Below are positions 1 to 64,000 of a stretch of DNA of 64,000 bases, piece by piece. Source of the stretch: Bradymonas sediminis (GTDB lineage: Bacteria; Myxococcota_A; Bradymonadia; Bradymonadales; Bradymonadaceae); NCBI RefSeq assembly GCF_003258315.1, contig NZ_CP030032.1, positions 4,261,501-4,325,500 of the forward strand, written 5' to 3'. The translations under genes were made by a program, and so were the position numbers. The stretch's first letter is position 1. The number at the start of each line of letters is the position of its first letter. Under the pieces are notes generated by a model. That model searched no databases. It was not told the DNA's origin and was given only the letters and a program-made list of their open reading frames with translations.

Positions 1-986
1 ACCTTAAAATTGCCGCCCGGCGCGGGACTTCCCATATAACGGGTGCCATCGGCGGACTTGGTTTTTGAGGTAATCGACTGCTCGAAGCGCTCAAAACGCA
101 GGACCTGGCGCCCCATCAAAAAGGAGTCGCCCGGGCTCAAGCGGATCTCTTTGCTCAACTTCAAGAAGGTGCCGTTGAGACTGTCGAGGTCCTCGATAAA
201 TAATTTACCCTGCTCGATATAAAGACGTGCGTGCTGCGGGCTCAGGAAGGCGTCGGTGGGAAACCGCGTGTCGCCGTCGCCGCCCAGGGTGGTCTCGAGA
301 AATTGCAGAGGAATTGAGATCCCGTCGGAACCATCCTCGTTGATCGAGATAAGATGGACATCCCAGGGATTCGGCTGCTTGGCAGCGGCGCTCGGAGGAC
401 GCGGCTGGCGTCGGGTGACCGGCTGCGCAACGGTCGCGCTAGGGGCCTTGGCGCCGAGGCTTCCACCGCATTGCACGCAAAAGCGCATGCCCGAAGGGTT
501 CGAAACCCCACAGGAATCGCAGACAACCCCGTCGGCCCCCGGGCTTGTCCCCGGCTGCGGAGTCAGCGGAACGTCGACCATTCGACCGGTCGGCTCACCG
601 GGCAGCCGGCTCGCGTCCTCGGCCTCGACCTCGCTGGCGTTATCGAACTCCACCAACTCGTACTCGTCTTCGTGCTTATCGGCCTCATCGAGCGCGTCGA
701 GCAAAAAGCCCTGGAGTTCGTCGTTGGATATTTGGGAACTGTCCCCCGACTGGCGATCGAGGCTCGGCTCGTCGCTCGGAGTGGCGAAGCTCACACCCGG
801 GCCGCGAAAACGTTTGGCCATCTGCGAGATGGCCGCTTCGTCTTCATTCAGGTTCGCGCCCAGGTCGAGTCGCTCTGCCATCGGGCTCTCCAATCGCCCA
901 ATCGTTGCTCCGCCCTTTAAGCCGGCGCCCGATTGAGCCTCACTCTGGCCCGATAGTGCTTGTGAAGCCAGTTTTCCCTCGTCCAC
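1..986 (-). CDS. Zinc-ribbon / FHA domain protein (3' end beyond window)
   Basis: Reverse-strand gene, open to the window edge, so its C-terminus is missing (328 codons seen). The N-terminal 150 residues are acidic and low-complexity. At about residues 152-171 there is a CxxC..CxxC zinc ribbon (CDSCGVSNPSGMRFCVQCG). An FHA domain follows at about 210-290, with the S-x-x-H-A core (LSPQHARLY) and the LNGT turn; such domains bind phosphothreonine. The GTG start at 986 is chosen because a perfect GGAGG lies 6 bases before it; an internal ATG at 881 is the alternative. A role as reader of Ser/Thr kinase signalling is inferred from the FHA fold. Another FHA protein and a kinase are encoded nearby, but no partner can be proved. 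Confidence 0.8.
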   Translation of the reverse strand, partial: MDEGKLASQALSGQSEAQSGAGLKGGATIGRLESPMAERLDLGANLNEDEAAISQMAKRFRGPGVSFATPSDEPSLDRQSGDSSQISNDELQGFLLDALDEADKHEDEYELVEFDNASEVEAEDASRLPGEPTGRMVDVPLTPQPGTSPGADGVVCDSCGVSNPSGMRFCVQCGGSLGAKAPSATVAQPVTRRQPRPPSAAAKQPNPWDVHLISINEDGSDGISIPLQFLETTLGGDGDTRFPTDAFLSPQHARLYIEQGKLFIEDLDSLNGTFLKLSKEIRLSPGDSFLMGRQVLRFERFEQSITSKTKSADGTRYMGSPAPGGNFK

Positions 987-1080
987 GTTGCTGCCTCCAT
1001 CCACGGTCTTCAAGTCAAGTTCGGCGCGGTCATTTTACGAAAAACAATCTAGCGCAGCCCCGGTGGGGATGCAAGAAGAT

Positions 1081-1100
1081 CATCGCGTTAATGCGCGATG
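1081..1100 (-). other. Short perfect hairpin between two reverse-strand genes
   Basis: CATCGCG and CGCGATG form a 7-bp perfect stem around a 6-base loop, in the gap between the sigma factor gene and the FHA gene downstream of it. There is no U-tract, so it is only a possible terminator or processing site. Confidence 0.3.
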
Positions 1101-1227
1101 CTTGGGCCAAATTCGGCATATATGGCAAGAAGTTAAGCGGGGCGAGTGCCACCCGCTACCCCACTATGCAAGCACCAGCTTAAGGGGTGTTTGAAGCGGG
1201 CGCCAGGCATTTAAATCCCGCATGACC

Positions 1228-1992
1228 TCAAGGGCGAATCATATACGATTCCCATTCTGCATCTTGCTCGTAGAGGATCTTGCGGAGCGTGGCGATCGCG
1301 TTGGCGTTGATGCGCGAGACCCACGACGTCGACACCCCCATCGCCTTGCCGATCGAGGCCATCGACTCCTCTTTTAGGTGATAGCGCACCACGACCTCGC
1401 GCTCGGCGTCCGACAGCCGTTGAACCGCCGCGTTCAGCGCGCTCTTAAGCTCACTCTTCTGGATGTCTTGGGTTTGCTCGGCGGGAATCGCCGACGACAC
1501 ACGCTCGAGCTCCGCGGTATGCAGCAGGCAGATGGTGACGCAGTCACCGATGGTATTTGAGACACGCTCAATCTGGTCGGCGAAGGTCTCTGCTCGGCGC
1601 GCGCCGGCATTCGCCATCGCGCGTGACTCAAGATGCTCATTGATCGCGACCGAGTCACAGATCTGAATCGCGGTGCCTCGCATCGCCCAGCCCGTCTTGC
1701 GCAGCCCGTCATACATCGCCCCGCGAATCCGGTAGTATGCGAAGCTCGAAAAGGTCACCTCAGCGGTCGGATTAAACCGACTATGCGCCTCCAACAATCC
1801 CTGAAATCCCCAGGCCACCAGATCATCAAAATCGATCGGGCTCTGCATCTGGCGCGCCAGCTCTCGCCCCGTCGAGTTCACCAACCCGGCGTATTTCTCG
1901 ACGACTTCATTCGACGTTAATTTACGGCTGCGAGACGCCAGGCGCGCGCTCTCAACAGTCATCGAGGCATCTGAAGAAGATTGTCTTGCCAT
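1228..1992 (-). CDS. RNA polymerase sigma factor, FliA/sigma-28-like
   Basis: Alternative sigma-70 family factor of 254 residues. Region 2 is visible at about residues 30-105 (IDFDDLVAWGFQGLLEA, then FSSFAYYRIRGAMYD), typical of the FliA/WhiG/SigB group. Region 4 with its helix-turn-helix is at about 185-245 (LSDAEREVVVRYHL, then GVSTSWVSRI). The middle region is less conserved. The reading frame is open further upstream to 2169, but the ATG at 1992 is chosen because GAGGAAAGG lies just before it. No flagellar genes are nearby, so a motility role cannot be claimed. It faces the FHA/TPR gene across a 520-bp intergenic region. Confidence 0.88.
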   Translation of the reverse strand: MARQSSSDASMTVESARLASRSRKLTSNEVVEKYAGLVNSTGRELARQMQSPIDFDDLVAWGFQGLLEAHSRFNPTAEVTFSSFAYYRIRGAMYDGLRKTGWAMRGTAIQICDSVAINEHLESRAMANAGARRAETFADQIERVSNTIGDCVTICLLHTAELERVSSAIPAEQTQDIQKSELKSALNAAVQRLSDAEREVVVRYHLKEESMASIGKAMGVSTSWVSRINANAIATLRKILYEQDAEWESYMIRP

Positions 1993-2514
1993 GATCGTGC
2001 CTTTCCTCGTCAACGTGACAAAGTAGCGGGGCACAACCCACAAAAACAACCGCCCCAGCGGTATCTCAACTCTATAATTTTTACGGCGTGTGCCGAATAT
2101 TACCAGCCCAACAACCCTTCGTCCACAACCCGAAGGCCATATTCTTATGCGCATTCGGCGATAATCCAATATCGGCGCGTTTTTAATAGAACCTTAATAT
2201 CCCGGCCGCGCGCCCAGCCTCCCAGAAATTAGGGCGAAATCCTCCTCATATTGTTGCCCTCCCCACTTGTAATTCCGCATTCGAGCGCGAAAAGATATTG
2301 CGTGATGTAAAATTGAACGATTGCGTTTGCTGTGCTAATAATACGTTGTGCCATCTAAAGCCCACATTGACTGGGTTCTTCGCCTCGCTCATTTGGCGCC
2401 CACGTAGGGATGGCAGCGCATCGACAATCTCATGAAGTGGCCAGGTCGCTCCCGGGGTCTTCCCGTTTTCAATAGCGCTCCCGGTGGCCCGAGACCTGCT
2501 TAGAGGGATCTTGC
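1993..2514. promoter_or_regulatory. Divergent intergenic region with a candidate promoter
   Basis: This 522-bp gap separates the sigma factor gene (reverse) from the FHA/TPR gene (forward) and is more AT-rich than its surroundings. The best promoter-like match for the forward gene is TTGAAC (2313-2318) and AATAAT (2337-2342), 18 bases apart. No convincing ORF or RNA gene was seen. The assignment rests on sequence match only. Confidence 0.35.
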
Positions 2515-4239
2515 ATGTACAAGCTGGTCATCGCGGATGAAGAGGGAAGCACAAGCACTGTTCCCATCATTCGAGACGAAATAACTATCGGTCGAAAGGA
2601 AGGTAATACCATCCGGCTGACCGAACGCGACGTTTCGCGCGAACACGCGCGCGTGCTTCGTGAAGACGGTCGTATTTTCGTTGAGGATGTAAACGCTCGC
2701 TATGGCGTCAAAAAGAACGGCGTCAAGATCAAACAGCGCGAGGAGTTCTCGCCCGGTGATGTCATCAGCATCGGGGCGTATAGCCTCACCTTAAAGAGCA
2801 AGAAGCCTGCGACCAAAGCGCCGCCAATGCCCGCTCAAAAACCGGGGAAGCCGCCGCTTCGCGACGAGAAGACCCAGGTCATTCCCGCGATGCCCGCCAA
2901 ATTGGTGGTCATCTCGAGTAATTTTGCCGGCCAGGAATTCCCGCTTAACCGCCCAGAGATGATCATCGGGCGCGGTGAAGATTGCGACATCATCATCGAC
3001 CATCGCTCGGTCTCCCAGCGCCACGCCAAGGTCATTCGCGAGAACGGCAACCACTACCAGATTGTCGACCTAAAAAGTAAAAATGGCGTCACCGTCGGCG
3101 GCGAGCAATACAGAGCGGTTCAGGTAAAACGCGGCGACGTGGTCGAATTGGGTCACGTTAAATTTCGCTTCGTTGCCCCGGGGGAAAACTATGTCTTCAC
3201 TCCCCAACCCGCCAACGAACTCGTAGAACACGACTTCGACCTCCCCGCACAATCCTCAAGCAAGATGCCGCTTATCGCGTTGATCATCGTGCTGCTTGTC
3301 GGTGCCGGGGCCGCCGCTGTCATCTTCGGGAATTCCGACAAACCCGCCAACGACCCATCCGCCGCGCTCGCCGCGCCTGCTGACCCCCTCGCCCAAGCCG
3401 AGCAGCCCGGAGCACCCGCCGAAGCTGGCGCGGAGACTTCCAAGGTCGCCCAAGCGATCCAAGAGGCCAGCGAGGACATCCGCACCGGCAAGATCGACAA
3501 GGCGCTGGGTTCGCTGGAATCCGCCAAAAAATTCCTCGACCCTACTCCCGACGAACAGAACGCGATCGCGGAGTTGATGGGGAACGCAAAGAACGAAAAA
3601 CCATTCGCCAAACATTATTCGACGGCCAAAGAGCGGCTAAAGGCCTCCGCCTACGCCGATGCGCTCGAGCAACTCTCGAAGATCCCCCAGCACTCTATTT
3701 TCGCCAAAATTAGCGAAGATGAGGGGCTTCGCAACGACGCCCTCGCCGGCATCGTCTCCAGCGCCGAGAAGGCCCTGGAAGACGGTGACGCCCAGAAAGC
3801 ACGCACCCTGGCCGAGCGCGCGCTCGCCGAAGAAGATGACTACCCGGCTGCCGTTGCCTTGCTCGAAAAGCTCGACGCCAAGCCGGTCGAAGTGGCCGCA
3901 AAAACGGCACCGAAGGCTTCGCCAAGCAGCACGAAGTCACGCCCGTCCAAACCGGCCGCCAAACCCAAGTCCAGCAACCGCGTGAGCGCTGCCGAGGCCA
4001 AGGAGCTCTACGTCAGCGCGCAGGGTAAGATCTTCAAGAACGACACCTCCGGCGCCATCGCCGACTGCAAAAAGGCGCTTCGAGGCGGCAATAGCGGCTG
4101 CTATCGCATCCTTGCCATCGCCTATAAGCAGCAGGGCAACACGTCGGCGGCCTGCAATAACTTCAAGCGCTTCCTTGGCACCAAACCGAAGAATCCGGCC
4201 GCGATTCAGCGCCAAATGGACGAACTCGGCTGCAATTAA
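2515..4239 (+). CDS. Double-FHA membrane protein with C-terminal TPR-like region
   Basis: 574 residues. The first FHA domain spans about 1-95 (TIGRKEGN, SREHARV) and the second about 127-225 (IIGRGEDCDI, SQRHAKV, SKNGV). One transmembrane segment lies at about 251-272 (LIALIIVLLVGAGAAAVIFG), followed by an Ala/Pro-rich linker and helical repeat-like sequence to the end, with a TPR-like stretch at about 490-565. The two FHA domains probably lie in the cytosol and read phosphothreonine, with the helical part across the membrane. The topology is inferred. GAGGG precedes the ATG. Its stop shares a TTAA palindrome with the convergent hflX stop, a 4-base overlap. Confidence 0.85.
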   Translation: MYKLVIADEEGSTSTVPIIRDEITIGRKEGNTIRLTERDVSREHARVLREDGRIFVEDVNARYGVKKNGVKIKQREEFSPGDVISIGAYSLTLKSKKPATKAPPMPAQKPGKPPLRDEKTQVIPAMPAKLVVISSNFAGQEFPLNRPEMIIGRGEDCDIIIDHRSVSQRHAKVIRENGNHYQIVDLKSKNGVTVGGEQYRAVQVKRGDVVELGHVKFRFVAPGENYVFTPQPANELVEHDFDLPAQSSSKMPLIALIIVLLVGAGAAAVIFGNSDKPANDPSAALAAPADPLAQAEQPGAPAEAGAETSKVAQAIQEASEDIRTGKIDKALGSLESAKKFLDPTPDEQNAIAELMGNAKNEKPFAKHYSTAKERLKASAYADALEQLSKIPQHSIFAKISEDEGLRNDALAGIVSSAEKALEDGDAQKARTLAERALAEEDDYPAAVALLEKLDAKPVEVAAKTAPKASPSSTKSRPSKPAAKPKSSNRVSAAEAKELYVSAQGKIFKNDTSGAIADCKKALRGGNSGCYRILAIAYKQQGNTSAACNNFKRFLGTKPKNPAAIQRQMDELGCN

Positions 4240-5903
4240 TCGTAGAGTTCCGGATCAACCGTCGCGTCGCGTCCACTCGCCTGGGCGCGGCGCTGACTAA
4301 ATAGACGGCTGGCCAACTTCTCGATCAGGACGTGGGTCGTCTCAAGATCCAACGCCGAGATCGGCACCGCGTCGAAACGCCGACACAACGCCTTCACAAC
4401 CTTGGGCTTGAGCAGGTCTACTTTATTAAAGACCAATACCTGCTCTTTATCTCCTAGATCGATATCCTTCAGGATGCGGTTGACCGCGTCCATGCGCGCT
4501 TCAAAATTCTCATTCGAAATATCAACCAGGTGAATCAGCAGATCGGCCTCGCCGAGCTCCTCGAGCGTGGCCTTAAACGCTGAGACCAGCTCCTCGGGCA
4601 GCTCGTGGATAAACCCGACCGTGTCGGTCAGGATCATCTCCGGGCCGTTGCCGTAGCGCAGGCGTCGGCTCGTCGGGCGCAGGGTCGCGAAGAGCTTATC
4701 CTCCATGAGCACCGACGATTGCGTCAGCCCGTTGAGCAGCGTCGACTTGCCGGCGTTGGTATAGCCGACGACGCTCACGATCGGGATATCACTCTTCTGG
4801 CGCCGCTTGCGCCGCAGCTCGCGCTGCTCGCCAATCTTGACGATCTCGCGCTCTAATTCGCCGATCTTATCGTGCGCGCGACGCCGATTGATCTCGAGCT
4901 TCGTCTCACCCGGCCCACGCCCACCGATGCCGCCGGCGAGCCGGCTCATCCCGGTGCTCTTGGAGTGCAGTCGCGGCAGGCTATATTTGAGCTGGGCGAG
5001 CTCAACCTGCACCTTACCGTCGCGCGACTTCGCGCGCTGGGCGAAGATGTCCAGAATGAGCTGGGTGCGGTCGATGACCTTGAGCTCGGTGGCGTCGGTG
5101 ATCGCGCGCAATTGCCCCGGCGTGAGGTCCTGGGCGAAGATGACGAGGTCGCAGTCGAGCTGCAACGCCCGCAGCGTGAGCTCCTCGATCTTGCCCTTGC
5201 CGACCGCGTATTTCGGATGCACTTGCGTGCGCCGCTGCACCATCGTGTCGACGATCTCGACGCCCGCGGTGCGCGCCAATTCGAGCAGCTCCGCCAGCTC
5301 GATCTCTTCGTCGCGCCCGCCTGGGGTCGCGACATAGACCAGCAGTGCGGGGTCTTGGCCCGTCTTGAGCAGCGATGAGGTCTTGCGCTCAAACTCGCCC
5401 TCGAGCTCGCGGATAAACTCCGCGAAGTCGAAGAAACAATCGTGCGGGCGCTCCTCGCTATGAATCTCCCAGGCGCGCTCCTCGGGATTCTGCGGCAACA
5501 GATGCGCCCACTTCGTATAGCTCGCCTCGCCGTGGTGCCCCACCGCGATGCTCATCACCATATCGAGCTGCAGCTTCGACAGGTCGGTGAGATCGTCGTT
5601 GGTCAGCTCCACCCCGTGGCCGCCGCTCTCCAAATAGGTTCGGATCAGCCGGATCCCACGGAAGCGGTCCTGGGCCGCGCGCTGACGCCCGATATCGGGC
5701 AAGTACACCCGCTTCGCGTCACCCACGACCACCGCGTCAACCTGCCCGGCGCGGTCCACCAGAACCGCGACCACGCGGTTGATCTCGCCCGATATCTCGG
5801 TAAGCCGGTTGGCAAACCCCTGGGTCACAGGGGCGGCAGAGTTGACCTGGTGGCGGTAGAGCTTTTCAAGCGCGCGTTGCTGGCTTGATTTTAAACCGCT
5901 CAA
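4236..5903 (-). CDS. hflX: GTPase HflX, ribosome-associated
   Basis: HflX is a ribosome-splitting GTPase of the Obg-HflX superfamily that rescues stalled ribosomes under stress. The HflX signature GGIGGRGPGETKLE is present. The G motifs are also visible: G1 GYTNAGKS, G3 DTVGF, G4 NKVD. At 555 residues it is longer than the common 420-430. The extra length is an N-terminal domain of about 130 residues ahead of the usual HflX N-domain, a form I associate with delta-proteobacterial HflX. The start at 5903 gives MSGLKSSQQ; no strong Shine-Dalgarno is visible, so a nearby alternative is possible. Confidence 0.93.
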   Translation of the reverse strand: MSGLKSSQQRALEKLYRHQVNSAAPVTQGFANRLTEISGEINRVVAVLVDRAGQVDAVVVGDAKRVYLPDIGRQRAAQDRFRGIRLIRTYLESGGHGVELTNDDLTDLSKLQLDMVMSIAVGHHGEASYTKWAHLLPQNPEERAWEIHSEERPHDCFFDFAEFIRELEGEFERKTSSLLKTGQDPALLVYVATPGGRDEEIELAELLELARTAGVEIVDTMVQRRTQVHPKYAVGKGKIEELTLRALQLDCDLVIFAQDLTPGQLRAITDATELKVIDRTQLILDIFAQRAKSRDGKVQVELAQLKYSLPRLHSKSTGMSRLAGGIGGRGPGETKLEINRRRAHDKIGELEREIVKIGEQRELRRKRRQKSDIPIVSVVGYTNAGKSTLLNGLTQSSVLMEDKLFATLRPTSRRLRYGNGPEMILTDTVGFIHELPEELVSAFKATLEELGEADLLIHLVDISNENFEARMDAVNRILKDIDLGDKEQVLVFNKVDLLKPKVVKALCRRFDAVPISALDLETTHVLIEKLASRLFSQRRAQASGRDATVDPELYD

Positions 5904-6086
5904 ATCTCCGTGAACTTTTCGTCCGATAATGGCACCTAAAATGATGGGGTTGTACGTTCAGCGCGTCTTGTCACAAGGCCCGCGCAAAACAAGACAGCGG
6001 GCACGATTATTTCGCCCCCTCAATAGTCTATGATGACCCGGGGGCTCAAGATCGCTGCAGAAAAAACCGAGGGAAAGGCCGCCGGT

Positions 6087-7256
6087 TCAGTCTTTGGTCT
6101 CGGGTTTTAAGAACGCGCGGCCATCTTTGATGACGACCTTAAAATCGACGTCGCGCGCGCCCTTGGTGCGCTGAATTTGAGTGCGCTGTCGCTCAATCGT
6201 GTGACGAAACGCGTCGTAATTTAGCTTGCTCGTATCCTCTTTGCACCGCTCTTTGGCCTGCAGAAGCGTGTTGTAGATCTTGCGCGACTTCTCCTCGCTA
6301 AAACCTCCCGAGGAGGTCGCCGCAGGCGGCGTCACCGCGCTGGCGCGCTGGATAATCCGGTTGGGACGCGCGGCGCTGAGCGCGGACTCCGCGCGCGCCT
6401 GGGGCGTCTCCTGAGGCGCCTGCTCGCGCGCACGGGTGATACGCTCCTTGGCCCGCTGCAATTTACGCAACTTTGACACGTCGGCGCCGCGCCCGGGCGC
6501 GGAGGGATTCTCGGGGCGAGCGCGCTGCGTCACGCCCTGCTGGCTGCGCTCGAACGGGTTCTTCGGCCCAGGCCCGCCGCCGGTCGAAAGTCCCAACTTC
6601 GCCTGCAATTCTGCAAGCCGCTGTCTCTTGATCGCCTCGTCCACCGCGGGCGCGGACGCGGGGTCTTCATAGGTCGGAGAGCGCGGCGCCGGCGGCTCCA
6701 CCACCGGTTCGGGCTGGCGAACCTTGCGCGTGCCCACGTATTTCTCGAACTCCCCGCGCTTGTCCATTTGCTCGAATTCTTGCTCCAGACTCGACAGATC
6801 GAGGTCATCGAGGTCCCACTCGCCAAGCTCAAACGCCCCGTCGGTCGCCTGCCCGTGGCGCACAAACTCGTTGGCCTCTCCCTCATGGGCCTCCGTCTCC
6901 TCTTCTTCCAGCGCCTCGCGCTCCGCACGCCTTTGTTGACGCGCCTTTGCGCGCGCAACATCGCGGTGGTAGGTCCCATCCTCGATCTGGCGCTCGGTGC
7001 GCGTCCAATGGGTCTTATAGGTCGTCAGACGCTGCGTCAGCCCACGAAACCGGAATCGAAGGTCGGTGCGAATCATCGGCATTTGTTCCAATTCTCGGAA
7101 CATACGCATAATGTCGCGGCGGCCCTGATGCGGCGGGCGCTTCTCGACGCCGACAAAATAGAGTTCAAACTCCCGATAGAGCCGGTCGAGCCGCTTCTCA
7201 AACTCGGTGATTCGAGCCTCGATAAACGCCGGTGATATTTCGTCCTTCGGTGTCAT
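6087..7256 (-). CDS. Hypothetical charged protein, MXAN_5187 C-terminal-like
   Basis: 389 residues, no signal peptide or membrane segment, hence probably cytoplasmic. The N-terminal 110 residues are helical and Arg/Glu-rich. The middle (about 110-290) is acidic then Pro/Ala-rich and likely disordered. The last 65 residues form a compact domain ending VDFKVVIKDGRAFLKPETK, which resembles the C-terminal domain named after Myxococcus MXAN_5187. That match is from memory and unverified. The start at 7256 (MTPKDEIS) is preferred over an upstream ATG at 7346, because the longer form would run into the promoter region of the divergent uptake operon. Function unknown. Confidence 0.7.
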   Translation of the reverse strand: MTPKDEISPAFIEARITEFEKRLDRLYREFELYFVGVEKRPPHQGRRDIMRMFRELEQMPMIRTDLRFRFRGLTQRLTTYKTHWTRTERQIEDGTYHRDVARAKARQQRRAEREALEEEETEAHEGEANEFVRHGQATDGAFELGEWDLDDLDLSSLEQEFEQMDKRGEFEKYVGTRKVRQPEPVVEPPAPRSPTYEDPASAPAVDEAIKRQRLAELQAKLGLSTGGGPGPKNPFERSQQGVTQRARPENPSAPGRGADVSKLRKLQRAKERITRAREQAPQETPQARAESALSAARPNRIIQRASAVTPPAATSSGGFSEEKSRKIYNTLLQAKERCKEDTSKLNYDAFRHTIERQRTQIQRTKGARDVDFKVVIKDGRAFLKPETKD

Positions 7257-7389
7257 AAATAGTCCGGGATAATGAATCCTGGCAAAACCTGGAACCAGCA
7301 GCGAGTCTGGCCCAGTCAAGCCCTTTGAAACGAGCAGCCCCCACATACTTCTTCCAGCTCTGCCAAATCAGTCTGCAAGGTGACGCAAT

Positions 7390-8451
7390 ATGAATTCTAA
7401 CCTTTCTGAGCAATCAATGCGAGCGCCCACGCCGGGCAAAAGCCACTTTTTTATCGCCCTGGCCGCGGCCCTGCTGACAGGGTCTATCTTAGCCGGATGC
7501 GAGCCAACATCAACCGCGAAACAAGCATCCTCCAATGGGGCGTCCGAGTCTACACAGGCATCAAAAGTTGCGCCCAAAGACGATCCTGGCACCACCACCC
7601 TGCGGGTGGTGGCCAGCCAGACCTTGCCGACCAACCCCCAGCGCGTCGTCACCCTGGCGCCCAACGTCACCGAGGTCATCTTCGCCCTGGGCGCCGGCGA
7701 GCGCATCGTCGCGGTCACGCGCTACGACGATTATCCAGCAAAGGTGAAGAAATTGCCCAAAATTGGCGGCATTATCGACGTCGATCTCGAGGCCGTCCTG
7801 GCCCAAAAGCCCGACCTTGTGCTGGGTACCAGCGCGGGTAGTGACGGCAACCTCGTGGCCAAATTGGAGAAGTCCAAGATTCCCTATCTTTTCGTTCAAA
7901 TGAACACTCTTGAGGAAACATACGGCGGCATCCAAAAATTCGGCGACACCCTCGGCCTGGGCGAAAAAGCGGCCGAAATACGCGCAGATATGCAGTCAAA
8001 GATCGACGCGATCGCGGAGTCGGCGAAGAGCGCCGATCAGCCAAAGCCCCGGGTGATGCTGGTCTACGGGCACGATCCGCTGGTCGCCGCAGGCCCCGGC
8101 TCCTTCGGCCACGAGATGCTCGAGCTCGCCGGCGGCGCCAACGTCCTGGCCGACTCACCAAACCCCTACCCCGTGCTCGATATCGAGAAGATCCTCAGCC
8201 TCAACCCGGAGCGCATCATCGACGCGACCATCGCCCCCGACGGCCCCGACAAGGTCGACGCGCCTTCGCCCACCGGGGCGTTCTGGGCAAAATACAGCAC
8301 GCTGAGCGCGGTCAAGAATAACCAGGTCCACTATTTTGACGACCCGGTGCTGCATCGCCCCGCGCCGCGACTTGTCGAGGGGCTCGAAATAATGCACAAG
8401 GCCATCCGCGGCGACGCTCAAAACAGCGCCGACGCCCTCAAAGACGACTGA
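7390..8451 (+). CDS. ABC transporter substrate-binding lipoprotein, BtuF-like
   Basis: Periplasmic binding lipoprotein of 353 residues, class III (BtuF/FhuD/FepB fold). A signal peptide ends in the lipobox LAGC at about residues 33-36. The sequence PQRVVTLAPNVTEVIFALGAG, about 80 residues in, is the typical start of the first lobe. IGGIIDVDLEAVLAQKPDLV marks the conserved helix of the same lobe. It should deliver cobalamin, heme or a siderophore to the permease and ATPase just downstream. AAGGTG precedes the ATG. No cobalamin riboswitch was recognised in the 133-bp leader, so the substrate is open. Confidence 0.88.
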   Translation: MNSNLSEQSMRAPTPGKSHFFIALAAALLTGSILAGCEPTSTAKQASSNGASESTQASKVAPKDDPGTTTLRVVASQTLPTNPQRVVTLAPNVTEVIFALGAGERIVAVTRYDDYPAKVKKLPKIGGIIDVDLEAVLAQKPDLVLGTSAGSDGNLVAKLEKSKIPYLFVQMNTLEETYGGIQKFGDTLGLGEKAAEIRADMQSKIDAIAESAKSADQPKPRVMLVYGHDPLVAAGPGSFGHEMLELAGGANVLADSPNPYPVLDIEKILSLNPERIIDATIAPDGPDKVDAPSPTGAFWAKYSTLSAVKNNQVHYFDDPVLHRPAPRLVEGLEIMHKAIRGDAQNSADALKDD

Positions 8452-8463
8452 CCCGGACTCGAT

Positions 8464-9513
8464 TTGTTGCGATTTGCCAATAGACCCTTGAGCGCCACCA
8501 GGCTGCTGAGCACGATCGCCATCGCGCTGGTCGCGGCGCTTGGCTGCGCGCTGGTCGGGCTGGGTTGGGGGAGCTCCGACCTGGGCGCCGGGCAGATCAT
8601 CCGCGGCCTGCTCACCAACTCACTCGACCCGATGCAGCAGACCATCTTGCTCAACGCCAGGGTGCCGCGGGTGCTCTTCGCGGCGGTGGTGGGCGCGGCG
8701 CTCGCCAGCAGCGGCGCGGTCTTCCAGACCGTGCTGCGAAACCCGCTGGCCGACCCCTATATCCTGGGCGTGTCGGGCGGCGCGGCGCTGGGCGGCACGC
8801 TCTTTTTGACCCTCGGCTCGGCCGCCCTCGGCGGCTTCGTCTTCGGCGTACCGGCGGCCGCGTTTGTGGGCGCGCTCGGGGCGCTGGCGCTGATCTTCGG
8901 GGTCGAGCGCTGGACCCCGGCCGGGCGCACCTCGAATTATGTACTTCTTTTGACGGGTGTGGTGTTTAACGCCTTCGCCAGCGCGATCATCATGTTTTTA
9001 AAGAGCATCGTGTCGGCCCAAAAGGCCCAGGAGTTGCTCTTCTACCTGATGGGATCACTGGCGGTCGAGGGCATGGCGCTGTCGACGCTTCTCGGCTGCG
9101 CGGCAGCCGTAACCCTATGTATTTTAGGGCTTATCTGGTTTGCGCGCGACCTCAACGCCATTAGCCTGGGCGACGATGACGCGGCGACCCTGGGCGTCGA
9201 CGTGGCGCGGGTGCGCTGGTGGACGGTGCTCATCTCGAGCATCGCGGTGGCGGTGGCGGTGGCGTTCTCGGGGCTTATCGGCTTCGTCGGGCTCGTCGTG
9301 CCCCACGGCGTGCGCCTGCTCGTGGGCCCCGACCACCGCGTCCTCATCCCCACCTGCGCGATCGCGGGCGCCGGGTTTTTGATCCTCTCGGACCTCATCG
9401 CACGCAGCGTCTTCGGGCTCTTCTCGAGCACCTTGCCGGTCGGCGTCATCACCGCGCTCATCGGCGCGCCGCTGTTCGTCTTCTTTTTATGGCGCTCGAT
9501 GAGGCCGACATGA
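8464..9513 (+). CDS. FecCD-family ABC transporter permease, BtuC-like
   Basis: Inner-membrane permease of 349 residues, the usual size for FecCD/BtuC proteins with about ten membrane helices. Family marks include NARVPRVLFAAVVGAALASSG, LADPYILGVSGGAALG and the coupling region GLIGFVGLVVPHGVRLLVG near the C-terminus. The start is a TTG at 8464, 12 bases after the binding-protein stop; no ATG or GTG gives a full first helix. Its stop overlaps the ATPase start as ATGA. With its neighbours it forms a complete importer for vitamin B12 or an iron chelate. Confidence 0.9.
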   Translation: MLRFANRPLSATRLLSTIAIALVAALGCALVGLGWGSSDLGAGQIIRGLLTNSLDPMQQTILLNARVPRVLFAAVVGAALASSGAVFQTVLRNPLADPYILGVSGGAALGGTLFLTLGSAALGGFVFGVPAAAFVGALGALALIFGVERWTPAGRTSNYVLLLTGVVFNAFASAIIMFLKSIVSAQKAQELLFYLMGSLAVEGMALSTLLGCAAAVTLCILGLIWFARDLNAISLGDDDAATLGVDVARVRWWTVLISSIAVAVAVAFSGLIGFVGLVVPHGVRLLVGPDHRVLIPTCAIAGAGFLILSDLIARSVFGLFSSTLPVGVITALIGAPLFVFFLWRSMRPT

Positions 9514-10289
9514 CCTTAATGCAAGCCGTTGAAATTACTCATGGTTTTGGCGCAGGCGAAGGCCAGCGTCGGGTGCTCAGCGATATCTCGCTCAAGATCG
9601 AGGCGGGCGAATCGGTCGCCCTTATCGGCCCCAACGGCGTCGGCAAAACCACGCTGATGCGCATCCTCGCCGGGCTCCTGAAACCAACCTCGGGGCGAGT
9701 CGAATTGCGCGGCGGCGAAGACCTCCACGCGATGAGCCGGCGCGAGGTCGCCCGCCAGCTCACCGTCGTCCCCCAGGCGCGCCCGCAGGTCTTCGACTTT
9801 AGCGCGCTCGACCTGGTGTTGATGGGCTTTCACGCGCGCACCGCGCGCTTCTCGCTGCCCTCGGCCGCCCACCAAGAACAGGCGCTGGCCGCCATGGCCG
9901 AATTGGACGTCGCCGACCTCGCCGACCGCCCCGCCTCGGTCCTAAGCGGCGGCGAGTTACAGCGCGTGCTTATGGCCCGCACGATGACCTCAGAGGCTGC
10001 GCTGTGGCTGCTCGATGAGCCGACCGCCAACCTCGATATCCGCCACCAGATCGCGCTTTTGGAGCAAGTCACCGCCCACTGCGCCCGCGGCGGCGCCGCG
10101 CTCGGCGTGCTGCACGACCTGGCGCTTGCCCACCGCTATTTCGAGCGCGTCATCATCCTCGATGACGGCAAGATCCGCGCCGACGGCCCCAGTAATTCTA
10201 CCCTCGACGACGCCCTGCTCTCCCAGGTCTTCCAGGTCGACCTGCACAGCGTCGACGTCGGGGAGCGCCGCGTCTGGGTCGTAAAATAA
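9510..10289 (+). CDS. ABC transporter ATP-binding protein, BtuD/FecE-like
   Basis: 259-residue ATPase of the importer. Walker A is GPNGVGKTT, the signature LSGGELQRV, Walker B LWLLDEPTANLD, and the switch His is in GVLHDLALA. It starts within the permease stop codon (ATGA), so the two are translationally coupled. The gene converges on the M19 dipeptidase gene with a 12-base gap. Confidence 0.92.
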   Translation: MTLMQAVEITHGFGAGEGQRRVLSDISLKIEAGESVALIGPNGVGKTTLMRILAGLLKPTSGRVELRGGEDLHAMSRREVARQLTVVPQARPQVFDFSALDLVLMGFHARTARFSLPSAAHQEQALAAMAELDVADLADRPASVLSGGELQRVLMARTMTSEAALWLLDEPTANLDIRHQIALLEQVTAHCARGGAALGVLHDLALAHRYFERVIILDDGKIRADGPSNSTLDDALLSQVFQVDLHSVDVGERRVWVVK

Positions 10290-10301
10290 GCCCCCGATTT
10301 A

Positions 10302-11291
10302 TCAAAACTCCGGCCGCGCCCGACTCAACATCTCAAACGCGTTCTCGCCCATGATCATCGCGACCTGCTCGGCCGAATAGCCTCGATGAATCAGCTCATT
10401 GCTGACGATATGGATGTCGCGGCAGTCGCGCTGGTCACTGGGAATCGCCGGCAGCCACCCATCATAATCGCTGCCGATCGCGACGTGACGAATCCCCACG
10501 CGCTGAATGATATATTCGAGATGATCGACCACCACCGAGGATGTGGCGCGCAGCTTGCCGGCCAGAAACCCGGGCGCGAAGATCACCCCGATGACCCCGC
10601 CGGTCTGGGCGATCGCGTCGATCTCGGCATCACTGATATTGCGCGCGTGGTCATACACACCTTTGACGCCGGTGTGGGTGCACAGCACCGGGCGGCGCGC
10701 GACCTTGCAGACGTCGAGCACCCCGGGGGTGTTGACGTGCGCCAGGTCGACCAGGATATCGGCGTCCTCGAGCGCGCCGACCAACGCGCGCCCAAACTCC
10801 GTGAGCCCGTCAACCTCGTTCGCCCCGCGCCCCATCGCCGGGGTGATCGCGGCGTTTTTGCAAAAATGCGTCAACGTCATATAGGCCGGGCGGCGCGCGG
10901 CCAGCTCGGCCACCCGCTCAAGCTTTGCGTTGAGCATATGCGCGCCCTCCACCCCCGGCGCCAGCCCGATGACCCCGCGCCGGCGCGCCTCGGCCCAATC
11001 CTCGGGGCTGCGCACCCGCATCACCCGCGCGTCCTGGGCGACCACCTCATCGAGGTAGTCGATCTGGCGGTTCATCTCGCGCCAGCCAGCCTCGCTCTCC
11101 CAGGGAAAATAATGAACCCCCAGGCAGGCCCCGGCGTAATTTGCCTCGACCATCCGCGGGATGTCGGCGTGCCAGAACAGCGGCTGCCCGCGCATGCCCG
11201 GGCGATGGCGCCGCGTCATATTATAGCCGAAGAGCCGCTGCTGAATGATGCTGTCGACATGCAGATCAACCGGCGCAAATTTCTGAGTCAT
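10302..11291 (-). CDS. Membrane dipeptidase, peptidase family M19
   Basis: Zinc dipeptidase of the renal dipeptidase family, 329 residues. Expected metal ligands are visible: the HxD motif in VDLHVDS near the start, the bridging Glu in GVEGAHMLN, His in LVDLAHVN and in CTHTGV, and Asp in IGSDYDG. Family members hydrolyse dipeptides, some with a D-residue. No signal peptide is seen, so a cytoplasmic enzyme is likely, perhaps in peptide or peptidoglycan turnover. The ATG at 11291 has AGGAAG 7 bases upstream; the frame is open to 11417 but without a better start. Confidence 0.88.
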   Translation of the reverse strand: MTQKFAPVDLHVDSIIQQRLFGYNMTRRHRPGMRGQPLFWHADIPRMVEANYAGACLGVHYFPWESEAGWREMNRQIDYLDEVVAQDARVMRVRSPEDWAEARRRGVIGLAPGVEGAHMLNAKLERVAELAARRPAYMTLTHFCKNAAITPAMGRGANEVDGLTEFGRALVGALEDADILVDLAHVNTPGVLDVCKVARRPVLCTHTGVKGVYDHARNISDAEIDAIAQTGGVIGVIFAPGFLAGKLRATSSVVVDHLEYIIQRVGIRHVAIGSDYDGWLPAIPSDQRDCRDIHIVSNELIHRGYSAEQVAMIMGENAFEMLSRARPEF

Positions 11292-11583
11292 CGTCACTTC
11301 CTGCACATTAAATTGAGGGGCGAAATTCCCCACAAGCCTAAGCACCCAGGCGTGTTTTGGAAATAACAAACTCGGGGGGATCGAGCCACCGCGCCGGAGG
11401 ATTTTGGCCGCTCTCAAAACTATTTCGCCTTCAGCCCTCGCGGCGATTGCAACCCCGTGATCCTGCTGGTTACAATGCCGCTTCTACTTCTTCCGTTTTT
11501 TGGACGGTTAGAGCCGGCGTCTTTTCAGAAACACCCGGCGAAGCGTTTGCCGTACAATTTCATTGTGCTGTCGGAGGCTAACT

Positions 11584-12738
11584 ATGAGCATCAATACGCA
11601 GCCTGAGCAGGGGCTCGCCGGGCCGGTTGACCTGATCGGCCAGAGGTTATTTGGCGGCTATGAGGTCATCAAAAAACTCGGCGAAGGCGGCATGGGCGCG
11701 GTCTATCTGGCGCAACAGGCGAGCATCGGGCAATCCATCGCGCTGAAGGTGCTGCGCTCGCGGGCGACGCGCAGCGACGAGACGGTGGCGCGTTTTCACC
11801 GCGAGGCCAAGGTCATCGGGATGATGACCCACCCCAATATCGTGCGCGTGCTCATCTTCGGGCGCCTGGAGGGGCTGCTGTATATGGCGATGGAGTATGT
11901 GCACGGCGACGAGCTTCAGGAGCGCATGCAGCGGGGCCTGCTCAGCGAGGTACAGGTCATCAAGATCATGAAGCAGACCCTGAGCGCGCTTGCCGAGGCC
12001 CACGATCTCGGGGTGATTCATCGGGATTTAAAGCCCGAGAATATCCTGCTGACTAATTTTCGCGGGGAGCCCGATTTTGTGAAGGTCCTAGACTTTGGCA
12101 TCGCCAAAATCCTGGAGGACAATGAGTATGGGGAGACCAATACGATCGACGAGATGCCGCTGACCCAGACCGGCATCGTCTACGGCACGCCCTATTATCT
12201 GTCGCCGGAGCAGGCGCGCGCCGATGAGTTGGACACGCGCACCGACATCTACAGTCTCGGGTGCATCCTCTACGAATTGATGGCCGGGCAAAAACCGTTT
12301 GACGGCAAGAGCGCCGCAGAAGTGGTGCGCATGCAGGCGTTCGAGCAGCCGCGGCCGGCCCGCGAGGTCGCCCCGGATCGCGTGTCGCCGACGATGGCGG
12401 GGATCATCGAAAAGGCGATGTCCAAAGACCGTGAGGACCGGTTCTCCAGCGCGATGGAGATGTTCGACGCCCTGATGGTGCGCGAGCAGGAGTTGCTGCA
12501 GGAGGGCGTCATTACCGGGCGATCGACCTATTTCCCCGGCAGCGAGGTCACCGGGTCGCGCCCGCTCATGGCGATCGACGCCCAGCAGCCCGGGCTCTAT
12601 ACGCCGCCGACTTCGCCCGATGAAGGCGGGCCCACGGTGACCCTTAAGCGGCGCTCCGTGCTGCTGATCGTCGCCGGGGTGAGCTTCGCCTTTATGTTGA
12701 TGACGGCGATGCTATTTCTGGCCGTGGCCACCCGCTGA
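11584..12738 (+). CDS. Membrane-anchored Ser/Thr protein kinase
   Basis: Hanks-type kinase of 384 residues. The glycine loop is LGEGGMGAVYLA, the catalytic Lys is in IALKVL, the catalytic loop is HRDLKPEN, the metal site is DFGIAK, and GTPYYLSPEQA is the P+1/APE-like segment. After about 280 kinase residues comes a linker, then one membrane helix at the extreme C-terminus (LLIVAGVSFAFMLMTAMLFLAV), leaving almost no extracytoplasmic part. It is thus tail-anchored rather than a PASTA receptor. GGAGG lies 5 bases before the ATG. FHA proteins elsewhere in the window are possible readers of its phosphorylation. Confidence 0.92.
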   Translation: MSINTQPEQGLAGPVDLIGQRLFGGYEVIKKLGEGGMGAVYLAQQASIGQSIALKVLRSRATRSDETVARFHREAKVIGMMTHPNIVRVLIFGRLEGLLYMAMEYVHGDELQERMQRGLLSEVQVIKIMKQTLSALAEAHDLGVIHRDLKPENILLTNFRGEPDFVKVLDFGIAKILEDNEYGETNTIDEMPLTQTGIVYGTPYYLSPEQARADELDTRTDIYSLGCILYELMAGQKPFDGKSAAEVVRMQAFEQPRPAREVAPDRVSPTMAGIIEKAMSKDREDRFSSAMEMFDALMVREQELLQEGVITGRSTYFPGSEVTGSRPLMAIDAQQPGLYTPPTSPDEGGPTVTLKRRSVLLIVAGVSFAFMLMTAMLFLAVATR

Positions 12739-12745
12739 TACGACC

Positions 12746-13951
12746 TCAGCCGCGCGGCCAACTCGGCTCGATATCGGCGAGGATTTCGCTCAACTCCTCG
12801 CCGACCGAACATTTGCTAAGCGCCTCAAATACATAGCGAATCGAGGCATCATAATAGGGCAAGAAGCTCGGGTCACCTTTGACCCGGTCGATATTGATAA
12901 AGCGCCCGGCGTCCTTGAGCTTTCGCTGAACGGTTTGCAGGTGGAAGGTCGACACCACCGCGTCTTCGTCGGCGCACCAGGGAAGCTCGGCCCGCGCGCC
13001 CTGCGCGATATAATAGCCAAGCAGCGCGTCGACCTGGTCGCCGCGCAATTCGATATAGGAGTCGCGCAGCAGCGCCACCAGATCGTAGACGCAGGAGCCC
13101 ATCAGCGCGTCCTGGAAGTCGATCAATTGCCAGCCATCTTTATACATCAAGTTGCGGGACTGATAATCGCGCAGGACCAGGGTCTGGGGTGCGGCGAGCA
13201 GCGCGTCGACGATCGTGTCGAACGCGGCGCTCAAGTCGGCGCGGCGCGCGTCGACCCGCGCGGCCTCATCGCCGCTTAGGCGCGCGTCGAGGCCCCACTC
13301 CAGATAATGGTCGAGCTCCCAGCGCAACAGGCCGCGGTCGAATTTGCGCCCAAAGCCGATGCAATCTTCGGTGAGCGCCCGGTCGCCCGCGGAGTTTAGC
13401 ACCGCCAACTGAAAGTCGATCAGCAGGTCGATCGCCTCGCGGTAAAGCCCCATAAACGCGTCTTCGTCGCCGCCGACCGCAAGGATCCGATCTTCAAAAG
13501 TCTGCTGGCCGAGGTCTTCCAGGAGCAGCACGCCGAGGTCCATATCGACGCGGTCGATATCACCCACCGGAAGATCAATCTTTCGCAAATAACGCTGCAT
13601 ATTGATAAACGGCAACTCGGTGATCGCGGCGTCGCCCTCGGAGGTGCCCTCGTCGCTGGCGAAGGGGTCGCCGCTCATCGGAAGCACCATCGCCATGCGG
13701 GTGAATTCGCCGCGGGCGGGGTCCAAAAGCTGGCCGGTGTCGGGGTCGGTCGCCGGCAGCGTCACCCGCCAATAGATGCGCAATGAGGCGTGGCCGCCCA
13801 GGTTCTCAAGCTCGGCGACCTTCGCGATCTCGGGGCTAAAAAGCCGCGCGACCGCCTGGCGAACGCGCGCCTCCATCCCCTGATGGGAGTTCGGGTTGAG
13901 GGTCGTCTCGTCAGCGGAATTCGCGGGGGTTTGTTCGTTCGTTTTGCTCAC
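12746..13951 (-). CDS. Aminoglycoside-phosphotransferase-fold kinase, AmgK-like
   Basis: 401-residue APH-fold sugar kinase of the COG3178 type. The catalytic motif is LRDYQSRNLM and the metal motif LIDFQDALMG, both close to AmgK, which phosphorylates N-acetylmuramic acid in a peptidoglycan recycling route. About 70 extra N-terminal residues precede the kinase fold. The partner nucleotidyltransferase MurU is not adjacent, so the substrate is uncertain. The start is uncertain: the GTG at 13951 has GAGG at good spacing, and an upstream GTG at 14005 is possible. It is divergent from GluQ-RS and convergent with the protein kinase gene (7-base gap). Confidence 0.75.
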   Translation of the reverse strand: MSKTNEQTPANSADETTLNPNSHQGMEARVRQAVARLFSPEIAKVAELENLGGHASLRIYWRVTLPATDPDTGQLLDPARGEFTRMAMVLPMSGDPFASDEGTSEGDAAITELPFINMQRYLRKIDLPVGDIDRVDMDLGVLLLEDLGQQTFEDRILAVGGDEDAFMGLYREAIDLLIDFQLAVLNSAGDRALTEDCIGFGRKFDRGLLRWELDHYLEWGLDARLSGDEAARVDARRADLSAAFDTIVDALLAAPQTLVLRDYQSRNLMYKDGWQLIDFQDALMGSCVYDLVALLRDSYIELRGDQVDALLGYYIAQGARAELPWCADEDAVVSTFHLQTVQRKLKDAGRFINIDRVKGDPSFLPYYDASIRYVFEALSKCSVGEELSEILADIEPSWPRG

Positions 13952-14050
13952 CGTGGCCTCATTGAAAAATGGAGTTCGCCCAAAGAAGTCCACGATCAAC
14001 GACACCTCTCAGATTGTCAAATTCTCAGATTTACGCCATGTATAACACCT

Positions 14051-15064
14051 ATGAATTATGACGAACTTTTGCAAAAATCGAACGCTCTTCGCCTCAAAAC
14101 ACCGCGCGCCCGCTACGCGCCAAGCCCCACCGGGCCGCTGCACCTGGGCAATGTTCGCACCGCCCTGCTCGCATGGCTCCAGGCGCGCCTGGTCGGCGGC
14201 GTCTTCATCATGCGCAACGAGGATCTCGACACCAACCGGGTGATTGAGGGGAGCGCCGGGCGCATCTACGAGGATCTTCGCTGGCTCGGCCTGGACTGGG
14301 ATGAGGGCGAGGACGTCGGCGGGCCGGTGGGCTCCTATGTGCAGTCGGAGCGAACGGCCCTGTACCGCGAGGCGCTGGACCGGCTGCGGGCGCTGCGCCA
14401 CGACGGGCACCCGGCGGTCTTTCGCTGTTATTGCTCGCGCCGCGACGTGCGCGAGGCGGCCAGCGCGCCGCACCAATACGGGCGGCTGATCTATCCGGGG
14501 ACCTGTCGGGGTTTGAGCGAGGCCGAAGAAGACGCGGTGCGCGAAGAGAAGCCCGATCGCATCCCGATCTGGCGGTTTTGGATGCCGCGCCGCCGTGTGT
14601 GTGTTCAGGACGAAGTGGCCGGCGAGTTTTGCCAGCAGCTCGACGAAGAGGTCGGTGATTTTGTGCTGCGCCGGGCAGACGACCTCTTCGCCTATCAATT
14701 GGCCGTGGTGGTCGATGATGCGCTGATGGGCGTCACCGACGTGCTGCGCGGGCGCGATCTTTTGAGCTCGACGCCGCGCCAGATCGCGCTGTTCGAGGCG
14801 CTCGGCTTCGCGGTGCCGACCTTCTGGCATGTGCCGCTGATGCGCGATGAGAGCGGCGAGCGCATGTCGAAGCGCGAGGAGTCTCTGTCACTGCAGACGC
14901 TGCGCGCCAACGGCAAAACGCCCGACCAGGTGGTCGGGCGTCTCGCGCACTCGATCGGCCTCGCCGCCCCGGGCGAGCGCATCTCGGCGCAGGACCTGCT
15001 CGGGCGACTGAGCCTCGATGACTTCAAAGACGCGCTCAGGCGCGCGTCGGATTCAGACAAATAA
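14051..15064 (+). CDS. gluQ: Glutamyl-Q tRNA(Asp) synthetase
   Basis: GluQ-RS is a truncated glutamyl-tRNA synthetase that attaches glutamate to queuosine at position 34 of tRNA(Asp). The class I signatures are visible: YAPSPTGPLHLGN (HIGH motif) and ERMSKREES (KMSKS motif). The zinc site CYC followed by Y...C (YPGTC) is typical of this family. There is no C-terminal anticodon-binding domain, which separates it from GltX. Length 337, slightly longer than the usual 290-310. The ATG at 14051 is preferred; the frame is open upstream only through the oppositely oriented kinase gene. Confidence 0.9.
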   Translation: MNYDELLQKSNALRLKTPRARYAPSPTGPLHLGNVRTALLAWLQARLVGGVFIMRNEDLDTNRVIEGSAGRIYEDLRWLGLDWDEGEDVGGPVGSYVQSERTALYREALDRLRALRHDGHPAVFRCYCSRRDVREAASAPHQYGRLIYPGTCRGLSEAEEDAVREEKPDRIPIWRFWMPRRRVCVQDEVAGEFCQQLDEEVGDFVLRRADDLFAYQLAVVVDDALMGVTDVLRGRDLLSSTPRQIALFEALGFAVPTFWHVPLMRDESGERMSKREESLSLQTLRANGKTPDQVVGRLAHSIGLAAPGERISAQDLLGRLSLDDFKDALRRASDSDK

Positions 15065-15072
15065 CCGCGGGA

Positions 15073-16116
15073 TTAGGCGTCGGTCGCGGAATCATCCGCC
15101 TCGCCGCTTCCCGTAATCTTCACGCTTGGCATCACCCGGGCGCCGGCGCCATCGGCGGCGTCGGGCATCCGCACGGTGAACTCACAGGCGCCTTCGGCCA
15201 GGCCTTTGACCTCCAGAATCTGGGGCTCATAGAGGCGGAAGAGCTCTTCGGTCTTCGCCGGCCCCTGGGTGAAGGCGACCTCGCAGGTCTCGGGCGTGCT
15301 GACCTCGACGGTCATCGCGACGTTGCTTTGGCAGACCGGGACTGCATCGGCAATCAAGGGCAAGACATGCAGAGTCGCGGTGTCGCCCTGAGCGACCGGG
15401 ATCAGGCCTTCGCTAAAGATCTCAGACTCATAGACTTTGAGCGCCCGAACGTCTTTGGGCTCGACCAGGTTGAGCGAGAAGCTATCGTCGCTGACCGTCG
15501 AATTAATCTCGACGGTACCGGCGTCCGCCCCGGTGCGCAGCGGGAGAAGACCATTGACGCTGGTCTCGCCGATCGCAAGACCTGTGCTCTCGAGAAAATC
15601 GACCGGATAATAGCCGGTACCGACCGCGACTTTAGACCCGGCGCGCATCGTATAATGCAGGCGAATATCGGAGTCGACGAAGTAGGCGGCCTCACCGTTA
15701 GGCTCACAGGCGTGGGCGAATTTCAGAGAGTCGACCTCGACCACGTCGAGCTCGAAGGTATCATTGAGTGAGTCGCCGCCATCGCGAGCGTCCACCTCGA
15801 TATTTGCGCGCCCAACCTCAAGCCCCTCAAGGGTCATCGCGCCGCCCGAAAGCGCGGCCACCGCGAGGACCTTGTCGTCGGAGGATTGGGCCGCGTCGAT
15901 CGGAAGCTTCTGCTTATCTCCGTCGGCTTTGGTGACCGAATAATTGAGCTTCGCGCCCTTGGCTAGCGGCGAGGTTCCGGTCGCGCCAGCGGCCGCGCCC
16001 TTATCATAGGTCAGCACCAAATTGCCCTCGGCGCCGGTCTGCTCGGGGACACACGCGCTGCTCAAGAGGACCGCCGAGGAGAGGGCGCCCAGAAACATCT
16101 TCGATTTAATATTCAT
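15073..16116 (-). CDS. Lipoprotein of unknown function, sister A
   Basis: 347 residues with a lipoprotein signal ending LSSAC near residue 22. The rest is beta-rich with no motif I recognise. It is clearly paralogous to the next gene upstream: both carry EAAYFVDSDIRLHYTMRAGS, NGLLPLRTG, a VSDD.F segment and QGP.+TE.LF.LYE. The C-terminal part, rich in Cys-containing strands (CEVAF, CEFTV), suggests two Ig-like domains. GGGAG precedes the ATG with 7-base spacing. The product is likely outer-membrane attached or periplasmic. The gene converges on gluQ with an 8-base gap. Confidence 0.75.
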   Translation of the reverse strand: MNIKSKMFLGALSSAVLLSSACVPEQTGAEGNLVLTYDKGAAAGATGTSPLAKGAKLNYSVTKADGDKQKLPIDAAQSSDDKVLAVAALSGGAMTLEGLEVGRANIEVDARDGGDSLNDTFELDVVEVDSLKFAHACEPNGEAAYFVDSDIRLHYTMRAGSKVAVGTGYYPVDFLESTGLAIGETSVNGLLPLRTGADAGTVEINSTVSDDSFSLNLVEPKDVRALKVYESEIFSEGLIPVAQGDTATLHVLPLIADAVPVCQSNVAMTVEVSTPETCEVAFTQGPAKTEELFRLYEPQILEVKGLAEGACEFTVRMPDAADGAGARVMPSVKITGSGEADDSATDA

Positions 16117-16293
16117 CTTTATACTCCCAAATAGATTGCTTGGTATTTGCTTTCTCGTACCACCGGGCATCCAAGTCTGCAACGCCTATGCCAACCCCGT
16201 AGCGCGCCAAATAGGCCCGCGGGGGCAGGATTTGCGGGCAAAATGCGTCAGCAATGTCCGAGTGGATAAACGCTGCCCCGATAGGCGAAATGC

Positions 16294-17334
16294 TCAGTCC
16301 AGCATGTCCGGGGCATAGCCGCCGATACGGACGGTTTTCTCGACGCTCACGCCCTGGCCGCCGGCGGCCTCGGGCATGGTGACGCGGAACGTGCACTCGC
16401 CGGGGTTAAGCCCGTAGACATCGAGCGTCTGGGTCTCGTAGAGATGAAAGAGGTCCTCGGTGCGCGGCGGGCCCTGGTAAAAAGAGGCGTTGCAAATATT
16501 TGGCGTGAGCACCTCGACGCGCATGTCGGCGTTATTCTGGCAGACCGGCAGGCCGTCGCCGACCTCGGGCAAGATATGCAGGCTCGTCAACGTGTCGAGC
16601 AGCACCGGGACCTTGTCGCTGCTATAGATATCCTCCTCGAAGAGCTTTAGCGCGTTGACATCGCGCGGCTCGACCAGGTCAATCTTGAAGCGATCATCGC
16701 TGACCGTGGACCTGATCTCGACGCGGCCGGGGAACACGCCGGTGCGCAGCGGCAGCAGGCCATTGGTGCTCGCCTCGCCCAATTTTGCGCCCGAAAGCGG
16801 CCAAAATTCGACCGGATAATGCCCGTAGCCGACCGCGATCTCGGAGCCCGCGCGCATTGTATAATGCAGGCGAATATCGGAATCGACAAAATACGCAGCC
16901 TCTCCGCCGAGCTCGCAGGGGTTTGCGAAGTCAAGGGAGTCGACCTCGGCCACGCTGAGCTCAAAGAGATTGTCGAGCCAATAGCCATGGGTGGATTCCG
17001 CCTCGATATAGACCTCTGCGCTCCCGACCTCGAGGGCCTCAAGGATGACCGCGCTCTGCGCCACTGCGTCGACGCCGATGGCCCACTCGTCGTCGGACTC
17101 AGCCTGGATCACGCGCAGCTTTTGCTCCCCCTGGCCTCGCTCGGTGACCGAATAGGCGAGCTTCGCGCCGCGCGCCATCGGCGAGGTGATCGTGGCCGCG
17201 CTCACCGGCCCCTTATCAAAGCCGAGCGTCAGCACCTTTTGTAGCCCGTCGGCTTTAACCGGCAGGACACACCCCGCGGCCAGCAGCGTGGCGGAGGCGA
17301 GCGCGCCGAGCAGAATCTTCGTCGTCGTCTTCAT
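16294..17334 (-). CDS. Lipoprotein of unknown function, sister B
   Basis: 346 residues with a lipoprotein signal ending LLAAGC. It matches sister A along its whole length, including the block EAAYFVDSDIRLHYTMRAGS and NGLLPLRTG. The two therefore arose by tandem duplication and then diverged. The ATG at 17334 is favoured because GGGAAG lies 6 bases upstream; a TTG two codons earlier is the alternative. A 177-bp gap separates the two sisters and holds no ORF. Function is not recognised. Confidence 0.75.
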   Translation of the reverse strand: MKTTTKILLGALASATLLAAGCVLPVKADGLQKVLTLGFDKGPVSAATITSPMARGAKLAYSVTERGQGEQKLRVIQAESDDEWAIGVDAVAQSAVILEALEVGSAEVYIEAESTHGYWLDNLFELSVAEVDSLDFANPCELGGEAAYFVDSDIRLHYTMRAGSEIAVGYGHYPVEFWPLSGAKLGEASTNGLLPLRTGVFPGRVEIRSTVSDDRFKIDLVEPRDVNALKLFEEDIYSSDKVPVLLDTLTSLHILPEVGDGLPVCQNNADMRVEVLTPNICNASFYQGPPRTEDLFHLYETQTLDVYGLNPGECTFRVTMPEAAGGQGVSVEKTVRIGGYAPDMLD

Positions 17335-17510
17335 CTTCAACTTCCCGGAAAGAATGAGTCACTCGCGGTCGAGTTATTGGCGAGCTTATGAGCAGGCAAT
17401 AGTTATGCCAACGGGCATTGGCAGGGGTTGACGGGGCTGCGCGCGCATCTATTCAATCGATGCGCGCCACCGATGTCGGGGAGGATGAAACACTGGGGAT
17501 TTTCAAACGC

Positions 17511-17960
17511 TCAATTCAAGCGCAGATCGGAAGTTGAGGCAGGACTATTCCCAAAGGCCAAAAAGTAAATAAGGCCGCCGCCCAGGCCAATATTTTTGGC
17601 CAGCGGCCCCATCGAGGCGAGGCTGCCGACCTGGACGGTAATGGTGATCGGAATCAACAAGAGGATGAGCAAGAGCGCCGCCCAGCGGGTCTTGAAGCCC
17701 GCGGCCAGCGCGAGGCCGCCGAGCAGCAGGGCGACGCCGGAGGCAATGACGAGCAGCTCGGCCGAGGCGATGGAGGTCGCCAAAAAGCCCAGCGGGGCGC
17801 TCTCAAGACGCGTCGCGACGCCGTTGGGGCTCGTCAGGTGGTTAGTGCCCGCGACGAGGAAGATCGTGCTGAGCATGACGCGGAAAATCACGAGCGCTTT
17901 GTCGCGAAGCGGCGCGGTGAGTTTGGCGAGGAGATCGGTTTCTGCTGGGGTGTTTTGCAT
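17511..17960 (-). CDS. DoxX-family small membrane protein
   Basis: 149 residues with four predicted membrane helices, the DoxX layout: FRVMLSTIFLVAGTNHLTSP for the first, then ASAELLVIASGVALLLGGLA, TRWAALLLILLLIPITITV and a last helix near NIGLGGGLIYFLAFG. DoxX proteins are subunits or relatives of quinone-linked oxidoreductases and are often redox-stress induced. The ATG at 17960 is chosen because the family starts here; the open frame further upstream overlaps other sequence. A palindrome 30-50 bases upstream could be its operator. Confidence 0.85.
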   Translation of the reverse strand: MQNTPAETDLLAKLTAPLRDKALVIFRVMLSTIFLVAGTNHLTSPNGVATRLESAPLGFLATSIASAELLVIASGVALLLGGLALAAGFKTRWAALLLILLLIPITITVQVGSLASMGPLAKNIGLGGGLIYFLAFGNSPASTSDLRLN

Positions 17961-17989
17961 GGGAGAACCTGTGCGCCGAAAAATCAAAC

Positions 17990-18009
17990 AATCAAACGAC
18001 CATTTGATT
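17990..18009. promoter_or_regulatory. Operator-like palindrome upstream of the DoxX gene
   Basis: AATCAAA and TTTGATT form a perfect 7-bp inverted repeat with a 6-base spacer, 30-50 bases upstream of the DoxX start. The left half is also directly repeated just beside it. The shape suits a TetR/AcrR-type dimer. No regulator gene is adjacent, so the assignment is inferred. Confidence 0.4.
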
Positions 18010-18135
18010 AACGCGCGAAATGAGGACGTAGAAATGCGCGGAAATATATCATCTATCCCCGTCAGATACGGGATATTGACGATACTAACCGGGTCATCTG
18101 CCGTAATATTCCGGCCGCGCGATGACGACATCACC

Positions 18136-18164
18136 CGGAGCCAGACATCGAAGGCCTGGCTCCG
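18136..18164 (-). terminator. Hairpin after the Cys-rich lipoprotein gene
   Basis: CGGAGCCAG and CTGGCTCCG make a perfect 9-bp stem with an 11-base loop, 38 bases past the stop of the lipoprotein gene. No U-tract follows on the reverse strand, so termination is only suggested. Confidence 0.4.
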
Positions 18165-18201
18165 ATATGAAAGAGCGATCGAAATCGACTGACCGCCCGC
18201 A

Positions 18202-18993
18202 TCAATCCGGCGTGGGCCAGCACCCCGGCCCCATGCATCGGCAATAGTCGGCCTCATTGCAGGTATATGCGCCCCCGCAATCCTCGTCCTGGCAGGGATA
18301 ATAATACTCAACGCAAGTCGTATCGTTGAGACATGCCACCTGGCACGAATTCGTGCCGCAATCGATCCCGCCGCTACAAGCGGTATCAACCTCTCCGACC
18401 TGTCCGCATTCAATATTGCACTCAGAGGAACCACATTGAATGGCCCCCTCACACGCGTTAAGGCCCAGGCAGCGCAACGTGCATTGCGACGCTTCGCCGC
18501 AGTCGATGGGCCCCTGGCATGCCCATTCCCCCTCACACAGAACGGTGCATTTCCCATCACCGCATTTGACGGGGCGTCTACAACTCGAATCTCTCTCACA
18601 ATGAACGACACACGCCAGACCATCCGGACATTCAATCGAACCCAATGATACACTCTTAATATGACATTCACCGTTTCGACAACCACCATTGCATATATCC
18701 GGACAGATATTTACGTCGGCATCCGCATCTGAAACGTCCGAAACGGCATCATTAATGATATCTTCTGCGCCGCCATCATCTTGATCAATATCTTCTTCGA
18801 TATCGTTGACAGTATTCCCATCTTTTGGAGGGGAGGCGTCGACATCCCGGTCGGCACACGCTCCATCCACGCAAACTCGCGTTCCCCGACAATCATCTTG
18901 CGACTTACACCCGACAGAATTGGTGTCGGAACTGCAAGCCATAAGCAAAAAAGCTTGACCGCAGAATAAAACCAAAACAAACAACTTCTTCAT
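18202..18993 (-). CDS. Cys-rich secreted lipoprotein
   Basis: 263 residues. A lipoprotein signal ends LLMAC near residue 22. An acidic Asp/Glu linker (about 50-95) follows, then a Cys-rich domain with about twelve short repeats of the pattern C..x..C-x-G with CG/CEG turns (for example CGDGKCTVLCEGEWAC). These probably form a disulfide-bonded beta-ladder on the cell surface. Codon use is more AT-rich (GAT, ATT, AAT) than the flanking genes, which suggests recent acquisition. GGAG lies 5 bases before the ATG. Ligand and role are unknown. Confidence 0.8.
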   Translation of the reverse strand: MKKLFVLVLFCGQAFLLMACSSDTNSVGCKSQDDCRGTRVCVDGACADRDVDASPPKDGNTVNDIEEDIDQDDGGAEDIINDAVSDVSDADADVNICPDICNGGCRNGECHIKSVSLGSIECPDGLACVVHCERDSSCRRPVKCGDGKCTVLCEGEWACQGPIDCGEASQCTLRCLGLNACEGAIQCGSSECNIECGQVGEVDTACSGGIDCGTNSCQVACLNDTTCVEYYYPCQDEDCGGAYTCNEADYCRCMGPGCWPTPD

Positions 18994-19049
18994 ACACACT
19001 CCAAATTACCACACAACCTGAAACGGACATAGCTACCAACAACCATTCA

Positions 19050-19676
<627 letters not shown>

Positions 19677-19713
19677 ATGAAGACAGTTGCTGGCTCCGGG
19701 GCAACGCATTTTT

Positions 19714-20574
19714 TTATAGGCCCGTCCACGCTTCGCTCCTGGCCCATAGCTCTTTGGCGAGGGCTTCGTCCTGGGCGAGGCGGCTGGGGTATTTGGGTTT
19801 GCAGGAGTCGTAGTAGAGGCCGGTGTCGTCGGCGACCTGGTCGGCGGTGGCGCAATAGAGAGTGGTCTGGGCGCCCTCGTCTTCGGAGATCATAAAGAGC
19901 TTGACAATCGAGCGGAACGGCCAGGGGATGCGCCGCCAGATATCCGAGGCGACCACGCCCGGGTGCAAGGCGTAGGTGTGGACGTCGGAATCCCCGAGTC
20001 GGCGCGCCAATTCGGCCGAGAACAGCACATTGCCCAGCTTCGAGACGCCGTACTCGGGCATGCCTGAGACCGTCTTGGTGGAGCGGTGTAGGATGTCGAA
20101 GTCGAGCTCGTCGGGCATATAATGCGCCTTGCTGGCGACGTTGATGATGCGCGCCGGGGCGCTGTCTTCGATGCGCTCGAGGAGCAAATTGGTCAGCAAA
20201 AAATGCCCCAGATAGTTGACGCCGAAGTGCATCTCGAAGCCGTCCTGGGTGAGGCCGCGGATGCCGCCGAGCCCGGCGTTATTGATGAGCAGGTGCAGGG
20301 GTAAATCGCGGGCCAAAAATTCGGCGGCGCAGGCGCGCACCGAGTCGAGCGAGGCGAGGTCGAGCTTGAGGAATTCGATCGCCTCATTCGGGCAGCCCTT
20401 CTCCTGGCAGCGCTGCTTGATCTCGTCGATGGCCTGGCGCGCCTTGTCCTCGGAGCGACAGGCCAAAAAAAGATGCGCCCCGGCTTCGGCCAGGCGCTGG
20501 GCGGTGACGCGACCGATGCCGGCGGTGGCGCCGGTGATGAGAATGATGCGGCCTTTCTGACTCGGGATATCCAT
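19714..20574 (-). CDS. Short-chain dehydrogenase/reductase, retinol-dehydrogenase-like
   Basis: NAD(P)-dependent oxidoreductase of 286 residues. The nucleotide-binding motif is TGATAGIG, followed by LINNAG and the catalytic YGVSK (Tyr-x-x-x-Lys). Its closest general relatives are the retinol dehydrogenase/protochlorophyllide reductase-like SDRs with a long substrate loop. It lies 25 bases downstream of the cytochrome P450 gene in the same direction, so the two are probably co-transcribed and may act on one lipid or isoprenoid substrate. The ATG at 20574 has GAGG 8 bases upstream; a TTG at 20592 is less likely. Confidence 0.9.
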   Translation of the reverse strand: MDIPSQKGRIILITGATAGIGRVTAQRLAEAGAHLFLACRSEDKARQAIDEIKQRCQEKGCPNEAIEFLKLDLASLDSVRACAAEFLARDLPLHLLINNAGLGGIRGLTQDGFEMHFGVNYLGHFLLTNLLLERIEDSAPARIINVASKAHYMPDELDFDILHRSTKTVSGMPEYGVSKLGNVLFSAELARRLGDSDVHTYALHPGVVASDIWRRIPWPFRSIVKLFMISEDEGAQTTLYCATADQVADDTGLYYDSCKPKYPSRLAQDEALAKELWARSEAWTGL

Positions 20575-20599
20575 CGATAATGCCTCGTTCAATAAATAA

Positions 20600-22012
20600 T
20601 TAGCGACGCGTGACCTTCATTTTTATCTCGCTCAGCGGACGCTGGGTGACCGAGGGGCGAATGCGCAGCGGCTCGGTCGAGACGTTCTCCAGCTCAATTT
20701 GCTGGGCCATCGTCGCGATGATTAGGGTTGCCTCCATGATGGCAAAATAATTGCCAATGCACACGCGTGGACCGCCGCCAAACGGAAAAAAAGCGAAGCG
20801 CGGCAGCGTTTTTTCGAGGTCGCCGAGCCAGCGCTCCGGGCGGAAGGTGTCGGGGGCGTCGAACCAGCGCGGGTCGCGATGCACCAGCGCCTGGGGCGTG
20901 AGCACCTGCGCGCCGCGCGGCACCGTCCAGTCGCCGATCTGCACATCCTCGATGGCCTCGCGCCCGATGATCCAGGCCGGCGGATAAAGGCGCAGCGTCT
21001 CGTTTAACAGCGCGCGGGTATAGGGCAGCTTCTTTGCGTCTTCGGCCGTGGGCGCGCGCCCATCGAGCACCGCGTCGACCTCCTCGCGCAGCCTGGCGGC
21101 CGCGTCGGGATGGGCGGCCATCAGGTGCCAGGCGTAGGTGACCGCCAACGCGGTGGTCTCGTGGCCGGCGAGCAAGAAGGTCAGCGCCTCGTCGCGCACC
21201 TGGCGGTTGTCCATCTTATTGCCCTCATCATCGACCGCGATCAGCAGCCGATAAAGAAGGTCATTGCCCTCGTCCACCCCGGCCCGGGTGTCGGCCCTGG
21301 CCTGGCGGCGGCGCGACTCGATAAGCTCATAGATCAAGCGGTCCAGGCCCTCGATGGCGCGTTTATTCTTGGCGCGCATCGGCGTGGGCAGCGGCTCCGG
21401 CATAAAGCGCCACATCGTATTATTGCGCTCAAAGAAATAGTCGAGCGCCGCCTCGAGCTGCTCGCCGACCTCGTGATAGTCGGCCTCCAGCTCGAGGTTA
21501 AACAGCGTCTTGACCACGATCCGAAGCGTCACGCCCATGATATCTGCGTGAAAATCGCGCACCTCACCGGTCTTCCAATCGGCCATCATATCTTTGGTAT
21601 GCGAGACCATCACCTCGGCATAGCTCTCGATATGTTTTCGCCGAAGCGTCGGCGAGATGAGCTTGCGCTGGCCGCGCCAATAGTCGCCCTCGGCGGTCAG
21701 CAGCCCCTGGCCCAGCACAGCGTCGAGCTCGTGGAGCATCGTGTCTTTGTGGAAGGCGTCGTTTTTGCGCAGCAAGACCTCTTCGATATCTTCGGGGTTG
21801 GTGAAGAGATAATTGGTATAGGGCCCAAGGCGAAAAACCGCGGTCGGCCCGTGCTTGTCGGTGAGCTTGCGGAGGCTGCCGATCGGGTCGCCCGCGAAGC
21901 TCAGGTGCGTCTTCAGGGTCTCCAGCGCGCCGGGGCCAGGCGGGCGGGCGACGCCGGCGGAGGGGTCGAGCTTTTGGGCGACTTTTTCTCGAATAAGCGA
22001 TCGTAACTTCAT
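20600..22012 (-). CDS. Cytochrome P450
   Basis: 470-residue heme monooxygenase. The heme loop is FPFGGGPRVCIG with the Cys thiolate; the oxygen-activating I-helix is LLAGHETTAL; the ExxR motif is in LNETLRLYP; and FRPERWL is the meander. The sequence style (CYP4/CYP102-like) suggests a fatty acid or other lipid substrate, but specificity cannot be read from sequence. GGAG lies 5 bases before the ATG at 22012. The frame stays open upstream to 22231 without a better start. It is followed by the SDR gene as a likely two-gene operon. Confidence 0.93.
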   Translation of the reverse strand: MKLRSLIREKVAQKLDPSAGVARPPGPGALETLKTHLSFAGDPIGSLRKLTDKHGPTAVFRLGPYTNYLFTNPEDIEEVLLRKNDAFHKDTMLHELDAVLGQGLLTAEGDYWRGQRKLISPTLRRKHIESYAEVMVSHTKDMMADWKTGEVRDFHADIMGVTLRIVVKTLFNLELEADYHEVGEQLEAALDYFFERNNTMWRFMPEPLPTPMRAKNKRAIEGLDRLIYELIESRRRQARADTRAGVDEGNDLLYRLLIAVDDEGNKMDNRQVRDEALTFLLAGHETTALAVTYAWHLMAAHPDAAARLREEVDAVLDGRAPTAEDAKKLPYTRALLNETLRLYPPAWIIGREAIEDVQIGDWTVPRGAQVLTPQALVHRDPRWFDAPDTFRPERWLGDLEKTLPRFAFFPFGGGPRVCIGNYFAIMEATLIIATMAQQIELENVSTEPLRIRPSVTQRPLSEIKMKVTRR

Positions 22013-22090
22013 ACAAACTCCAAATGACTGCTCGCCGACGACGGCGACATTTCGAAGGGGGCGCGCATCATCTTGCCCGAAGTCGCGGGC

Positions 22091-22121
22091 AAAGAAAAAG
22101 GATGAGGCGCGTGCCTCATCC
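22091..22121 (-). terminator. Rho-independent terminator of the Cys-rich lipoprotein gene
   Basis: On the reverse strand a perfect 9-bp stem (GGATGAGGC / GCCTCATCC) with a 4-base loop is followed directly by TTTTTCTTT. It sits about 30 bases past the stop of the gene ending at 22150 and just upstream of the P450 leader. Confidence 0.8.
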
Positions 22122-22149
22122 CTTCTCAAATCAACCAGCGCTGAGCCGA

Positions 22150-23364
22150 CTATTGCGAACAAACGCCGACGTTCGGGGCGCCCGGGAAGACGCTCCCAGC
22201 GCCGACGCAATAATAATACTCGCCGGTCCAATAATCATCGAGGAAGTCGCAGTCGCCGTAGCCGACGCGGCAATGCATAAAGCAGGAATAGGTGTCGCCG
22301 GCGTTCGCCAGGCAAGCCACGCCAAAGCCGTCGCTCATCTGACCGCAGGTCTCGTAGGAGGGCGAGCATTGGTCGCCGAGGCTCGACGGCGCCGGGTCGA
22401 TGCTGCTGGTGCACACGCCCTGGGTGTCGCTGACCGGGTTGCAGACTTCGTTGCTCGCGCATCCGTTATTGGAGGTCCACAGCGTGCATGGCTGACCGCC
22501 GCCGGTGCTCTCGGGCACGCAGAGGCTGCCTTCGCAGGTATATCCCGAGGGGCAGGAGCCGTTGCAGCCGTCCTGGGGCGGGATGCAGATATTATTCTGA
22601 CAGGTATAGCCGGACGGACAGGCAGGGTTGCACACGTCCGGGTCGGGGGTGTCGGCCACGCAGGTGCCCGCCTGGCAGGTTTCACCGAAGCCGCAGGCCG
22701 GGTTGCACTCGTTGGGGTTCGACGCGTTCGGCACGCATTGGCCGTTGCTGCAATGCTCCGAGATATCGCAGCCCGGGTCGCAACCGTCGGCGGGCGGGTT
22801 GTCGGCCACGCAGGTGCCGCTGTCGCAGGTATATCCGGTCGCGCAGGCGGGGCTGCAGACGTTGGGGTCGGAGGCGTTCGGCACGCATTGGCCGTTGCTG
22901 CAATGCTCCGAGATATCGCAGCCCGGGTCGCACACGTTCGGGTCGACCGGCGTATTGGGCACGCAGGTGCCGCTGTCGCAGGTCTCATCGCTCGCGCAGG
23001 CCGGGTTGCACACGTTGGGATCAGGCGTGTTATTCGCGTTGTTATTATTGGAGGACTCACCCGCTTCGCATTTGCCGAGCGCGACGTTGCAGGTCTGGCC
23101 GAGGGCGCAGCCGGCGTCGCTTGAGCACTCCGCGTCCGCGACGCGGTCGGGCAGCGTGGGATGGCCCCCGCCACCGCTGCCGATGTTGGATTCGCATACG
23201 CCGGCTTCGACATTGCAGCTCTGGGCGAACGCGCAGTCGAAATCGTCGGTACACTCCGGCTCGGCCGCCTCGTCCGAACCACACGCCGCCAGCCCAAAGC
23301 AAAGGGCTGCCACCGCGAAGAGGCTCAGCAGCAAATTTTTCAGTTTATATTTCTTCATCATCAT
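22150..23364 (-). CDS. Cys-rich repeat lipoprotein 1
   Basis: 404 residues. The lipoprotein signal ends FGLAAC. The body consists of repeated 25-30 residue units of the type CNPAC..DETC.SGTCV and CDPGCDISEHCSNGQCV, seven or more in a row, then a C-terminal domain with about ten Cys (QPCTLW, SIDPAP, CFMHCRVGYGDCD). All Cys are probably in disulfides, giving a rod-like surface protein. The C-terminal domain is shared with the next gene. Three consecutive ATG codons start the frame; AGGAAG lies close by. Function unknown; the family is abundant in Bradymonadales-like genomes. Confidence 0.82.
   Translation of the reverse strand: MMMKKYKLKNLLLSLFAVAALCFGLAACGSDEAAEPECTDDFDCAFAQSCNVEAGVCESNIGSGGGGHPTLPDRVADAECSSDAGCALGQTCNVALGKCEAGESSNNNNANNTPDPNVCNPACASDETCDSGTCVPNTPVDPNVCDPGCDISEHCSNGQCVPNASDPNVCSPACATGYTCDSGTCVADNPPADGCDPGCDISEHCSNGQCVPNASNPNECNPACGFGETCQAGTCVADTPDPDVCNPACPSGYTCQNNICIPPQDGCNGSCPSGYTCEGSLCVPESTGGGQPCTLWTSNNGCASNEVCNPVSDTQGVCTSSIDPAPSSLGDQCSPSYETCGQMSDGFGVACLANAGDTYSCFMHCRVGYGDCDFLDDYWTGEYYYCVGAGSVFPGAPNVGVCSQ
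22724..22932 (-). repeat. Identical 59-bp repeats inside the Cys-rich lipoprotein gene
   Basis: Positions 22724-22782 and 22874-22932 are identical over 59 bases and lie 150 bp (50 codons) apart. They encode the CDPGCDISEHCSNGQCVPNA unit twice. The lack of silent differences points to recent duplication or gene conversion. Confidence 0.85.
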
Positions 23365-23462
23365 TCTTCCTTAGTATTTGTGCTCTATACATCTTGATTA
23401 TCGCGAAGCGCGAAGTTTAGCTGGGGCGCGCGGTCCTGAAAACAGGGGTCAAGCGCTGATTA

Positions 23463-24542
23463 TCAACTGCTTCGGGAGCACACACCGATATTCGAATACC
23501 TGGGGAAATAACCCGCGGCGGTGCACTCATAACTCTCATATACCCCGCCGTCTCCGTAGCCTTCGAGCCTATCACAGTCCCCATTTCCGATGCGACAATG
23601 CATCAAGCAGGAGAAGTCGGCGGCCCCGACCTGGAAACACGCGATGCTAAATGCCTCGGCGTTCTCGTTGGGGTTCGGCACGTAGACGCCGCAGGTGTCG
23701 TAGTCGGGCGAGCATGAGTCGCCAAGCGCGGTGGGCGCGGGGTCAATGCTGGCGGTGCAGTGGCCCTCGAAATTTCTGGCGACCGCGCAGATCTCACCGC
23801 TCGGGCACTGGCTCTCGGAGGACCAGAGGGTGCAGGGCTGGCCGCTGGGGCCAGGCGCGGCGGGCACGCACTCACCGCCCTCGCAGAACTCGTTCTCGCC
23901 GCACACCGGGTTGCAGCCACCCATGGCGTTGGGGATGCACAGGCCGTTTTCGCAATGCTCCTCAACGCTGCAGCCGAGGTCGCAGCTGGGGTAATTATTC
24001 GAGACGCAAGTGCCGCTATAACAGGTCTCGTCGCTGGCGCAGGTCGGGCGGCAGGCGTTGGGGTCACTGGCGTTAGAGACGCACACATTATTGTCGCAAT
24101 GCTCCTCAACGCTGCACGCCGGGTTGCACACGGTGGGGTCGTTGGGAACGCAAGCGCCGTCCGTGCAAGTCTCGTCGTCTGCGCAGGCAGGGTCACACGC
24201 GTCCACATCCGCGTCTGCGTCCATGTCTTCGTTCGGGGTCGCGTCGCCGGCGTCCGAGACGTCGCCCGCCTCGCACTCCCCGGCGCTATTGCAAACCTGG
24301 TCGTCGGGGCAACCGGCGTCGCCGGTGCATTCGGGCGTCGAGGACGCGTCGGCCGGCGTCCACATGTCGATCGGAACGCAGACTCCCCGGTCGATATCGC
24401 AGCTCTCGCGGAAGGCGCACTCAAAGTCATCGGTGCACTTTGGCTCGGCGACCTCAGAGGAGCCACAACCCGCCAGCCCGAGGCAGAGCCCCGCGAGCGC
24501 CAGGTAGACCAGCGCCAAATGATAGAGTCTGTATTGCGTCAT
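23463..24542 (-). CDS. Cys-rich repeat lipoprotein 2
   Basis: 359 residues, paralogue of lipoprotein 1. The signal ends LGLAGC. It has the same opening (CTDDF.CAF..SCD), an acidic Asp-rich spacer (about 100-118), four or five CNPAC/CSVEEHC-type units, and the same C-terminal domain (QPCTLWSSES, SIDPAP, CLMHCRIGNGDCD). The gene follows the large lipoprotein gene with a 123-bp gap and precedes lipoprotein 1 with a 98-bp gap, all in one direction, so they may be expressed together. Function unknown. Confidence 0.82.
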   Translation of the reverse strand: MTQYRLYHLALVYLALAGLCLGLAGCGSSEVAEPKCTDDFECAFRESCDIDRGVCVPIDMWTPADASSTPECTGDAGCPDDQVCNSAGECEAGDVSDAGDATPNEDMDADADVDACDPACADDETCTDGACVPNDPTVCNPACSVEEHCDNNVCVSNASDPNACRPTCASDETCYSGTCVSNNYPSCDLGCSVEEHCENGLCIPNAMGGCNPVCGENEFCEGGECVPAAPGPSGQPCTLWSSESQCPSGEICAVARNFEGHCTASIDPAPTALGDSCSPDYDTCGVYVPNPNENAEAFSIACFQVGAADFSCLMHCRIGNGDCDRLEGYGDGGVYESYECTAAGYFPRYSNIGVCSRSS

Positions 24543-24665
24543 CGTCGTTCTTCTCTACTATATCAAGATATTTCCCCCACCTGCATAGCGAAGAACAGCG
24601 CGAAAAGCAAAAAATCTTCTTCTTCCAGCACTTGCAGCGCGCGAACATCAAAGGCGCGCATCCCC

Positions 24666-27467
24666 TTATGGCGTCTGGCAGATCCCGATATCGTTGATGA
24701 GCGGCTCGCAGCGCAGATCGCCCGGGCAGGTGCTCTGCAAATAGGCGCCCTGAGAGTCCGTGCCCAGGTAATCGCAAAAGCGAAGACAAATCGGCGTGTT
24801 CTGACTGAGCGCGCAGATGGAGTCTTCGCCGCAGGCGAGTCCGGGCTGGGCGCAGCGCTCCAGCGGGGCGAGGTTCTCGGCGATGGGCGCGCAGTGGCCG
24901 ACCTCGGCGTTCCAGGCGTTGAAGAGGCAGGTTTCGCCGGTGGCGCAGCGGTTCGCCGAGGAGTCTGCGTCGAAGGGATCACACGAGGGCATGCAGACCG
25001 GGACCAACCCGGGGCCGCCGAAATACGGCGAGGCCAGGGTCGAGGTGAAGTCGGTCTGCACCGAGCGCGGGAAGAGGCATTCGCTGCCGGCGGCGCAGTC
25101 ATTGCCCTGGCAATTTTCGCCGGGTTGGCGCGGGCCGGCGGCGGCGCAAAAGGGTTGCTCGTAGTGAATCTGCGGGGCGGCCTGGCCGGAGAGGTCATCG
25201 CGCAAGGTGGCGTTGGGCTCGCAGCGATCGAGCCCTTCGGGGCAGCTCGTGTCCTGGTAGCCGGTGCCCGGCTCGCAGGTCCAGCCGCATCGCCCGATCT
25301 CGAAATTGCTGCCCGGCTCAAGCGCCTGACATGCCTGCGCGGCCTCGCAACCCAGCGGCGCCCCGGCGTGCGGGGCGTCGACGTCGCAAAGCGGCGTACA
25401 TCGCCCGGCCGGCAGGCTCATCCCCGCCTGACTCACCCCAAGCGCCTGGCAATAGAGCCCCTCGGCGCACTGGCCCTGCGCGACGTACGGGTCACAGGCG
25501 TCGTCGACGCCCTTGGCGCCGACCGGCGCGCAGAGGTTTTGCCATTGCTGACGGTTCGACAAAAAGACCGGCGCGCACCCTAAACCCTCGCCCTCGCAGG
25601 TATTTTGACCGTAGTCCGCCGCGCCGCCGGCGCAAATCTGCTGACAGACGCCGAAGGGCTGCTCCGCCAATTCCACGCAAGAGTATCGCGCGCCTGCGGC
25701 GCTCGCCGGCGCGACGTCGCCCATGGCGAGCTGCGACAGAAGATGGCTCGGCGTCAAATCACCCTCGTCCATCGTCCCATTAAGGATAAGCGTGGCGTCT
25801 TCGTTAAGCATAAAGGGGTCGGTCTCAAAGAGCATCCGGGCCGGGTCGCCTCGATCAGCGCCGCTCGGAAAGACCAGCAATTTCAAAGACATGCCGACAT
25901 CTTGCGCCGAGAGTTCGAAGAGCGTGCTGCCGGCCGGGCGCGCCTCGCCGCGGCGCAGATTTTCGGCCAAGAGGGTGTGATTGCCGAGGTTGGAGGCGTC
26001 GGCATTTGCGGCGATGAGGACCACGTCGATCGCGCCGAGATCGGCGACCAAATGGGCGAGTCGAAAGTCGACCTGGGCGCTGCGGGCGTCGGCCGCTGCG
26101 GCGCCAAGGGACAGAAATTCTGCGTCTTCGGCGGCGCTGGGTTTGGCCACGGCGAGCAGCGCGGTTGTGCCCTGCCCCGCAACGAGGTCGATATTGAAGT
26201 CGGCCAGCGGCAAATCACTGCGCGGCGCGCCCGCGGGCAAGGCGCGCAGGCGATAGCGACCGCCCGGAAGCGCGTGCCAGGCCGCGTCGCTCGGGAAAGT
26301 CGCGTCGAAGGCGAGGCCCTCGACCAGCGGGTCGGCGGCGCTATCGAGGTAGATATCGACCGCTCCGAGGGAGTCGGCCACGTGCGCGAGGCGCAGCGAC
26401 GCGGGGGCGGTTTCGGGTTGTGGGCAGGTCGCGTCGCGGGCCGCCTGGGCGCCCGGGGCGATTGAGCCATCTTCGGCGGTCGAGGACGGCGACAGGTCGC
26501 AGATCGGCTGGCAGCGCGCCTCGCCGCCGGCGCCCGGATATGCCACGCATAGGGTGCCCGCGGCGCACTCTTCGGCGCCCGGCTCACAGCGGGCGAACGC
26601 CTCTTTGACGCCCGCCGGCACACATTGCCCGAGGGCGCCGGTGAGCGGCTTGCACATCTCGCCGGCCGGGCAGGAGTCCGCCTCAAACGGCGCGCAAGAA
26701 TTCGCGCAAAAACCGACCGCCTCGCCCGCTTCGAGCACACAGGTCTCGGGCGCGTCGCACTCATTATCATTGGCGCAGCTCTGCAGGCAGATATCGTCGA
26801 CACAGCTCAGGCCGGCGGCGCAGGTCGCCGGGTAATTTTGCGTTTGGGCCGCCGCGGCCGCGTCGACGCAGACCTCACCGACCTCGCGCGTGCCGGCGGG
26901 CGCGCAAAAATGAGCGTCATTGCCGGCCGGCACACAGCGCGTGCCATATGGGAAGTCCGGGTGACCGGCGAATTTCTCGTCGCACTCCGCCTGACCGCTG
27001 ACGGGGCCGGAGCAATTCGACGGCTGGCACGCCGCGAAGCGACAGACGCCTTGCAGGCAGGCCTTGCCCTCGGGGCAATCCCCCGCGCTCTGGCAATACG
27101 AGTCGGTATTTGAGTGCAACGCGTAACAAGCCGAGCCGCTCGCACACTCGCCGGTGAACGCGCAATTGGTCGAGCAGACCGCCCCGCCGCCGCCCGGTTG
27201 GCGCCAATCCATGCAGACAAACCCGCTGGCCTCCTCATACCCAGGAAGGCAACTCTCGCCCGCCTGCGAGCAGCTCGCGCCGCGCACCATGCATTGCCCG
27301 GAGACGCACGACTCCCCGCTCTGACAGGCTGGCTCGCACCCGCTCTCGATCACCCCGCAATCTGAGCCGGTGCAATGCTTCGAATCATCGGCGCACCCGA
27401 GCAGCGCCGAGAACGCAAGACAGAGGCCGAGCAGGAAGAGACGTTGAAGGGCGTGCGGCTTAAGCAT
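24666..27467 (-). CDS. Large Cys-rich lipoprotein with DUF4397-like domains
   Basis: 933 residues. The signal ends SALLGC. Residues 30-360 and 590-930 are made of Cys-rich units (CEPACQSGESCVSGQCM type). The middle (about 365-580) has two Cys-free domains that begin LRLAHVADSLGAVDIYLD and FRLAHLVADLGAIDVVL, matching the DUF4397 pattern of beta-sandwich domains in secreted proteins. The Cys modules probably form surface stalks on either side. The ATG at 27467 is chosen over a TTG four codons upstream. It is the first gene of the three-lipoprotein group. Confidence 0.8.
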   Translation of the reverse strand: MLKPHALQRLFLLGLCLAFSALLGCADDSKHCTGSDCGVIESGCEPACQSGESCVSGQCMVRGASCSQAGESCLPGYEEASGFVCMDWRQPGGGGAVCSTNCAFTGECASGSACYALHSNTDSYCQSAGDCPEGKACLQGVCRFAACQPSNCSGPVSGQAECDEKFAGHPDFPYGTRCVPAGNDAHFCAPAGTREVGEVCVDAAAAAQTQNYPATCAAGLSCVDDICLQSCANDNECDAPETCVLEAGEAVGFCANSCAPFEADSCPAGEMCKPLTGALGQCVPAGVKEAFARCEPGAEECAAGTLCVAYPGAGGEARCQPICDLSPSSTAEDGSIAPGAQAARDATCPQPETAPASLRLAHVADSLGAVDIYLDSAADPLVEGLAFDATFPSDAAWHALPGGRYRLRALPAGAPRSDLPLADFNIDLVAGQGTTALLAVAKPSAAEDAEFLSLGAAAADARSAQVDFRLAHLVADLGAIDVVLIAANADASNLGNHTLLAENLRRGEARPAGSTLFELSAQDVGMSLKLLVFPSGADRGDPARMLFETDPFMLNEDATLILNGTMDEGDLTPSHLLSQLAMGDVAPASAAGARYSCVELAEQPFGVCQQICAGGAADYGQNTCEGEGLGCAPVFLSNRQQWQNLCAPVGAKGVDDACDPYVAQGQCAEGLYCQALGVSQAGMSLPAGRCTPLCDVDAPHAGAPLGCEAAQACQALEPGSNFEIGRCGWTCEPGTGYQDTSCPEGLDRCEPNATLRDDLSGQAAPQIHYEQPFCAAAGPRQPGENCQGNDCAAGSECLFPRSVQTDFTSTLASPYFGGPGLVPVCMPSCDPFDADSSANRCATGETCLFNAWNAEVGHCAPIAENLAPLERCAQPGLACGEDSICALSQNTPICLRFCDYLGTDSQGAYLQSTCPGDLRCEPLINDIGICQTP

Positions 27468-27497
27468 GGTCGGGCTCAAAAATTAGAAGCACAATAT

Positions 27498-27549
27498 AAA
27501 AAAATCGCGATAATAAGAGGTCATAGCATCGACCTCTATCATATCGCGA
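27498..27549 (-). terminator. Rho-independent terminator of the ArsA-like operon
   Basis: A two-part stem (outer TCGCGATA / TATCGCGA, inner AGAGGTC / GACCTCT) reads on the reverse strand into seven Ts. It lies about 35 bases past the stop at 27585 and just before the leader of the large lipoprotein gene. Confidence 0.85.
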
Positions 27550-27584
27550 AGCGAGGATTAATCGAGAGAATTATAAAGGTCATC

Positions 27585-28070
27585 TCAGGACAAATAGCGC
27601 ATCAATTCATCGAGGGAGAGTTGGTATAACTCAGCGCCGATGCGGTCGAAGCTGGCGAGGATGGGTCGCCACTGAGGGGCGCTGGTGTCCGCGCCGAAGT
27701 TGGACGCGGCGTGCCGCCAGAGGGCGTTGAGCTGCGCCTCGAAGCGCGCGTCTCGCGCGGGCAACGGGAGCGCGCGAAGGGTTGGGAGCGTGAGGGGTTC
27801 GCCGACGGCGCATTGAAGGACGCGCGAGCTTAAGAGCGCGGCGAGCACCGTCAGCGGCGCGCCGTCTTCGCGGGGGAGGATGAGGAAGCCGGGGGCCTCG
27901 GGTGTGTGGGCGCCGTCGAGGAGTTGGCAGCGCATCTCGGCGCTGACCCAGAGGCCGCGCGACGGGCGAGCGTGCGCGCCGGGCGTGTATGGCTCGGCGC
28001 GAAAATGCGCGCTCAATGCGTGCGCGCCGCGTGCGCGCAGCAGCGCCAAATATTCGGAGCCCTCGTTCAT
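27585..28070 (-). CDS. Hypothetical protein coupled to an ArsA-like ATPase
   Basis: 161 residues, no signal or membrane segment, not recognised. The sequence is Ala/Leu/Arg-rich and ends in LYQLSLDELMRYLS. The start at 28070 is chosen because its ATG overlaps the upstream ATPase stop as ATGA, indicating translational coupling; an ATG at 28097 is possible. Position at the end of an ArsA-ArsA operon and the terminator after it suggest a dedicated partner of those ATPases, but this is inference from layout only. Confidence 0.6.
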   Translation of the reverse strand: MNEGSEYLALLRARGAHALSAHFRAEPYTPGAHARPSRGLWVSAEMRCQLLDGAHTPEAPGFLILPREDGAPLTVLAALLSSRVLQCAVGEPLTLPTLRALPLPARDARFEAQLNALWRHAASNFGADTSAPQWRPILASFDRIGAELYQLSLDELMRYLS

Positions 28071-29284
28071 GCGGTCGTCGTCGAAGGCGTCAGCCATTGG
28101 CTCAGCTTGAGCAGCGCGCCGAGGGTATGCACGTCCTGGCCGAGCAGCGGGATGGCCTGCAGGCGGTCTTCGCTGATCTTTTTGGCCAGCTCGGCGATGG
28201 CGGCGCGGTCTTTGCGGGCGCGCTCGGCCAGGGCGCGATAATGCGTTTGAAGTTGCTCGCGCAGGGCGGTGGTCTGCGCGGCATCCTTAAACCCGTGCCT
28301 GGCCAGCAGGCTGCTAAACTCGCCGGCGTCCAGCGGTTCGAGGTCGTCGAGGTCGAAGCGCGGCGTGACCCGGTTGATGATAAATGCCTGCGCCTCCTGG
28401 TCGAGGGTGCCGAGCTTCTCGTGGAAATACAGCGCCTCGCGGATGCGCCGCGGGTCGGCGCTGCAGATGATCAAAAAATACGTCTGCGGGTCGCGCAGGA
28501 TAAACTCGATCATATCGCCGCGATCTTTGAGCACCTCGAAGAGGTATTGAAAGGTGTCAAAGAACTCGATCAAATCGCCGATAAATGACTCACCGAAGAT
28601 CTTCGCGAGCAGGTTTTGGACCAGCGCGCCGGGGTTAAAGACGCGGCCGAGCAGGCCCTTTTTGGTCGACTTATCGGGCAAAAACCATTTGACGATGCGG
28701 TCGTCGAAGAAGCGCGACGCGCGCTTGGGGGTCTCCAGGAAATCCAGCGCGTTTTTGGTCGGCGGGGTGTCGAGCACCACCAGGTCGAAATAGCCGCCGG
28801 TGTAGAGGTCGTGGAGCTTCTCGAGCGCCATATATTCCTGCATGCCGTGCAGCGCGGTCGACAGCAGCTTATAGATATTATTCTCTTCGGCTCGCTCCAG
28901 CGCCCCGCGGTCGGGGGCGTGGCGGCGCACCAGGTCGGCGAAGGTCTGCTCCTGGTCGAGCATCATCGCCCACAACTCGCCCTCGCCGGGGTCGGGCAAT
29001 TCGTCGGCGTGAGCGTCGAGCGCGATTTGCTGCGGGGTGTTGGTGAGCTCGTCGAGCCCGAGACTATTGGCCAGGCGTTTGGCCGGGTCGATGGTCAGGA
29101 CGATGACCTTCCGGCCCATCAGGGCACCGCGCAAGCCGAGGGCCGCGGCGGTAGTGGTCTTGCCGACGCCGCCCGGGCCGCTGCACACGATTAAGCGCCC
29201 GTTCGCCAGGCAATGGGCGACCGGGCCGGCGGCGGCGTCTTCAAAGTCGGTGGACGGAGTCTCGGAATGCTGGGACTGGCTCAC
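28067..29284 (-). CDS. ArsA/GET3-family ATPase, first of a pair
   Basis: 405-residue deviant-Walker ATPase. The P-loop is GPGGVGKTTTAAALG and the ArsA-like TIDPAKRLANSLGL follows, with LVVLDTPPTKNALDFLE as the switch/Walker B region. There is no Cys triad of an arsenite pump and no ars genes nearby, so arsenite export is unlikely. Family members also include GET3, which targets tail-anchored proteins. The GTG at 29284 has AAGGG 6 bases upstream. It lies 63 bases downstream of a second ArsA-like gene, a pairing I know from myxobacteria; the function there is undefined. Confidence 0.85.
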   Translation of the reverse strand: MSQSQHSETPSTDFEDAAAGPVAHCLANGRLIVCSGPGGVGKTTTAAALGLRGALMGRKVIVLTIDPAKRLANSLGLDELTNTPQQIALDAHADELPDPGEGELWAMMLDQEQTFADLVRRHAPDRGALERAEENNIYKLLSTALHGMQEYMALEKLHDLYTGGYFDLVVLDTPPTKNALDFLETPKRASRFFDDRIVKWFLPDKSTKKGLLGRVFNPGALVQNLLAKIFGESFIGDLIEFFDTFQYLFEVLKDRGDMIEFILRDPQTYFLIICSADPRRIREALYFHEKLGTLDQEAQAFIINRVTPRFDLDDLEPLDAGEFSSLLARHGFKDAAQTTALREQLQTHYRALAERARKDRAAIAELAKKISEDRLQAIPLLGQDVHTLGALLKLSQWLTPSTTTA

Positions 29285-29347
29285 ATGCAACCCTTCGGTG
29301 ATCGGTTTGGAAAAGCGGGCGTTTCGTGGTCTCTCGCGGCGCCGGTG

Positions 29348-30328
29348 CTAGGCCGGGGTCGGCTTCGCGATGGCGGCAGCGAGCAGATCGACGATCCGCG
29401 CGCTGTCGACATCATAGATGACCGGCAGCGTCTTAATCGAGGCGGAGATTCGCTGCTTCAAGAGCCCCAGATAATGCCCGTCGCGCTGGTGCCATCCCAC
29501 GGCGAGCGCGCTGCCGGCGAGCAACTTCTGAAGCGCGGGCGCGTCCTTATCGTGGATCGCGTCGGCCTTGATCTCGCCGGACGCCTGCAATTTATCGAGC
29601 AGGTCGACCAGGGCGTCGGCGTTCTCGGCGCTCACCGGCATGCCGTGGACCATATTGACCACGGCGGCGCTCAGTCCGCGACCGAGCTCCTCCTGGAGGT
29701 TGTCGGCAAGCTCGATCGTCTCGTTGACCGGCATCTCTTCGGGCACACACACCGCGACGATCGAGGTGCGCTCGGGGTCGCGGATATCCTCGGCGATGCG
29801 CTGGGCGCGCTTGGCGATGGGGCCGACTTTCATCATTCCCTTCAATGTCTGGGGGACGCCCAAAAAGGTGAGCGCGTGGCCGCTGGCGGGAAGATCGACG
29901 ACGATATGGTCGTAGACCTTCTGGCCATCTTCGACGCGGTCGACCTCCTCGACGATCTGGTCGAGGATGACGAATTCGTTGACCGAGGGCGCGGCCTTAA
30001 AGAAGACGCGGGCGACCTTATTGCCGACCACGGCGCGCGCGATGCGCTTGCTTGGCACGAAGCGGCTCAGGGTGCGCACGAAGCACTCGTCGGCCTCGAA
30101 ATTTTCGGCCCAGAGGTTGTCGCCGGCGGCCTGCGGGCCGGCCGCGCTATCGAGGGTGGAGAGCCCCAGAAGGTCGGGCATCGCGGAGAAGGCGTCGGTC
30201 TCGACCACCAGGGTGCGGCGACCACGCGCGGCGAGCGCGCGGGCCAGGGTCGCGACGACCGTGCTCTTGCCGACGCCGCCCTTGCCGGTGACAAAGATCA
30301 GCCGGGTTTTTTCGAGTTTTTCAATCAT
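29348..30328 (-). CDS. ArsA/GET3-family ATPase, second of a pair
   Basis: 326 residues. P-loop GKGGVGKSTVVATLA, then TLVVETDAFSAMPDLLG in the place of the DPA motif, and HIVVDLPASGHALTFL as the Walker B/switch II. It differs from its neighbour in length and in the switch I sequence, so the pair may form a heterodimer rather than a homodimer. First gene of the operon; its weak ribosome site and a leader of under 110 bases sit just before the rpsA terminator. Function unknown; possible roles in membrane-protein targeting are inferred only from GET3. Confidence 0.85.
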   Translation of the reverse strand: MIEKLEKTRLIFVTGKGGVGKSTVVATLARALAARGRRTLVVETDAFSAMPDLLGLSTLDSAAGPQAAGDNLWAENFEADECFVRTLSRFVPSKRIARAVVGNKVARVFFKAAPSVNEFVILDQIVEEVDRVEDGQKVYDHIVVDLPASGHALTFLGVPQTLKGMMKVGPIAKRAQRIAEDIRDPERTSIVAVCVPEEMPVNETIELADNLQEELGRGLSAAVVNMVHGMPVSAENADALVDLLDKLQASGEIKADAIHDKDAPALQKLLAGSALAVGWHQRDGHYLGLLKQRISASIKTLPVIYDVDSARIVDLLAAAIAKPTPA

Positions 30329-30430
30329 TAGGCCAACAATATCATAGAGAATTATACAGCGCGCCTACGATGGCATCGTCGCCAAAAGGGTGCAAGGTGC
30401 GCGCTAAATTTGCGCGGGGATTGAACAATA

Positions 30431-30461
30431 AAAAATCCCCGGGCATTCCTGCCCGGGGATT
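30431..30461 (-). terminator. Rho-independent terminator of rpsA
   Basis: A perfect 12-bp stem (AATCCCCGGGCA / TGCCCGGGGATT) with a 4-base loop reads on the reverse strand into TTTTTTATTG. It is about 50 bases past the rpsA stop. Confidence 0.92.
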
Positions 30462-30511
30462 CTTCGCGGCTGATAAATCAGCCGGCTTTAGACTCTAGCG
30501 AAAGTCGCGGC

Positions 30512-32281
30512 TCATTCCGTTTCGGAAGTCGCTTCGTCTCCACCAGCCTCGTCAGCTTCGGGTGCTTCTTTCTCTTCGACGGCTTCAGCGATCTCGCCGA
30601 GCTTGCCTTTGAGAAGGTCTCCCAACTGCGCGGTAGCACCCTGGTTCTCGGTGTACTCTTGCAGGCTGCCGCGCTCTGAGCGACGCACGAAGTTCTTGAT
30701 CGACAGAGCGATTTTGCGCTCTTTGGGGTCGACGCTGATGACTTCGACTTTGTGCTCTTCGTCGACGTTGACGACTTCCCGCACATCTTCGATCCGGCGC
30801 TCTGCGAGCTCGGAGATGTGGATCAGACCCTCGATACCCTCTTCGATCTGCGCGAAGGCGCCGAAGTCGGTGATCTTGGTGATCTTGGCCGGGATGATCT
30901 TTCCTGGGGGATAGCGCTGCGGGATGGTCTCCCACGGATCGGGCTCAAGCTGCTTGATACCCAGCGAGAAGCGCTCGTTGTTGACGTCGATATTGAGCAC
31001 GACGGCTTCAACTTCCTGTCCGACTTCGTACATCTCGGACGGGTGACGGATTTTCTGGGTCCAGCTGATGTCGCTGATGTGAACCAGGCCGTCGATGCCT
31101 TCTTCGATACCGATGAAGATACCGAAGTCGGTGATGTTGCGGATGTTGCCGAGGATGCGCGTTCCGACCGGGTAGCGGTCTTCGAGCAATTCCCACGGAT
31201 TCGGGTCGATCTGCTTGATACCGAGCGAGACTTTTTTCTCGTTGGTGTCCAAGTTGAGGACCGCGACCTCGATGACTTCGCCTTCGCTGACAACCCGGTT
31301 GGGGTGCTTGATGCGACGGGTCCAGCTCATCTCGGAGATATGAATCAGGCCTTCAATGCCTTCCTCAAGCTCGACGAATGCACCGTAGTCGATAAGGCTG
31401 ACAACTTTGCCCAAGACGTGGACGCCAGCGGGGTAACGCTCTTCGGCGCCTTCCCACGGATCCGGGGTGAGCTGCTTGTAGCCGAGGCTGACACGCTCGT
31501 TCTCGGAGTTGAACTTCAGGACTTTGACCTGAATCTCGTCGCCGACGTTGAACATCTCGGTGGGGTGAGCCACGCGGCCCCAGCTCATATCGGTGATATG
31601 AAGCAGGCCGTCGATGCCGCCGAGGTCGACGAACGCACCGTAGTCGGTGATATTCTTGACGATACCGTCGATGACAGCGCCTTGCTTAAGCTTGATAAGC
31701 GTCTTGCGCTTGAGCTCAGCGCGCTCTTCTTCGAGGAGGGCGCGGCGGCTCAGGACGATATTGTGGCGAGCCTGGTTGAACTTGATGATCTGGAAGGCGT
31801 ACTCTTGGCCCAGATATTTGTCCAAGTTGCGGGTCGGGCGAAGCTCGACCTGGCTGCCGGGCAAGAAGGCTTTGACGCCGATGTCGACGTGCAGGCCACC
31901 TTTGACACGGTTGGTGATGATACCACGCACCAGCTGGTCGTCGTCGGCTTTCTCTGCGATCGCGTCCCAGACCTTCATGCGGTCTGCACGCTCTTTCGAG
32001 AGCACACATTGACCGGACTCGTCCTCGCGGGCTTCCACGAGCACGTCGACCATATCGCCGACGGCGTAGGGAACCTGGCCAGCTTCGTCTTTAAATTCGT
32101 CAACCGCGACGCGGCCTTCGGATTTGAAGCCGATGTCGATGAGGACATAATCCTGGCCGATCTCGAGGATACGGCCCTGCGTGATTTCGTTTTCGTTGAC
32201 GACCTGGATATCCTGGTCGAACTCCTCGAAAAGCGCCGCAAAGTCTTGCGTTGTGGGTTCAGTAGTTTGGTGGGTTGTCAT
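30512..32281 (-). CDS. rpsA: 30S ribosomal protein S1
   Basis: 589 residues with six S1 (OB-fold) repeats, the standard six-domain S1 that helps load structured mRNAs on the 30S subunit. The later repeats are nearly regular, each with a block like DYGAFVDLGGIDGLLHITDMSW, GAFVELEEGIEGLIHISEMSW or FGIFIGIEEGIDGLVHISD. The C-terminal 50 residues are acidic. The start at 32281 (MTTHQTTEPT) has AAGG at good spacing. The frame is open to 32515, but that extension has no S1 character. Confidence 0.96.
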   Translation of the reverse strand: MTTHQTTEPTTQDFAALFEEFDQDIQVVNENEITQGRILEIGQDYVLIDIGFKSEGRVAVDEFKDEAGQVPYAVGDMVDVLVEAREDESGQCVLSKERADRMKVWDAIAEKADDDQLVRGIITNRVKGGLHVDIGVKAFLPGSQVELRPTRNLDKYLGQEYAFQIIKFNQARHNIVLSRRALLEEERAELKRKTLIKLKQGAVIDGIVKNITDYGAFVDLGGIDGLLHITDMSWGRVAHPTEMFNVGDEIQVKVLKFNSENERVSLGYKQLTPDPWEGAEERYPAGVHVLGKVVSLIDYGAFVELEEGIEGLIHISEMSWTRRIKHPNRVVSEGEVIEVAVLNLDTNEKKVSLGIKQIDPNPWELLEDRYPVGTRILGNIRNITDFGIFIGIEEGIDGLVHISDISWTQKIRHPSEMYEVGQEVEAVVLNIDVNNERFSLGIKQLEPDPWETIPQRYPPGKIIPAKITKITDFGAFAQIEEGIEGLIHISELAERRIEDVREVVNVDEEHKVEVISVDPKERKIALSIKNFVRRSERGSLQEYTENQGATAQLGDLLKGKLGEIAEAVEEKEAPEADEAGGDEATSETE

Positions 32282-32741
32282 GACGACCTTAAGTGATGCG
32301 AAAAGGTTGAGAGTTACGTTGAAAGGACCCGCGCCATCGAAAAATGCGGGCCCACCTAAAAACAAAAACCGTCGGAATTGCGAAAAGATGCCGGTGAAAT
32401 ATAGTCGAAAATCACCGCCTCTATCTGGCGTACTCCTCAGGAGCCTATCTGTGACGGCGCCGATCCTAGCCGCCGGCTGCCGAAAGTCCATCTTCGAAAA
32501 AATAGACCCGGGCACAGATTCGGCGAACTATATGGAGGCGATGGGGGACTGTCAACTATGCTGGTGTGGGGGATATGCGATCGGGCTAGATGTGCGGACG
32601 CGTTGTGCGAGTCGCCCTCCGGGGGCTCCTTGCATGGCGTGGGGTTTCGGTTTTCTCGGAGATCGCTAGCTTTGCGAATGATCTTTTGGCTGCTGCCATG
32701 ATGTTGTGGACATCATCGGCTCAATCTTCTCAGACGATAAA
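32282..32741. other. rpsA leader and repeat-containing intergenic region
   Basis: The 460-bp gap holds the reverse-strand rpsA leader, with a GC-rich hairpin-like stretch (GACCCGC ... GCGGGCC, about 32326-32350). It also contains one copy of a dispersed repeat and about 100 AT-richer bases next to the decayed immunity gene. No ORF or RNA gene is convincing; S1 autoregulation of the leader is possible but not shown. Confidence 0.4.
32618..32639 (+). repeat. Dispersed repeat copy
   Basis: Contains the core CCGGGGGCTCCTTGCATGG. Nearly the same core occurs three times near 46.1 kb and once inverted at 46450-46471, 14 kb away. It lies in non-coding DNA and may be the conserved tip of a small mobile or structural repeat. 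Confidence 0.6.
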
Positions 32742-33144
32742 TTAGCTGCAATGCTTGCCAGCATCGATCATATGATCGTGCTCCAAATAGATATCCAAAT
32801 AGCAAAGGCAATAACTATAGCTAAAATCACAATCCGCCAAACTCCAGGACATTTGAGGCTCGGGGTCGCTTCTCGAGCCCGGACTCTCCGAGCATATCTA
32901 GCAATTGTTCGCGACTATAGTTTTTGCCCTCAAGCTCCTCTAGCAGCGCGTTGACCATTCCCGGGCGTTTATTGATCTGGGTCCGCCATGTGACCGCGTT
33001 GAACTCATAGTCGATAAAGAAGTACGGACCGGTGACGGCAAAAAAGGCCATAATAAAAGCGACTGCAATACCAACCCCAAATATAGGGAACACCCAAGCT
33101 CTACGCGGAGTTTGGATGCTCACAATGTTGATTTTATCGCTCAT
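32742..33144 (-). pseudogene. Frameshifted second immunity gene
   Basis: Paralogue of the candidate immunity gene at 33240-33662. It starts with MSDK..IVSI, has one membrane helix and the shared block WRTQINKRPGMVNALL...LEGKNYSREQLLDMLG. In the stated frame it then stops at 32827. One base downstream (+1 frame) the homology resumes as PGSRSDPEPQMSWSLADC and ends HCS*, exactly as the intact copy ends. Removing one base near 32883 would restore a 133-residue protein. The ATG overlaps the stop of a toxin remnant (ATGA). Either a true frameshift or a base-calling error. Confidence 0.8.
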
Positions 33145-33239
33145 AGACTCTTCCATGATTCCCAGATGCTGCGGCCAAGCTCGACGTCGTTATCGGGATG
33201 AGTCCACGTATCCTCGGGGAGCATCTCGAGGTGCTCCGT
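33141..33239 (-). pseudogene. Remnant of a second toxin C-terminus
   Basis: 33 codons, open directly after the intact immunity stop, ending in TGA that overlaps the next ATG. The sequence LEMLPEDTWTHP...GRSIWESW matches the end of the intact Rhs toxin tip (LKMMPESLWCPP...GKAIWDSW). All upstream parts of the second toxin are gone. This shows that the toxin plus immunity cassette was once present twice in tandem. Confidence 0.85.
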
Positions 33240-33662
33240 TCAGCTACAATGGGTCCGAACCTCATCCAGCCGGTTATTGACGAGCTTGATCTCCAACCAG
33301 CAATAACAATAAGAGGATGGGATCCCGGAATCTACCGTACATTCTCCCAGCGACCACGACATTTGCTGATATGGAGGGCTGCCGCCCGGATCCCCCAGCA
33401 TTTCGAGCAGTCGCTCGCTGCTATATTGTGAGTTTTCGAGTTGATCTGTGAGGTCGTGGACCATCGTATAGCGCTTGTTGGGTTCGGTGCGCCAAATCGT
33501 CGAATCAAAATCTCGGTCAAAAGCGTAATGCCTAAACAGAGAGATCCAACACGGCAACGTAAGCAAAGCAAGAAAAACGGCAATTGTGATTGATATCTCT
33601 GACCAATTGACTCCCTTAGCACTGTTAGATTTGATGCTCACAATTTTGTTCTTGTCGCTCAT
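33240..33662 (-). CDS. Candidate immunity protein to the Rhs toxin
   Basis: 140 residues. It has a short cytoplasmic start (MSDKNKIVSI), one membrane helix (ITIAVFLALLTLPCWISLF), then about 80 residues with WRTEPNKRYTMVHDL and SERLLEMLGDPGGSPPY, and a Cys-bearing end. The ATG lies in the toxin stop (ATGA) and has a strong GGAGG 6 bases upstream, inside the toxin's last codons. Immediate downstream position, coupling, small size and a decayed paralogue next to a toxin remnant are what one expects of an immunity gene. No family is recognised, so this is inference from context. Confidence 0.7.
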   Translation of the reverse strand: MSDKNKIVSIKSNSAKGVNWSEISITIAVFLALLTLPCWISLFRHYAFDRDFDSTIWRTEPNKRYTMVHDLTDQLENSQYSSERLLEMLGDPGGSPPYQQMSWSLGECTVDSGIPSSYCYCWLEIKLVNNRLDEVRTHCS

Positions 33663-34603
33663 GGATGCCTCCAAGAATCCCAAATGGCTTTCCCACTGCT
33701 GCAGTCAGCCTCTGGTGGGCACCAAAGGCTCTCAGGCATCATCTTGAGACGCCCTTCAATTAACGCGTTTTTGCAATGCTCTACACACGGTATTTTCGAA
33801 TTCTCAACACGCGCAATTAAGCGGCCACAAACATTATTATGCTCATCCATCTGGCGTGGTTCAAAATCTGGCGTATTCTCGAAATTGAATTTCGCCCATT
33901 GCTCAGGGACCTCATGATACCAGGATGCCAGGACAGCAAATTCAAACCCATGTTTACGCCGCATATTACAATTCATGGTACAATGGCGCAGCGCATCCGT
34001 CGGCCCCTTATCCACACCATAACCGTCCAATACCTCGCCTGCCTCATTTCCCGAGTTCAATGCAGTGTTATGAACGAGAGTTGAATAAGCATACCCAACG
34101 ACTGCCGCAGCGACGACAAGTGTGACAACAACCACCGCTTCGCCATTGGGGTCCACAAACTGTAGCGGATCATTCGCCCCATACAAATAGAGATTCACCG
34201 TGCCACCGCCAAAACCCGTCGGGTCCGGCGTGGTCCATCGGCGGGCGCGAGGGTCGTAGTCGCGGTGGCCGAAATGGATAAGCTCGGTCAGCGGGTCATG
34301 GATGCCGCCGGCAAAGCCAAACGGCTGAAAGCCGGGGTTGGTGTCCGCGATGATATTGCCGAACGCGTCGTATTCGAGGCGCTGCATGACAGTGCCATCG
34401 GCGGCGTCGACGACCAGGCGAACCGAGCCTAAATGGTCGGTGATCACGCGGTAGGTTCGGTTATCTTTGAGGATCAAATCCGGCACATATGCCCGCGTGG
34501 CGTAGACGTATCGCACGGCGACCGCGCCGCTGGCGTCGAGGCGAGCGCGAAACCAAAGATTTTTAGCGCAAAACGGCAAAATCCACATGATAATGCTCAT
34601 CAT
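33659..34603 (-). CDS. Orphan Rhs C-terminal tip with candidate toxin domain
   Basis: 314 residues. Residues 20-154 are the end of an Rhs core: YVYATRAYVPDLIL, ITDHLGSVRLVVDA, LEYDAFGN, FGHRDYDPRARRWTTPDPTG, LYLYGANDPLQFVDPNG, where autocleavage usually releases the toxin. A hydrophobic segment (156-178) follows. The toxin part (180-314) carries DALRH at 203, HE at 230 and MDEHNN at 252, a pattern I associate with DUF6973-like domains; this is from memory. The large Rhs shell is missing: the frame begins inside the end of the upstream endopeptidase gene. Codon use is AT-richer than the neighbours in the toxin half. Confidence 0.8.
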   Translation of the reverse strand: MMSIIMWILPFCAKNLWFRARLDASGAVAVRYVYATRAYVPDLILKDNRTYRVITDHLGSVRLVVDAADGTVMQRLEYDAFGNIIADTNPGFQPFGFAGGIHDPLTELIHFGHRDYDPRARRWTTPDPTGFGGGTVNLYLYGANDPLQFVDPNGEAVVVVTLVVAAAVVGYAYSTLVHNTALNSGNEAGEVLDGYGVDKGPTDALRHCTMNCNMRRKHGFEFAVLASWYHEVPEQWAKFNFENTPDFEPRQMDEHNNVCGRLIARVENSKIPCVEHCKNALIEGRLKMMPESLWCPPEADCSSGKAIWDSWRHP

Positions 34604-35324
34604 GGCGCACCCACGCCTTGCCCTTCATAAACTCAATGCGCGCGCGCACCTCTTTGCCGCCGACTGCGTTAAATAACGCGTCGCGCAGCTCGGGGGCGAA
34701 GATTACGCGGTCGATCTTAAGGCCCTGGGCGCGTGCCGTGCGCTCGAGGGCGAGCAGGTGTGCGGCGATGGCGTCGAAGTCGATCTTCAGATTTTTGGTC
34801 TGGCCGCGGACGTCGAAGTCGACCCCGTAGCCGAATTTGGTCCACGGCCAGGCAGGGAAGAACGCCGGCTCGCCGGCGTGGGTGAGCACCGGGACCATAA
34901 AGTCGACGGCGAGGCCGTTTTGGTGGGTTCGGTGCGGGCGCAGGCGGCCGCCGCCTGCGCACCAGGCGGTCTCACCGAAGGTGAAATGCGTGGCGGGCCG
35001 GTCTTCGGCGAGTGTTTCGTAGGCGCCGAGGATCGCGTCGCGGACGCGGTCGGGTACGCAGGTGCGCCCGATGAGGGAGCCGAGTCGGGAGTAGGTCGTG
35101 AAGTTCGCGCCGCTGCTCGGCAGGCGTTTGCCGTGGTGGAGTTCGCCGGCGGAGGTCGTGCCGATGGACTGGCTGGCGACGTCAGTCTCGAGCGCGCGCA
35201 ACAGGTCGTTGCCGGTTTGCAGCGCGAAGAGGAAAAGAAGCGCGATGAGCATAAGTGGGAGCTTTCGGCGTTGAAGAAAGGCCAGAATTCGCGGGACCGT
35301 CGTGTTTGCAAAGGTCTTTATCAT
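34563..35324 (-). CDS. Penicillin-insensitive murein endopeptidase-like (MepA family)
   Basis: 253 residues. An N-terminal membrane segment (LPLMLIALLFLFALQTG) anchors it, facing the periplasm. The LAS-type metal site is visible: H-x3-G-x3-D in HQNGLAVDFMVP, and the second His pair in HDEHYHVDF near the C-terminus. These match family M74 enzymes, which cut D-Ala-meso-DAP cross-links in peptidoglycan. Its last 41 bases overlap the start of the Rhs tip frame, at the point where the Rhs shell is truncated. No Shine-Dalgarno is obvious at the ATG. Confidence 0.82.
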   Translation of the reverse strand: MIKTFANTTVPRILAFLQRRKLPLMLIALLFLFALQTGNDLLRALETDVASQSIGTTSAGELHHGKRLPSSGANFTTYSRLGSLIGRTCVPDRVRDAILGAYETLAEDRPATHFTFGETAWCAGGGRLRPHRTHQNGLAVDFMVPVLTHAGEPAFFPAWPWTKFGYGVDFDVRGQTKNLKIDFDAIAAHLLALERTARAQGLKIDRVIFAPELRDALFNAVGGKEVRARIEFMKGKAWVRHDEHYHVDFAVLR

Positions 35325-35508
35325 GGCGCGACTATTGGTCGATTTCGGGGCGTGCTGTCAATTCGCAGCGCACTGCCCCCCCATTATGGTTGCCATCGGC
35401 GCGGTGCTTTTTATTGAATTCGGCTCCTTTTTCTGTGAACCTGCGGTATCGCTATTTTCTTATGCGCTTTTTTCGTGCTCCCGTTACGCCCCGAAACCGG
35501 ATGGTCCC

Positions 35509-36528
35509 ATGTCACAATTTATCTGGAAATCGCTCGCCATGTGCCTCGTCGTAAGTCTATTTGGGGGCGGCTGCACCGAGTCGGCCCCGAGTCAGCGGTC
35601 CACGCAAGATACCGGCTCACAGGCGGACGCGCAGTGGGATATTTCGGAGGAGGATGTCGCCGAAGAAGATGCGCTCGCGGAAGATGTCTCCGACGAGGAT
35701 ATAGCGATTGAGGATGCTGCGGGCGAGGATGCTGCGGGCGAGGACACAGCGGGCGAGGATGCGGCGGGCGAGGACGTCGCCGACGCCGATGAACCACCGC
35801 CCGAGGACGGCACCATCGCGATCTACCTGGCCGGAGACCTCAGCGAGAAGACCTTCTCGGATGGCTTCGGCGGGCAGACGCCCAAGGAGTTCGAGATCGC
35901 GCTGAGCAAATACGATATTCAGACCTCGGCGGATGCCGCGAGCGCGGTGAATTGCTTCGAGCACGATGAGCCGACGGTCGCAAATATGCTCGAGGACAAC
36001 CTGATGGGCTCCTGCGAGACCGCCGCGATCCCCAGCGCCCAATATACCCATGGGCGGGTCAAGATGGACTGGCTGCGCATCACGGTCGACGGCACGCTGC
36101 ACACCCTGGGTCAGGCGTTTCCCGGTGAGTTCACGTTCTTTAGGGCCTACTCTGACACCACCTACGAGGGGGAATCCTACGACTCCGGCGAAGGCTGGGT
36201 TGAGTATCGCGGGTTCGTGACCCGGCGCGTTCCCTTCACTGAGCCCATCCCGACTGAGGGGCAGGAGGGCTTCCGCTCGGAGGTCATCGACGGTGAATAT
36301 TGGCAGACCTTCCCCTTCCACCGCACCATGCCGATCCTGGCCGAAGACGGCGGCCAGCATTGGTCACGACTGCATTGGGAGATCTACGAGAGCTTCCGCT
36401 GGGAGGAGGTCACCAAGCCCCGGTATCTCGACGGGGTCTGGGACGTCGAGCCCGAGAGCGGCAGCGGCGGCGAAGAGGTCAAGATGTTCGGGGTGAGTTG
36501 GTATTATATCACGTCATCGGCCGACTGA
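35509..36528 (+). CDS. Lipoprotein with acidic repeat linker
   Basis: 339 residues. The signal ends FGGGC. Residues about 45-95 are an acidic stalk with EDAAGEDAAGEDTAGEDAAG-type repeats (15-bp DNA units at about 35710-35775). The rest is a soluble domain with many aromatic residues (FHRTMPILAEDGGQHWSRLH, FGVSWYYITSSAD) and no motif I recognise. The stalk should lift the domain from the outer membrane. The ATG at 35509 is preferred; the frame is open from 35302. The 3' end overlaps the convergent MFS gene by 15 bases. Confidence 0.75.
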   Translation: MSQFIWKSLAMCLVVSLFGGGCTESAPSQRSTQDTGSQADAQWDISEEDVAEEDALAEDVSDEDIAIEDAAGEDAAGEDTAGEDAAGEDVADADEPPPEDGTIAIYLAGDLSEKTFSDGFGGQTPKEFEIALSKYDIQTSADAASAVNCFEHDEPTVANMLEDNLMGSCETAAIPSAQYTHGRVKMDWLRITVDGTLHTLGQAFPGEFTFFRAYSDTTYEGESYDSGEGWVEYRGFVTRRVPFTEPIPTEGQEGFRSEVIDGEYWQTFPFHRTMPILAEDGGQHWSRLHWEIYESFRWEEVTKPRYLDGVWDVEPESGSGGEEVKMFGVSWYYITSSAD

Positions 36529-37731
36529 GGCCGAGTCCCGGGCCATTAACACGCGCCCCGCCTTCCACCACCAGGCGCCGGTGACGAGCAAGAGCACGCC
36601 CGAGAGCCAGAACGGGGCGCCGTGGGAGATATGCACGAAGATCAGCCCGCCGATGGCGGGGCCGACGACGCGCGACAGGCTCGCGAAGGATTGCAAGACC
36701 CCCATAAGCGCGCCGGTCTGGGAGGGGTCGGGGCTCAGGCTTGAGGTCATCGACAGGATGCCCGGGTGCACCAGGGCGCGGCCGACGGTGGCGAGCCCCA
36801 AGAAGACGAAGAGGAACCAGAGGGCGTGGTTGAACGGGGTCACCGTGAGTCCAACGCCCACCAGCAACACCCCGATGCCGACCATCCTGCGGTCGCCGAT
36901 CTTTTTGGAGATGCGCCCGATGCCGCCCTGCACCAGGGCCATGAGCAGGCCGAAGGCGGCGAACGACATGCCGACCTGTTTTTGCTCCCAGCCGTAGATC
37001 TCGTTGGCGTAGACGAAAAACGTCCCTTCCATGATGGTAATGGCGAGCGAATAGGAGAAGAAGATGCCACACATCAGCGCGACCGGGCGACTCTTAAGGT
37101 GATGGGCGATCGAGGCGAGGCCGGTCTTGACGCGGTTTTCGCGGCGCGCGGCGGCGTCTCGGGTGGGCTCGATCAACAAGAAGACGCCCATAATGGCGGC
37201 GATGACGTAGATGCAGGCGCCGATCGCAAACGGCAGGCCGGTGGCCAGCGGGCCGGGGCCAGACGCCCCGAAGGTGCTGATCCAGGCGCCCAGCCCCGCG
37301 CCGATCGTAAAGCCGATGCCGAAGCTGATGCCGATGACCGCCATGCCCTTGCTTCGCGATTGGGGGTCGGTGGAGTCGGCGATGAGCGCGCTGGCGGTGG
37401 CGACGTTGCCGGCGCACATGCCCACCAGAAAGCGCACGATATAGAGCAGCCAGAGGGCGGGGGTCAGGGCGGTCATCACCTCGAAGACCGCGGCGGTCAA
37501 GAAGGTCGCGATGAGGGTGCGTTTTCGGCCGAATCGGTCCGAGATGGCGCCCCAGATCGGCGCCATCAGCAGTTGGCCGAGCGCCTGGATTGCGTAGAGG
37601 AAACCGACGTCGGTCGCGGTTCCGTCCAACGCGTAGGCCAGCGCGGGGAGCACCGGGATCGAGATCGCGAAGCCGATCAGGTTGACCAGCAGGACGGGGA
37701 ACAGGCGCAGCACCGGGCTTTTTGTATTCAT
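36514..37731 (-). CDS. MFS efflux transporter, TetA-like
   Basis: 405 residues with about 12 membrane helices. The loop 2-3 motif A is GAISDRFGRKRT, and the helix 5 region GISFGIGFTIGAGLGAWIS is the motif C of drug:H+ antiporters. The general form matches DHA1-type efflux pumps such as TetA; the substrate is not predictable. Its start faces the CNNM gene across 549 bp. The gene overlaps the lipoprotein 3' end by 15 bases. Confidence 0.88.
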   Translation of the reverse strand: MNTKSPVLRLFPVLLVNLIGFAISIPVLPALAYALDGTATDVGFLYAIQALGQLLMAPIWGAISDRFGRKRTLIATFLTAAVFEVMTALTPALWLLYIVRFLVGMCAGNVATASALIADSTDPQSRSKGMAVIGISFGIGFTIGAGLGAWISTFGASGPGPLATGLPFAIGACIYVIAAIMGVFLLIEPTRDAAARRENRVKTGLASIAHHLKSRPVALMCGIFFSYSLAITIMEGTFFVYANEIYGWEQKQVGMSFAAFGLLMALVQGGIGRISKKIGDRRMVGIGVLLVGVGLTVTPFNHALWFLFVFLGLATVGRALVHPGILSMTSSLSPDPSQTGALMGVLQSFASLSRVVGPAIGGLIFVHISHGAPFWLSGVLLLVTGAWWWKAGRVLMARDSASVGR

Positions 37732-38280
37732 GAGCGAACGCTATGTGTCGGCGACGGTCCCGGCGGCATGGCTCGTGTGAAGAATCATTGCAGCGAAGAC
37801 AACCGCAGGGAAAGGATGGGGACAGCGCGCATCTTCGGGTCGCGCCCGGAGTCCTCGCGCGCGTCCGGGATAGCAAAGAATGCGCAGGGTTGACCAGCCC
37901 GAATAAAACCGGGCCTCGCGATGCGCCCAGACGACATTTTGTCGCCATTTGGAATCAGCTTGGAATAACTTAATGCGTGTTTTTATTTACCCATTAACCC
38001 CGCCTTTTCTTGACAGGCAGGCGACGAAACAAGAGTATTTTAGCTGGCGGTGTTTTTGGAGGTGTTATTTCTCGCGCGCGTGCGTTAACGCAGCGCGGGC
38101 TGAGCGTCACAACTCGGCACAAAGAGCGAGCATAACACCGCAGCACCGTCTTTTGTGTATGTTGTATGGCGTGCGGGCAACGATGGAGCCAAGAGAATCG
38201 CGTCGCGATTAGGGGCTCATCGGCGCCGGGGCGGCGACTGGGTCGCCGTTTTCTTCACGTTATTTGCTGGTCGAGACATT
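37732..38280. promoter_or_regulatory. Divergent intergenic region, MFS / CNNM genes
   Basis: 549 bp without a convincing gene. The middle is AT-rich. A good -35-like TTGACA at 38010-38015 has TATTTT only after 20 bases, so a forward promoter is possible but weak. No repeat or RNA motif was recognised. Confidence 0.3.
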
Positions 38281-39591
38281 TTGGAATCCGTATTACCCGA
38301 CGTCGTCGGTATCGTACTGTGTCTTCTGGGCTCAGGGCTATTTTCGACGACGCAAACAGCGCTGAATTCTCTGACGGAATCTCAAGCGCGAAAATTGGTC
38401 GAGCAAAAAGGAAGCTACGCACTCACGATGTGGCGCAATACGCCGGATCGAGTGAACAGCGGACTTCTTATTGCCAATACTCTTAGCAATCTTGGGGCGG
38501 CCGCGCTCGCGGCCCATGGCGCGTTGATCCTTGGGGGTCCGTACCTGACAGACCCCTCCCGCTTCGGCAGCTTGCTCGCCGCGGCGGTGGCGACGGTAGC
38601 CTTCTTGGTCCTCACCTTTGGGGAGGCCCTGCCGCGAACACTCGGGGAGCGGCGCGCCCAGAAGGTCGTCGCGCCGATGCTCACGCTGACGCTGCCTGTC
38701 CAATTCCTGCTCTCGCCGCTGACCTTCGTCTTTATGGGGCTCTCCAGCGCGCTCTACCACCTGATCGGCGAAGATGAGGATGCCATGGAGCCGTCGGTCA
38801 CCACCGAAGATCTCGAGCATATGCTCGACCAGGGCTCCCTGGAGGGTAGCTTCGGCGAGAATGGTGAGCGCCTGTTGCGCTCGGTCTTCGAGTTCTCCGA
38901 CACCCTGGTGCGCGAGCTGATGGTGCCCCGCACCGACGTCGTGTCCCTGACCATTGAGATGACCTTTAACGAGATCATCGACGAGTTGGTCAACTGCGGA
39001 CACAGCCGCCTGCCGGTCTATGAGGGCAGCGTCGACGATGTCGTCGGCGTCTTCTACGCCAAGGATATCCTGAGCGTGATCGCCAGCGGGCAGGCCGACA
39101 ACTTCCACCTGCGCGATTATATGCGCCGCCCCTATTTCGTGCCCGAGGGCAAGCGCGTCGCCCAATTGCTGACCGAGTTCCAGACCGAGCGCCTTCATAT
39201 GGCGATCGTGGTCGACGAATTCGGCGGCACCTCCGGGGTCATCACCCTGGAGGATATCAGCGAAGAGATCTTCGGCGATATTCAGGACGAATACGACGTC
39301 GAGCCCTCGCAGATGGTGCCCATCGACGACAGCCATGTGCGCGTGGACGCGCGCACCCCGATTCATGAGGTCGAAGAATTTTTTGGCCTCGAATTGCCCG
39401 ACCATCCCGACTATGAATCCCTGGGCGGCTTCTTGATGAGCCAGGTCGGCGGGGTTCCCGAGCCGGGCCACGAGGTTATCTGGGAGGGGCTGCGTTTTCG
39501 CGTCTTGGAGGCCGACCCCAAAAAGGTCATCTCAGTGCTGATTGAGCTGATAAACCAGTCGGGCGATGAGCCGGAGCAATTGGTCTCCTGA
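38281..39591 (+). CDS. CNNM/CBS-domain membrane protein (CorC/HlyC type)
   Basis: 436 residues. The N-terminal CNNM domain has about three or four membrane helices (VVGIVLCLLGSGLFSTTQTA, AVATVAFLVLTFGEALPRTL). A CBS pair follows at about 205-330 (RELMVPRTDVVSL, SRLPVYEGSVDDVVGVFYAKD, IVVDEFGGTSGVITLEDISE), and a CorC_HlyC domain (about 350-425) ends it. Such proteins are tied to Mg2+/Co2+ homeostasis. The start is put at TTG 38281 since the family begins at this helix; the open frame upstream has a GTG at 38155 with no family similarity. Confidence 0.88.
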   Translation: MESVLPDVVGIVLCLLGSGLFSTTQTALNSLTESQARKLVEQKGSYALTMWRNTPDRVNSGLLIANTLSNLGAAALAAHGALILGGPYLTDPSRFGSLLAAAVATVAFLVLTFGEALPRTLGERRAQKVVAPMLTLTLPVQFLLSPLTFVFMGLSSALYHLIGEDEDAMEPSVTTEDLEHMLDQGSLEGSFGENGERLLRSVFEFSDTLVRELMVPRTDVVSLTIEMTFNEIIDELVNCGHSRLPVYEGSVDDVVGVFYAKDILSVIASGQADNFHLRDYMRRPYFVPEGKRVAQLLTEFQTERLHMAIVVDEFGGTSGVITLEDISEEIFGDIQDEYDVEPSQMVPIDDSHVRVDARTPIHEVEEFFGLELPDHPDYESLGGFLMSQVGGVPEPGHEVIWEGLRFRVLEADPKKVISVLIELINQSGDEPEQLVS

Positions 39592-39792
39592 GTTTTGAAA
39601 TCACAGCGATGATGATGGCGTTTGGCGGCCCATTGCGCCGCCAGAGCGCGGCTGCGGGCGGATCGCTCGCCCTTGCGCGAATTTCACTAGAATAAGTTCC
39701 GCTCGCCCGCGTCCAAGAAGATGAGCAGCGGGTTTCGGCCCGGCTCCACCCACATCATTTTCGCATTATTTTCCGCAAATATGGACGTTATA

Positions 39793-40599
39793 ATGAAGCC
39801 ACGAAGTACGACAACGAATCGAATCGGCCGCCGATTATGGACCGCCGCCGCCATCGTCGGACTCACCAGCGGCGTCGCGCTCAGCGTGCAGCCCTCTTCC
39901 GACGGCGTCTTCGAGCTGAGCAGCGGCGCCAACGCCCTGGCCCAGGAGAAGGCCGCCAAAGAAGCCAAGGCATCCAAAGGGTCGGGCCCCGCCGAGATGT
40001 CGGCCAATGACGTCGCCGAGCGCATTCAGGACTTCTACAAAGAAACCGCCGACTATAACGCACATTTCCAGCAGATTTACACCGATATTGCCGCCGGAGC
40101 GACCAAGACCAGCAAGGGCCGGGTCTATTTCAAGAAGCCCGGAAAGATGCGCTGGGATTATTATAACCCCGGCGGCAAAGGCCGCTCCAAGGTGCTGGTC
40201 AGCGACGGCGCGAGCTTCTGGATCTACGAATACGAGTTCAAACAGGCGTTCAAAAAATGCCTGGCCGACAGCCAATTGCCCACGAGCCTGAAATTTTTGA
40301 TGGGTCAGGGCGACCTGATCAAAGAGTTCAACATCAGCTTCGCGGACAACTCGACGGCCAAGAAGCCGGTGCTCAATTTGGTCCCGAAGGTGCCTACCTC
40401 GAAATACACCCGCCTGGTATTCGAGCTGGACCCGAAGACCTTCCAGGTGAAGAAGACCACGATCTTCGACCCCTACGGCAACACCAATCAGATCGAATTC
40501 GCCAAGGCGAAGATCAACAAGAATCTGCCGGATAGCGGCTTCACCTTCGAGCCGCCCAAAGACGCGCGGCTGCTGAATCCGCAGAAAAAATGTGATTAA
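39793..40599 (+). CDS. lolA: Outer-membrane lipoprotein carrier protein LolA
   Basis: Periplasmic chaperone that shuttles lipoproteins to the outer membrane. 268 residues with an N-terminal signal region, then the LolA core: DVAERIQDFYKETADYNAHF, GRVYFKKPGKMRWDYYNPG, LVSDGASFWIYEYEFKQ. Lipoproteins are very abundant in this genome. The two Cys in FKKCLADSQ and at the C-terminus are a local feature. The ATG at 39793 gives the usual signal; ATG 39781 is an alternative. A strong terminator follows. Confidence 0.92.
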   Translation: MKPRSTTTNRIGRRLWTAAAIVGLTSGVALSVQPSSDGVFELSSGANALAQEKAAKEAKASKGSGPAEMSANDVAERIQDFYKETADYNAHFQQIYTDIAAGATKTSKGRVYFKKPGKMRWDYYNPGGKGRSKVLVSDGASFWIYEYEFKQAFKKCLADSQLPTSLKFLMGQGDLIKEFNISFADNSTAKKPVLNLVPKVPTSKYTRLVFELDPKTFQVKKTTIFDPYGNTNQIEFAKAKINKNLPDSGFTFEPPKDARLLNPQKKCD

Positions 40600-40626
40600 T
40601 CTGCCGCGCTCGATTGTTGGATAAGG

Positions 40627-40662
40627 GAGGCGCTTCGAGTTCGCTCGGAGCGCCTCTTTTTC
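40627..40662 (+). terminator. Rho-independent terminator of lolA
   Basis: GAGGCGCT-T-CGAG pairs with CTCG-G-AGCGCCTC (13 bp with one G-T pair) around a 4-base TTCG loop, followed by six Ts. It lies 28 bases past the lolA stop. Confidence 0.92.
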
Positions 40663-40879
40663 CGAGACCCAACGCGCGCGCCACCACCGGCTCCGAAGAC
40701 GATCTTGATAGACCTCAGCCCCTTCCATCCAACCTATCTTTTGACGCTGTTGAGCACGCTGAGCGCAGCGGCGTTTTTGCTCTGGGCGCTGCGCTAAGAT
40801 CTGCGCGCGGCGCTCGATTTCGGGCAAACCGCCGTTTGACCTTCCCGAACCTCGGGACTAAAAGGTCGCTGCTTCTTCG

Positions 40880-41071
40880 ATGGCCCTGCTCCGGCGGTGC
40901 TCCCCAGGCTTTAAAAACGGTTTCACCTTGAAAAACTCCACCGACGCTCAAGCTCAACCCGAGAAATCCCCCGCATCGCGCCAGCGGCTGCTGCCGCTCT
41001 TCGCCCTGGCGAGCGCGATGATGGTGCTCGGATATTATCTGGCGATCACCCAGAGCGCGGAACCCCAATAA
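40880..41071 (+). CDS. N-terminal TM fragment of a probably frameshifted gene
   Basis: 63 codons with one membrane helix (LLPLFALASAMMVLGYYLAI) near the C-terminus. The ORF stops at 41071 just after a CCCC run. The next frame (+1) runs on as a continuous reading frame into the following protein without a stop, so the two are probably one gene: N-terminal anchor plus extracytoplasmic domain. Whether an extra C at 41063-41066 is a sequencing error, a real mutation or a shift signal cannot be decided. A TTG at 40928 is an alternative start. Confidence 0.5.
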   Translation: MALLRRCSPGFKNGFTLKNSTDAQAQPEKSPASRQRLLPLFALASAMMVLGYYLAITQSAEPQ

Positions 41072-42113
41072 AGTTGAGCCGGTCGAGCACCTCGAAGACA
41101 GCGCGCAGCAAATCGCGCCGCTAGAGATCAATGACGAGGGTGTGGACACGTCGATTCGCGGCGTCCGGTTCGCCTACGCCCCCCTCGACGCGCGCCGCTC
41201 GACGCTTGAGCTGCGCCAGGACTCAAAGACGGTGGAGGCCCAGGGGGAATCGGTGGGGCTTCGCACCCAGATCGCGCTGAATTTCGAAGAGGTCTTCGCC
41301 CTTCGCAGCGAGCTCCTCGCCGGAGACGCCGATGAGGACCTGCCGGAGATGTTCGGGGTCGCCGAAGCCGACGCCGCGATCGACCCCAATGGCAAGACGG
41401 TGTCGCCCGACGCTCTGGCGGCCACGCGCACCTATACCGATGTGCGCGCCGCCGTTCACACCGTGCAGGAGCAGAACTCCGGGTTGCTCGGAAAGAATAT
41501 CAGCGCGCAGGTCGCGGGCCTATTGCAGGGCTCGGTGACGCGCACCTTTTTGCAGCCAAATGGCGAGAATATCGACTTTGAGTGGCGCAATGTGCCCAAC
41601 CCCGAGGCGCGCCGTATCCTTTATTTGGTGCGCGATAGCCAGGCGTTTTTGACCCCGCGCTTCACCGCCGACGCGCTTAACCCGGGCGACACCTGGTCCT
41701 ATGAGCGCCCGCTGTGGGTCGACCCGGATGATAAGAAAATGCACGCCGAGGGGACGGTCACGATCTCGAACCGCTTCGTCGGCACGCTCGAGGTCGACGG
41801 GCGCCAACTCGGCGTGATTCGCCAGACATTGGACGGCCACGCGGACGGCGAGGTTCGGGCGAGCGCGTCCACCAAATTCGCCATGAAGGGCAGCGGGTCG
41901 GGCATCTTTTTGGTTGATCTCAAGGACGGAAGCCGCGTCGCCGCGGACCTTGATTTTGAGCGCACCCTGACGGTCGACAACGGCGGCGAGCCGGCGGTTC
42001 AGAGCAGCAAGATCGCGCTGAAGCTTCGCCCCAGCGGCGGCATCAAGCTCCCGAAGATGCTCCAGGCCGCGCGCGAGATCGACGGGCCCGCCCCGCCCGA
42101 AGCCACTCCCTAA
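41072..42113 (+). CDS. Extracytoplasmic domain of unknown function (continuation of the anchored gene)
   Basis: About 346 codons, open from before 41072; a GTG at 41142 is the first start-type codon in this frame. The sequence is soluble and beta-rich, with VRAAVHTVQEQNSGLLGKNI, LNPGDTWSYERPLWVD and a second half that resembles repeated beta-strands (KFAMKGSGSGIFLVDLKDG). No family is recognised. The upstream fragment gives it a membrane anchor if the frameshift is bridged. It ends 181 bases before the M20 gene. Confidence 0.6.
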
Positions 42114-42294
42114 GCCCCGGCGCCCCCCCTCTGCGCCGCATCGGCTCCATCGCATCAGCGCCCTCGCCCGTTTCGGCCCAGAAGCGTCTTCAAATCGATA
42201 AAAATCGCATCCTCCACGGTTGAAGCAAAGGGCACTCCTGCGCTAAGGATCTGCGCAGTGATTCGAATCTCTCTCACCCCACTCGGAGCCCCAA

Positions 42295-43659
42295 ATGAGC
42301 GACCAGAAGATCCCCGACTACCTCGCCGAAAATCAGGACCGATTCCTCGAAGAACTCAAAGAATATTTGCGCATCCCGAGCATCTCGACGGATTCGGAGC
42401 GCAAAGAAGACGTGGCGCGTTGCGCCGAGTGGGTGGCCGAGCACCTCAAGGGCATCGGCATCGACGATGTGCAGATCGAGCAGACCCCGGGCCACCCGAT
42501 CGTGTACGCCGAGCATTGCAAGGCGCCGGGCAAGCCGACCATCCTGGTCTACGGGCACTACGATGTGCAGCCGCCGGACCCCTTGGAGTTGTGGGAGACG
42601 CCGCCGTTTGAGCCGACCGTGCGCGACGGCAAGATCTTTGCCCGCGGCGCGACCGACGATAAGGGCCAGCTCTTTGCGCATTTTAAGGGCCTCGAAGCGC
42701 ACCTGAAAACCGCCGGCGAATTGCCGGTCAACGTGAAGTTGCTCATCGAGGGTGAGGAAGAGGTCGGCAGCCCGAACCTGACTCCGTGGGTCGTGGCCAA
42801 TAAGGAGCGTCTGGCCTGCGATGCGGTGGTGATCTCGGACTCCTCGATGTTCGCCCCGGGCATGCCGACGCTGACCTACGGGCTGCGCGGGCTGACCTAT
42901 TTTGAGGTGACCGTACAGGGCCCCGACCACGACCTTCACTCGGGACTCTTCGGCGGCACCGTGCCCAACCCGATCAACGAGTTGGCCAAGATCATCGCCC
43001 AATTGCACGACAAAGACGGGCGCGTGGCGATCCCCGGCTTCTATGACGACGTGATCCCGCTGACCCCCGACGAGCGCGAGCAATTCGCCAAGTTGCCCTT
43101 CGACGACGAGAAATTCCGCGCCCAGACCGGCGCCCCCGGGCTGTGCGGCGAGGTCGGCTACACCACGCTTGAGCGCAAATGGGCGCGCCCGACCCTGGAT
43201 TGCAACGGCATCTGGGGCGGGTTCATCGGCGAGGGCGCCAAGACGGTGCTGCCGTCGACGGCGTCGGCGAAGATCTCGTGTCGCCTGGTCCCCGGCCAAG
43301 ACCCCGAGAAGGTCTTCGACCTGGCCCGCGACTATATCGAGGGCCTCGCCCCGGACACGGTGAAGTTGACCTTCTTGCCGCATCACGGCGGCGACCCCGT
43401 CCTCACCGACCGCGACAACGACCAGGTGCGCGCGGCGAGCCGGGCGCTCAAGAAGTCCTGGGGCGTCGACCCGGTGTTCACCCGCGGCGGCGGCTCGATC
43501 CCGGTGGTCGCGACCTTCGCCAATGAATTGAAATCCCCGACCATCTTGATGGGACTGGGCCTGGACGACGACCGTCTGCACAGCCCCAACGAGAAGTTCA
43601 ACCTCGAGTGCTTCTATAAAGGCATCGAGACCAGCGCGTATCTCTGGGACGAACTCTAA
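42295..43659 (+). CDS. M20-family dipeptidase
   Basis: 454-residue zinc peptidase of the carnosinase/PepV-like group. Metal and catalytic residues are seen in YGHYDVQP (His, Asp), GATDDKGQ, LIEGEEEVGS (Glu pair) and DLHSGLFGG; PSTASAKISCRLVPGQDP begins the lid domain. Such enzymes hydrolyse dipeptides. No signal is present, so it is cytoplasmic. GGAG lies 6 bases before the ATG. The next gene starts 2 bases after its stop. Confidence 0.92.
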   Translation: MSDQKIPDYLAENQDRFLEELKEYLRIPSISTDSERKEDVARCAEWVAEHLKGIGIDDVQIEQTPGHPIVYAEHCKAPGKPTILVYGHYDVQPPDPLELWETPPFEPTVRDGKIFARGATDDKGQLFAHFKGLEAHLKTAGELPVNVKLLIEGEEEVGSPNLTPWVVANKERLACDAVVISDSSMFAPGMPTLTYGLRGLTYFEVTVQGPDHDLHSGLFGGTVPNPINELAKIIAQLHDKDGRVAIPGFYDDVIPLTPDEREQFAKLPFDDEKFRAQTGAPGLCGEVGYTTLERKWARPTLDCNGIWGGFIGEGAKTVLPSTASAKISCRLVPGQDPEKVFDLARDYIEGLAPDTVKLTFLPHHGGDPVLTDRDNDQVRAASRALKKSWGVDPVFTRGGGSIPVVATFANELKSPTILMGLGLDDDRLHSPNEKFNLECFYKGIETSAYLWDEL

Positions 43660-43660
43660 T

Positions 43661-44032
43661 ATGCGGCCATTGGATAAAGCAGCGTCAAATCGACGTTTTT
43701 TGAAGATGCGCATCGCGCTCGTCGGCCTGTCGGCCCTCGCCTTCAGCTATGGATGCGAGGCCGATAAGGCCGGGGCTCCGGCCGAGGTCAAACCGCCGAG
43801 CGCCCGGGCCGAGATGGGAGCCAAACGCTTCGCGCGATTGAACGCGCGGGCGCGCGGCCTCGGCACCCAGACGGCCAAGGATGTCATCTTTTTGGCCCAG
43901 GAGATTAATATGCTGGACCCACGCTCCGAGCGCGCCCAATCGGCGCGCGAGGCGCGCGAGCTCCTGGAGAAGATCACCGCCGATCCTGCGGCGGACTCCC
44001 CGGAGCTTCCCCCCATGATCCCGACTCAATAA
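43661..44032 (+). CDS. Small putative lipoprotein
   Basis: 123 residues. A signal-like segment (ALVGLSALAFSYGC) ends in a Cys, a non-classical lipobox. The rest is Ala/Arg/Glu-rich and helical (AKRFARLNARARGLGTQTAK). Not recognised. It starts 2 bases past the dipeptidase stop, so the two may be co-transcribed. An ATG 15 codons further in would give a shorter signal and is equally plausible. Confidence 0.6.
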   Translation: MRPLDKAASNRRFLKMRIALVGLSALAFSYGCEADKAGAPAEVKPPSARAEMGAKRFARLNARARGLGTQTAKDVIFLAQEINMLDPRSERAQSAREARELLEKITADPAADSPELPPMIPTQ

Positions 44033-44045
44033 CCCCGGTAACCTC

Positions 44046-44417
44046 ATGAAACTCTTTGTAATTTTTGGCTCGGTCCTGGGCCTGTTGGCCGTGGCTTCGG
44101 GCGCATTCGGCGCCCACGCGCTGGAGAACCACCTCGACGCCCCGATGCTCGAAATCTGGGAGACCGCGGCCAAATATCAGATGTATCACGCGCTGGCGCT
44201 CTTCGGGGCGGCCTGGCTGGTGACTCAAGACCCGACGTCGAATTGGGCGAACACCGCCGGCTGGGCGTTTTTTATCGGCACCCTTATCTTCTCGGGCTCG
44301 CTCTATATCTTGACGCTAAGCGGCATTAAGTGGCTCGGCGCGATCACCCCGATTGGCGGCGTGAGCCTGATGGTCGGCTGGTTTAGCTGCCTGATGGCGG
44401 CCATCAAACTCAAATAA
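44046..44417 (+). CDS. DUF423 membrane protein (YgdD family)
   Basis: 123 residues with four membrane helices, the full length of this family. Marks are GSVLGLLAVASGAFGAHAL at the start, ETAAKYQMYHALAL in the middle and GAITPIGGVSLMVGW near the end. Function is unknown in all family members I know. It starts 13 bases after the previous stop, so it may be in the same operon. Confidence 0.9.
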   Translation: MKLFVIFGSVLGLLAVASGAFGAHALENHLDAPMLEIWETAAKYQMYHALALFGAAWLVTQDPTSNWANTAGWAFFIGTLIFSGSLYILTLSGIKWLGAITPIGGVSLMVGWFSCLMAAIKLK

Positions 44418-44435
44418 TCCTCATCCGACTTAAAT

Positions 44436-44457
44436 CGCCTCCTGGAGGCGCCCTTTT
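44436..44457 (+). terminator. Short terminator-like hairpin
   Basis: CGCCTC and GAGGCG pair with a 3-base loop and are followed by CCCTTTT. It sits between the DUF423 gene and the ammonia-lyase gene. The stem is short, so termination may be partial. Confidence 0.4.
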
Positions 44458-44474
44458 CACGCGGCAGAAGTATC

Positions 44475-46025
44475 ATGGAAATCGGACATACCCTCCTCAC
44501 GCTTGAAACAATCGAGTCGGTCGTCGTCGACCGCAAAGAGGTGCAGCTCGCCGAATCGGCGCACGCCAAGATCAACGAGGCGGCGCGTTTTGTGCGCGAG
44601 ATGGCCCATAGCGGAAAGGTCGTGTACGGCGTGACCACCGGCTTCGGGGCAAACCGCAACCACGTGATTCGCCCCGAGGACGCCGAGACCCTGCAGGAGC
44701 GGCTGATCGTGAGCCACGCGTGCGGCGTGGGCGCGCCGCTGTCGACCGAGGTGGTGCGCGCGATGATGCTCCTGCGGGTCAACGCGCTGGCCCAGGGCGA
44801 CTCGGGCATCCGGCTGTCGACCCTGCAGGTGCTGGTCGATATGCTCAATCGGGGCGTGCACCCGATCGTGCCGGAGATGGGGAGCGTGGGGGCCAGCGGG
44901 GACCTCTGCCCGCTGGCGCATATGTGCCTGCCGATCCTGGGCTACGGTGAAGCCGAGTATAAGGGCGAGGTGATGAGCGGCGAGGAGGCGATGCGGGCGG
45001 CCGGGCTGTCGACGGTGCGCCTGACCTATAAGGAGGGGCTCGCGCTGCTGAACGGCACCCAGGCGATGACGGCGGCCGGGGTGATCGCCGCGATCTATTT
45101 CCGCCGCCTGCTCGACTGCGCGGACACCGTCGGCGCGATGAGCTTCGACGCGGTCGGTGGGCGGCTGGCCGCGCTCGACGCGCGCATCCATGAGCTTCGC
45201 AGGCGCCCGGGGCAGATCCACAGCGCCCGCGTGGTGCGGCGCTTGCTCAAGGGCAGCGAGCTCGCCGGCGCCCAGCCCGGCAGCATCGAGGGCAAGGTGG
45301 AATACGTCCAGGATTCCTATTGCCTGCGCTGCATGCCCCAGGTCCACGGGGCCAGCCGCGACGTGCTCGACCACGTCATCGAGGTCCTGACCACCGAGGC
45401 CAACGCGGTCACCGACAACCCGCTGGTGTTCCCGCCCAAAGACGGCGAGCCCGGCGCGATCCTGTCGGGCGGCAACTTCCACGGCCAGCCCGTGGCGATG
45501 GCGCTGGACTATCTGAAGATCGCGATCGCCGAGATCGGCAGCATCTCCGAGCGTCGCTCGGCCAAGCTCACCGACAAATATTTCTCTGAGGGGCTGCCGC
45601 CCTTTTTGGTCACCAACCCGGGCCTGAACTCGGGGATGATGATCCCGCAATATGTCGCCGCGGCGCTGGTCTCCGAGAATAAGACCCGCTCATTCCCGGC
45701 CAGCGTCGACTCCATCCCGACCAGCGCGAATATGGAAGACCACGTGTCGATGGGCATGCACGCCGCGATGCACGCGCTCAGGGCGCTGGAGAATGTCGAG
45801 CGGATCGTGGGCATCGAGTATTTGATCGCCGCCCAGGGCCTCGACTTGCGCGAGGGCTACCAGCTCGGCGAGGGCACCGCCCGCGCGCTGGCGCACCTGC
45901 GCGAGCACGTCAGCTTCTTGCAACATGACCGCGTGATGTACCCCGACATCAATAAGGCCGCCGACCTGATTCACGACGGCTCGTTGGCGGAGACGATGGC
46001 GGCGTTTTTCGCGCCGGTGGATTGA
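44475..46025 (+). CDS. hutH: Aromatic amino acid ammonia-lyase, histidine type
   Basis: 516-residue MIO enzyme that removes ammonia from histidine to give urocanate. The MIO-forming motif ASG is in GSVGASGDLCPLAH. The N-terminal YGVTTGFGANRNH carries the catalytic Tyr. The substrate-selecting pair is Ser-His (LIVSHACGVG), as in HAL, not His-Leu of tyrosine or Phe-Leu of phenylalanine lyases. No other hut gene is near, so the pathway cannot be confirmed here; a biosynthetic use is the alternative. The ATG at 44475 is clear. Confidence 0.85.
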   Translation: MEIGHTLLTLETIESVVVDRKEVQLAESAHAKINEAARFVREMAHSGKVVYGVTTGFGANRNHVIRPEDAETLQERLIVSHACGVGAPLSTEVVRAMMLLRVNALAQGDSGIRLSTLQVLVDMLNRGVHPIVPEMGSVGASGDLCPLAHMCLPILGYGEAEYKGEVMSGEEAMRAAGLSTVRLTYKEGLALLNGTQAMTAAGVIAAIYFRRLLDCADTVGAMSFDAVGGRLAALDARIHELRRRPGQIHSARVVRRLLKGSELAGAQPGSIEGKVEYVQDSYCLRCMPQVHGASRDVLDHVIEVLTTEANAVTDNPLVFPPKDGEPGAILSGGNFHGQPVAMALDYLKIAIAEIGSISERRSAKLTDKYFSEGLPPFLVTNPGLNSGMMIPQYVAAALVSENKTRSFPASVDSIPTSANMEDHVSMGMHAAMHALRALENVERIVGIEYLIAAQGLDLREGYQLGEGTARALAHLREHVSFLQHDRVMYPDINKAADLIHDGSLAETMAAFFAPVD

Positions 46026-46037
46026 CCCGGCGCGGGG

Positions 46038-46199
46038 GCGTCTTCCGGGGGGACTCGCTGCACGGCGACGGGATGTGGGGGCGTTTGGATGGGCCGTGGC
46101 GTCTTCCGGGGGCTCTCTGCATGGCGACGGGATGTGGGGGCGTTTGGATGGGCCGTGGCGTCTTCCGGGGGCTCTCTGCATGGCGACGGGATGTGGGGG
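46038..46199. repeat. 59-bp tandem repeat, 2.7 copies
   Basis: Copies start at 46038 (61 bp, diverged), 46099 and 46158 (truncated at about 46199). Each carries GCGTCTTCCGGGGGCTC near its start and GCATGGCGACGGGATGTGGG in the middle. The middle part shares the dispersed core seen at 32.6 kb and 46.45 kb. It lies just past the ammonia-lyase stop and is non-coding. Confidence 0.85.
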
Positions 46200-46243
46200 G
46201 TTCGCAGGCCTTGCCGTACGTGGACATTCGCATTCTCGCGAGC

Positions 46244-46391
46244 TCACCCCCGGCTACAAAGGTCCCGCTACGCGGGACGACGCTTCGGCTTCGCCTACGC
46301 TCATTAACAACCGACAATCCCCGACGCCGTTAATAAGCGAAGCGCCGTGTGGCGAAGCGTAGCGGAGCCACACCTTTGTAGCCGGGGGTGA
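46244..46391. mobile_element. MITE-like palindromic element
   Basis: 148 bp with perfect 20-bp inverted ends (TCACCCCCGGCTACAAAGGT and its complement). Between them are two sub-hairpins, GTCCCG / CGGGAC at 46262-46278 and GTGTGGC / GCCACAC at 46347-46373, so the whole can fold into a large cruciform. It encodes nothing. Size and ends fit a MITE or REP-type element; no target duplication was established and no second copy was seen in the window. Confidence 0.65.
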
Positions 46392-46449
46392 CTCCCCTTA
46401 ACGCCCAAAAACCGCGAAAATAATGCCGTTCCGAAACCCCATAAACCTT

Positions 46450-46471
46450 CGCCATGCAGGGAGCCCCCGGA
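46450..46471 (-). repeat. Dispersed repeat copy, inverted
   Basis: The complement reads CCGGGGGCTCCCTGCATGG, one base different from the copy at 32618-32639. It lies between the palindromic element and the 34-bp array. Confidence 0.6.
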
Positions 46472-46482
46472 CGGCGTGTCAA

Positions 46483-46686
46483 ACCCATATCCACCCATCG
46501 ATTCAACGTCGCACCAACCCATATCCACCCATCGATTCAACGTCGCACCAACCCATATCCACCCATCGATTCAACGTCGCACCAACCCACATCCACGCAT
46601 CGATTCAACGTCGCACCAACCCACATCCACGCATCGATTCAACGTCGCACCAACCCACATCCACGCATCGATTCAACGTCGCCCTA
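46483..46686. repeat. 34-bp tandem array, six units
   Basis: Six contiguous 34-bp units with no spacers, starting at 46483, 46517, 46551, 46585, 46619 and 46653. Each contains ATCGATTCAACGTCGC. Units 1-3 begin ACCCATATCCACCC and units 4-6 begin ACCCACATCCACGC, a block structure. The last unit contains the stop codon of the convergent lipoprotein gene. It is a VNTR-like array, not CRISPR. Confidence 0.95.
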
Positions 46687-48735
46687 TTCCTGCGGCACCG
46701 CCTCGACATCGGCGGCGACCGATAATTGGTCAAACTCGACGCCGTGAACCTCGGCCTGGGGCTCGCGCACACGGAGCCAGCCGAGCTCGGTGTCGGCGCC
46801 CAGCTCCAACTTGTTCCCCAGCATTTGGGTGGCCAGGCCGACGAGGTTGGTGAGCAGGTCCTCGATCTTGGCGTCATCGAGGTCAAGCGTGGGTTCCTCG
46901 GCGACGTCGGCGCGCGCCGTGGCGTCCATGGTCAGCCCGAGCTTGCCGTCGCGCGAGGTGAATTGCGCGCTTATATCGACGTAGAGCGCCACAGTCGCGA
47001 TATCGATGGGTGCGCCATCGCTCGGCAATAATTGCAGATCGGCCATCAAGTCCCCCAATTGCAGCCGAATATCATTGGCGCCGGCTTCGACCGCCGCGGG
47101 GCTCTGCTTGAGGTCGACGATCGGCGGCAGCAGCGGGCGCAACTTCAGTCCGGCGGGCGTTGACTTATCGGCCAATTGTGAGATGCGCGAGTCAAGGAGC
47201 ACGCTCAGGGCCGAGGCGCTCAGCTCCACCGGCAACTCGAAGCCGGCGAAGTCCGAGCCGACCAGCGCCAGGTTGAGCAAACCGCTGCGCCAGGCGCCGT
47301 GCAGGATGCGATTGACCGCGGTGCGCCGCGTGCTCACGAGCAGGTCGCCCGCCAACGAGCTCGAAGTGCGCGGCCCCTGCGGCAGGTCCAGCGCGCCCGG
47401 GACATCCGGGACGCCCTCAAATTTTGGCGAAACCACCGCGATCGACGCCTTGACGAAGATGCCGTCGCCCTCGGTGATGCGCACCTGGCGAATATAGAGC
47501 TGGAATTCGAGGGTGCGCCCCAGCAACTCAACGCTTCGGCGAAGCAGGCCCGGGTCATAGAGTTGCGCGAAGAGTTCGTCGCTCAAGATCTCGGAGAACG
47601 CGGTCTTGGCCACGCCGGTCGCCACAGTAAATAAGACATTGCGCAGCCCCTCGCCGAGGTCCTGCTCGGTCTTTCCGGCGACGTCGAAGTGAAGAGCGTC
47701 TTCCTCAAACTCAAGCACCGACTCGCTAAAAGAAATATCCAGCCCGCCGGCCTCGGTCGCCGCCAGGGTCAGCTCGGTCGAGATGGCGACCTGGTCGATG
47801 GTGATCGTCACCGGCAAACTTTCGCCTTCGAAGGTCACCGTGCCGGCGATCACGAGCGCCTCAACGCTCAGATCGATGGTGATATAACCCGTGTCGTGGA
47901 GCGGATCCATCGAGTGCGGCGCGATCTCGACTGAGGCGTCGCTATAGTCGATCGAGTCGATCTGGAAGTTCTCATTATCCGCCATACTCCCCTGGAGAAA
48001 TTCGCTGAGCCGCTCCGGGGTCATCAGCGATAGGATCACATCGCCCGCGTCGGCGAAGAGCGCGGGGCTCAGCAGGATCTCGGCGGCGGAGTCGATCTCA
48101 TCGGTGGCCCCGGCCAGCGGGCCGAAGACGACCGCGCGCATGGTCTTTGACTCATTGCCGGCGCCGTCGACGGCCTTTAATTCGAATTCGTTATAGCCGG
48201 GGCGAAGCTCGGCGCTGTGGGTGAAGTTGCCGTCTTCGTCGAAGCTCACGCCCGCGCCGTCGAGCCCGAGGACCTTAAGGCCGCTGACCTCTTCGGTGAC
48301 GCGCCCGGCGAAGACGACCTGGTCGCCGTCGCTATCGGCCTGCATCAATCCGCGCGCGGGTTGAGCCAACTCGATGACCGGCGCGATGGTGTCGACCACG
48401 AAGTCGACCGACGCCTCGGCCTTACCCGCGCTCGCCGTGGCCAGGGCCTCGCCCTCGGCGAAGTCGACCAGCACCTTCCACTCGCCGCTGACCACCTCGG
48501 CCTGGTTCCCGTTCACCTTGACGGTGTCCACGCCTTCGGCCGTGCCGCGCACCATCACCCGCGATTTATTGATAAACGCGCCGCTCTCGGGATAGCTGAT
48601 CGCGAGCACCGCCTCGGGGCCCGAATCCGTGGGCGCCGAGTCGTCGGAGCAGCCGAAAATCGGAGCGACGCTCAGGCCGACCAAAAACACAAAAGAGAGC
48701 ATTGAATATCGGGAAATCGGCGAGCGCGTAATCAT
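46684..48735 (-). CDS. Large lipoprotein with Ig-like N-terminal domains
   Basis: 683 residues. The signal ends APIFGC. Two beta-sandwich (Ig-like) domains follow at about 40-205 (YPESGAFINKSRVMVRGTAE, then VDGAGNES). The remaining 470 residues form long amphipathic strands with LHFDVAGKTEQDLGEGLRNV and repeated 'DLxAxADV' patterns that could be a lipid-binding tubular (TULIP/BPI-like) fold. That is a guess, not a match. The stop lies inside the last unit of the 34-bp array. An internal ATG 12 codons in is an alternative start. Confidence 0.7.
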   Translation of the reverse strand: MITRSPISRYSMLSFVFLVGLSVAPIFGCSDDSAPTDSGPEAVLAISYPESGAFINKSRVMVRGTAEGVDTVKVNGNQAEVVSGEWKVLVDFAEGEALATASAGKAEASVDFVVDTIAPVIELAQPARGLMQADSDGDQVVFAGRVTEEVSGLKVLGLDGAGVSFDEDGNFTHSAELRPGYNEFELKAVDGAGNESKTMRAVVFGPLAGATDEIDSAAEILLSPALFADAGDVILSLMTPERLSEFLQGSMADNENFQIDSIDYSDASVEIAPHSMDPLHDTGYITIDLSVEALVIAGTVTFEGESLPVTITIDQVAISTELTLAATEAGGLDISFSESVLEFEEDALHFDVAGKTEQDLGEGLRNVLFTVATGVAKTAFSEILSDELFAQLYDPGLLRRSVELLGRTLEFQLYIRQVRITEGDGIFVKASIAVVSPKFEGVPDVPGALDLPQGPRTSSSLAGDLLVSTRRTAVNRILHGAWRSGLLNLALVGSDFAGFELPVELSASALSVLLDSRISQLADKSTPAGLKLRPLLPPIVDLKQSPAAVEAGANDIRLQLGDLMADLQLLPSDGAPIDIATVALYVDISAQFTSRDGKLGLTMDATARADVAEEPTLDLDDAKIEDLLTNLVGLATQMLGNKLELGADTELGWLRVREPQAEVHGVEFDQLSVAADVEAVPQE

Positions 48736-48785
48736 AGGAAGTATCGGCGTCGTGGGGGGAAAACGGACGCCTTATAGATAGGATA

Positions 48786-48816
48786 TTGCGCGATGCGAAT
48801 CAATCACATCGCGCAA
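48786..48816 (-). terminator. Hairpin after the first VWA gene
   Basis: TTGCGCGATG and CATCGCGCAA form a perfect 10-bp stem with an 11-base loop, about 65 bases past the stop at 48881. The U-tract is weak (TATCC), so it may be a partial terminator. Confidence 0.45.
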
Positions 48817-48880
48817 GATTTTGGTTGAACTCCCTGCCAAAACACACACTCACCGACCGTGTAGATGGCGCGCGTTCGCG

Positions 48881-50734
48881 TCAATCACGGGCCACGCCCG
48901 CGGACACCGCGCGCACCGATTTGACCTTCGAGACCAGGCCAATGAACTCCTGGCGCTCCACCTGGTCCAGGCGGCTGGCGGATTTGGCGAGTTCTTCGAT
49001 GAGGGCCAGGTCGAGCTCTTTGGCGTAGGGGCTGTCGCGCAGAATTTCGGCGAACCCGGCCACCGCGGCGGCGAATTGGAAGTCCGGGCCGGCGTCCGAA
49101 AGGTCGGCGTGCATGTCGCGGGTGTTCAGGACAAACGCCTGCTCCGTGGCCTCGGTGCCCGTGGGGGTTTTGGCGCGAATGCGCACCGTGGCGAGCTTCG
49201 AGTCGGCCTTTGCGCGCGCTGCGGCCTCGGTCAACACAACTTCGTAGAGGGCGGTGACGCTGTGTCCTGCCCCGATTTCGCCGGCGTCGACGCGGTCATT
49301 TCGGAAGTCCTTGTCGGCGATATCGCGGTTCTCATAGCCCAACAGACGGTAAGAGACGACCGCTGCGGGGTCGAACTCGACCTGGATCTTCACGTCCTTC
49401 GCGATGACCTGCAGTGTGGCGTCGAGCTGCTCGCCGAAGATCCTGCGGGCTTCTCTCTGGCTGTCGATATAGAAATAATTTCCGTTCCCCTGGTTGGCCA
49501 ATTGCTCCATCATTTCATCTTGATAATTGCCCATCCCGAAGCCGATGGTCGTCAGGGTGATGCCCTCCTCGACGTAGGCGCGGATGCGCTTGAAGATCGC
49601 GGAATAGGAGCTTGGCCCGAGATTCGAGTCGCCATCAGACAGGACGATGATGCGGTTGACGGCGCCCTCGACATAGCTGTCCAGCGCGAGCTTATAGGCC
49701 ATCTCGAGCCCGTTCCCCATGCCGGTTTTGCCGTAGGTTTTGAGCGAGTCGATCGCCTCGTAGATCTGATTGCGGCGAAGCATGCTGCTGGGCTCGAGGA
49801 TCGTCTCGACCGTCCCGGCATAGGTGGTGATGGCGACGGTGTCGCCGGGGCCAAGATTGCGGGTCAAGATGCGCAGCGATTCCTTGAGCAGACCCATGCG
49901 CTCGGGGCCTGCCATGGAGCCGGAGACGTCGACCAAAAAGGTCAGGTGTGCTGATTTTCGGCTCTCATCGGTGAGCCGCTTTCCCTGCACGCCGACCCGC
50001 ATAATCTTGCGATTGCTCGCCGCATCAAAGGGGCTGGGCGCGGCGTCCAGGCTCACGCCGAACGCACCCTGCTGGGGCTCCGGATAGGCGTAGGGAAAAT
50101 AATTAAGAAATTCCTCCACGCGCACCCGATGTGGCAACACCTCGTAGTCCTCGTTGATCATGCGGCGCGCCAACGTATAGGAGCCGGTGTCCACGTCGAT
50201 GCTAAACGTCGACAGGGCGTCATCGACGACCTTGGTCATCGGGTTCACCTGGCCTGGAGCTATCTTGGTGCTCGACGGCGTCGGCGGCGCAAGATCGTCG
50301 GGTTTGAGCGGCGGCGGCGGGCGAAGCTTCGGGGCAGGCGGTGCTGGCGGCTCGGGCGCGGCAGATTCGGCGCGAGAGCCTCTCATGAGGTACGGTCCCG
50401 TCGGCCCGCTGCTGCTCTTTTTTCGATATTGACGTGTTACCCGCATCGTGTTGATAACCTCGCCGCCGTTAAACGAGTCGGTGTCGGCGACCTGGGGCCG
50501 TGTAGGAGCCGGCAGCGAGGGCTTCACCGGTTGTGCTTGCGCGGCGGGCGCGGCGGGAGCGCTCGAGGCTTCACCAAAGGTAACCTCATTGGTGACAGCC
50601 TGGTTGGCCTCGGTGAACTTCGTCTTCACCGTCTCGCCAAATAATAGGACCCAGGAAATCGCCGCGCTGAGCAGCGCGACGATTGCCAAAATCAGAATAG
50701 CCAGCGCTCGCGTTACCGGCTTTGGATCGCTCAT
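48881..50734 (-). CDS. VWA/DUF3520 membrane protein
   Basis: 617 residues. One membrane helix near the N-terminus (ALAILILAIVALLSAAISWVLL) is followed by a Pro/Ala-rich stalk (about 55-165). A VWA N-terminal domain, a VWA domain with MIDAS (FLVDVSGSM) at about 270-440, and a DUF3520 end (AVVSYRLLGYENRDIADKDF, AGHSVTALYEV) complete it. This is the YfbK-type layout; VWA parts bind metal and protein partners. GAGGA lies 6 bases before the ATG. It is paralogous to the next gene. Confidence 0.88.
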   Translation of the reverse strand: MSDPKPVTRALAILILAIVALLSAAISWVLLFGETVKTKFTEANQAVTNEVTFGEASSAPAAPAAQAQPVKPSLPAPTRPQVADTDSFNGGEVINTMRVTRQYRKKSSSGPTGPYLMRGSRAESAAPEPPAPPAPKLRPPPPLKPDDLAPPTPSSTKIAPGQVNPMTKVVDDALSTFSIDVDTGSYTLARRMINEDYEVLPHRVRVEEFLNYFPYAYPEPQQGAFGVSLDAAPSPFDAASNRKIMRVGVQGKRLTDESRKSAHLTFLVDVSGSMAGPERMGLLKESLRILTRNLGPGDTVAITTYAGTVETILEPSSMLRRNQIYEAIDSLKTYGKTGMGNGLEMAYKLALDSYVEGAVNRIIVLSDGDSNLGPSSYSAIFKRIRAYVEEGITLTTIGFGMGNYQDEMMEQLANQGNGNYFYIDSQREARRIFGEQLDATLQVIAKDVKIQVEFDPAAVVSYRLLGYENRDIADKDFRNDRVDAGEIGAGHSVTALYEVVLTEAAARAKADSKLATVRIRAKTPTGTEATEQAFVLNTRDMHADLSDAGPDFQFAAAVAGFAEILRDSPYAKELDLALIEELAKSASRLDQVERQEFIGLVSKVKSVRAVSAGVARD

Positions 50735-50879
50735 GGGGTTCCTCGGGCACAGGTGGGGTCGTCAGTCTGGGCGATATCATCGCATATCGTCGCGACAATT
50801 CAACCAGTGAAGCAAGCGGCGCCTAATCGATCGAATAATCGACCCATCCCAAAACCCGGGGGCAAAACACAGCGTCACC

Positions 50880-50922
50880 TCGCCCCATCCACACCCTCCC
50901 ACCGGCGGCTTGGATGGGGCGA
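50880..50922 (-). terminator. Long hairpin after the second VWA gene
   Basis: TCGCCCCATCCA and TGGATGGGGCGA form a perfect 12-bp stem, 8 bases past the stop at 50930. No clean U-tract follows on the reverse strand, but position and stability suit a terminator. Confidence 0.55.
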
Positions 50923-50929
50923 AAAGCGA

Positions 50930-52702
50930 TCAATCAAGGAGCACGCCGGCGGACGCCGATTTGCTCGCTTTGACCTTCGCGACCAGGCCAATGAACTCCT
51001 GGCGGTCGGCTTGGGCGGGGGTGCTCGCCGATTTGGCGAGCTCCTCGACGAGCGCCAGGCTCAGGCCCTTGGCGTAGGGGCTGTCGCGCAGGACCTCGGC
51101 GAAGCCGGCCACCGCGGTGGCGAATTGGAAGTCCTGGCTCGCGTCGGCCAGCTTCGCGTGCATATCGCGGGTGGTTAGCACAAACGCCTGCTCCCTGGCC
51201 TGGGTGCCCGTGGGGGTTTTGGCGCGGATGCGCACCGTGGCCAGCTGGGAGATGGCCTTGCCGCGCGCGGCCGCCTCGCTCAGCACGACTTCGTAGAGGG
51301 CGGTGACGCTGTGGCCAGCGCCGATCTCGCCGGCGTCGACGCGGTCATTTCGGAAGTCATTGTCGGCGATGTCGCGGTTCTCATAGCCCAGCAGGCGGTA
51401 GGAGATGACCGAATCGGCGTCGAACTCGACCTGGATCTTCACATCCTTCGCGATGACCTGGAGCGTGCCGTCGAGCTGCTCGCCGAAGACCTTCTGAGCC
51501 TCTTTTTTGGAGTCGATATAATAGTAATTTCCGTTCCCCTGATTGGCCAATTGCTCCATCATCTGGTCTTTATAATTGCCCATGCCGAAGCCGATGGTCG
51601 ACAGGGTCACGCCGTCCTCGACGTAGCTGCGGATGGTGGAGAGGATCTCAGGGAAGGTCGTCGCGCCGACGTTGGCGTCGCCGTCGGACAGGACGATGAC
51701 GCGGTTGGCGTGGTCCGCGACGAACCCCTTGAGGGCCATCTTATAGGCGAGTTCGAGGCCGTCGCCCATGCGGGTGCCGCCGCCGGCGCTCAGGGAGTCG
51801 ATGGCCTTGGAGATCTTGGCGCGCTGGGCCGCCCCGGTGGGCTCCAGGATGGTCTTCACCGCGCCCGAATAGGTGCTGATGGCGATGGTGTCCTCCTCGC
51901 CGAGGTTGCGCGTCAGGATCTGCAGCGACTCCTTGGCCAGCTCGATGCGGTCGTGGCCGGACATCGAGCCGGAGACGTCGACCAAAAAGGTCAGATGCAC
52001 CGGCTTTCGGCTCTCGCGGTTCAGGCGTTTGCCCTGCACCCCGACGCGCACGATTTTGCGATTCAGGGCGGGCTCAAAGGGGCTGGGCGCGGCGTCCAGG
52101 CTCACGCCAAACGCGCCGTCTTTGGGGGCGGGGTAGTCATATTTGAAATAATTGACGAATTCCTCGACCCGCACCGTGCCCGGCGAGGGCATCGCGCCGC
52201 TGTTGATGGCGCGCCGGGCCAGGGTGTAGGCGCCGGTGTCCACGTCGATGCTGAAGGTGGAGAGAGCGTCGTCGGCGACCCGAGTCATCGGGTTGACCGC
52301 GGCGTTTTTGGCGCCGGTATCTGCGGGCGCGCTGGTGGGTTTTTGGGCAGGCGGCGGCGCCACGATATTATGCACACCTCTGCCACCGCTGGCCCCCGCC
52401 ATCATCTTCGCGCCCCGCTTTACCCGTGGCATGCGCATCTTATTCACCACCCCCTCCTCCGGGGCTTCCATCTCGGCTTCATCCGCTAAGCCCACACTCG
52501 GCTCCGGACTCGCCGCGACTTCTTCCCGTGAAGGGCTCGCCGAGCCCGACGGTCCGTCAAAGGTGACCTCACTTTTGACCGCGTTGCTGGCCTCTTCGTA
52601 TTTCGTCTCCGCGGACTTATCGCACCCTGTGGAGACCCCCACGCACAGCGCGGCGGCGCATATCATCAAAATCGCATTATTTACGGGCTTCGCGTTCATC
52701 AT
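50930..52702 (-). CDS. VWA/DUF3520 lipoprotein
   Basis: 590 residues, a paralogue of the previous gene, but with a lipoprotein signal (VGVSTGC) in place of a membrane helix. The stalk is shorter, then DALSTFSIDVDTGAYTLARR, the VWA MIDAS FLVDVSGSM, and the DUF3520 end. The VWA and DUF3520 parts are close to identical with those of the sister. The pair would put the same domain on two different anchors (inner membrane and lipid). GAGGA precedes the ATG with 6-base spacing. Confidence 0.88.
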   Translation of the reverse strand: MMNAKPVNNAILMICAAALCVGVSTGCDKSAETKYEEASNAVKSEVTFDGPSGSASPSREEVAASPEPSVGLADEAEMEAPEEGVVNKMRMPRVKRGAKMMAGASGGRGVHNIVAPPPAQKPTSAPADTGAKNAAVNPMTRVADDALSTFSIDVDTGAYTLARRAINSGAMPSPGTVRVEEFVNYFKYDYPAPKDGAFGVSLDAAPSPFEPALNRKIVRVGVQGKRLNRESRKPVHLTFLVDVSGSMSGHDRIELAKESLQILTRNLGEEDTIAISTYSGAVKTILEPTGAAQRAKISKAIDSLSAGGGTRMGDGLELAYKMALKGFVADHANRVIVLSDGDANVGATTFPEILSTIRSYVEDGVTLSTIGFGMGNYKDQMMEQLANQGNGNYYYIDSKKEAQKVFGEQLDGTLQVIAKDVKIQVEFDADSVISYRLLGYENRDIADNDFRNDRVDAGEIGAGHSVTALYEVVLSEAAARGKAISQLATVRIRAKTPTGTQAREQAFVLTTRDMHAKLADASQDFQFATAVAGFAEVLRDSPYAKGLSLALVEELAKSASTPAQADRQEFIGLVAKVKASKSASAGVLLD

Positions 52703-52828
52703 GGTCGTTCCTCAAGGGCTTGGTAGGGGCAATGGATGCAGCGGAATTTTTTCGTGTGAATGCAATATCTCAATCAACAGTGGTATATACGGGCGCAAGA
52801 CGAAAACGATCTAACTTTTCTAAAACTT

Positions 52829-53539
52829 ATGACTAAGCAGACTTTGAACGCACCACTATTGCGCGCCGAAAACCTGAGCTGGGGACCGCCGAATCAGGAC
52901 GATCTCGTCTTCGCGAATGTGGCGCTTCGCGTCGACGCGGGCGAAAAGATCATCCTCGTCGGGCCCTCGGGTTCGGGAAAATCGACCCTTCTGCGCTGCC
53001 TGATGGGCCTTGAGCCCCGGCGAGGTGCGCGGGTTTGGTGGCGCGGCAACCGGGTCGACGCGTCCTCGATGCGCGTCTTTCGCCAGCGCGCCGCCTTCGT
53101 CCAGCAGCACCCAACGGCGGTGGCCGACACGGTGGGTGAGAATATGGACTTCGCGCGGCAAATGGCGCGCGAATTAGACGCCCCCGAAAGAGCGCTCGAC
53201 GCCGACGCGCAACGTGCGCTTTTTGAGCAACTCGGGCTCGCTCATATCGACAACGCGCGCCGCTTCGACGCCCTATCGGTCGGCGAACAACAGCGGGTCT
53301 GCCTGGTCCGCGCGCTCATCGGCCAACCCGATCTACTGCTGCTCGATGAACCCACCTCCGCGCTCGACCCCGAGCGCGTCGAACAGGTCGAAAAACTGCT
53401 CCTCGACTATGTCGACGCCGCCCCGGGGCAGCGCGCGCTCATCTGGATCAGCCATCATCCAGCGCAAATCGAACGCGTCGGCACGCGGGTTCTCAATATG
53501 GCGCCGTGGGACGCAACTGCGAAAATGACATCATTATGA
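52829..53539 (+). CDS. fetA: ABC transporter ATP-binding protein, FetA-like
   Basis: 236-residue ATPase. Walker A is GPSGSGKSTLL, the signature is LSVGEQQRVCL, Walker B is LLLDEPTSALDPE, and the switch His is in WISHHP. The gene overlaps the FetB-like permease start (ATGA) and the pair matches FetAB (YbbL-YbbM), reported to export iron and raise peroxide tolerance. The ATG at 52829 is preferred over the upstream frame opening at 52760. Confidence 0.85.
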   Translation: MTKQTLNAPLLRAENLSWGPPNQDDLVFANVALRVDAGEKIILVGPSGSGKSTLLRCLMGLEPRRGARVWWRGNRVDASSMRVFRQRAAFVQQHPTAVADTVGENMDFARQMARELDAPERALDADAQRALFEQLGLAHIDNARRFDALSVGEQQRVCLVRALIGQPDLLLLDEPTSALDPERVEQVEKLLLDYVDAAPGQRALIWISHHPAQIERVGTRVLNMAPWDATAKMTSL

Positions 53540-54333
53540 ACGAACTTATCACGCTGACGCCTTGGGACCTAGCCCTCGCCGCGCTGCTGCTGTTTATCCC
53601 CGCCGCGATCAGCATCGCGCTGAAGCTCGGGCTGCAGAAGAGCCTTGGCATCGCGGCGCTGCGCACGGTCGCGCAGCTCGCGCTGGTGGGGCTTGTGCTG
53701 GAGTGGGTCTTCGCGCTGAATCGCTGGTATTATGTCCTGCCGGTGCTCCTGGTGATGCTGGTGGCCGCCGCGCGCGCGGCGATTCAGCGCTCCGAGCGCC
53801 GCTTTCCGGGCGCCTATTTTGCGGCCTTTGCGTCCCTGGTGCTCGCCAGCAGCATCACCGCGTTTAGCGTCACCGAGATCATCCTGGACGTGGACCCCTG
53901 GTACGCGCCGCGCTACGTAATTCCGCTGGTGGGGATGATCCTGGGGAACGCGCTCACCGGCATCAGCCTGAGCCTGGACCGCCTGCTCACCGAGTTGGTG
54001 CGCCAGCGCCGCGCGGTGGAGGCCCGGCTGAGTCTGGGGGCGTCGACCTGGCAGGCGATTCAGCCCTGGATGCGCGAGGCGGTGCGAAACGGCATGGTGC
54101 CGATTATCAACTCGATGATGATCGTCGGGCTGGTCAGCCTGCCGGGCATGATGACCGGTCAGATCCTGGCCGGCGCCTCGCCGATTAACGCGGTGGGCTA
54201 CCAGATTCTCATCATGTTTATGATCGCGGCGAGCACCGCGATGGGCGTCATTATTTTGTGTATGAGCGCCTATCGGGTCCTGGCGGACCCGGCGCAGCGG
54301 ATTCGCTGGGAGAAGATTATCGAGCGGGGTTGA
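53536..54333 (+). CDS. fetB: UPF0014-family permease, FetB-like
   Basis: 265 residues with about seven membrane helices. Family marks are ALRTVAQLALVGLVLEWVFA, GMILGNALTGISLSLDRL and the long motif IINSMMIVGLVSLPGMMTGQ, then GASPINAVGYQI. Coupled to the ATPase by ATGA. Together they form an iron exporter or related metal pump. A bidirectional terminator follows. Confidence 0.9.
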   Translation: MNELITLTPWDLALAALLLFIPAAISIALKLGLQKSLGIAALRTVAQLALVGLVLEWVFALNRWYYVLPVLLVMLVAAARAAIQRSERRFPGAYFAAFASLVLASSITAFSVTEIILDVDPWYAPRYVIPLVGMILGNALTGISLSLDRLLTELVRQRRAVEARLSLGASTWQAIQPWMREAVRNGMVPIINSMMIVGLVSLPGMMTGQILAGASPINAVGYQILIMFMIAASTAMGVIILCMSAYRVLADPAQRIRWEKIIERG

Positions 54334-54348
54334 GCCCAGGAAGGCACA

Positions 54349-54385
54349 AAAAAGCCAGACATTCCTCGCGGAATACTGGCTTTTT
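54349..54385. terminator. Bidirectional terminator
   Basis: AAAAAGCCAG and CTGGCTTTTT flank a smaller TTCC / GGAA stem. U-tracts exist on both strands, so it serves fetB (forward) and the small sigma-like gene (reverse). Confidence 0.88.
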
Positions 54386-54403
54386 CGATGTCTATTCGGC
54401 CCG

Positions 54404-54727
54404 TTAGTCGTCGCTGCGACGGCTCGCGTGGACCGAGACGCTCTCGGCTTCAACGTCGGCGAAGACGCCATCAAAAGCACCTGAAATCACGGGCTTTTTC
54501 GCGAATTTCTCGACCAGGAACATCTCGAGATTTGCCAACTTGGCCATGGTCTCATCGGTGGCGCCCAGGCCGAATTTCAATTCGTAATCATCGCCCTCGC
54601 CCAGGCCGTGGCGCATGCGCACGACATGCTCTTCTTCGGCGCTAAGCAACTCCATTGCGGCTGTCGGAGCTTCCTGGCTTACGGTGGTTGCCGTCGTCGC
54701 GCGCTTATCGTTTTTTTCGTTCGTCAA
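54404..54727 (-). CDS. Small protein with sigma-70 region 4-like segment
   Basis: 107 residues. Residues 1-25 are Thr/Ala-rich and likely disordered. The middle, LLSAEEEHVVRMRHGLGEG, is close to the start of sigma region 4 (L-x-x-x-EE-V-x-RMR-F-G-I-G), but the helix-turn-helix that should follow is degenerate, with KLANLEMFLVEKF in place of the recognition helix end. It could bind RNA polymerase rather than DNA. TTG 54727 is the start since GGGAG lies 5 bases before it. No full sigma domain is present. Confidence 0.6.
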   Translation of the reverse strand: MTNEKNDKRATTATTVSQEAPTAAMELLSAEEEHVVRMRHGLGEGDDYELKFGLGATDETMAKLANLEMFLVEKFAKKPVISGAFDGVFADVEAESVSVHASRRSDD

Positions 54728-54938
54728 TGTAGCTCCCTCACCTGTCCAAGTCGCATCCACCGCAGCTTGGCGTATCAGTCAACAGTTTATAAATTCAGAT
54801 ATAGCAACGAGTGCCATCAAGTGCATCTGTCATACTTATAGGGTGCCTGAGGCAAAGGCGCAAATTTTTGCACTTGATTTTATCAATATCTTTTTCATGT
54901 CCTCCTCGGAGGCCACAAAATAACCGATTAGGGCGGAC

Positions 54939-55748
54939 TTATTTCTTGTAAAATCCGGGGCTCCCCAGCTTTAAGAGCACGCCCAAGCCGGTCTTCGCGG
55001 CATACACAAGGTACACCCCGAGGAAAAGATACACAAACCAGGCCGACCCGTCGAAGGCCTCGAGCCCGTCGGCCAGCGCCAAATAGACGAACCAGGAGGG
55101 ATAATGGATCAGCCAGGAGGCAAAACTCTGCACGGCCCACAGAATCCAGCCCAGCCCTGTGCTGGGCTTTTCGCCCTTTCGCCGCGCCGACTCACCCGGC
55201 TTGATATCGCGCCCGGCGTATTCGGGGCGGCGCACGAAGTTGGTCAGGGAGGTCGCGATGGAGACCAGCGCCATGCCGACCAGGCCCACCAACAGCCAGC
55301 GCGGGTCATCATGGGCAAGCCAGAGGCGCACCGCGAAGGCGCCCACCAGAATCAACGCCTTAACCTCGTCGATCAAAAAGTCGAGATAGGCGCCGACCTC
55401 CGAGGTCATCGACTTTAGCCGGGCGAGCTGCCCGTCGGCGCAGTCGAGCAGATAGGCGAATTGAAGCAAGGCGGCTGCCACCAGCATCCCGCCCCACCCC
55501 GGCATCGCGATCAGCGCGGCCGCGACCCCCAGAAAACTAAAGGCCCCCAGAAAGGTGACCTGATTGGGGGTAATCGGCGTGGCCCGCAAAAAGTAGATCA
55601 GCACCGCCGCCAGCGGTCGCGCGACGTAGATATTCCAAAAAATATCTTGTTCCTTGCGCGAGTTGCGATAAATACTGACCACTTCGCCAAAGAAGCCCCT
55701 GGACGACGGGGTTGGCGCCTGTTGCTCGGGTGATTGCTCTGCCATCAT
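54939..55748 (-). CDS. CDP-alcohol phosphatidyltransferase family protein
   Basis: 269-residue integral membrane enzyme that joins a CDP-linked lipid to an alcohol with release of CMP. The catalytic signature D-x2-D-G-x2-A-R-x8-G-x3-D-x3-D is complete in DCADGQLARLKSMTSEV and GAYLDFLID. About six helices follow. The acceptor (glycerol phosphate, inositol, serine or other) is not readable. The N-terminal 50 residues are an extra soluble part. Two ATG codons overlap at 55748. Confidence 0.87.
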   Translation of the reverse strand: MMAEQSPEQQAPTPSSRGFFGEVVSIYRNSRKEQDIFWNIYVARPLAAVLIYFLRATPITPNQVTFLGAFSFLGVAAALIAMPGWGGMLVAAALLQFAYLLDCADGQLARLKSMTSEVGAYLDFLIDEVKALILVGAFAVRLWLAHDDPRWLLVGLVGMALVSIATSLTNFVRRPEYAGRDIKPGESARRKGEKPSTGLGWILWAVQSFASWLIHYPSWFVYLALADGLEAFDGSAWFVYLFLGVYLVYAAKTGLGVLLKLGSPGFYKK

Positions 55749-56136
55749 ACAACGTCATCATCGAGTAAAAGTTCGCCCCTTCGGGCATGCATGCTTTCTG
55801 CGAGATGGAACCTAGCACCGCCATCGGCGAATTGGAAATCCTGAGATTTTGGCGGCGCGGGCGACCGGCTAAAGGGCGCGCGCTACGCAATGATTTCATA
55901 GCTACGCATTTATTTCATAGCGGCCACTTCAGCCCCCCGGCCCAGGGGCCAGCAGAAGCGGTCTGACGGTAAAATTAATTGGTTCAACTCTTGCACATGA
56001 TCTATGATGAAGGTGGAAAACCTCTGAATGGCCTCAACGACTGCATCACCGGACGCTTCGGACGCGCAGGCACGCGACGCCAGGACGATTTACGACCCAA
56101 CTTCGCCAGAGACCTCCTCGAAATGAAGCGACGCCC
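55749..56136. other. Intergenic region upstream of the pilus cluster
   Basis: 388 bp between the phosphatidyltransferase gene (reverse) and fimT (forward). It holds a sigma-54-like promoter at 55979-55995, a direct repeat TTTCATAGC near 55899-55921, and a 47-codon ORF (55997-56140) that ends in the fimT start as ATGA but lies before the predicted start site. No RNA gene was seen. Confidence 0.4.
55979..55995 (+). promoter_or_regulatory. Candidate sigma-54 promoter for the pilus genes
   Basis: TTGGTTCAACTCTTGCA matches the -24/-12 consensus TTGGCACG-N4-TTGCA at 10 of 13 positions, with the invariant GG and GC exactly 10 bases apart. It lies 142 bases before the first minor pilin gene. Sigma-54 with PilR controls pilin genes in other proteobacteria. 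Confidence 0.6.
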
Positions 56137-56874
56137 ATGAATCGAAGAAAAGCCATCCATCAGCCACGCGGCTTTACGCTGACCGAAATGATGATCGCGG
56201 TGGCGATCATCGGAATATTGGCGGCCTTTTTGGCGCCGAGTGTCTCGCGCTATATGCACCGCAACAAGGGCCGCTCGGCGGCCAACGATGTGGCCAGCGT
56301 GTTACTGATGGCGCGCAACCAGGCGATGGGCACCGGCCAGGTCGTCTTCGTTGAGGTTGACCCGTCGGGCGATCATGGCTCGGTGTCGATGTACCGAAAG
56401 CAGCCCAACGACTGCGCCAGCGCGACGCCCTCGGCGGCGTGCTTCTCGCAGAGTTGCGCCGAAGCGAATAGCTTCCCGGACACCAGCAAAGTCGTCACCC
56501 CCACGCCGAAGGCCGACCTTGCGCAGCGCCACCCGGACATGAAAATCTCCGGGCATAACGCCGCCGGCGTCGCGACGACCACCGACGCGACCCTCACCCT
56601 ATGCTTCACCCCGGACGGGCGCGTGCTTGACGCGCTCGGCCTGCCGCTCACGGCCACCTGCGGCGGGGTAAACGCGCGCATCTTCGTCCAGGCGACCGAC
56701 CCCGGCAATACAACCAACGAGCTGGGCGGCGAGTCACTCGACAAATGCCTGACCGTCGGCGTCAACAACGCCACCGAGGCCAGGGCCCGCCAGCTTCAAA
56801 AAGACGGGCGCGACATCGCCAACTTCTTCGACATCCAGATCCCCTATAACGGCGCAATTTCGGTGGTGCAATGA
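56137..56874 (+). CDS. Type IV minor pilin, FimT/GspH-like
   Basis: 245 residues. The prepilin peptidase site is G-FTLTE after 12 residues (QPRGFTLTEMMIAVAI), followed by the N-terminal helix (IAVAIIGILAAFLAPSVSRY). The C-terminal globular part is longer than in standard FimT and has four Cys, likely two disulfides. Minor pilins prime pilus assembly. The stop overlaps the next start as ATGA. First gene of the pilus cluster. Confidence 0.87.
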   Translation: MNRRKAIHQPRGFTLTEMMIAVAIIGILAAFLAPSVSRYMHRNKGRSAANDVASVLLMARNQAMGTGQVVFVEVDPSGDHGSVSMYRKQPNDCASATPSAACFSQSCAEANSFPDTSKVVTPTPKADLAQRHPDMKISGHNAAGVATTTDATLTLCFTPDGRVLDALGLPLTATCGGVNARIFVQATDPGNTTNELGGESLDKCLTVGVNNATEARARQLQKDGRDIANFFDIQIPYNGAISVVQ

Positions 56875-57530
56875 ACCCAAACAACCCAAAAACGCGCGGC
56901 TTCACGCTGGTCGAGCTCATGGTGGCGATGGTCGTCTTGGCCATCGGCATCATGGCAACCATGGCGATGCAATATAGTTCGCTGGCCGGGTCGATGATCT
57001 CGCGCGACAACTCCAACGCCGCCGATATCGGCCAGCGCGTCATCGAAGTGATGCAGGCCGAGTCCCAGCAATGGCGCAACATCAACACGCTGTCGGGGGT
57101 GTCTCAGGCGTATACCGGGACCTCCCAGACCTACTTAACCAACAGCGCGAAGTCCTACTTAGAGGTCGCGGTCGGCAATGCCCCGGCGGCGACGGGTTGG
57201 CAGACGTGGAATCAACTATTTAAGGCGCCGGTCAACACGCGCCTGACCGCGGATGGCGACGCCCGCTTCTGCGTGTACGTGCGCGGCGGAAACGTGAACA
57301 CCGATGGCGACCTGCTCATCGTGCACGTCGCCGTCGTGTTCCCGTCGGCAAACCAGGTCATCCCCGCCGGCGGCTGCTCCGACATCCCCGGGGACCGTCA
57401 AGCGCAGCTCGACCCGGAGCTTGCAGACACCGACGCGGGTTCGCTGCCGATGCTCGGTTATCGGGTGCAATATTTCGGCACCCAGATCGAGCGCAAAGAT
57501 TATTTAAACTCCCCCCTGGTGAGCAAATAA
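56871..57530 (+). CDS. pilV: Type IV minor pilin, PilV-like
   Basis: 219 residues. Prepilin site RGFTLVELMVAMVVLAIGIM after 9 residues; the hydrophobic helix and the GIMATMAMQ stretch are usual for PilV. The C-terminal domain (FCVYVRGGNVNTDGDLLIV) is beta-rich. It overlaps fimT by ATGA and is 2 bases from pilW, so the genes are one operon. Confidence 0.87.
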   Translation: MNPNNPKTRGFTLVELMVAMVVLAIGIMATMAMQYSSLAGSMISRDNSNAADIGQRVIEVMQAESQQWRNINTLSGVSQAYTGTSQTYLTNSAKSYLEVAVGNAPAATGWQTWNQLFKAPVNTRLTADGDARFCVYVRGGNVNTDGDLLIVHVAVVFPSANQVIPAGGCSDIPGDRQAQLDPELADTDAGSLPMLGYRVQYFGTQIERKDYLNSPLVSK

Positions 57531-57532
57531 CG

Positions 57533-58903
57533 ATGAGCGAAATTACCCCTAAAAATAGAGCATCCGCTTCGGGGCACCTTCGGGGGCGAGCCGGCTTTAC
57601 CCTGGTCGAGTTGATGGTCTCACTGGTGATTCTCGGGATGATCATGACCGTGATCTTCTCGCTCTTCTCCACGACCTCCGACGGCCTCAAAGAGGCCGAC
57701 AGCCTGGTCAACACGATGGACAGCGCGCGCTTCGCGGTCGAGCGGGTCGGCTCCGACCTGAAAAGCGCGGGCGCCTTCGCCTCGCCGGACTCCAAGAACG
57801 ACCCCTGGGTTATCCAGGGCACGTCCAACCAATTATGCGTGCAGGGCATCGCGGGGTATAAAGATTGGCAGAACTCCACCGCCATTCTTAGCACCGCAAA
57901 GAACAACGCGCACAATAGCAGCGGCCGCGTGGGGGTGAGCTTTGACGGGTTTATCGTCATGGGCGCGGTGGATTTCCCCCAGACCTTCGAGGTCGCCGAT
58001 ATCGTCCCCGGGCCCCCGAGCAGGGCGACCATCCCCGGGCACATCCGCGGGGTGACGAAATTGCTGAGCAATAACCCCTTCTATCTGGACACGGCGCTGC
58101 CGGCCGGGATTAACGCGGACGTTCAAACTCACTTCGCCGACGGCCTCCCCAATCGCCTTTTGCGCATCGCAGATCGCGACGGCAACCTGCAGTTTACCGG
58201 CATTAGCGCCGCCACCGCCGTGACCGGCGGGCCGTCGACTGAGGCGAACCCGGTGGAGCTCGAGCTGAGCCCCAACCTGCATGTGCGCCAGAGCAAAGAA
58301 GATGGCAGCGCCAATCAGAAGGGACTCGACCCGCCCACCCTTGGAGACGAAGATATCGGCTACGGCGCGGCGCTGGTCGACGCCTATTGGTACCATGTCG
58401 AGCCCTCCCCGCTGGACCCCGACAATTATCGCCTGGTCCGCGACCGCCTGGACGCCACCAAGATCGCGACCGCCCTGTGCGCGCCGGCCAACACGAACCC
58501 GGCTGACGCGCTGCCGGACAGCCGGGACCAGGTGGTCATCGCCGATCGCGTGGCCGATTTCCAGGTATGGTTTGACTGCGCCGACCCCAGCGGCAACCTC
58601 AGCGGCGTGGACTGGATCTCGGAGTGGGCCAGCCCGAGCGAGGGCGGCAGCTGCATGGACGTTGCCTCCCCGAGCTTCGGCGAGGCGCGCATGGCCCATA
58701 TCCGCCTGTCGCTGCACACCCGCGACGAGCGAAAGGACATCCCAGACGCCCTGGCCGCGCTTTATAATAACGACGCCTCCGGCGCGAACCCGGGAGCTCT
58801 GCGCTATTTTAATATCTACCCGGACGCCCCCGGCGCCGCGCGCGTCGTGACGGTGCAATCGGATATCGCCCTGACCACTTTTGCGATGCGCAACCTTCAT
58901 TAA
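57533..58903 (+). CDS. pilW: Type IV minor pilin, PilW-like
   Basis: 456 residues. Prepilin site AGFTLVELMVSLVILGMIM after about 20 residues, then a helix with SARFAVERVGSDLKSAGAF, the PilW opening. The globular domain is much larger than in the Pseudomonas protein and includes a beta-rich middle and a Cys near the end. It probably belongs to the pilus tip complex with PilV, PilX and PilY1. Confidence 0.87.
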   Translation: MSEITPKNRASASGHLRGRAGFTLVELMVSLVILGMIMTVIFSLFSTTSDGLKEADSLVNTMDSARFAVERVGSDLKSAGAFASPDSKNDPWVIQGTSNQLCVQGIAGYKDWQNSTAILSTAKNNAHNSSGRVGVSFDGFIVMGAVDFPQTFEVADIVPGPPSRATIPGHIRGVTKLLSNNPFYLDTALPAGINADVQTHFADGLPNRLLRIADRDGNLQFTGISAATAVTGGPSTEANPVELELSPNLHVRQSKEDGSANQKGLDPPTLGDEDIGYGAALVDAYWYHVEPSPLDPDNYRLVRDRLDATKIATALCAPANTNPADALPDSRDQVVIADRVADFQVWFDCADPSGNLSGVDWISEWASPSEGGSCMDVASPSFGEARMAHIRLSLHTRDERKDIPDALAALYNNDASGANPGALRYFNIYPDAPGAARVVTVQSDIALTTFAMRNLH

Positions 58904-58933
58904 TCCTGACGCGCCCTGTGAGCGAGTTTTTCG

Positions 58934-59623
58934 ATGAAAACTTCAATGCACAAAAATGATAGTTCCCGGCGCCCCGACACGCGGTCCTGGCTCCACGCAT
59001 CCCGCGGCAGCGCGTTGATCTTGACGCTGCTGGTGCTGCTGGTGCTCACCGGCCTGGGGATGACCGCGATGCATAGCGTCGGGGTCAGCCTGCAGCAGTC
59101 GGGCGCGTATCGCGTGCGTGCGCAGGCCAGCGGCCTGGCCAACGCGGCGGTGCTCTACACCTCGTCTCAGGCGGGCAAGAGCGCGCAGCACTATTGGACC
59201 CAGATGAACCGCCAGCAGAACGCGGCCTTCGCCGACATCTCATCGGGCTCGCGCATCGACACCGCGCGCCGCGGGGCCTACCTGCACCTGGCCCAGCCAC
59301 AGAGCGGAACCCGGGCGTTCAAAGATATCGACATCACCGGGGTGGTTGGCACGGGGCTTTTGGCCGTCAACGACCAGACCAACTCCTTTGAGGCCGACTC
59401 GCGCGGGACCCAGAAGAGCCAATTCAGCAGCGTGATCCGCGACCCGATGGACGGCCCTGCGGCCCCGGGCGCCGGCGAATCCTCCTGCTATAAGCGCGTC
59501 ACCGTGGCCAGCCAGGCGATGCTCGGCGACCCCGCCGATACCGTGACCGGAGCAGGGATGGTGGGCAATAAACGCGCGGTGCTCGAGACCTATATCGGCC
59601 CGATCGACTGCGGCGCGCGCTAA
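58934..59623 (+). CDS. pilX: PilX-like pilus assembly protein
   Basis: 229 residues. A PilX_N-type helix, RGSALILTLLVLLVLTGLG, follows about 27 residues; then MTAMHSVGVSLQQSGAYRV, the conserved extension of that helix. The C-terminal part has two Cys. It sits between pilW and pilY1 in the usual order. Confidence 0.83.
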   Translation: MKTSMHKNDSSRRPDTRSWLHASRGSALILTLLVLLVLTGLGMTAMHSVGVSLQQSGAYRVRAQASGLANAAVLYTSSQAGKSAQHYWTQMNRQQNAAFADISSGSRIDTARRGAYLHLAQPQSGTRAFKDIDITGVVGTGLLAVNDQTNSFEADSRGTQKSQFSSVIRDPMDGPAAPGAGESSCYKRVTVASQAMLGDPADTVTGAGMVGNKRAVLETYIGPIDCGAR

Positions 59624-59719
59624 GTTTAAACACAGCACGAATCCTGAAACCGCTCGCAGATCATTGCGATGACCAAATAACAACGCTGACTCGCTGAATG
59701 AATAGCCCGGAGACTTTCC

Positions 59720-62700
59720 ATGAACTCTAAATTCACCCCCCAAATCCTCGCCCATCGAGCGCTCCGGGTCCTCTGCACCAGCGCCGCGCTCGGGATGTGC
59801 TCGGTCGCGGCCACGGCCAACGCCCAGGACGGCGAATCAGCGGCCCAAAAACCGTTTATCATGGTCCTGATGGACACCTCAGGCAGCATGGAGTGGACCG
59901 ATGAGGGCGACGAAGAATACCCCAAGGACGCCTCGGGCAATTCCTGGTCGCTGCGGGATAAACTCATCGAGGATCCGAACTCCTCGGCGCCCACCTATTT
60001 CGGCCCCTGCCGGGTTTGGAAAACGCAATGCAACGATTATTACCGGCCCACCTGGAATTGGAGCAACGGCGAGGACTGGCTGGAGAGCGAGGAGCAAAGC
60101 GCCTCGGGGGATATCCGGGGCACCGCCTCAAACCCATCGAACTATCGCCTGAGAAATACCAGCCAGCCGCGCCACGTCACCCTCAAGGAGATCCTGACCG
60201 GCGATATGGTCCTGGCCCGCCAGGGCGAGACGCTGCCGCTGAGCAGCCTGGACCCGGCGGTCTACGGCCCGGGGTGCTGGATCGTGCCGCGTCAGCGGGG
60301 CACCGGGGTCAACGGAGATGTCTGCGGCGATGATCCCTCCGAATTCGAGAAATACCCGGACCATACCGACCCGCAGCCCCACTTCCAGGAGGTCTTCGAC
60401 GGCCAGCACGCCAACGGCCTGATGGACACGATGTCGCGCAGCGCGATCTTCGGTTTGGCGATGTTCGACAGCTACCAACACTCCAAGAAGAACGCCAATA
60501 ATAACGACTCGCTCTCCAAGGATTGGAAGGGCGGCGAGTACGGCGAAAAGCATATCGACGACACGATGGACTCCGACTTCGCCGGACTCAAAGAGGGCGA
60601 GGGCGGCGTCTATGACCCGAACGATCCGGAGAAGCGCAACTATAACCTGGGCGTCTTCCAGATGCTGGCCCCCAAGAGCCTGGACATGGGCGCGGATATC
60701 GCAGCCGACGTGTCAAACTTCGTTCAATACGCGCTGGTCGACGCCGGGTATCTGAACCGCAGCGACAAACATAAGCTCAAACCGTCGGGCTCGGGGAGCA
60801 TCCTGGGGCTACCATTCTCCAATGACGATGAGATCGTCTTCTCTAAAGACCTCGACGACTTTTTGAAGGATTACCAACTCGGCAAGCAACCCGTGGCGCG
60901 CGCGACCCCGCTGGCGGCCGCGATCTATGATATCCACCAATTCTTCGCCGAAGGAAACGGCAGCGGTAACGGGCCGGTCATGGACGACCCGTATATGGAA
61001 TGCCGCCCCAAACAGGTCATCATGCTCACCGACGGCACCCCGGAGCCCGAGCGCGGCGACGGCGCTGCCCCCCCGCTCAACGACAGCCTGAACTCGGCCT
61101 TCGGCTATAATAAGGCGCAATACCCCTATAGTAATACCGAAGACGCGATCGACTATTTTGTGCGCGATCAGGCCTACGGCGTCTCCGCGCCCGACGCCAA
61201 CGGCGATCGCACCTTCGCCCCTACTCAGCGCAGCGGCGACTCGTATCTGAGCGGCTCGTGGAACGCGGCCAAAGGGAGCAGTGACTATCATAAGGCGCTG
61301 AATTATAACCCGCGCGTCCACGTCGTCGGCCTCACCGGCCTGCATCTCCCGACGCCCGGCAGCTCCATCCCCCTCGAGATCCAGCAGGAAGAGGAGCAAA
61401 TCATTAAAAAGATGGCTGAGATGGCCATCGCCGGGCGCACCTGCGCGAGCTATTATCTCGGGGATGATTATATCCCGCAGAGCAAAGGCGGCACTTGCGA
61501 CACCAGCAAGCAGATCTGCCTGGACGAGCGCCAGGCCAACTATATCACGGGGCGCAGCGGCGGCTACACCTACCTGGCCCGCGACACCACCACGCCCCAG
61601 TGCTACTTCCCCGCGGCGGTCTTCGCGTTTCCGACCGACCCCGCGTTCCGAAATAGCACCAACCTGGTCGAGCGCACCACGGTCGGCCTGCAGCTGCTCT
61701 TCAACCATATCGTCAGCACCGGTTTGAGCTCGCGCACCCGCCCGACCTTCGTCAATCGCCTCGACGACGCCACGGTGACCGACGGCGGCCAGTTCCGCTA
61801 CTTCTCCGGCGTCAACGTCGAGCCCGGCAAGGTCTTCTGGAAGGGCGAACTCTACCGCCAGGCCCACCTTTGCACGCCGGTTCCCGGGATGAACACCACC
61901 ACCGACATCGCCGCTCAGGTCAACGACCAGGCCGGCCGGGTCACCTGGGACGACGGAAACCGAACCGTCGACCACAAGGGCTCGCGCCGTATCTTCACCA
62001 CATTTAGCCAGTGGAGCCCGCATTATTTCACCACGCCCCCGCCGGCGAGCGCATATCCGGGCACCCTCGCCTCGCGCTTCTCGCTGGGCCAGGGTTTCCG
62101 TCGACTCAGCGCCAATAGCTCCAATGACACCTTCGGCAGCGGACATCGCTGGCCGGAGACCGAGGACAACGTCGGCTGGCGTATCCCGGTCGAACAGAGC
62201 GACTTCCAAAGTATCGCCGCGACCATTACCACCGACGGCAAGTCCGACTTTGCCTACTTCCATACCGACTCGGTCACGGAGTTGCAGTACCTCGTCGATG
62301 AGGTCAACGGGCGCACCGTCGAGAAGCAGGGTCGCGCGCTGGGCGCCATCTTCAACGGCTCGCCGGTCGCCGTGGAGCCGCCGGATCGCGCGCTTCCCAT
62401 CGACAGCTATCGCGAGTACCAATCGCTCTACGCCAACCGCCCCAGCATGCTCTATGTCGCCACCACCGACGGCTTCTTGCACGCCCTCTACGCCGGCGCC
62501 CTCGACAGCAGCGCGCCCCCCAAACCCGAGGACAAGGTCCTTAATAACGAGGGCGACGAGGTCTCCAAGAATGTCCAGCGCGAAGCCTGGGCCTATCTGC
62601 CCCAGATGCTTCACCAGAAGTTGGCGGGCTTTAAGGGCAAACACGCCTACCTGCTCGACGGCACCCCGACCGTTCAAGACGTGCGCCTCTGCCAGTCCCC

Positions 62701-64000
62701 CGCGGTCGCAAACGCGTATAATAACCACTCCCAGGCGTGTAAGGCGACCGGACTGTCCGACCTTTCCCCCTACGAGGGATTCCTTGGCGCATTCCAATGG
62801 CGCACCGTGTTGGTCCAGGGACTGGGCAACGCCGGTGAAGGCTATTTCGCCATGGACGTCACCCGCCCCGGCGGTCGCATCGTCGGCGGCAACGGCAGCA
62901 TGAGCACCCAGGCCCCGGACCCCATTCCGCTGTGGGAGTTTGACCCGATTTGGGAGCATTATCAGGTGTCCAAACTCAACGCGAGCAGCACCGCTAACGT
63001 GATCGCCAAAACGCCCACGGCGAGCCTGGTCACCGAGACGATCAAGAACGACTGCGGCATCAACAGCACCAACGAAACCGACGCCAAGTTCTGGAATCAG
63101 TCCTTCATGGGCCGAAGCGTGGGCGAGGCCGCCATCGGCACCGTGGTCGTGGACGCGGATTTCGACAACAACACCACACGCCTGCGCCGCCCCATCGCTG
63201 TGTTCAGCGGCGGCGCCGCGGACCAGAACCCGGGCGCCTGCCGCGAGCACCGCATGGGCCGGGCGATCTACGTGGTCGACCTGCAGACCGGCAGCCTGCT
63301 GCGCCGCTTCGTGACCTATGAGGACGACGACTCAACCGGCAGCGAGAAGCTCTTTGAGCACGCGGTCACCGGCTCCCCGGCGCTCTACGACGGCCGCCCC
63401 GGAAGCCTGGTCACCCGCGGGTTCGTGGGCGACGCGACCGGCCGCCTCTTCCGAATCGACATGTCCAACCCCGACCCGGCCAAATGGTATGTCCAGCTCT
63501 TCTTCGACCCGCGCACCCAGATCGCGGCGTATGACGAGCACTCCAAGCTCGGCCCGGCCGCCTTCAAGCCGGCGCTGGCCAAGAGCACCCATTCGCTCAA
63601 CAACGATCTGCTCGTGTTCTACGGACTGGGCGAAGTCGGTGACTTGAGCGTGTCGGGCACCAAACAGCTGATGATCGCGGTGCGCGAGAAGATTACAGCG
63701 ACCGCCAGCGGAACAAACTACCGCGCCAACATCGCCAGCGAGAAGGTGTGGCATCACGAGTTCGACGGCCACACGGGTAACAACTCGGACGAGTTTAGCG
63801 AGAAGCTCACCGGCGCGCCGGTCGTCTTCAACAGCGGTGTCTACTTCACCACCTACGTCGAGCCCACCGATGACGCGTGTGCCCCCGGTTGGTCGCGCAT
63901 CTACGGCATGACCTTCCAGGGGAACCTGGACCCGGCGAACGTGGACCTGTCCACCAATACCCCGCGCGGCCTCTTCCGCAGCGCGACCGCGGCGAGCATC
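59720..64000 (+). CDS. pilY1: PilY1-like tip protein (3' end beyond window)
   Basis: At least 1427 residues, open to the window edge. A signal sequence (residues 1-36, ANAQ) is followed by a VWA-like part with MIDAS (MVLMDTSGSM) and long inserts, MLTDGTPEPE, then an all-beta C-terminal part. That part carries the PilY1 propeller marks YVATTDGFLHALYAG, VVVDADFDNNTTRL (a calcium-loop-like stretch) and FVGDATGRLFRIDM. PilY1 is the pilus tip adhesin that controls retraction and surface sensing. GGAG lies 7 bases before the ATG. A long antisense ORF at 60809-63250 is a frame shadow. Confidence 0.9.
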   Translation, partial: MNSKFTPQILAHRALRVLCTSAALGMCSVAATANAQDGESAAQKPFIMVLMDTSGSMEWTDEGDEEYPKDASGNSWSLRDKLIEDPNSSAPTYFGPCRVWKTQCNDYYRPTWNWSNGEDWLESEEQSASGDIRGTASNPSNYRLRNTSQPRHVTLKEILTGDMVLARQGETLPLSSLDPAVYGPGCWIVPRQRGTGVNGDVCGDDPSEFEKYPDHTDPQPHFQEVFDGQHANGLMDTMSRSAIFGLAMFDSYQHSKKNANNNDSLSKDWKGGEYGEKHIDDTMDSDFAGLKEGEGGVYDPNDPEKRNYNLGVFQMLAPKSLDMGADIAADVSNFVQYALVDAGYLNRSDKHKLKPSGSGSILGLPFSNDDEIVFSKDLDDFLKDYQLGKQPVARATPLAAAIYDIHQFFAEGNGSGNGPVMDDPYMECRPKQVIMLTDGTPEPERGDGAAPPLNDSLNSAFGYNKAQYPYSNTEDAIDYFVRDQAYGVSAPDANGDRTFAPTQRSGDSYLSGSWNAAKGSSDYHKALNYNPRVHVVGLTGLHLPTPGSSIPLEIQQEEEQIIKKMAEMAIAGRTCASYYLGDDYIPQSKGGTCDTSKQICLDERQANYITGRSGGYTYLARDTTTPQCYFPAAVFAFPTDPAFRNSTNLVERTTVGLQLLFNHIVSTGLSSRTRPTFVNRLDDATVTDGGQFRYFSGVNVEPGKVFWKGELYRQAHLCTPVPGMNTTTDIAAQVNDQAGRVTWDDGNRTVDHKGSRRIFTTFSQWSPHYFTTPPPASAYPGTLASRFSLGQGFRRLSANSSNDTFGSGHRWPETEDNVGWRIPVEQSDFQSIAATITTDGKSDFAYFHTDSVTELQYLVDEVNGRTVEKQGRALGAIFNGSPVAVEPPDRALPIDSYREYQSLYANRPSMLYVATTDGFLHALYAGALDSSAPPKPEDKVLNNEGDEVSKNVQREAWAYLPQMLHQKLAGFKGKHAYLLDGTPTVQDVRLCQSPAVANAYNNHSQACKATGLSDLSPYEGFLGAFQWRTVLVQGLGNAGEGYFAMDVTRPGGRIVGGNGSMSTQAPDPIPLWEFDPIWEHYQVSKLNASSTANVIAKTPTASLVTETIKNDCGINSTNETDAKFWNQSFMGRSVGEAAIGTVVVDADFDNNTTRLRRPIAVFSGGAADQNPGACREHRMGRAIYVVDLQTGSLLRRFVTYEDDDSTGSEKLFEHAVTGSPALYDGRPGSLVTRGFVGDATGRLFRIDMSNPDPAKWYVQLFFDPRTQIAAYDEHSKLGPAAFKPALAKSTHSLNNDLLVFYGLGEVGDLSVSGTKQLMIAVREKITATASGTNYRANIASEKVWHHEFDGHTGNNSDEFSEKLTGAPVVFNSGVYFTTYVEPTDDACAPGWSRIYGMTFQGNLDPANVDLSTNTPRGLFRSATAASI

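Follow-up and report, generated by a model that had tools for sequence, protein, structure and literature searches.

What is a perfect 20-bp inverted repeat (46244-46263 and 46372-46391) doing in the DNA between two convergent genes? The locus lies in a stretch of 64 kb, here called the window. On its left an aromatic amino-acid lyase gene (PF00221), on the plus strand, ends at 46025, and on its right an open reading frame on the minus strand ends at 46684. A preliminary description took the repeat to be the outer ends of a non-coding 148-bp element, a MITE or REP-like sequence possibly moved by a transposase encoded elsewhere. Much of what it saw locally is borne out: the repeat is exact, with pairing ending at the next outward base; the two internal sub-hairpins, GTCCCGCTACGCGGGAC and the 27-nt GTGTGGC..GCCACAC, are both present; only mechanical open reading frames cross the 148 bp; and no second copy was found within the window. 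As RNA, 46230-46405 has a predicted folding energy of -86.2 kcal/mol vs -56.2 for shuffled sequences (sd 3.9, n=200; z -7.7), and none of the 200 shuffles was as stable. Where the element ends is another matter.

Anatomy of the paired units

The element outgrows its 20-bp ends. It runs to 46165-46470, and the 20-bp repeats, far from being outer ends, form the inner, GTAG-carrying arms of two larger units that face one another (Table 1). Read in the GTAG direction, a unit consists of a hairpin, H1, then 4-5 nt, a tag (G/T/A)TAG (some copies have TTAG or ATAG instead of GTAG), CCGGGGG-TGA and, 75-76 nt on, the partner arm CCCCCGG, which completes a second hairpin, H2. In the window units H2 is a 7-bp foot with a 75-nt loop. 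The pattern GTAGCCGGGGGTGA, with at most one mismatch, has 25 matches in the same genome and its reversed control has 2. Twenty of the 25 have both an H1, separated by 4-5 nt, and a partner arm for H2 that shows at most one mismatch. That arm is spaced 75-76 nt away in 19 of these 20 units, a 22-nt spacing scoring best in the exception, L056; the five remaining matches, where the fixed spacing is absent, are on that ground called chance. Folded as single-stranded DNA, the long H2 regions are no more stable than their shuffles (z -1.1 to +0.4), and so H2 is founded on its conserved arms and their spacing, not on energy.

Table 1. Features of the paired element and its flanks in the window
Feature	Position	Strand	Basis
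Whole inverted pair of REP-like units ('tail-tail', GTAG inside), 306 bp	46165..46470		fixed H2 arm distance and direct reading
148-bp segment first described; core between the two H2 loops	46244..46391		
Left unit (type A), H2 outer arm, CCGGGGG on plus; pairs with 46247-46253; loop 75 nt	46165..46171	-	row L042
Left unit, H2 inner arm, CCCCCGG on plus	46247..46253	-	
Left unit, tag, CTAC on plus, GTAG on minus	46254..46257	-	minus-strand pattern match G000 4307744-4307757
Left unit, H1 hairpin, type A, GTCCCGCTACGCGGGAC on plus, 7-bp stem	46262..46278	-	
Right unit (type B), H1 hairpin, GTGTGGC..GCCACAC, 7-bp stem	46347..46373	+	row L043
Right unit, tag GTAG	46378..46381	+	pattern match G000 4307878-4307891
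Right unit, H2 inner arm, CCGGGGG, then TGA common to units	46382..46388	+	
Right unit, H2 outer arm, CCCCCGG; loop 75 nt	46464..46470	+	
Tandem array, 59 bp x 2.7, overlapping left outer end; H2 outer arm inside each repeat	46037..46199		
Tandem array, 34 bp x 5.9, beginning 11 nt outside right H2 end; absent elsewhere in genome	46482..46682		

The genome-wide search which the preliminary description had called for, with a single copy as the outcome that would count against it, gave 14 element matches at E<=0.001, the window copy included, in the one contig of 5,045,683 bases (5.05 Mb). Besides the window copy, five are near full length (91, 91, 86, 73 and 75% identity) and several are halves. 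Units of the GTAGCCGGGGGTGA type number about 20, short of the hundreds familiar for REPs. The inverted two-unit pair is itself a repeated entity (the window, L002-L005 and L008), every full pair read being type A facing type B and never A-A or B-B. Among 57 genomes searched, its own included, matches were confined to that genome and one relative (G010), where the sole match sits just upstream of a transposase gene of the kind considered next.

A Y1 transposase between full copies

The suspicion of a transposase elsewhere was well placed. A gene for a 136-aa Y1 (HUH) transposase, TnpA (G000:C1 1153234-1153644; L024:3235-3645), is bracketed by two full copies of the element and one half copy, and its product is probably their mover; read in the direction of tnpA, a type-B unit is found 315 nt upstream of the gene and, 101 nt downstream of it, one of type A, with H1 outermost and H2 facing the gene. 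The TnpA beside the G010 match is 56% identical to this one. About 1 kb from the gene, at L024:761-2228 on the minus strand, are open reading frames that we take to resemble an IS3-type transposase pair.

To which class does the enzyme belong? The genome has nine Y1 genes by PF01797 match, of which four are strong and short; the five weaker ones (L018-L022) are possibly class 2 (RAYT-like). The 136-aa protein scores 79 bits with PF01797 and is placed in the IS200 class by NCBIfam (NF033573, 63 bits vs a cut-off of 55). The REP transposase model NF047646 gives it 21 bits, far below the cut-off of 80, which by that criterion puts it outside the RAYT class. Its motifs are DHVH, WQ and YVENQKRHH, with no Y---NP of the RAYT class. 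All four strong proteins fall in the IS200 class by NCBIfam, score far under the REP transposase cut-off and carry DH[VI]H, WQ and Y---Q--HH, and across 30 proteins HxH, WQ and Y---Q--HH are invariant or at least 90% conserved. The four genes are dissimilar, the other three being 47-61% identical to the first, and at one of them (L031) the unit-grammar scan found no unit. Around another Y1 gene of the genome, at C1:313.9 kb, is a second subfamily, GGCCTTGTAGCC..., of the same layout; in L029:2822-4243 a second Y1 gene stands amid duplicated GGCCTTGTAGCC... units, with 195-bp tandem copies on both sides. The closest solved sequence is IS608 TnpA (E 2.3e-18); the predicted structure (pLDDT 89) has ISDra2 and IS608 as its best fold matches, and E. 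coli TnpAREP (4er8) comes at rank 30, last among the 30 chains at E<=0.001.

In Table 1 of the survey by Quentin et al. 2018 (PMC6006769), DH[IV]H, WQ and Y---Q--HH are the signature of subclass 1.2, and the protein here matches it, as judged by motif and not by the authors' profiles; a length of ~135-150 aa and few dissimilar copies per genome are further points of likeness. That table has 'no' under REP for the subclass, and the survey describes it as lacking IS properties and as generally without IS200-type terminal structures, whereas here hairpin units flank the genes. Where the survey places its 26 TIRYTs, all are in subclasses 2.1, 2.2 and 2.5 and none in 1.2 (PMC6006769). Our literature search found no paper linking subclass 1.2 to REPs, and within that literature the link between an enzyme of subclass 1.2 type and tagged double hairpins is new.

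Resemblances to known systems are several. As in the REPIN/BIME arrangement with a RAYT (TnpAREP), the REPtron, GTAG stands at a palindrome's 5' foot, units are paired in inverted order, and a Y1 gene lies between repeats of its own, with one repeat family per gene. Unlike there, the enzyme is of IS200 class (Y---Q--HH rather than Y---NP), GTAG has an additional hairpin, H1, before it, the loop of H2 is 75 nt long, and there are ~20 units rather than hundreds. IS200/IS605 elements (IS608, ISDra2) provide the closest solved enzyme relatives and also have a tetranucleotide on the 5' side of the hairpin foot, but their ends are same-strand whereas those here are inverted, they have W[TS] where WQ is present here, and their copies are near-identical, in contrast to the four divergent tnpA genes. 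GTAG palindromes and TIRtrons include GTAG-tagged palindrome dimers, tail-tail (TT) ones among them, some in Cyanobacteria, Chloroflexi and the PVC group; Di Nocera et al. 2013 (PMC3733652) tie those families to RAYT or TIRYT enzymes, unlike the subclass 1.2 type of enzyme here (PMC3733652, PMC6006769).

Tagged double hairpins beside related genes

Is the arrangement peculiar to one genome? Related loci were gathered from GTDB contigs (80, by a scan with a five-protein alignment) and from 377 genomes of the phylum (30), and the 98 with at least 250 nt on each side were kept, those with short flanks being dropped; a few loci occur in both collections (L061/L146 and L060/L159, for example, look alike). 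TAGCC-tagged double hairpins are generally associated with such tnpA genes in other phyla. In 70 of the 98 loci an inverted repeat between the 600-nt flanks scored more than 5 above the best among 20 shuffles; the controls, cross-locus pairs and direct repeats, gave 18 and 36. Ranked by number of loci, the leading tetramers between the two hairpins, of all 256, were AGCC (66), TAGC (53) and GTAG (37), with a median of 14, and TAGCC was top of the 1024 pentamers. Near the gene 51 of 98 loci have it, 27 of them on both sides, vs 1 of 55 loci in the far flanks (1.2-2.4 kb), with none on both sides; a control pentamer, CCGAT, was found in 8 of 98 near and 4 of 55 far. The tnpA genes of the genome in question fail the flanking test (13 vs 13 for the shuffle at L139, 10 vs 11 at L158 and 14 vs 18 at L166, with L168, 17 vs 12, at the margin and not passing) because types A and B share only ~13 nt.

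A covariance model, R1, was built from nine units in register at nine loci, units that had been chosen for having stems. Alignments of 32 and 19 units, in which H1 was out of register, were not used for it, and rows were dropped for alignment reasons. With the nine building loci left out of the 80 from GTDB, R1 has matches (E<=0.01) in 43 of the 71 held-out loci. Position and orientation were counted for the matches at that threshold only (102 of 129). Ninety-six of the 102 are within 700 nt of the gene, though that zone has 30% of the bases, and 81 of those 96 have H1 outward and H2 inward (38 upstream on plus and 43 downstream on minus, with 9 and 6 the other way). By their record titles the matched loci include Verrucomicrobia, Planctomycetes, Acidobacteria, Cyanobacteria, Chloroflexi, Bacteroidetes and Myxococcota. 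Eighteen of 20 such genomes have 3-61 matches each (E<=0.01), and two Nostoc genomes have none. Many of the genome matches listed form, as read by eye, plus-then-minus pairs; the window pair has the opposite order. Among the 377 phylum genomes, 19 are TnpA-positive and these include six of the twelve that are R1-positive (Fisher p 5e-6, uncorrected for kinship); the other six R1-positive genomes are without TnpA at E<=1e-25.

How does the window family relate to this wider kind? R1 was run on the window, ten further stretches and 26 of the 30 phylum loci, the tnpA loci L139, L158, L166 and L168 of the window's genome being omitted as already covered by those stretches. The window gave E 0.21 and the best match in its own genome E 0.0075; genome-wide there was no match at E<=0.001. 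The model misses the family probably because of the 75-nt loop of H2, and the window's place in the wider kind therefore rests on layout and enzyme. The layout is common to both: H1, tag and CC-stem, with H1 outermost and H2 on the gene side around tnpA.

Readings of the pair and its flanking arrays

On the likeliest explanation, the two-hairpin units form a non-autonomous, inverted pair of REPIN-like kind, which the 136-aa TnpA moves or copies in the form of folded single-stranded DNA. The partnership of the repeat pair with this transposase is well supported; movement of the pair we infer, and neither transposition nor an empty site nor a target duplication was observed. On folded single-stranded REP, E. 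coli TnpAREP makes its cut next to the structure, and it requires GTAG (PMC8266576); among its residues tied to the GTAG guide is Q95, and W94 is conserved (PMC6006769), with WQ being retained in the TnpA here. By analogy, TnpA would bind the unit on exposed single-stranded DNA, recognising the GTAG tag, cut beside the hairpins, presumably in the stretch just outside H2, and rejoin, so carrying or copying the inverted pair as a unit.

Could the pair instead be a right-end/left-end junction left behind by a tnpA-bearing element, from tandem copies or the joint of a gene-less circle, and not a mobile unit? With B upstream and A downstream of tnpA in L024, type A can be taken as the right end and B as the left, and as all full pairs read are A facing B, the pair could therefore be such a junction. 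Pairs at several loci without tnpA argue against it, and E. coli REPtrons are likewise built of pairs flanking tnpA (PMC6006769), so that no junction has to be supposed for a pair that moves as a unit; we regard this origin as unlikely. Considerably less probable is a purely structural or regulatory element, such as a terminator or a site for gyrase or another protein, repeated by recombination: position between convergent genes and the strong RNA fold would suit it, while the link with a single type of transposase across several phyla, and the fixed GTAG spacing, do not, though host use could coexist with the transposase partnership. Least probable is an ordinary MITE, in which a deleted IS keeps terminal inverted repeats of 20 bp, a DDE enzyme moves it and target duplications result. 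Despite perfect inverted ends, lack of coding and multiple copies, likeness among copies continues beyond the 20 bp to the H2 arms at fixed spacing, the gene bracketed by the same ends is a PF01797 Y1 gene, no DDE transposase gene with those ends was seen around the copies read, and no duplication is readable in flanks that are tandem arrays; a plain MITE with a DDE partner was thus rejected. What stands of the original 'MITE or REP-like' is a repeated, non-coding sequence of REP-like two-hairpin units, and what falls is the mover of terminal-repeat and duplication type, the partner being HUH (Y1).

For the REPIN-like reading there is significance on two counts. A widespread group of single-strand transposases, described without IS ends and REPs, gains a concrete DNA partner, and REP formation is placed inside the IS200 class, which bears on the origin of domesticated REP transposases from IS200-like ones.

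The outer ends of the units have a peculiarity of their own. A tandem array is within 60 nt of the outer end in 14 of 20 units vs 1.4% of random window points, its start being 4-18 nt outside H2 in several, and 4 of the 14 arrays are duplications of the unit itself. It is because arrays abut both outer ends that target duplication is unreadable. The arrays would be consistent with rounds of cutting and renewed copying immediately outside H2, or with a preference for tandem targets. They offer a testable link between single-strand cutting and minisatellite birth. A broader proposal, which we put forward tentatively and with the balance somewhat against it, is that subclass 1.2 TnpAs drive a REP world of their own in several phyla, of two-hairpin TAGCC-tagged inverted pairs with one family per enzyme, and that here cutting outside H2 seeds tandem arrays at most copies.

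That the arrays are part of the mobile unit was rejected for the two tested, whose DNA is nowhere else in the genome, the sole other occurrence for the second being an 86%-identical neighbour ~200 nt away. Arrays with 33-80 bp repeats abut the outer ends of most units (the window, L024, L026, L027, L028, L032, L038 and L056). Elsewhere in the window, at 22619-23019, is a tandem array of 75/150-bp units.
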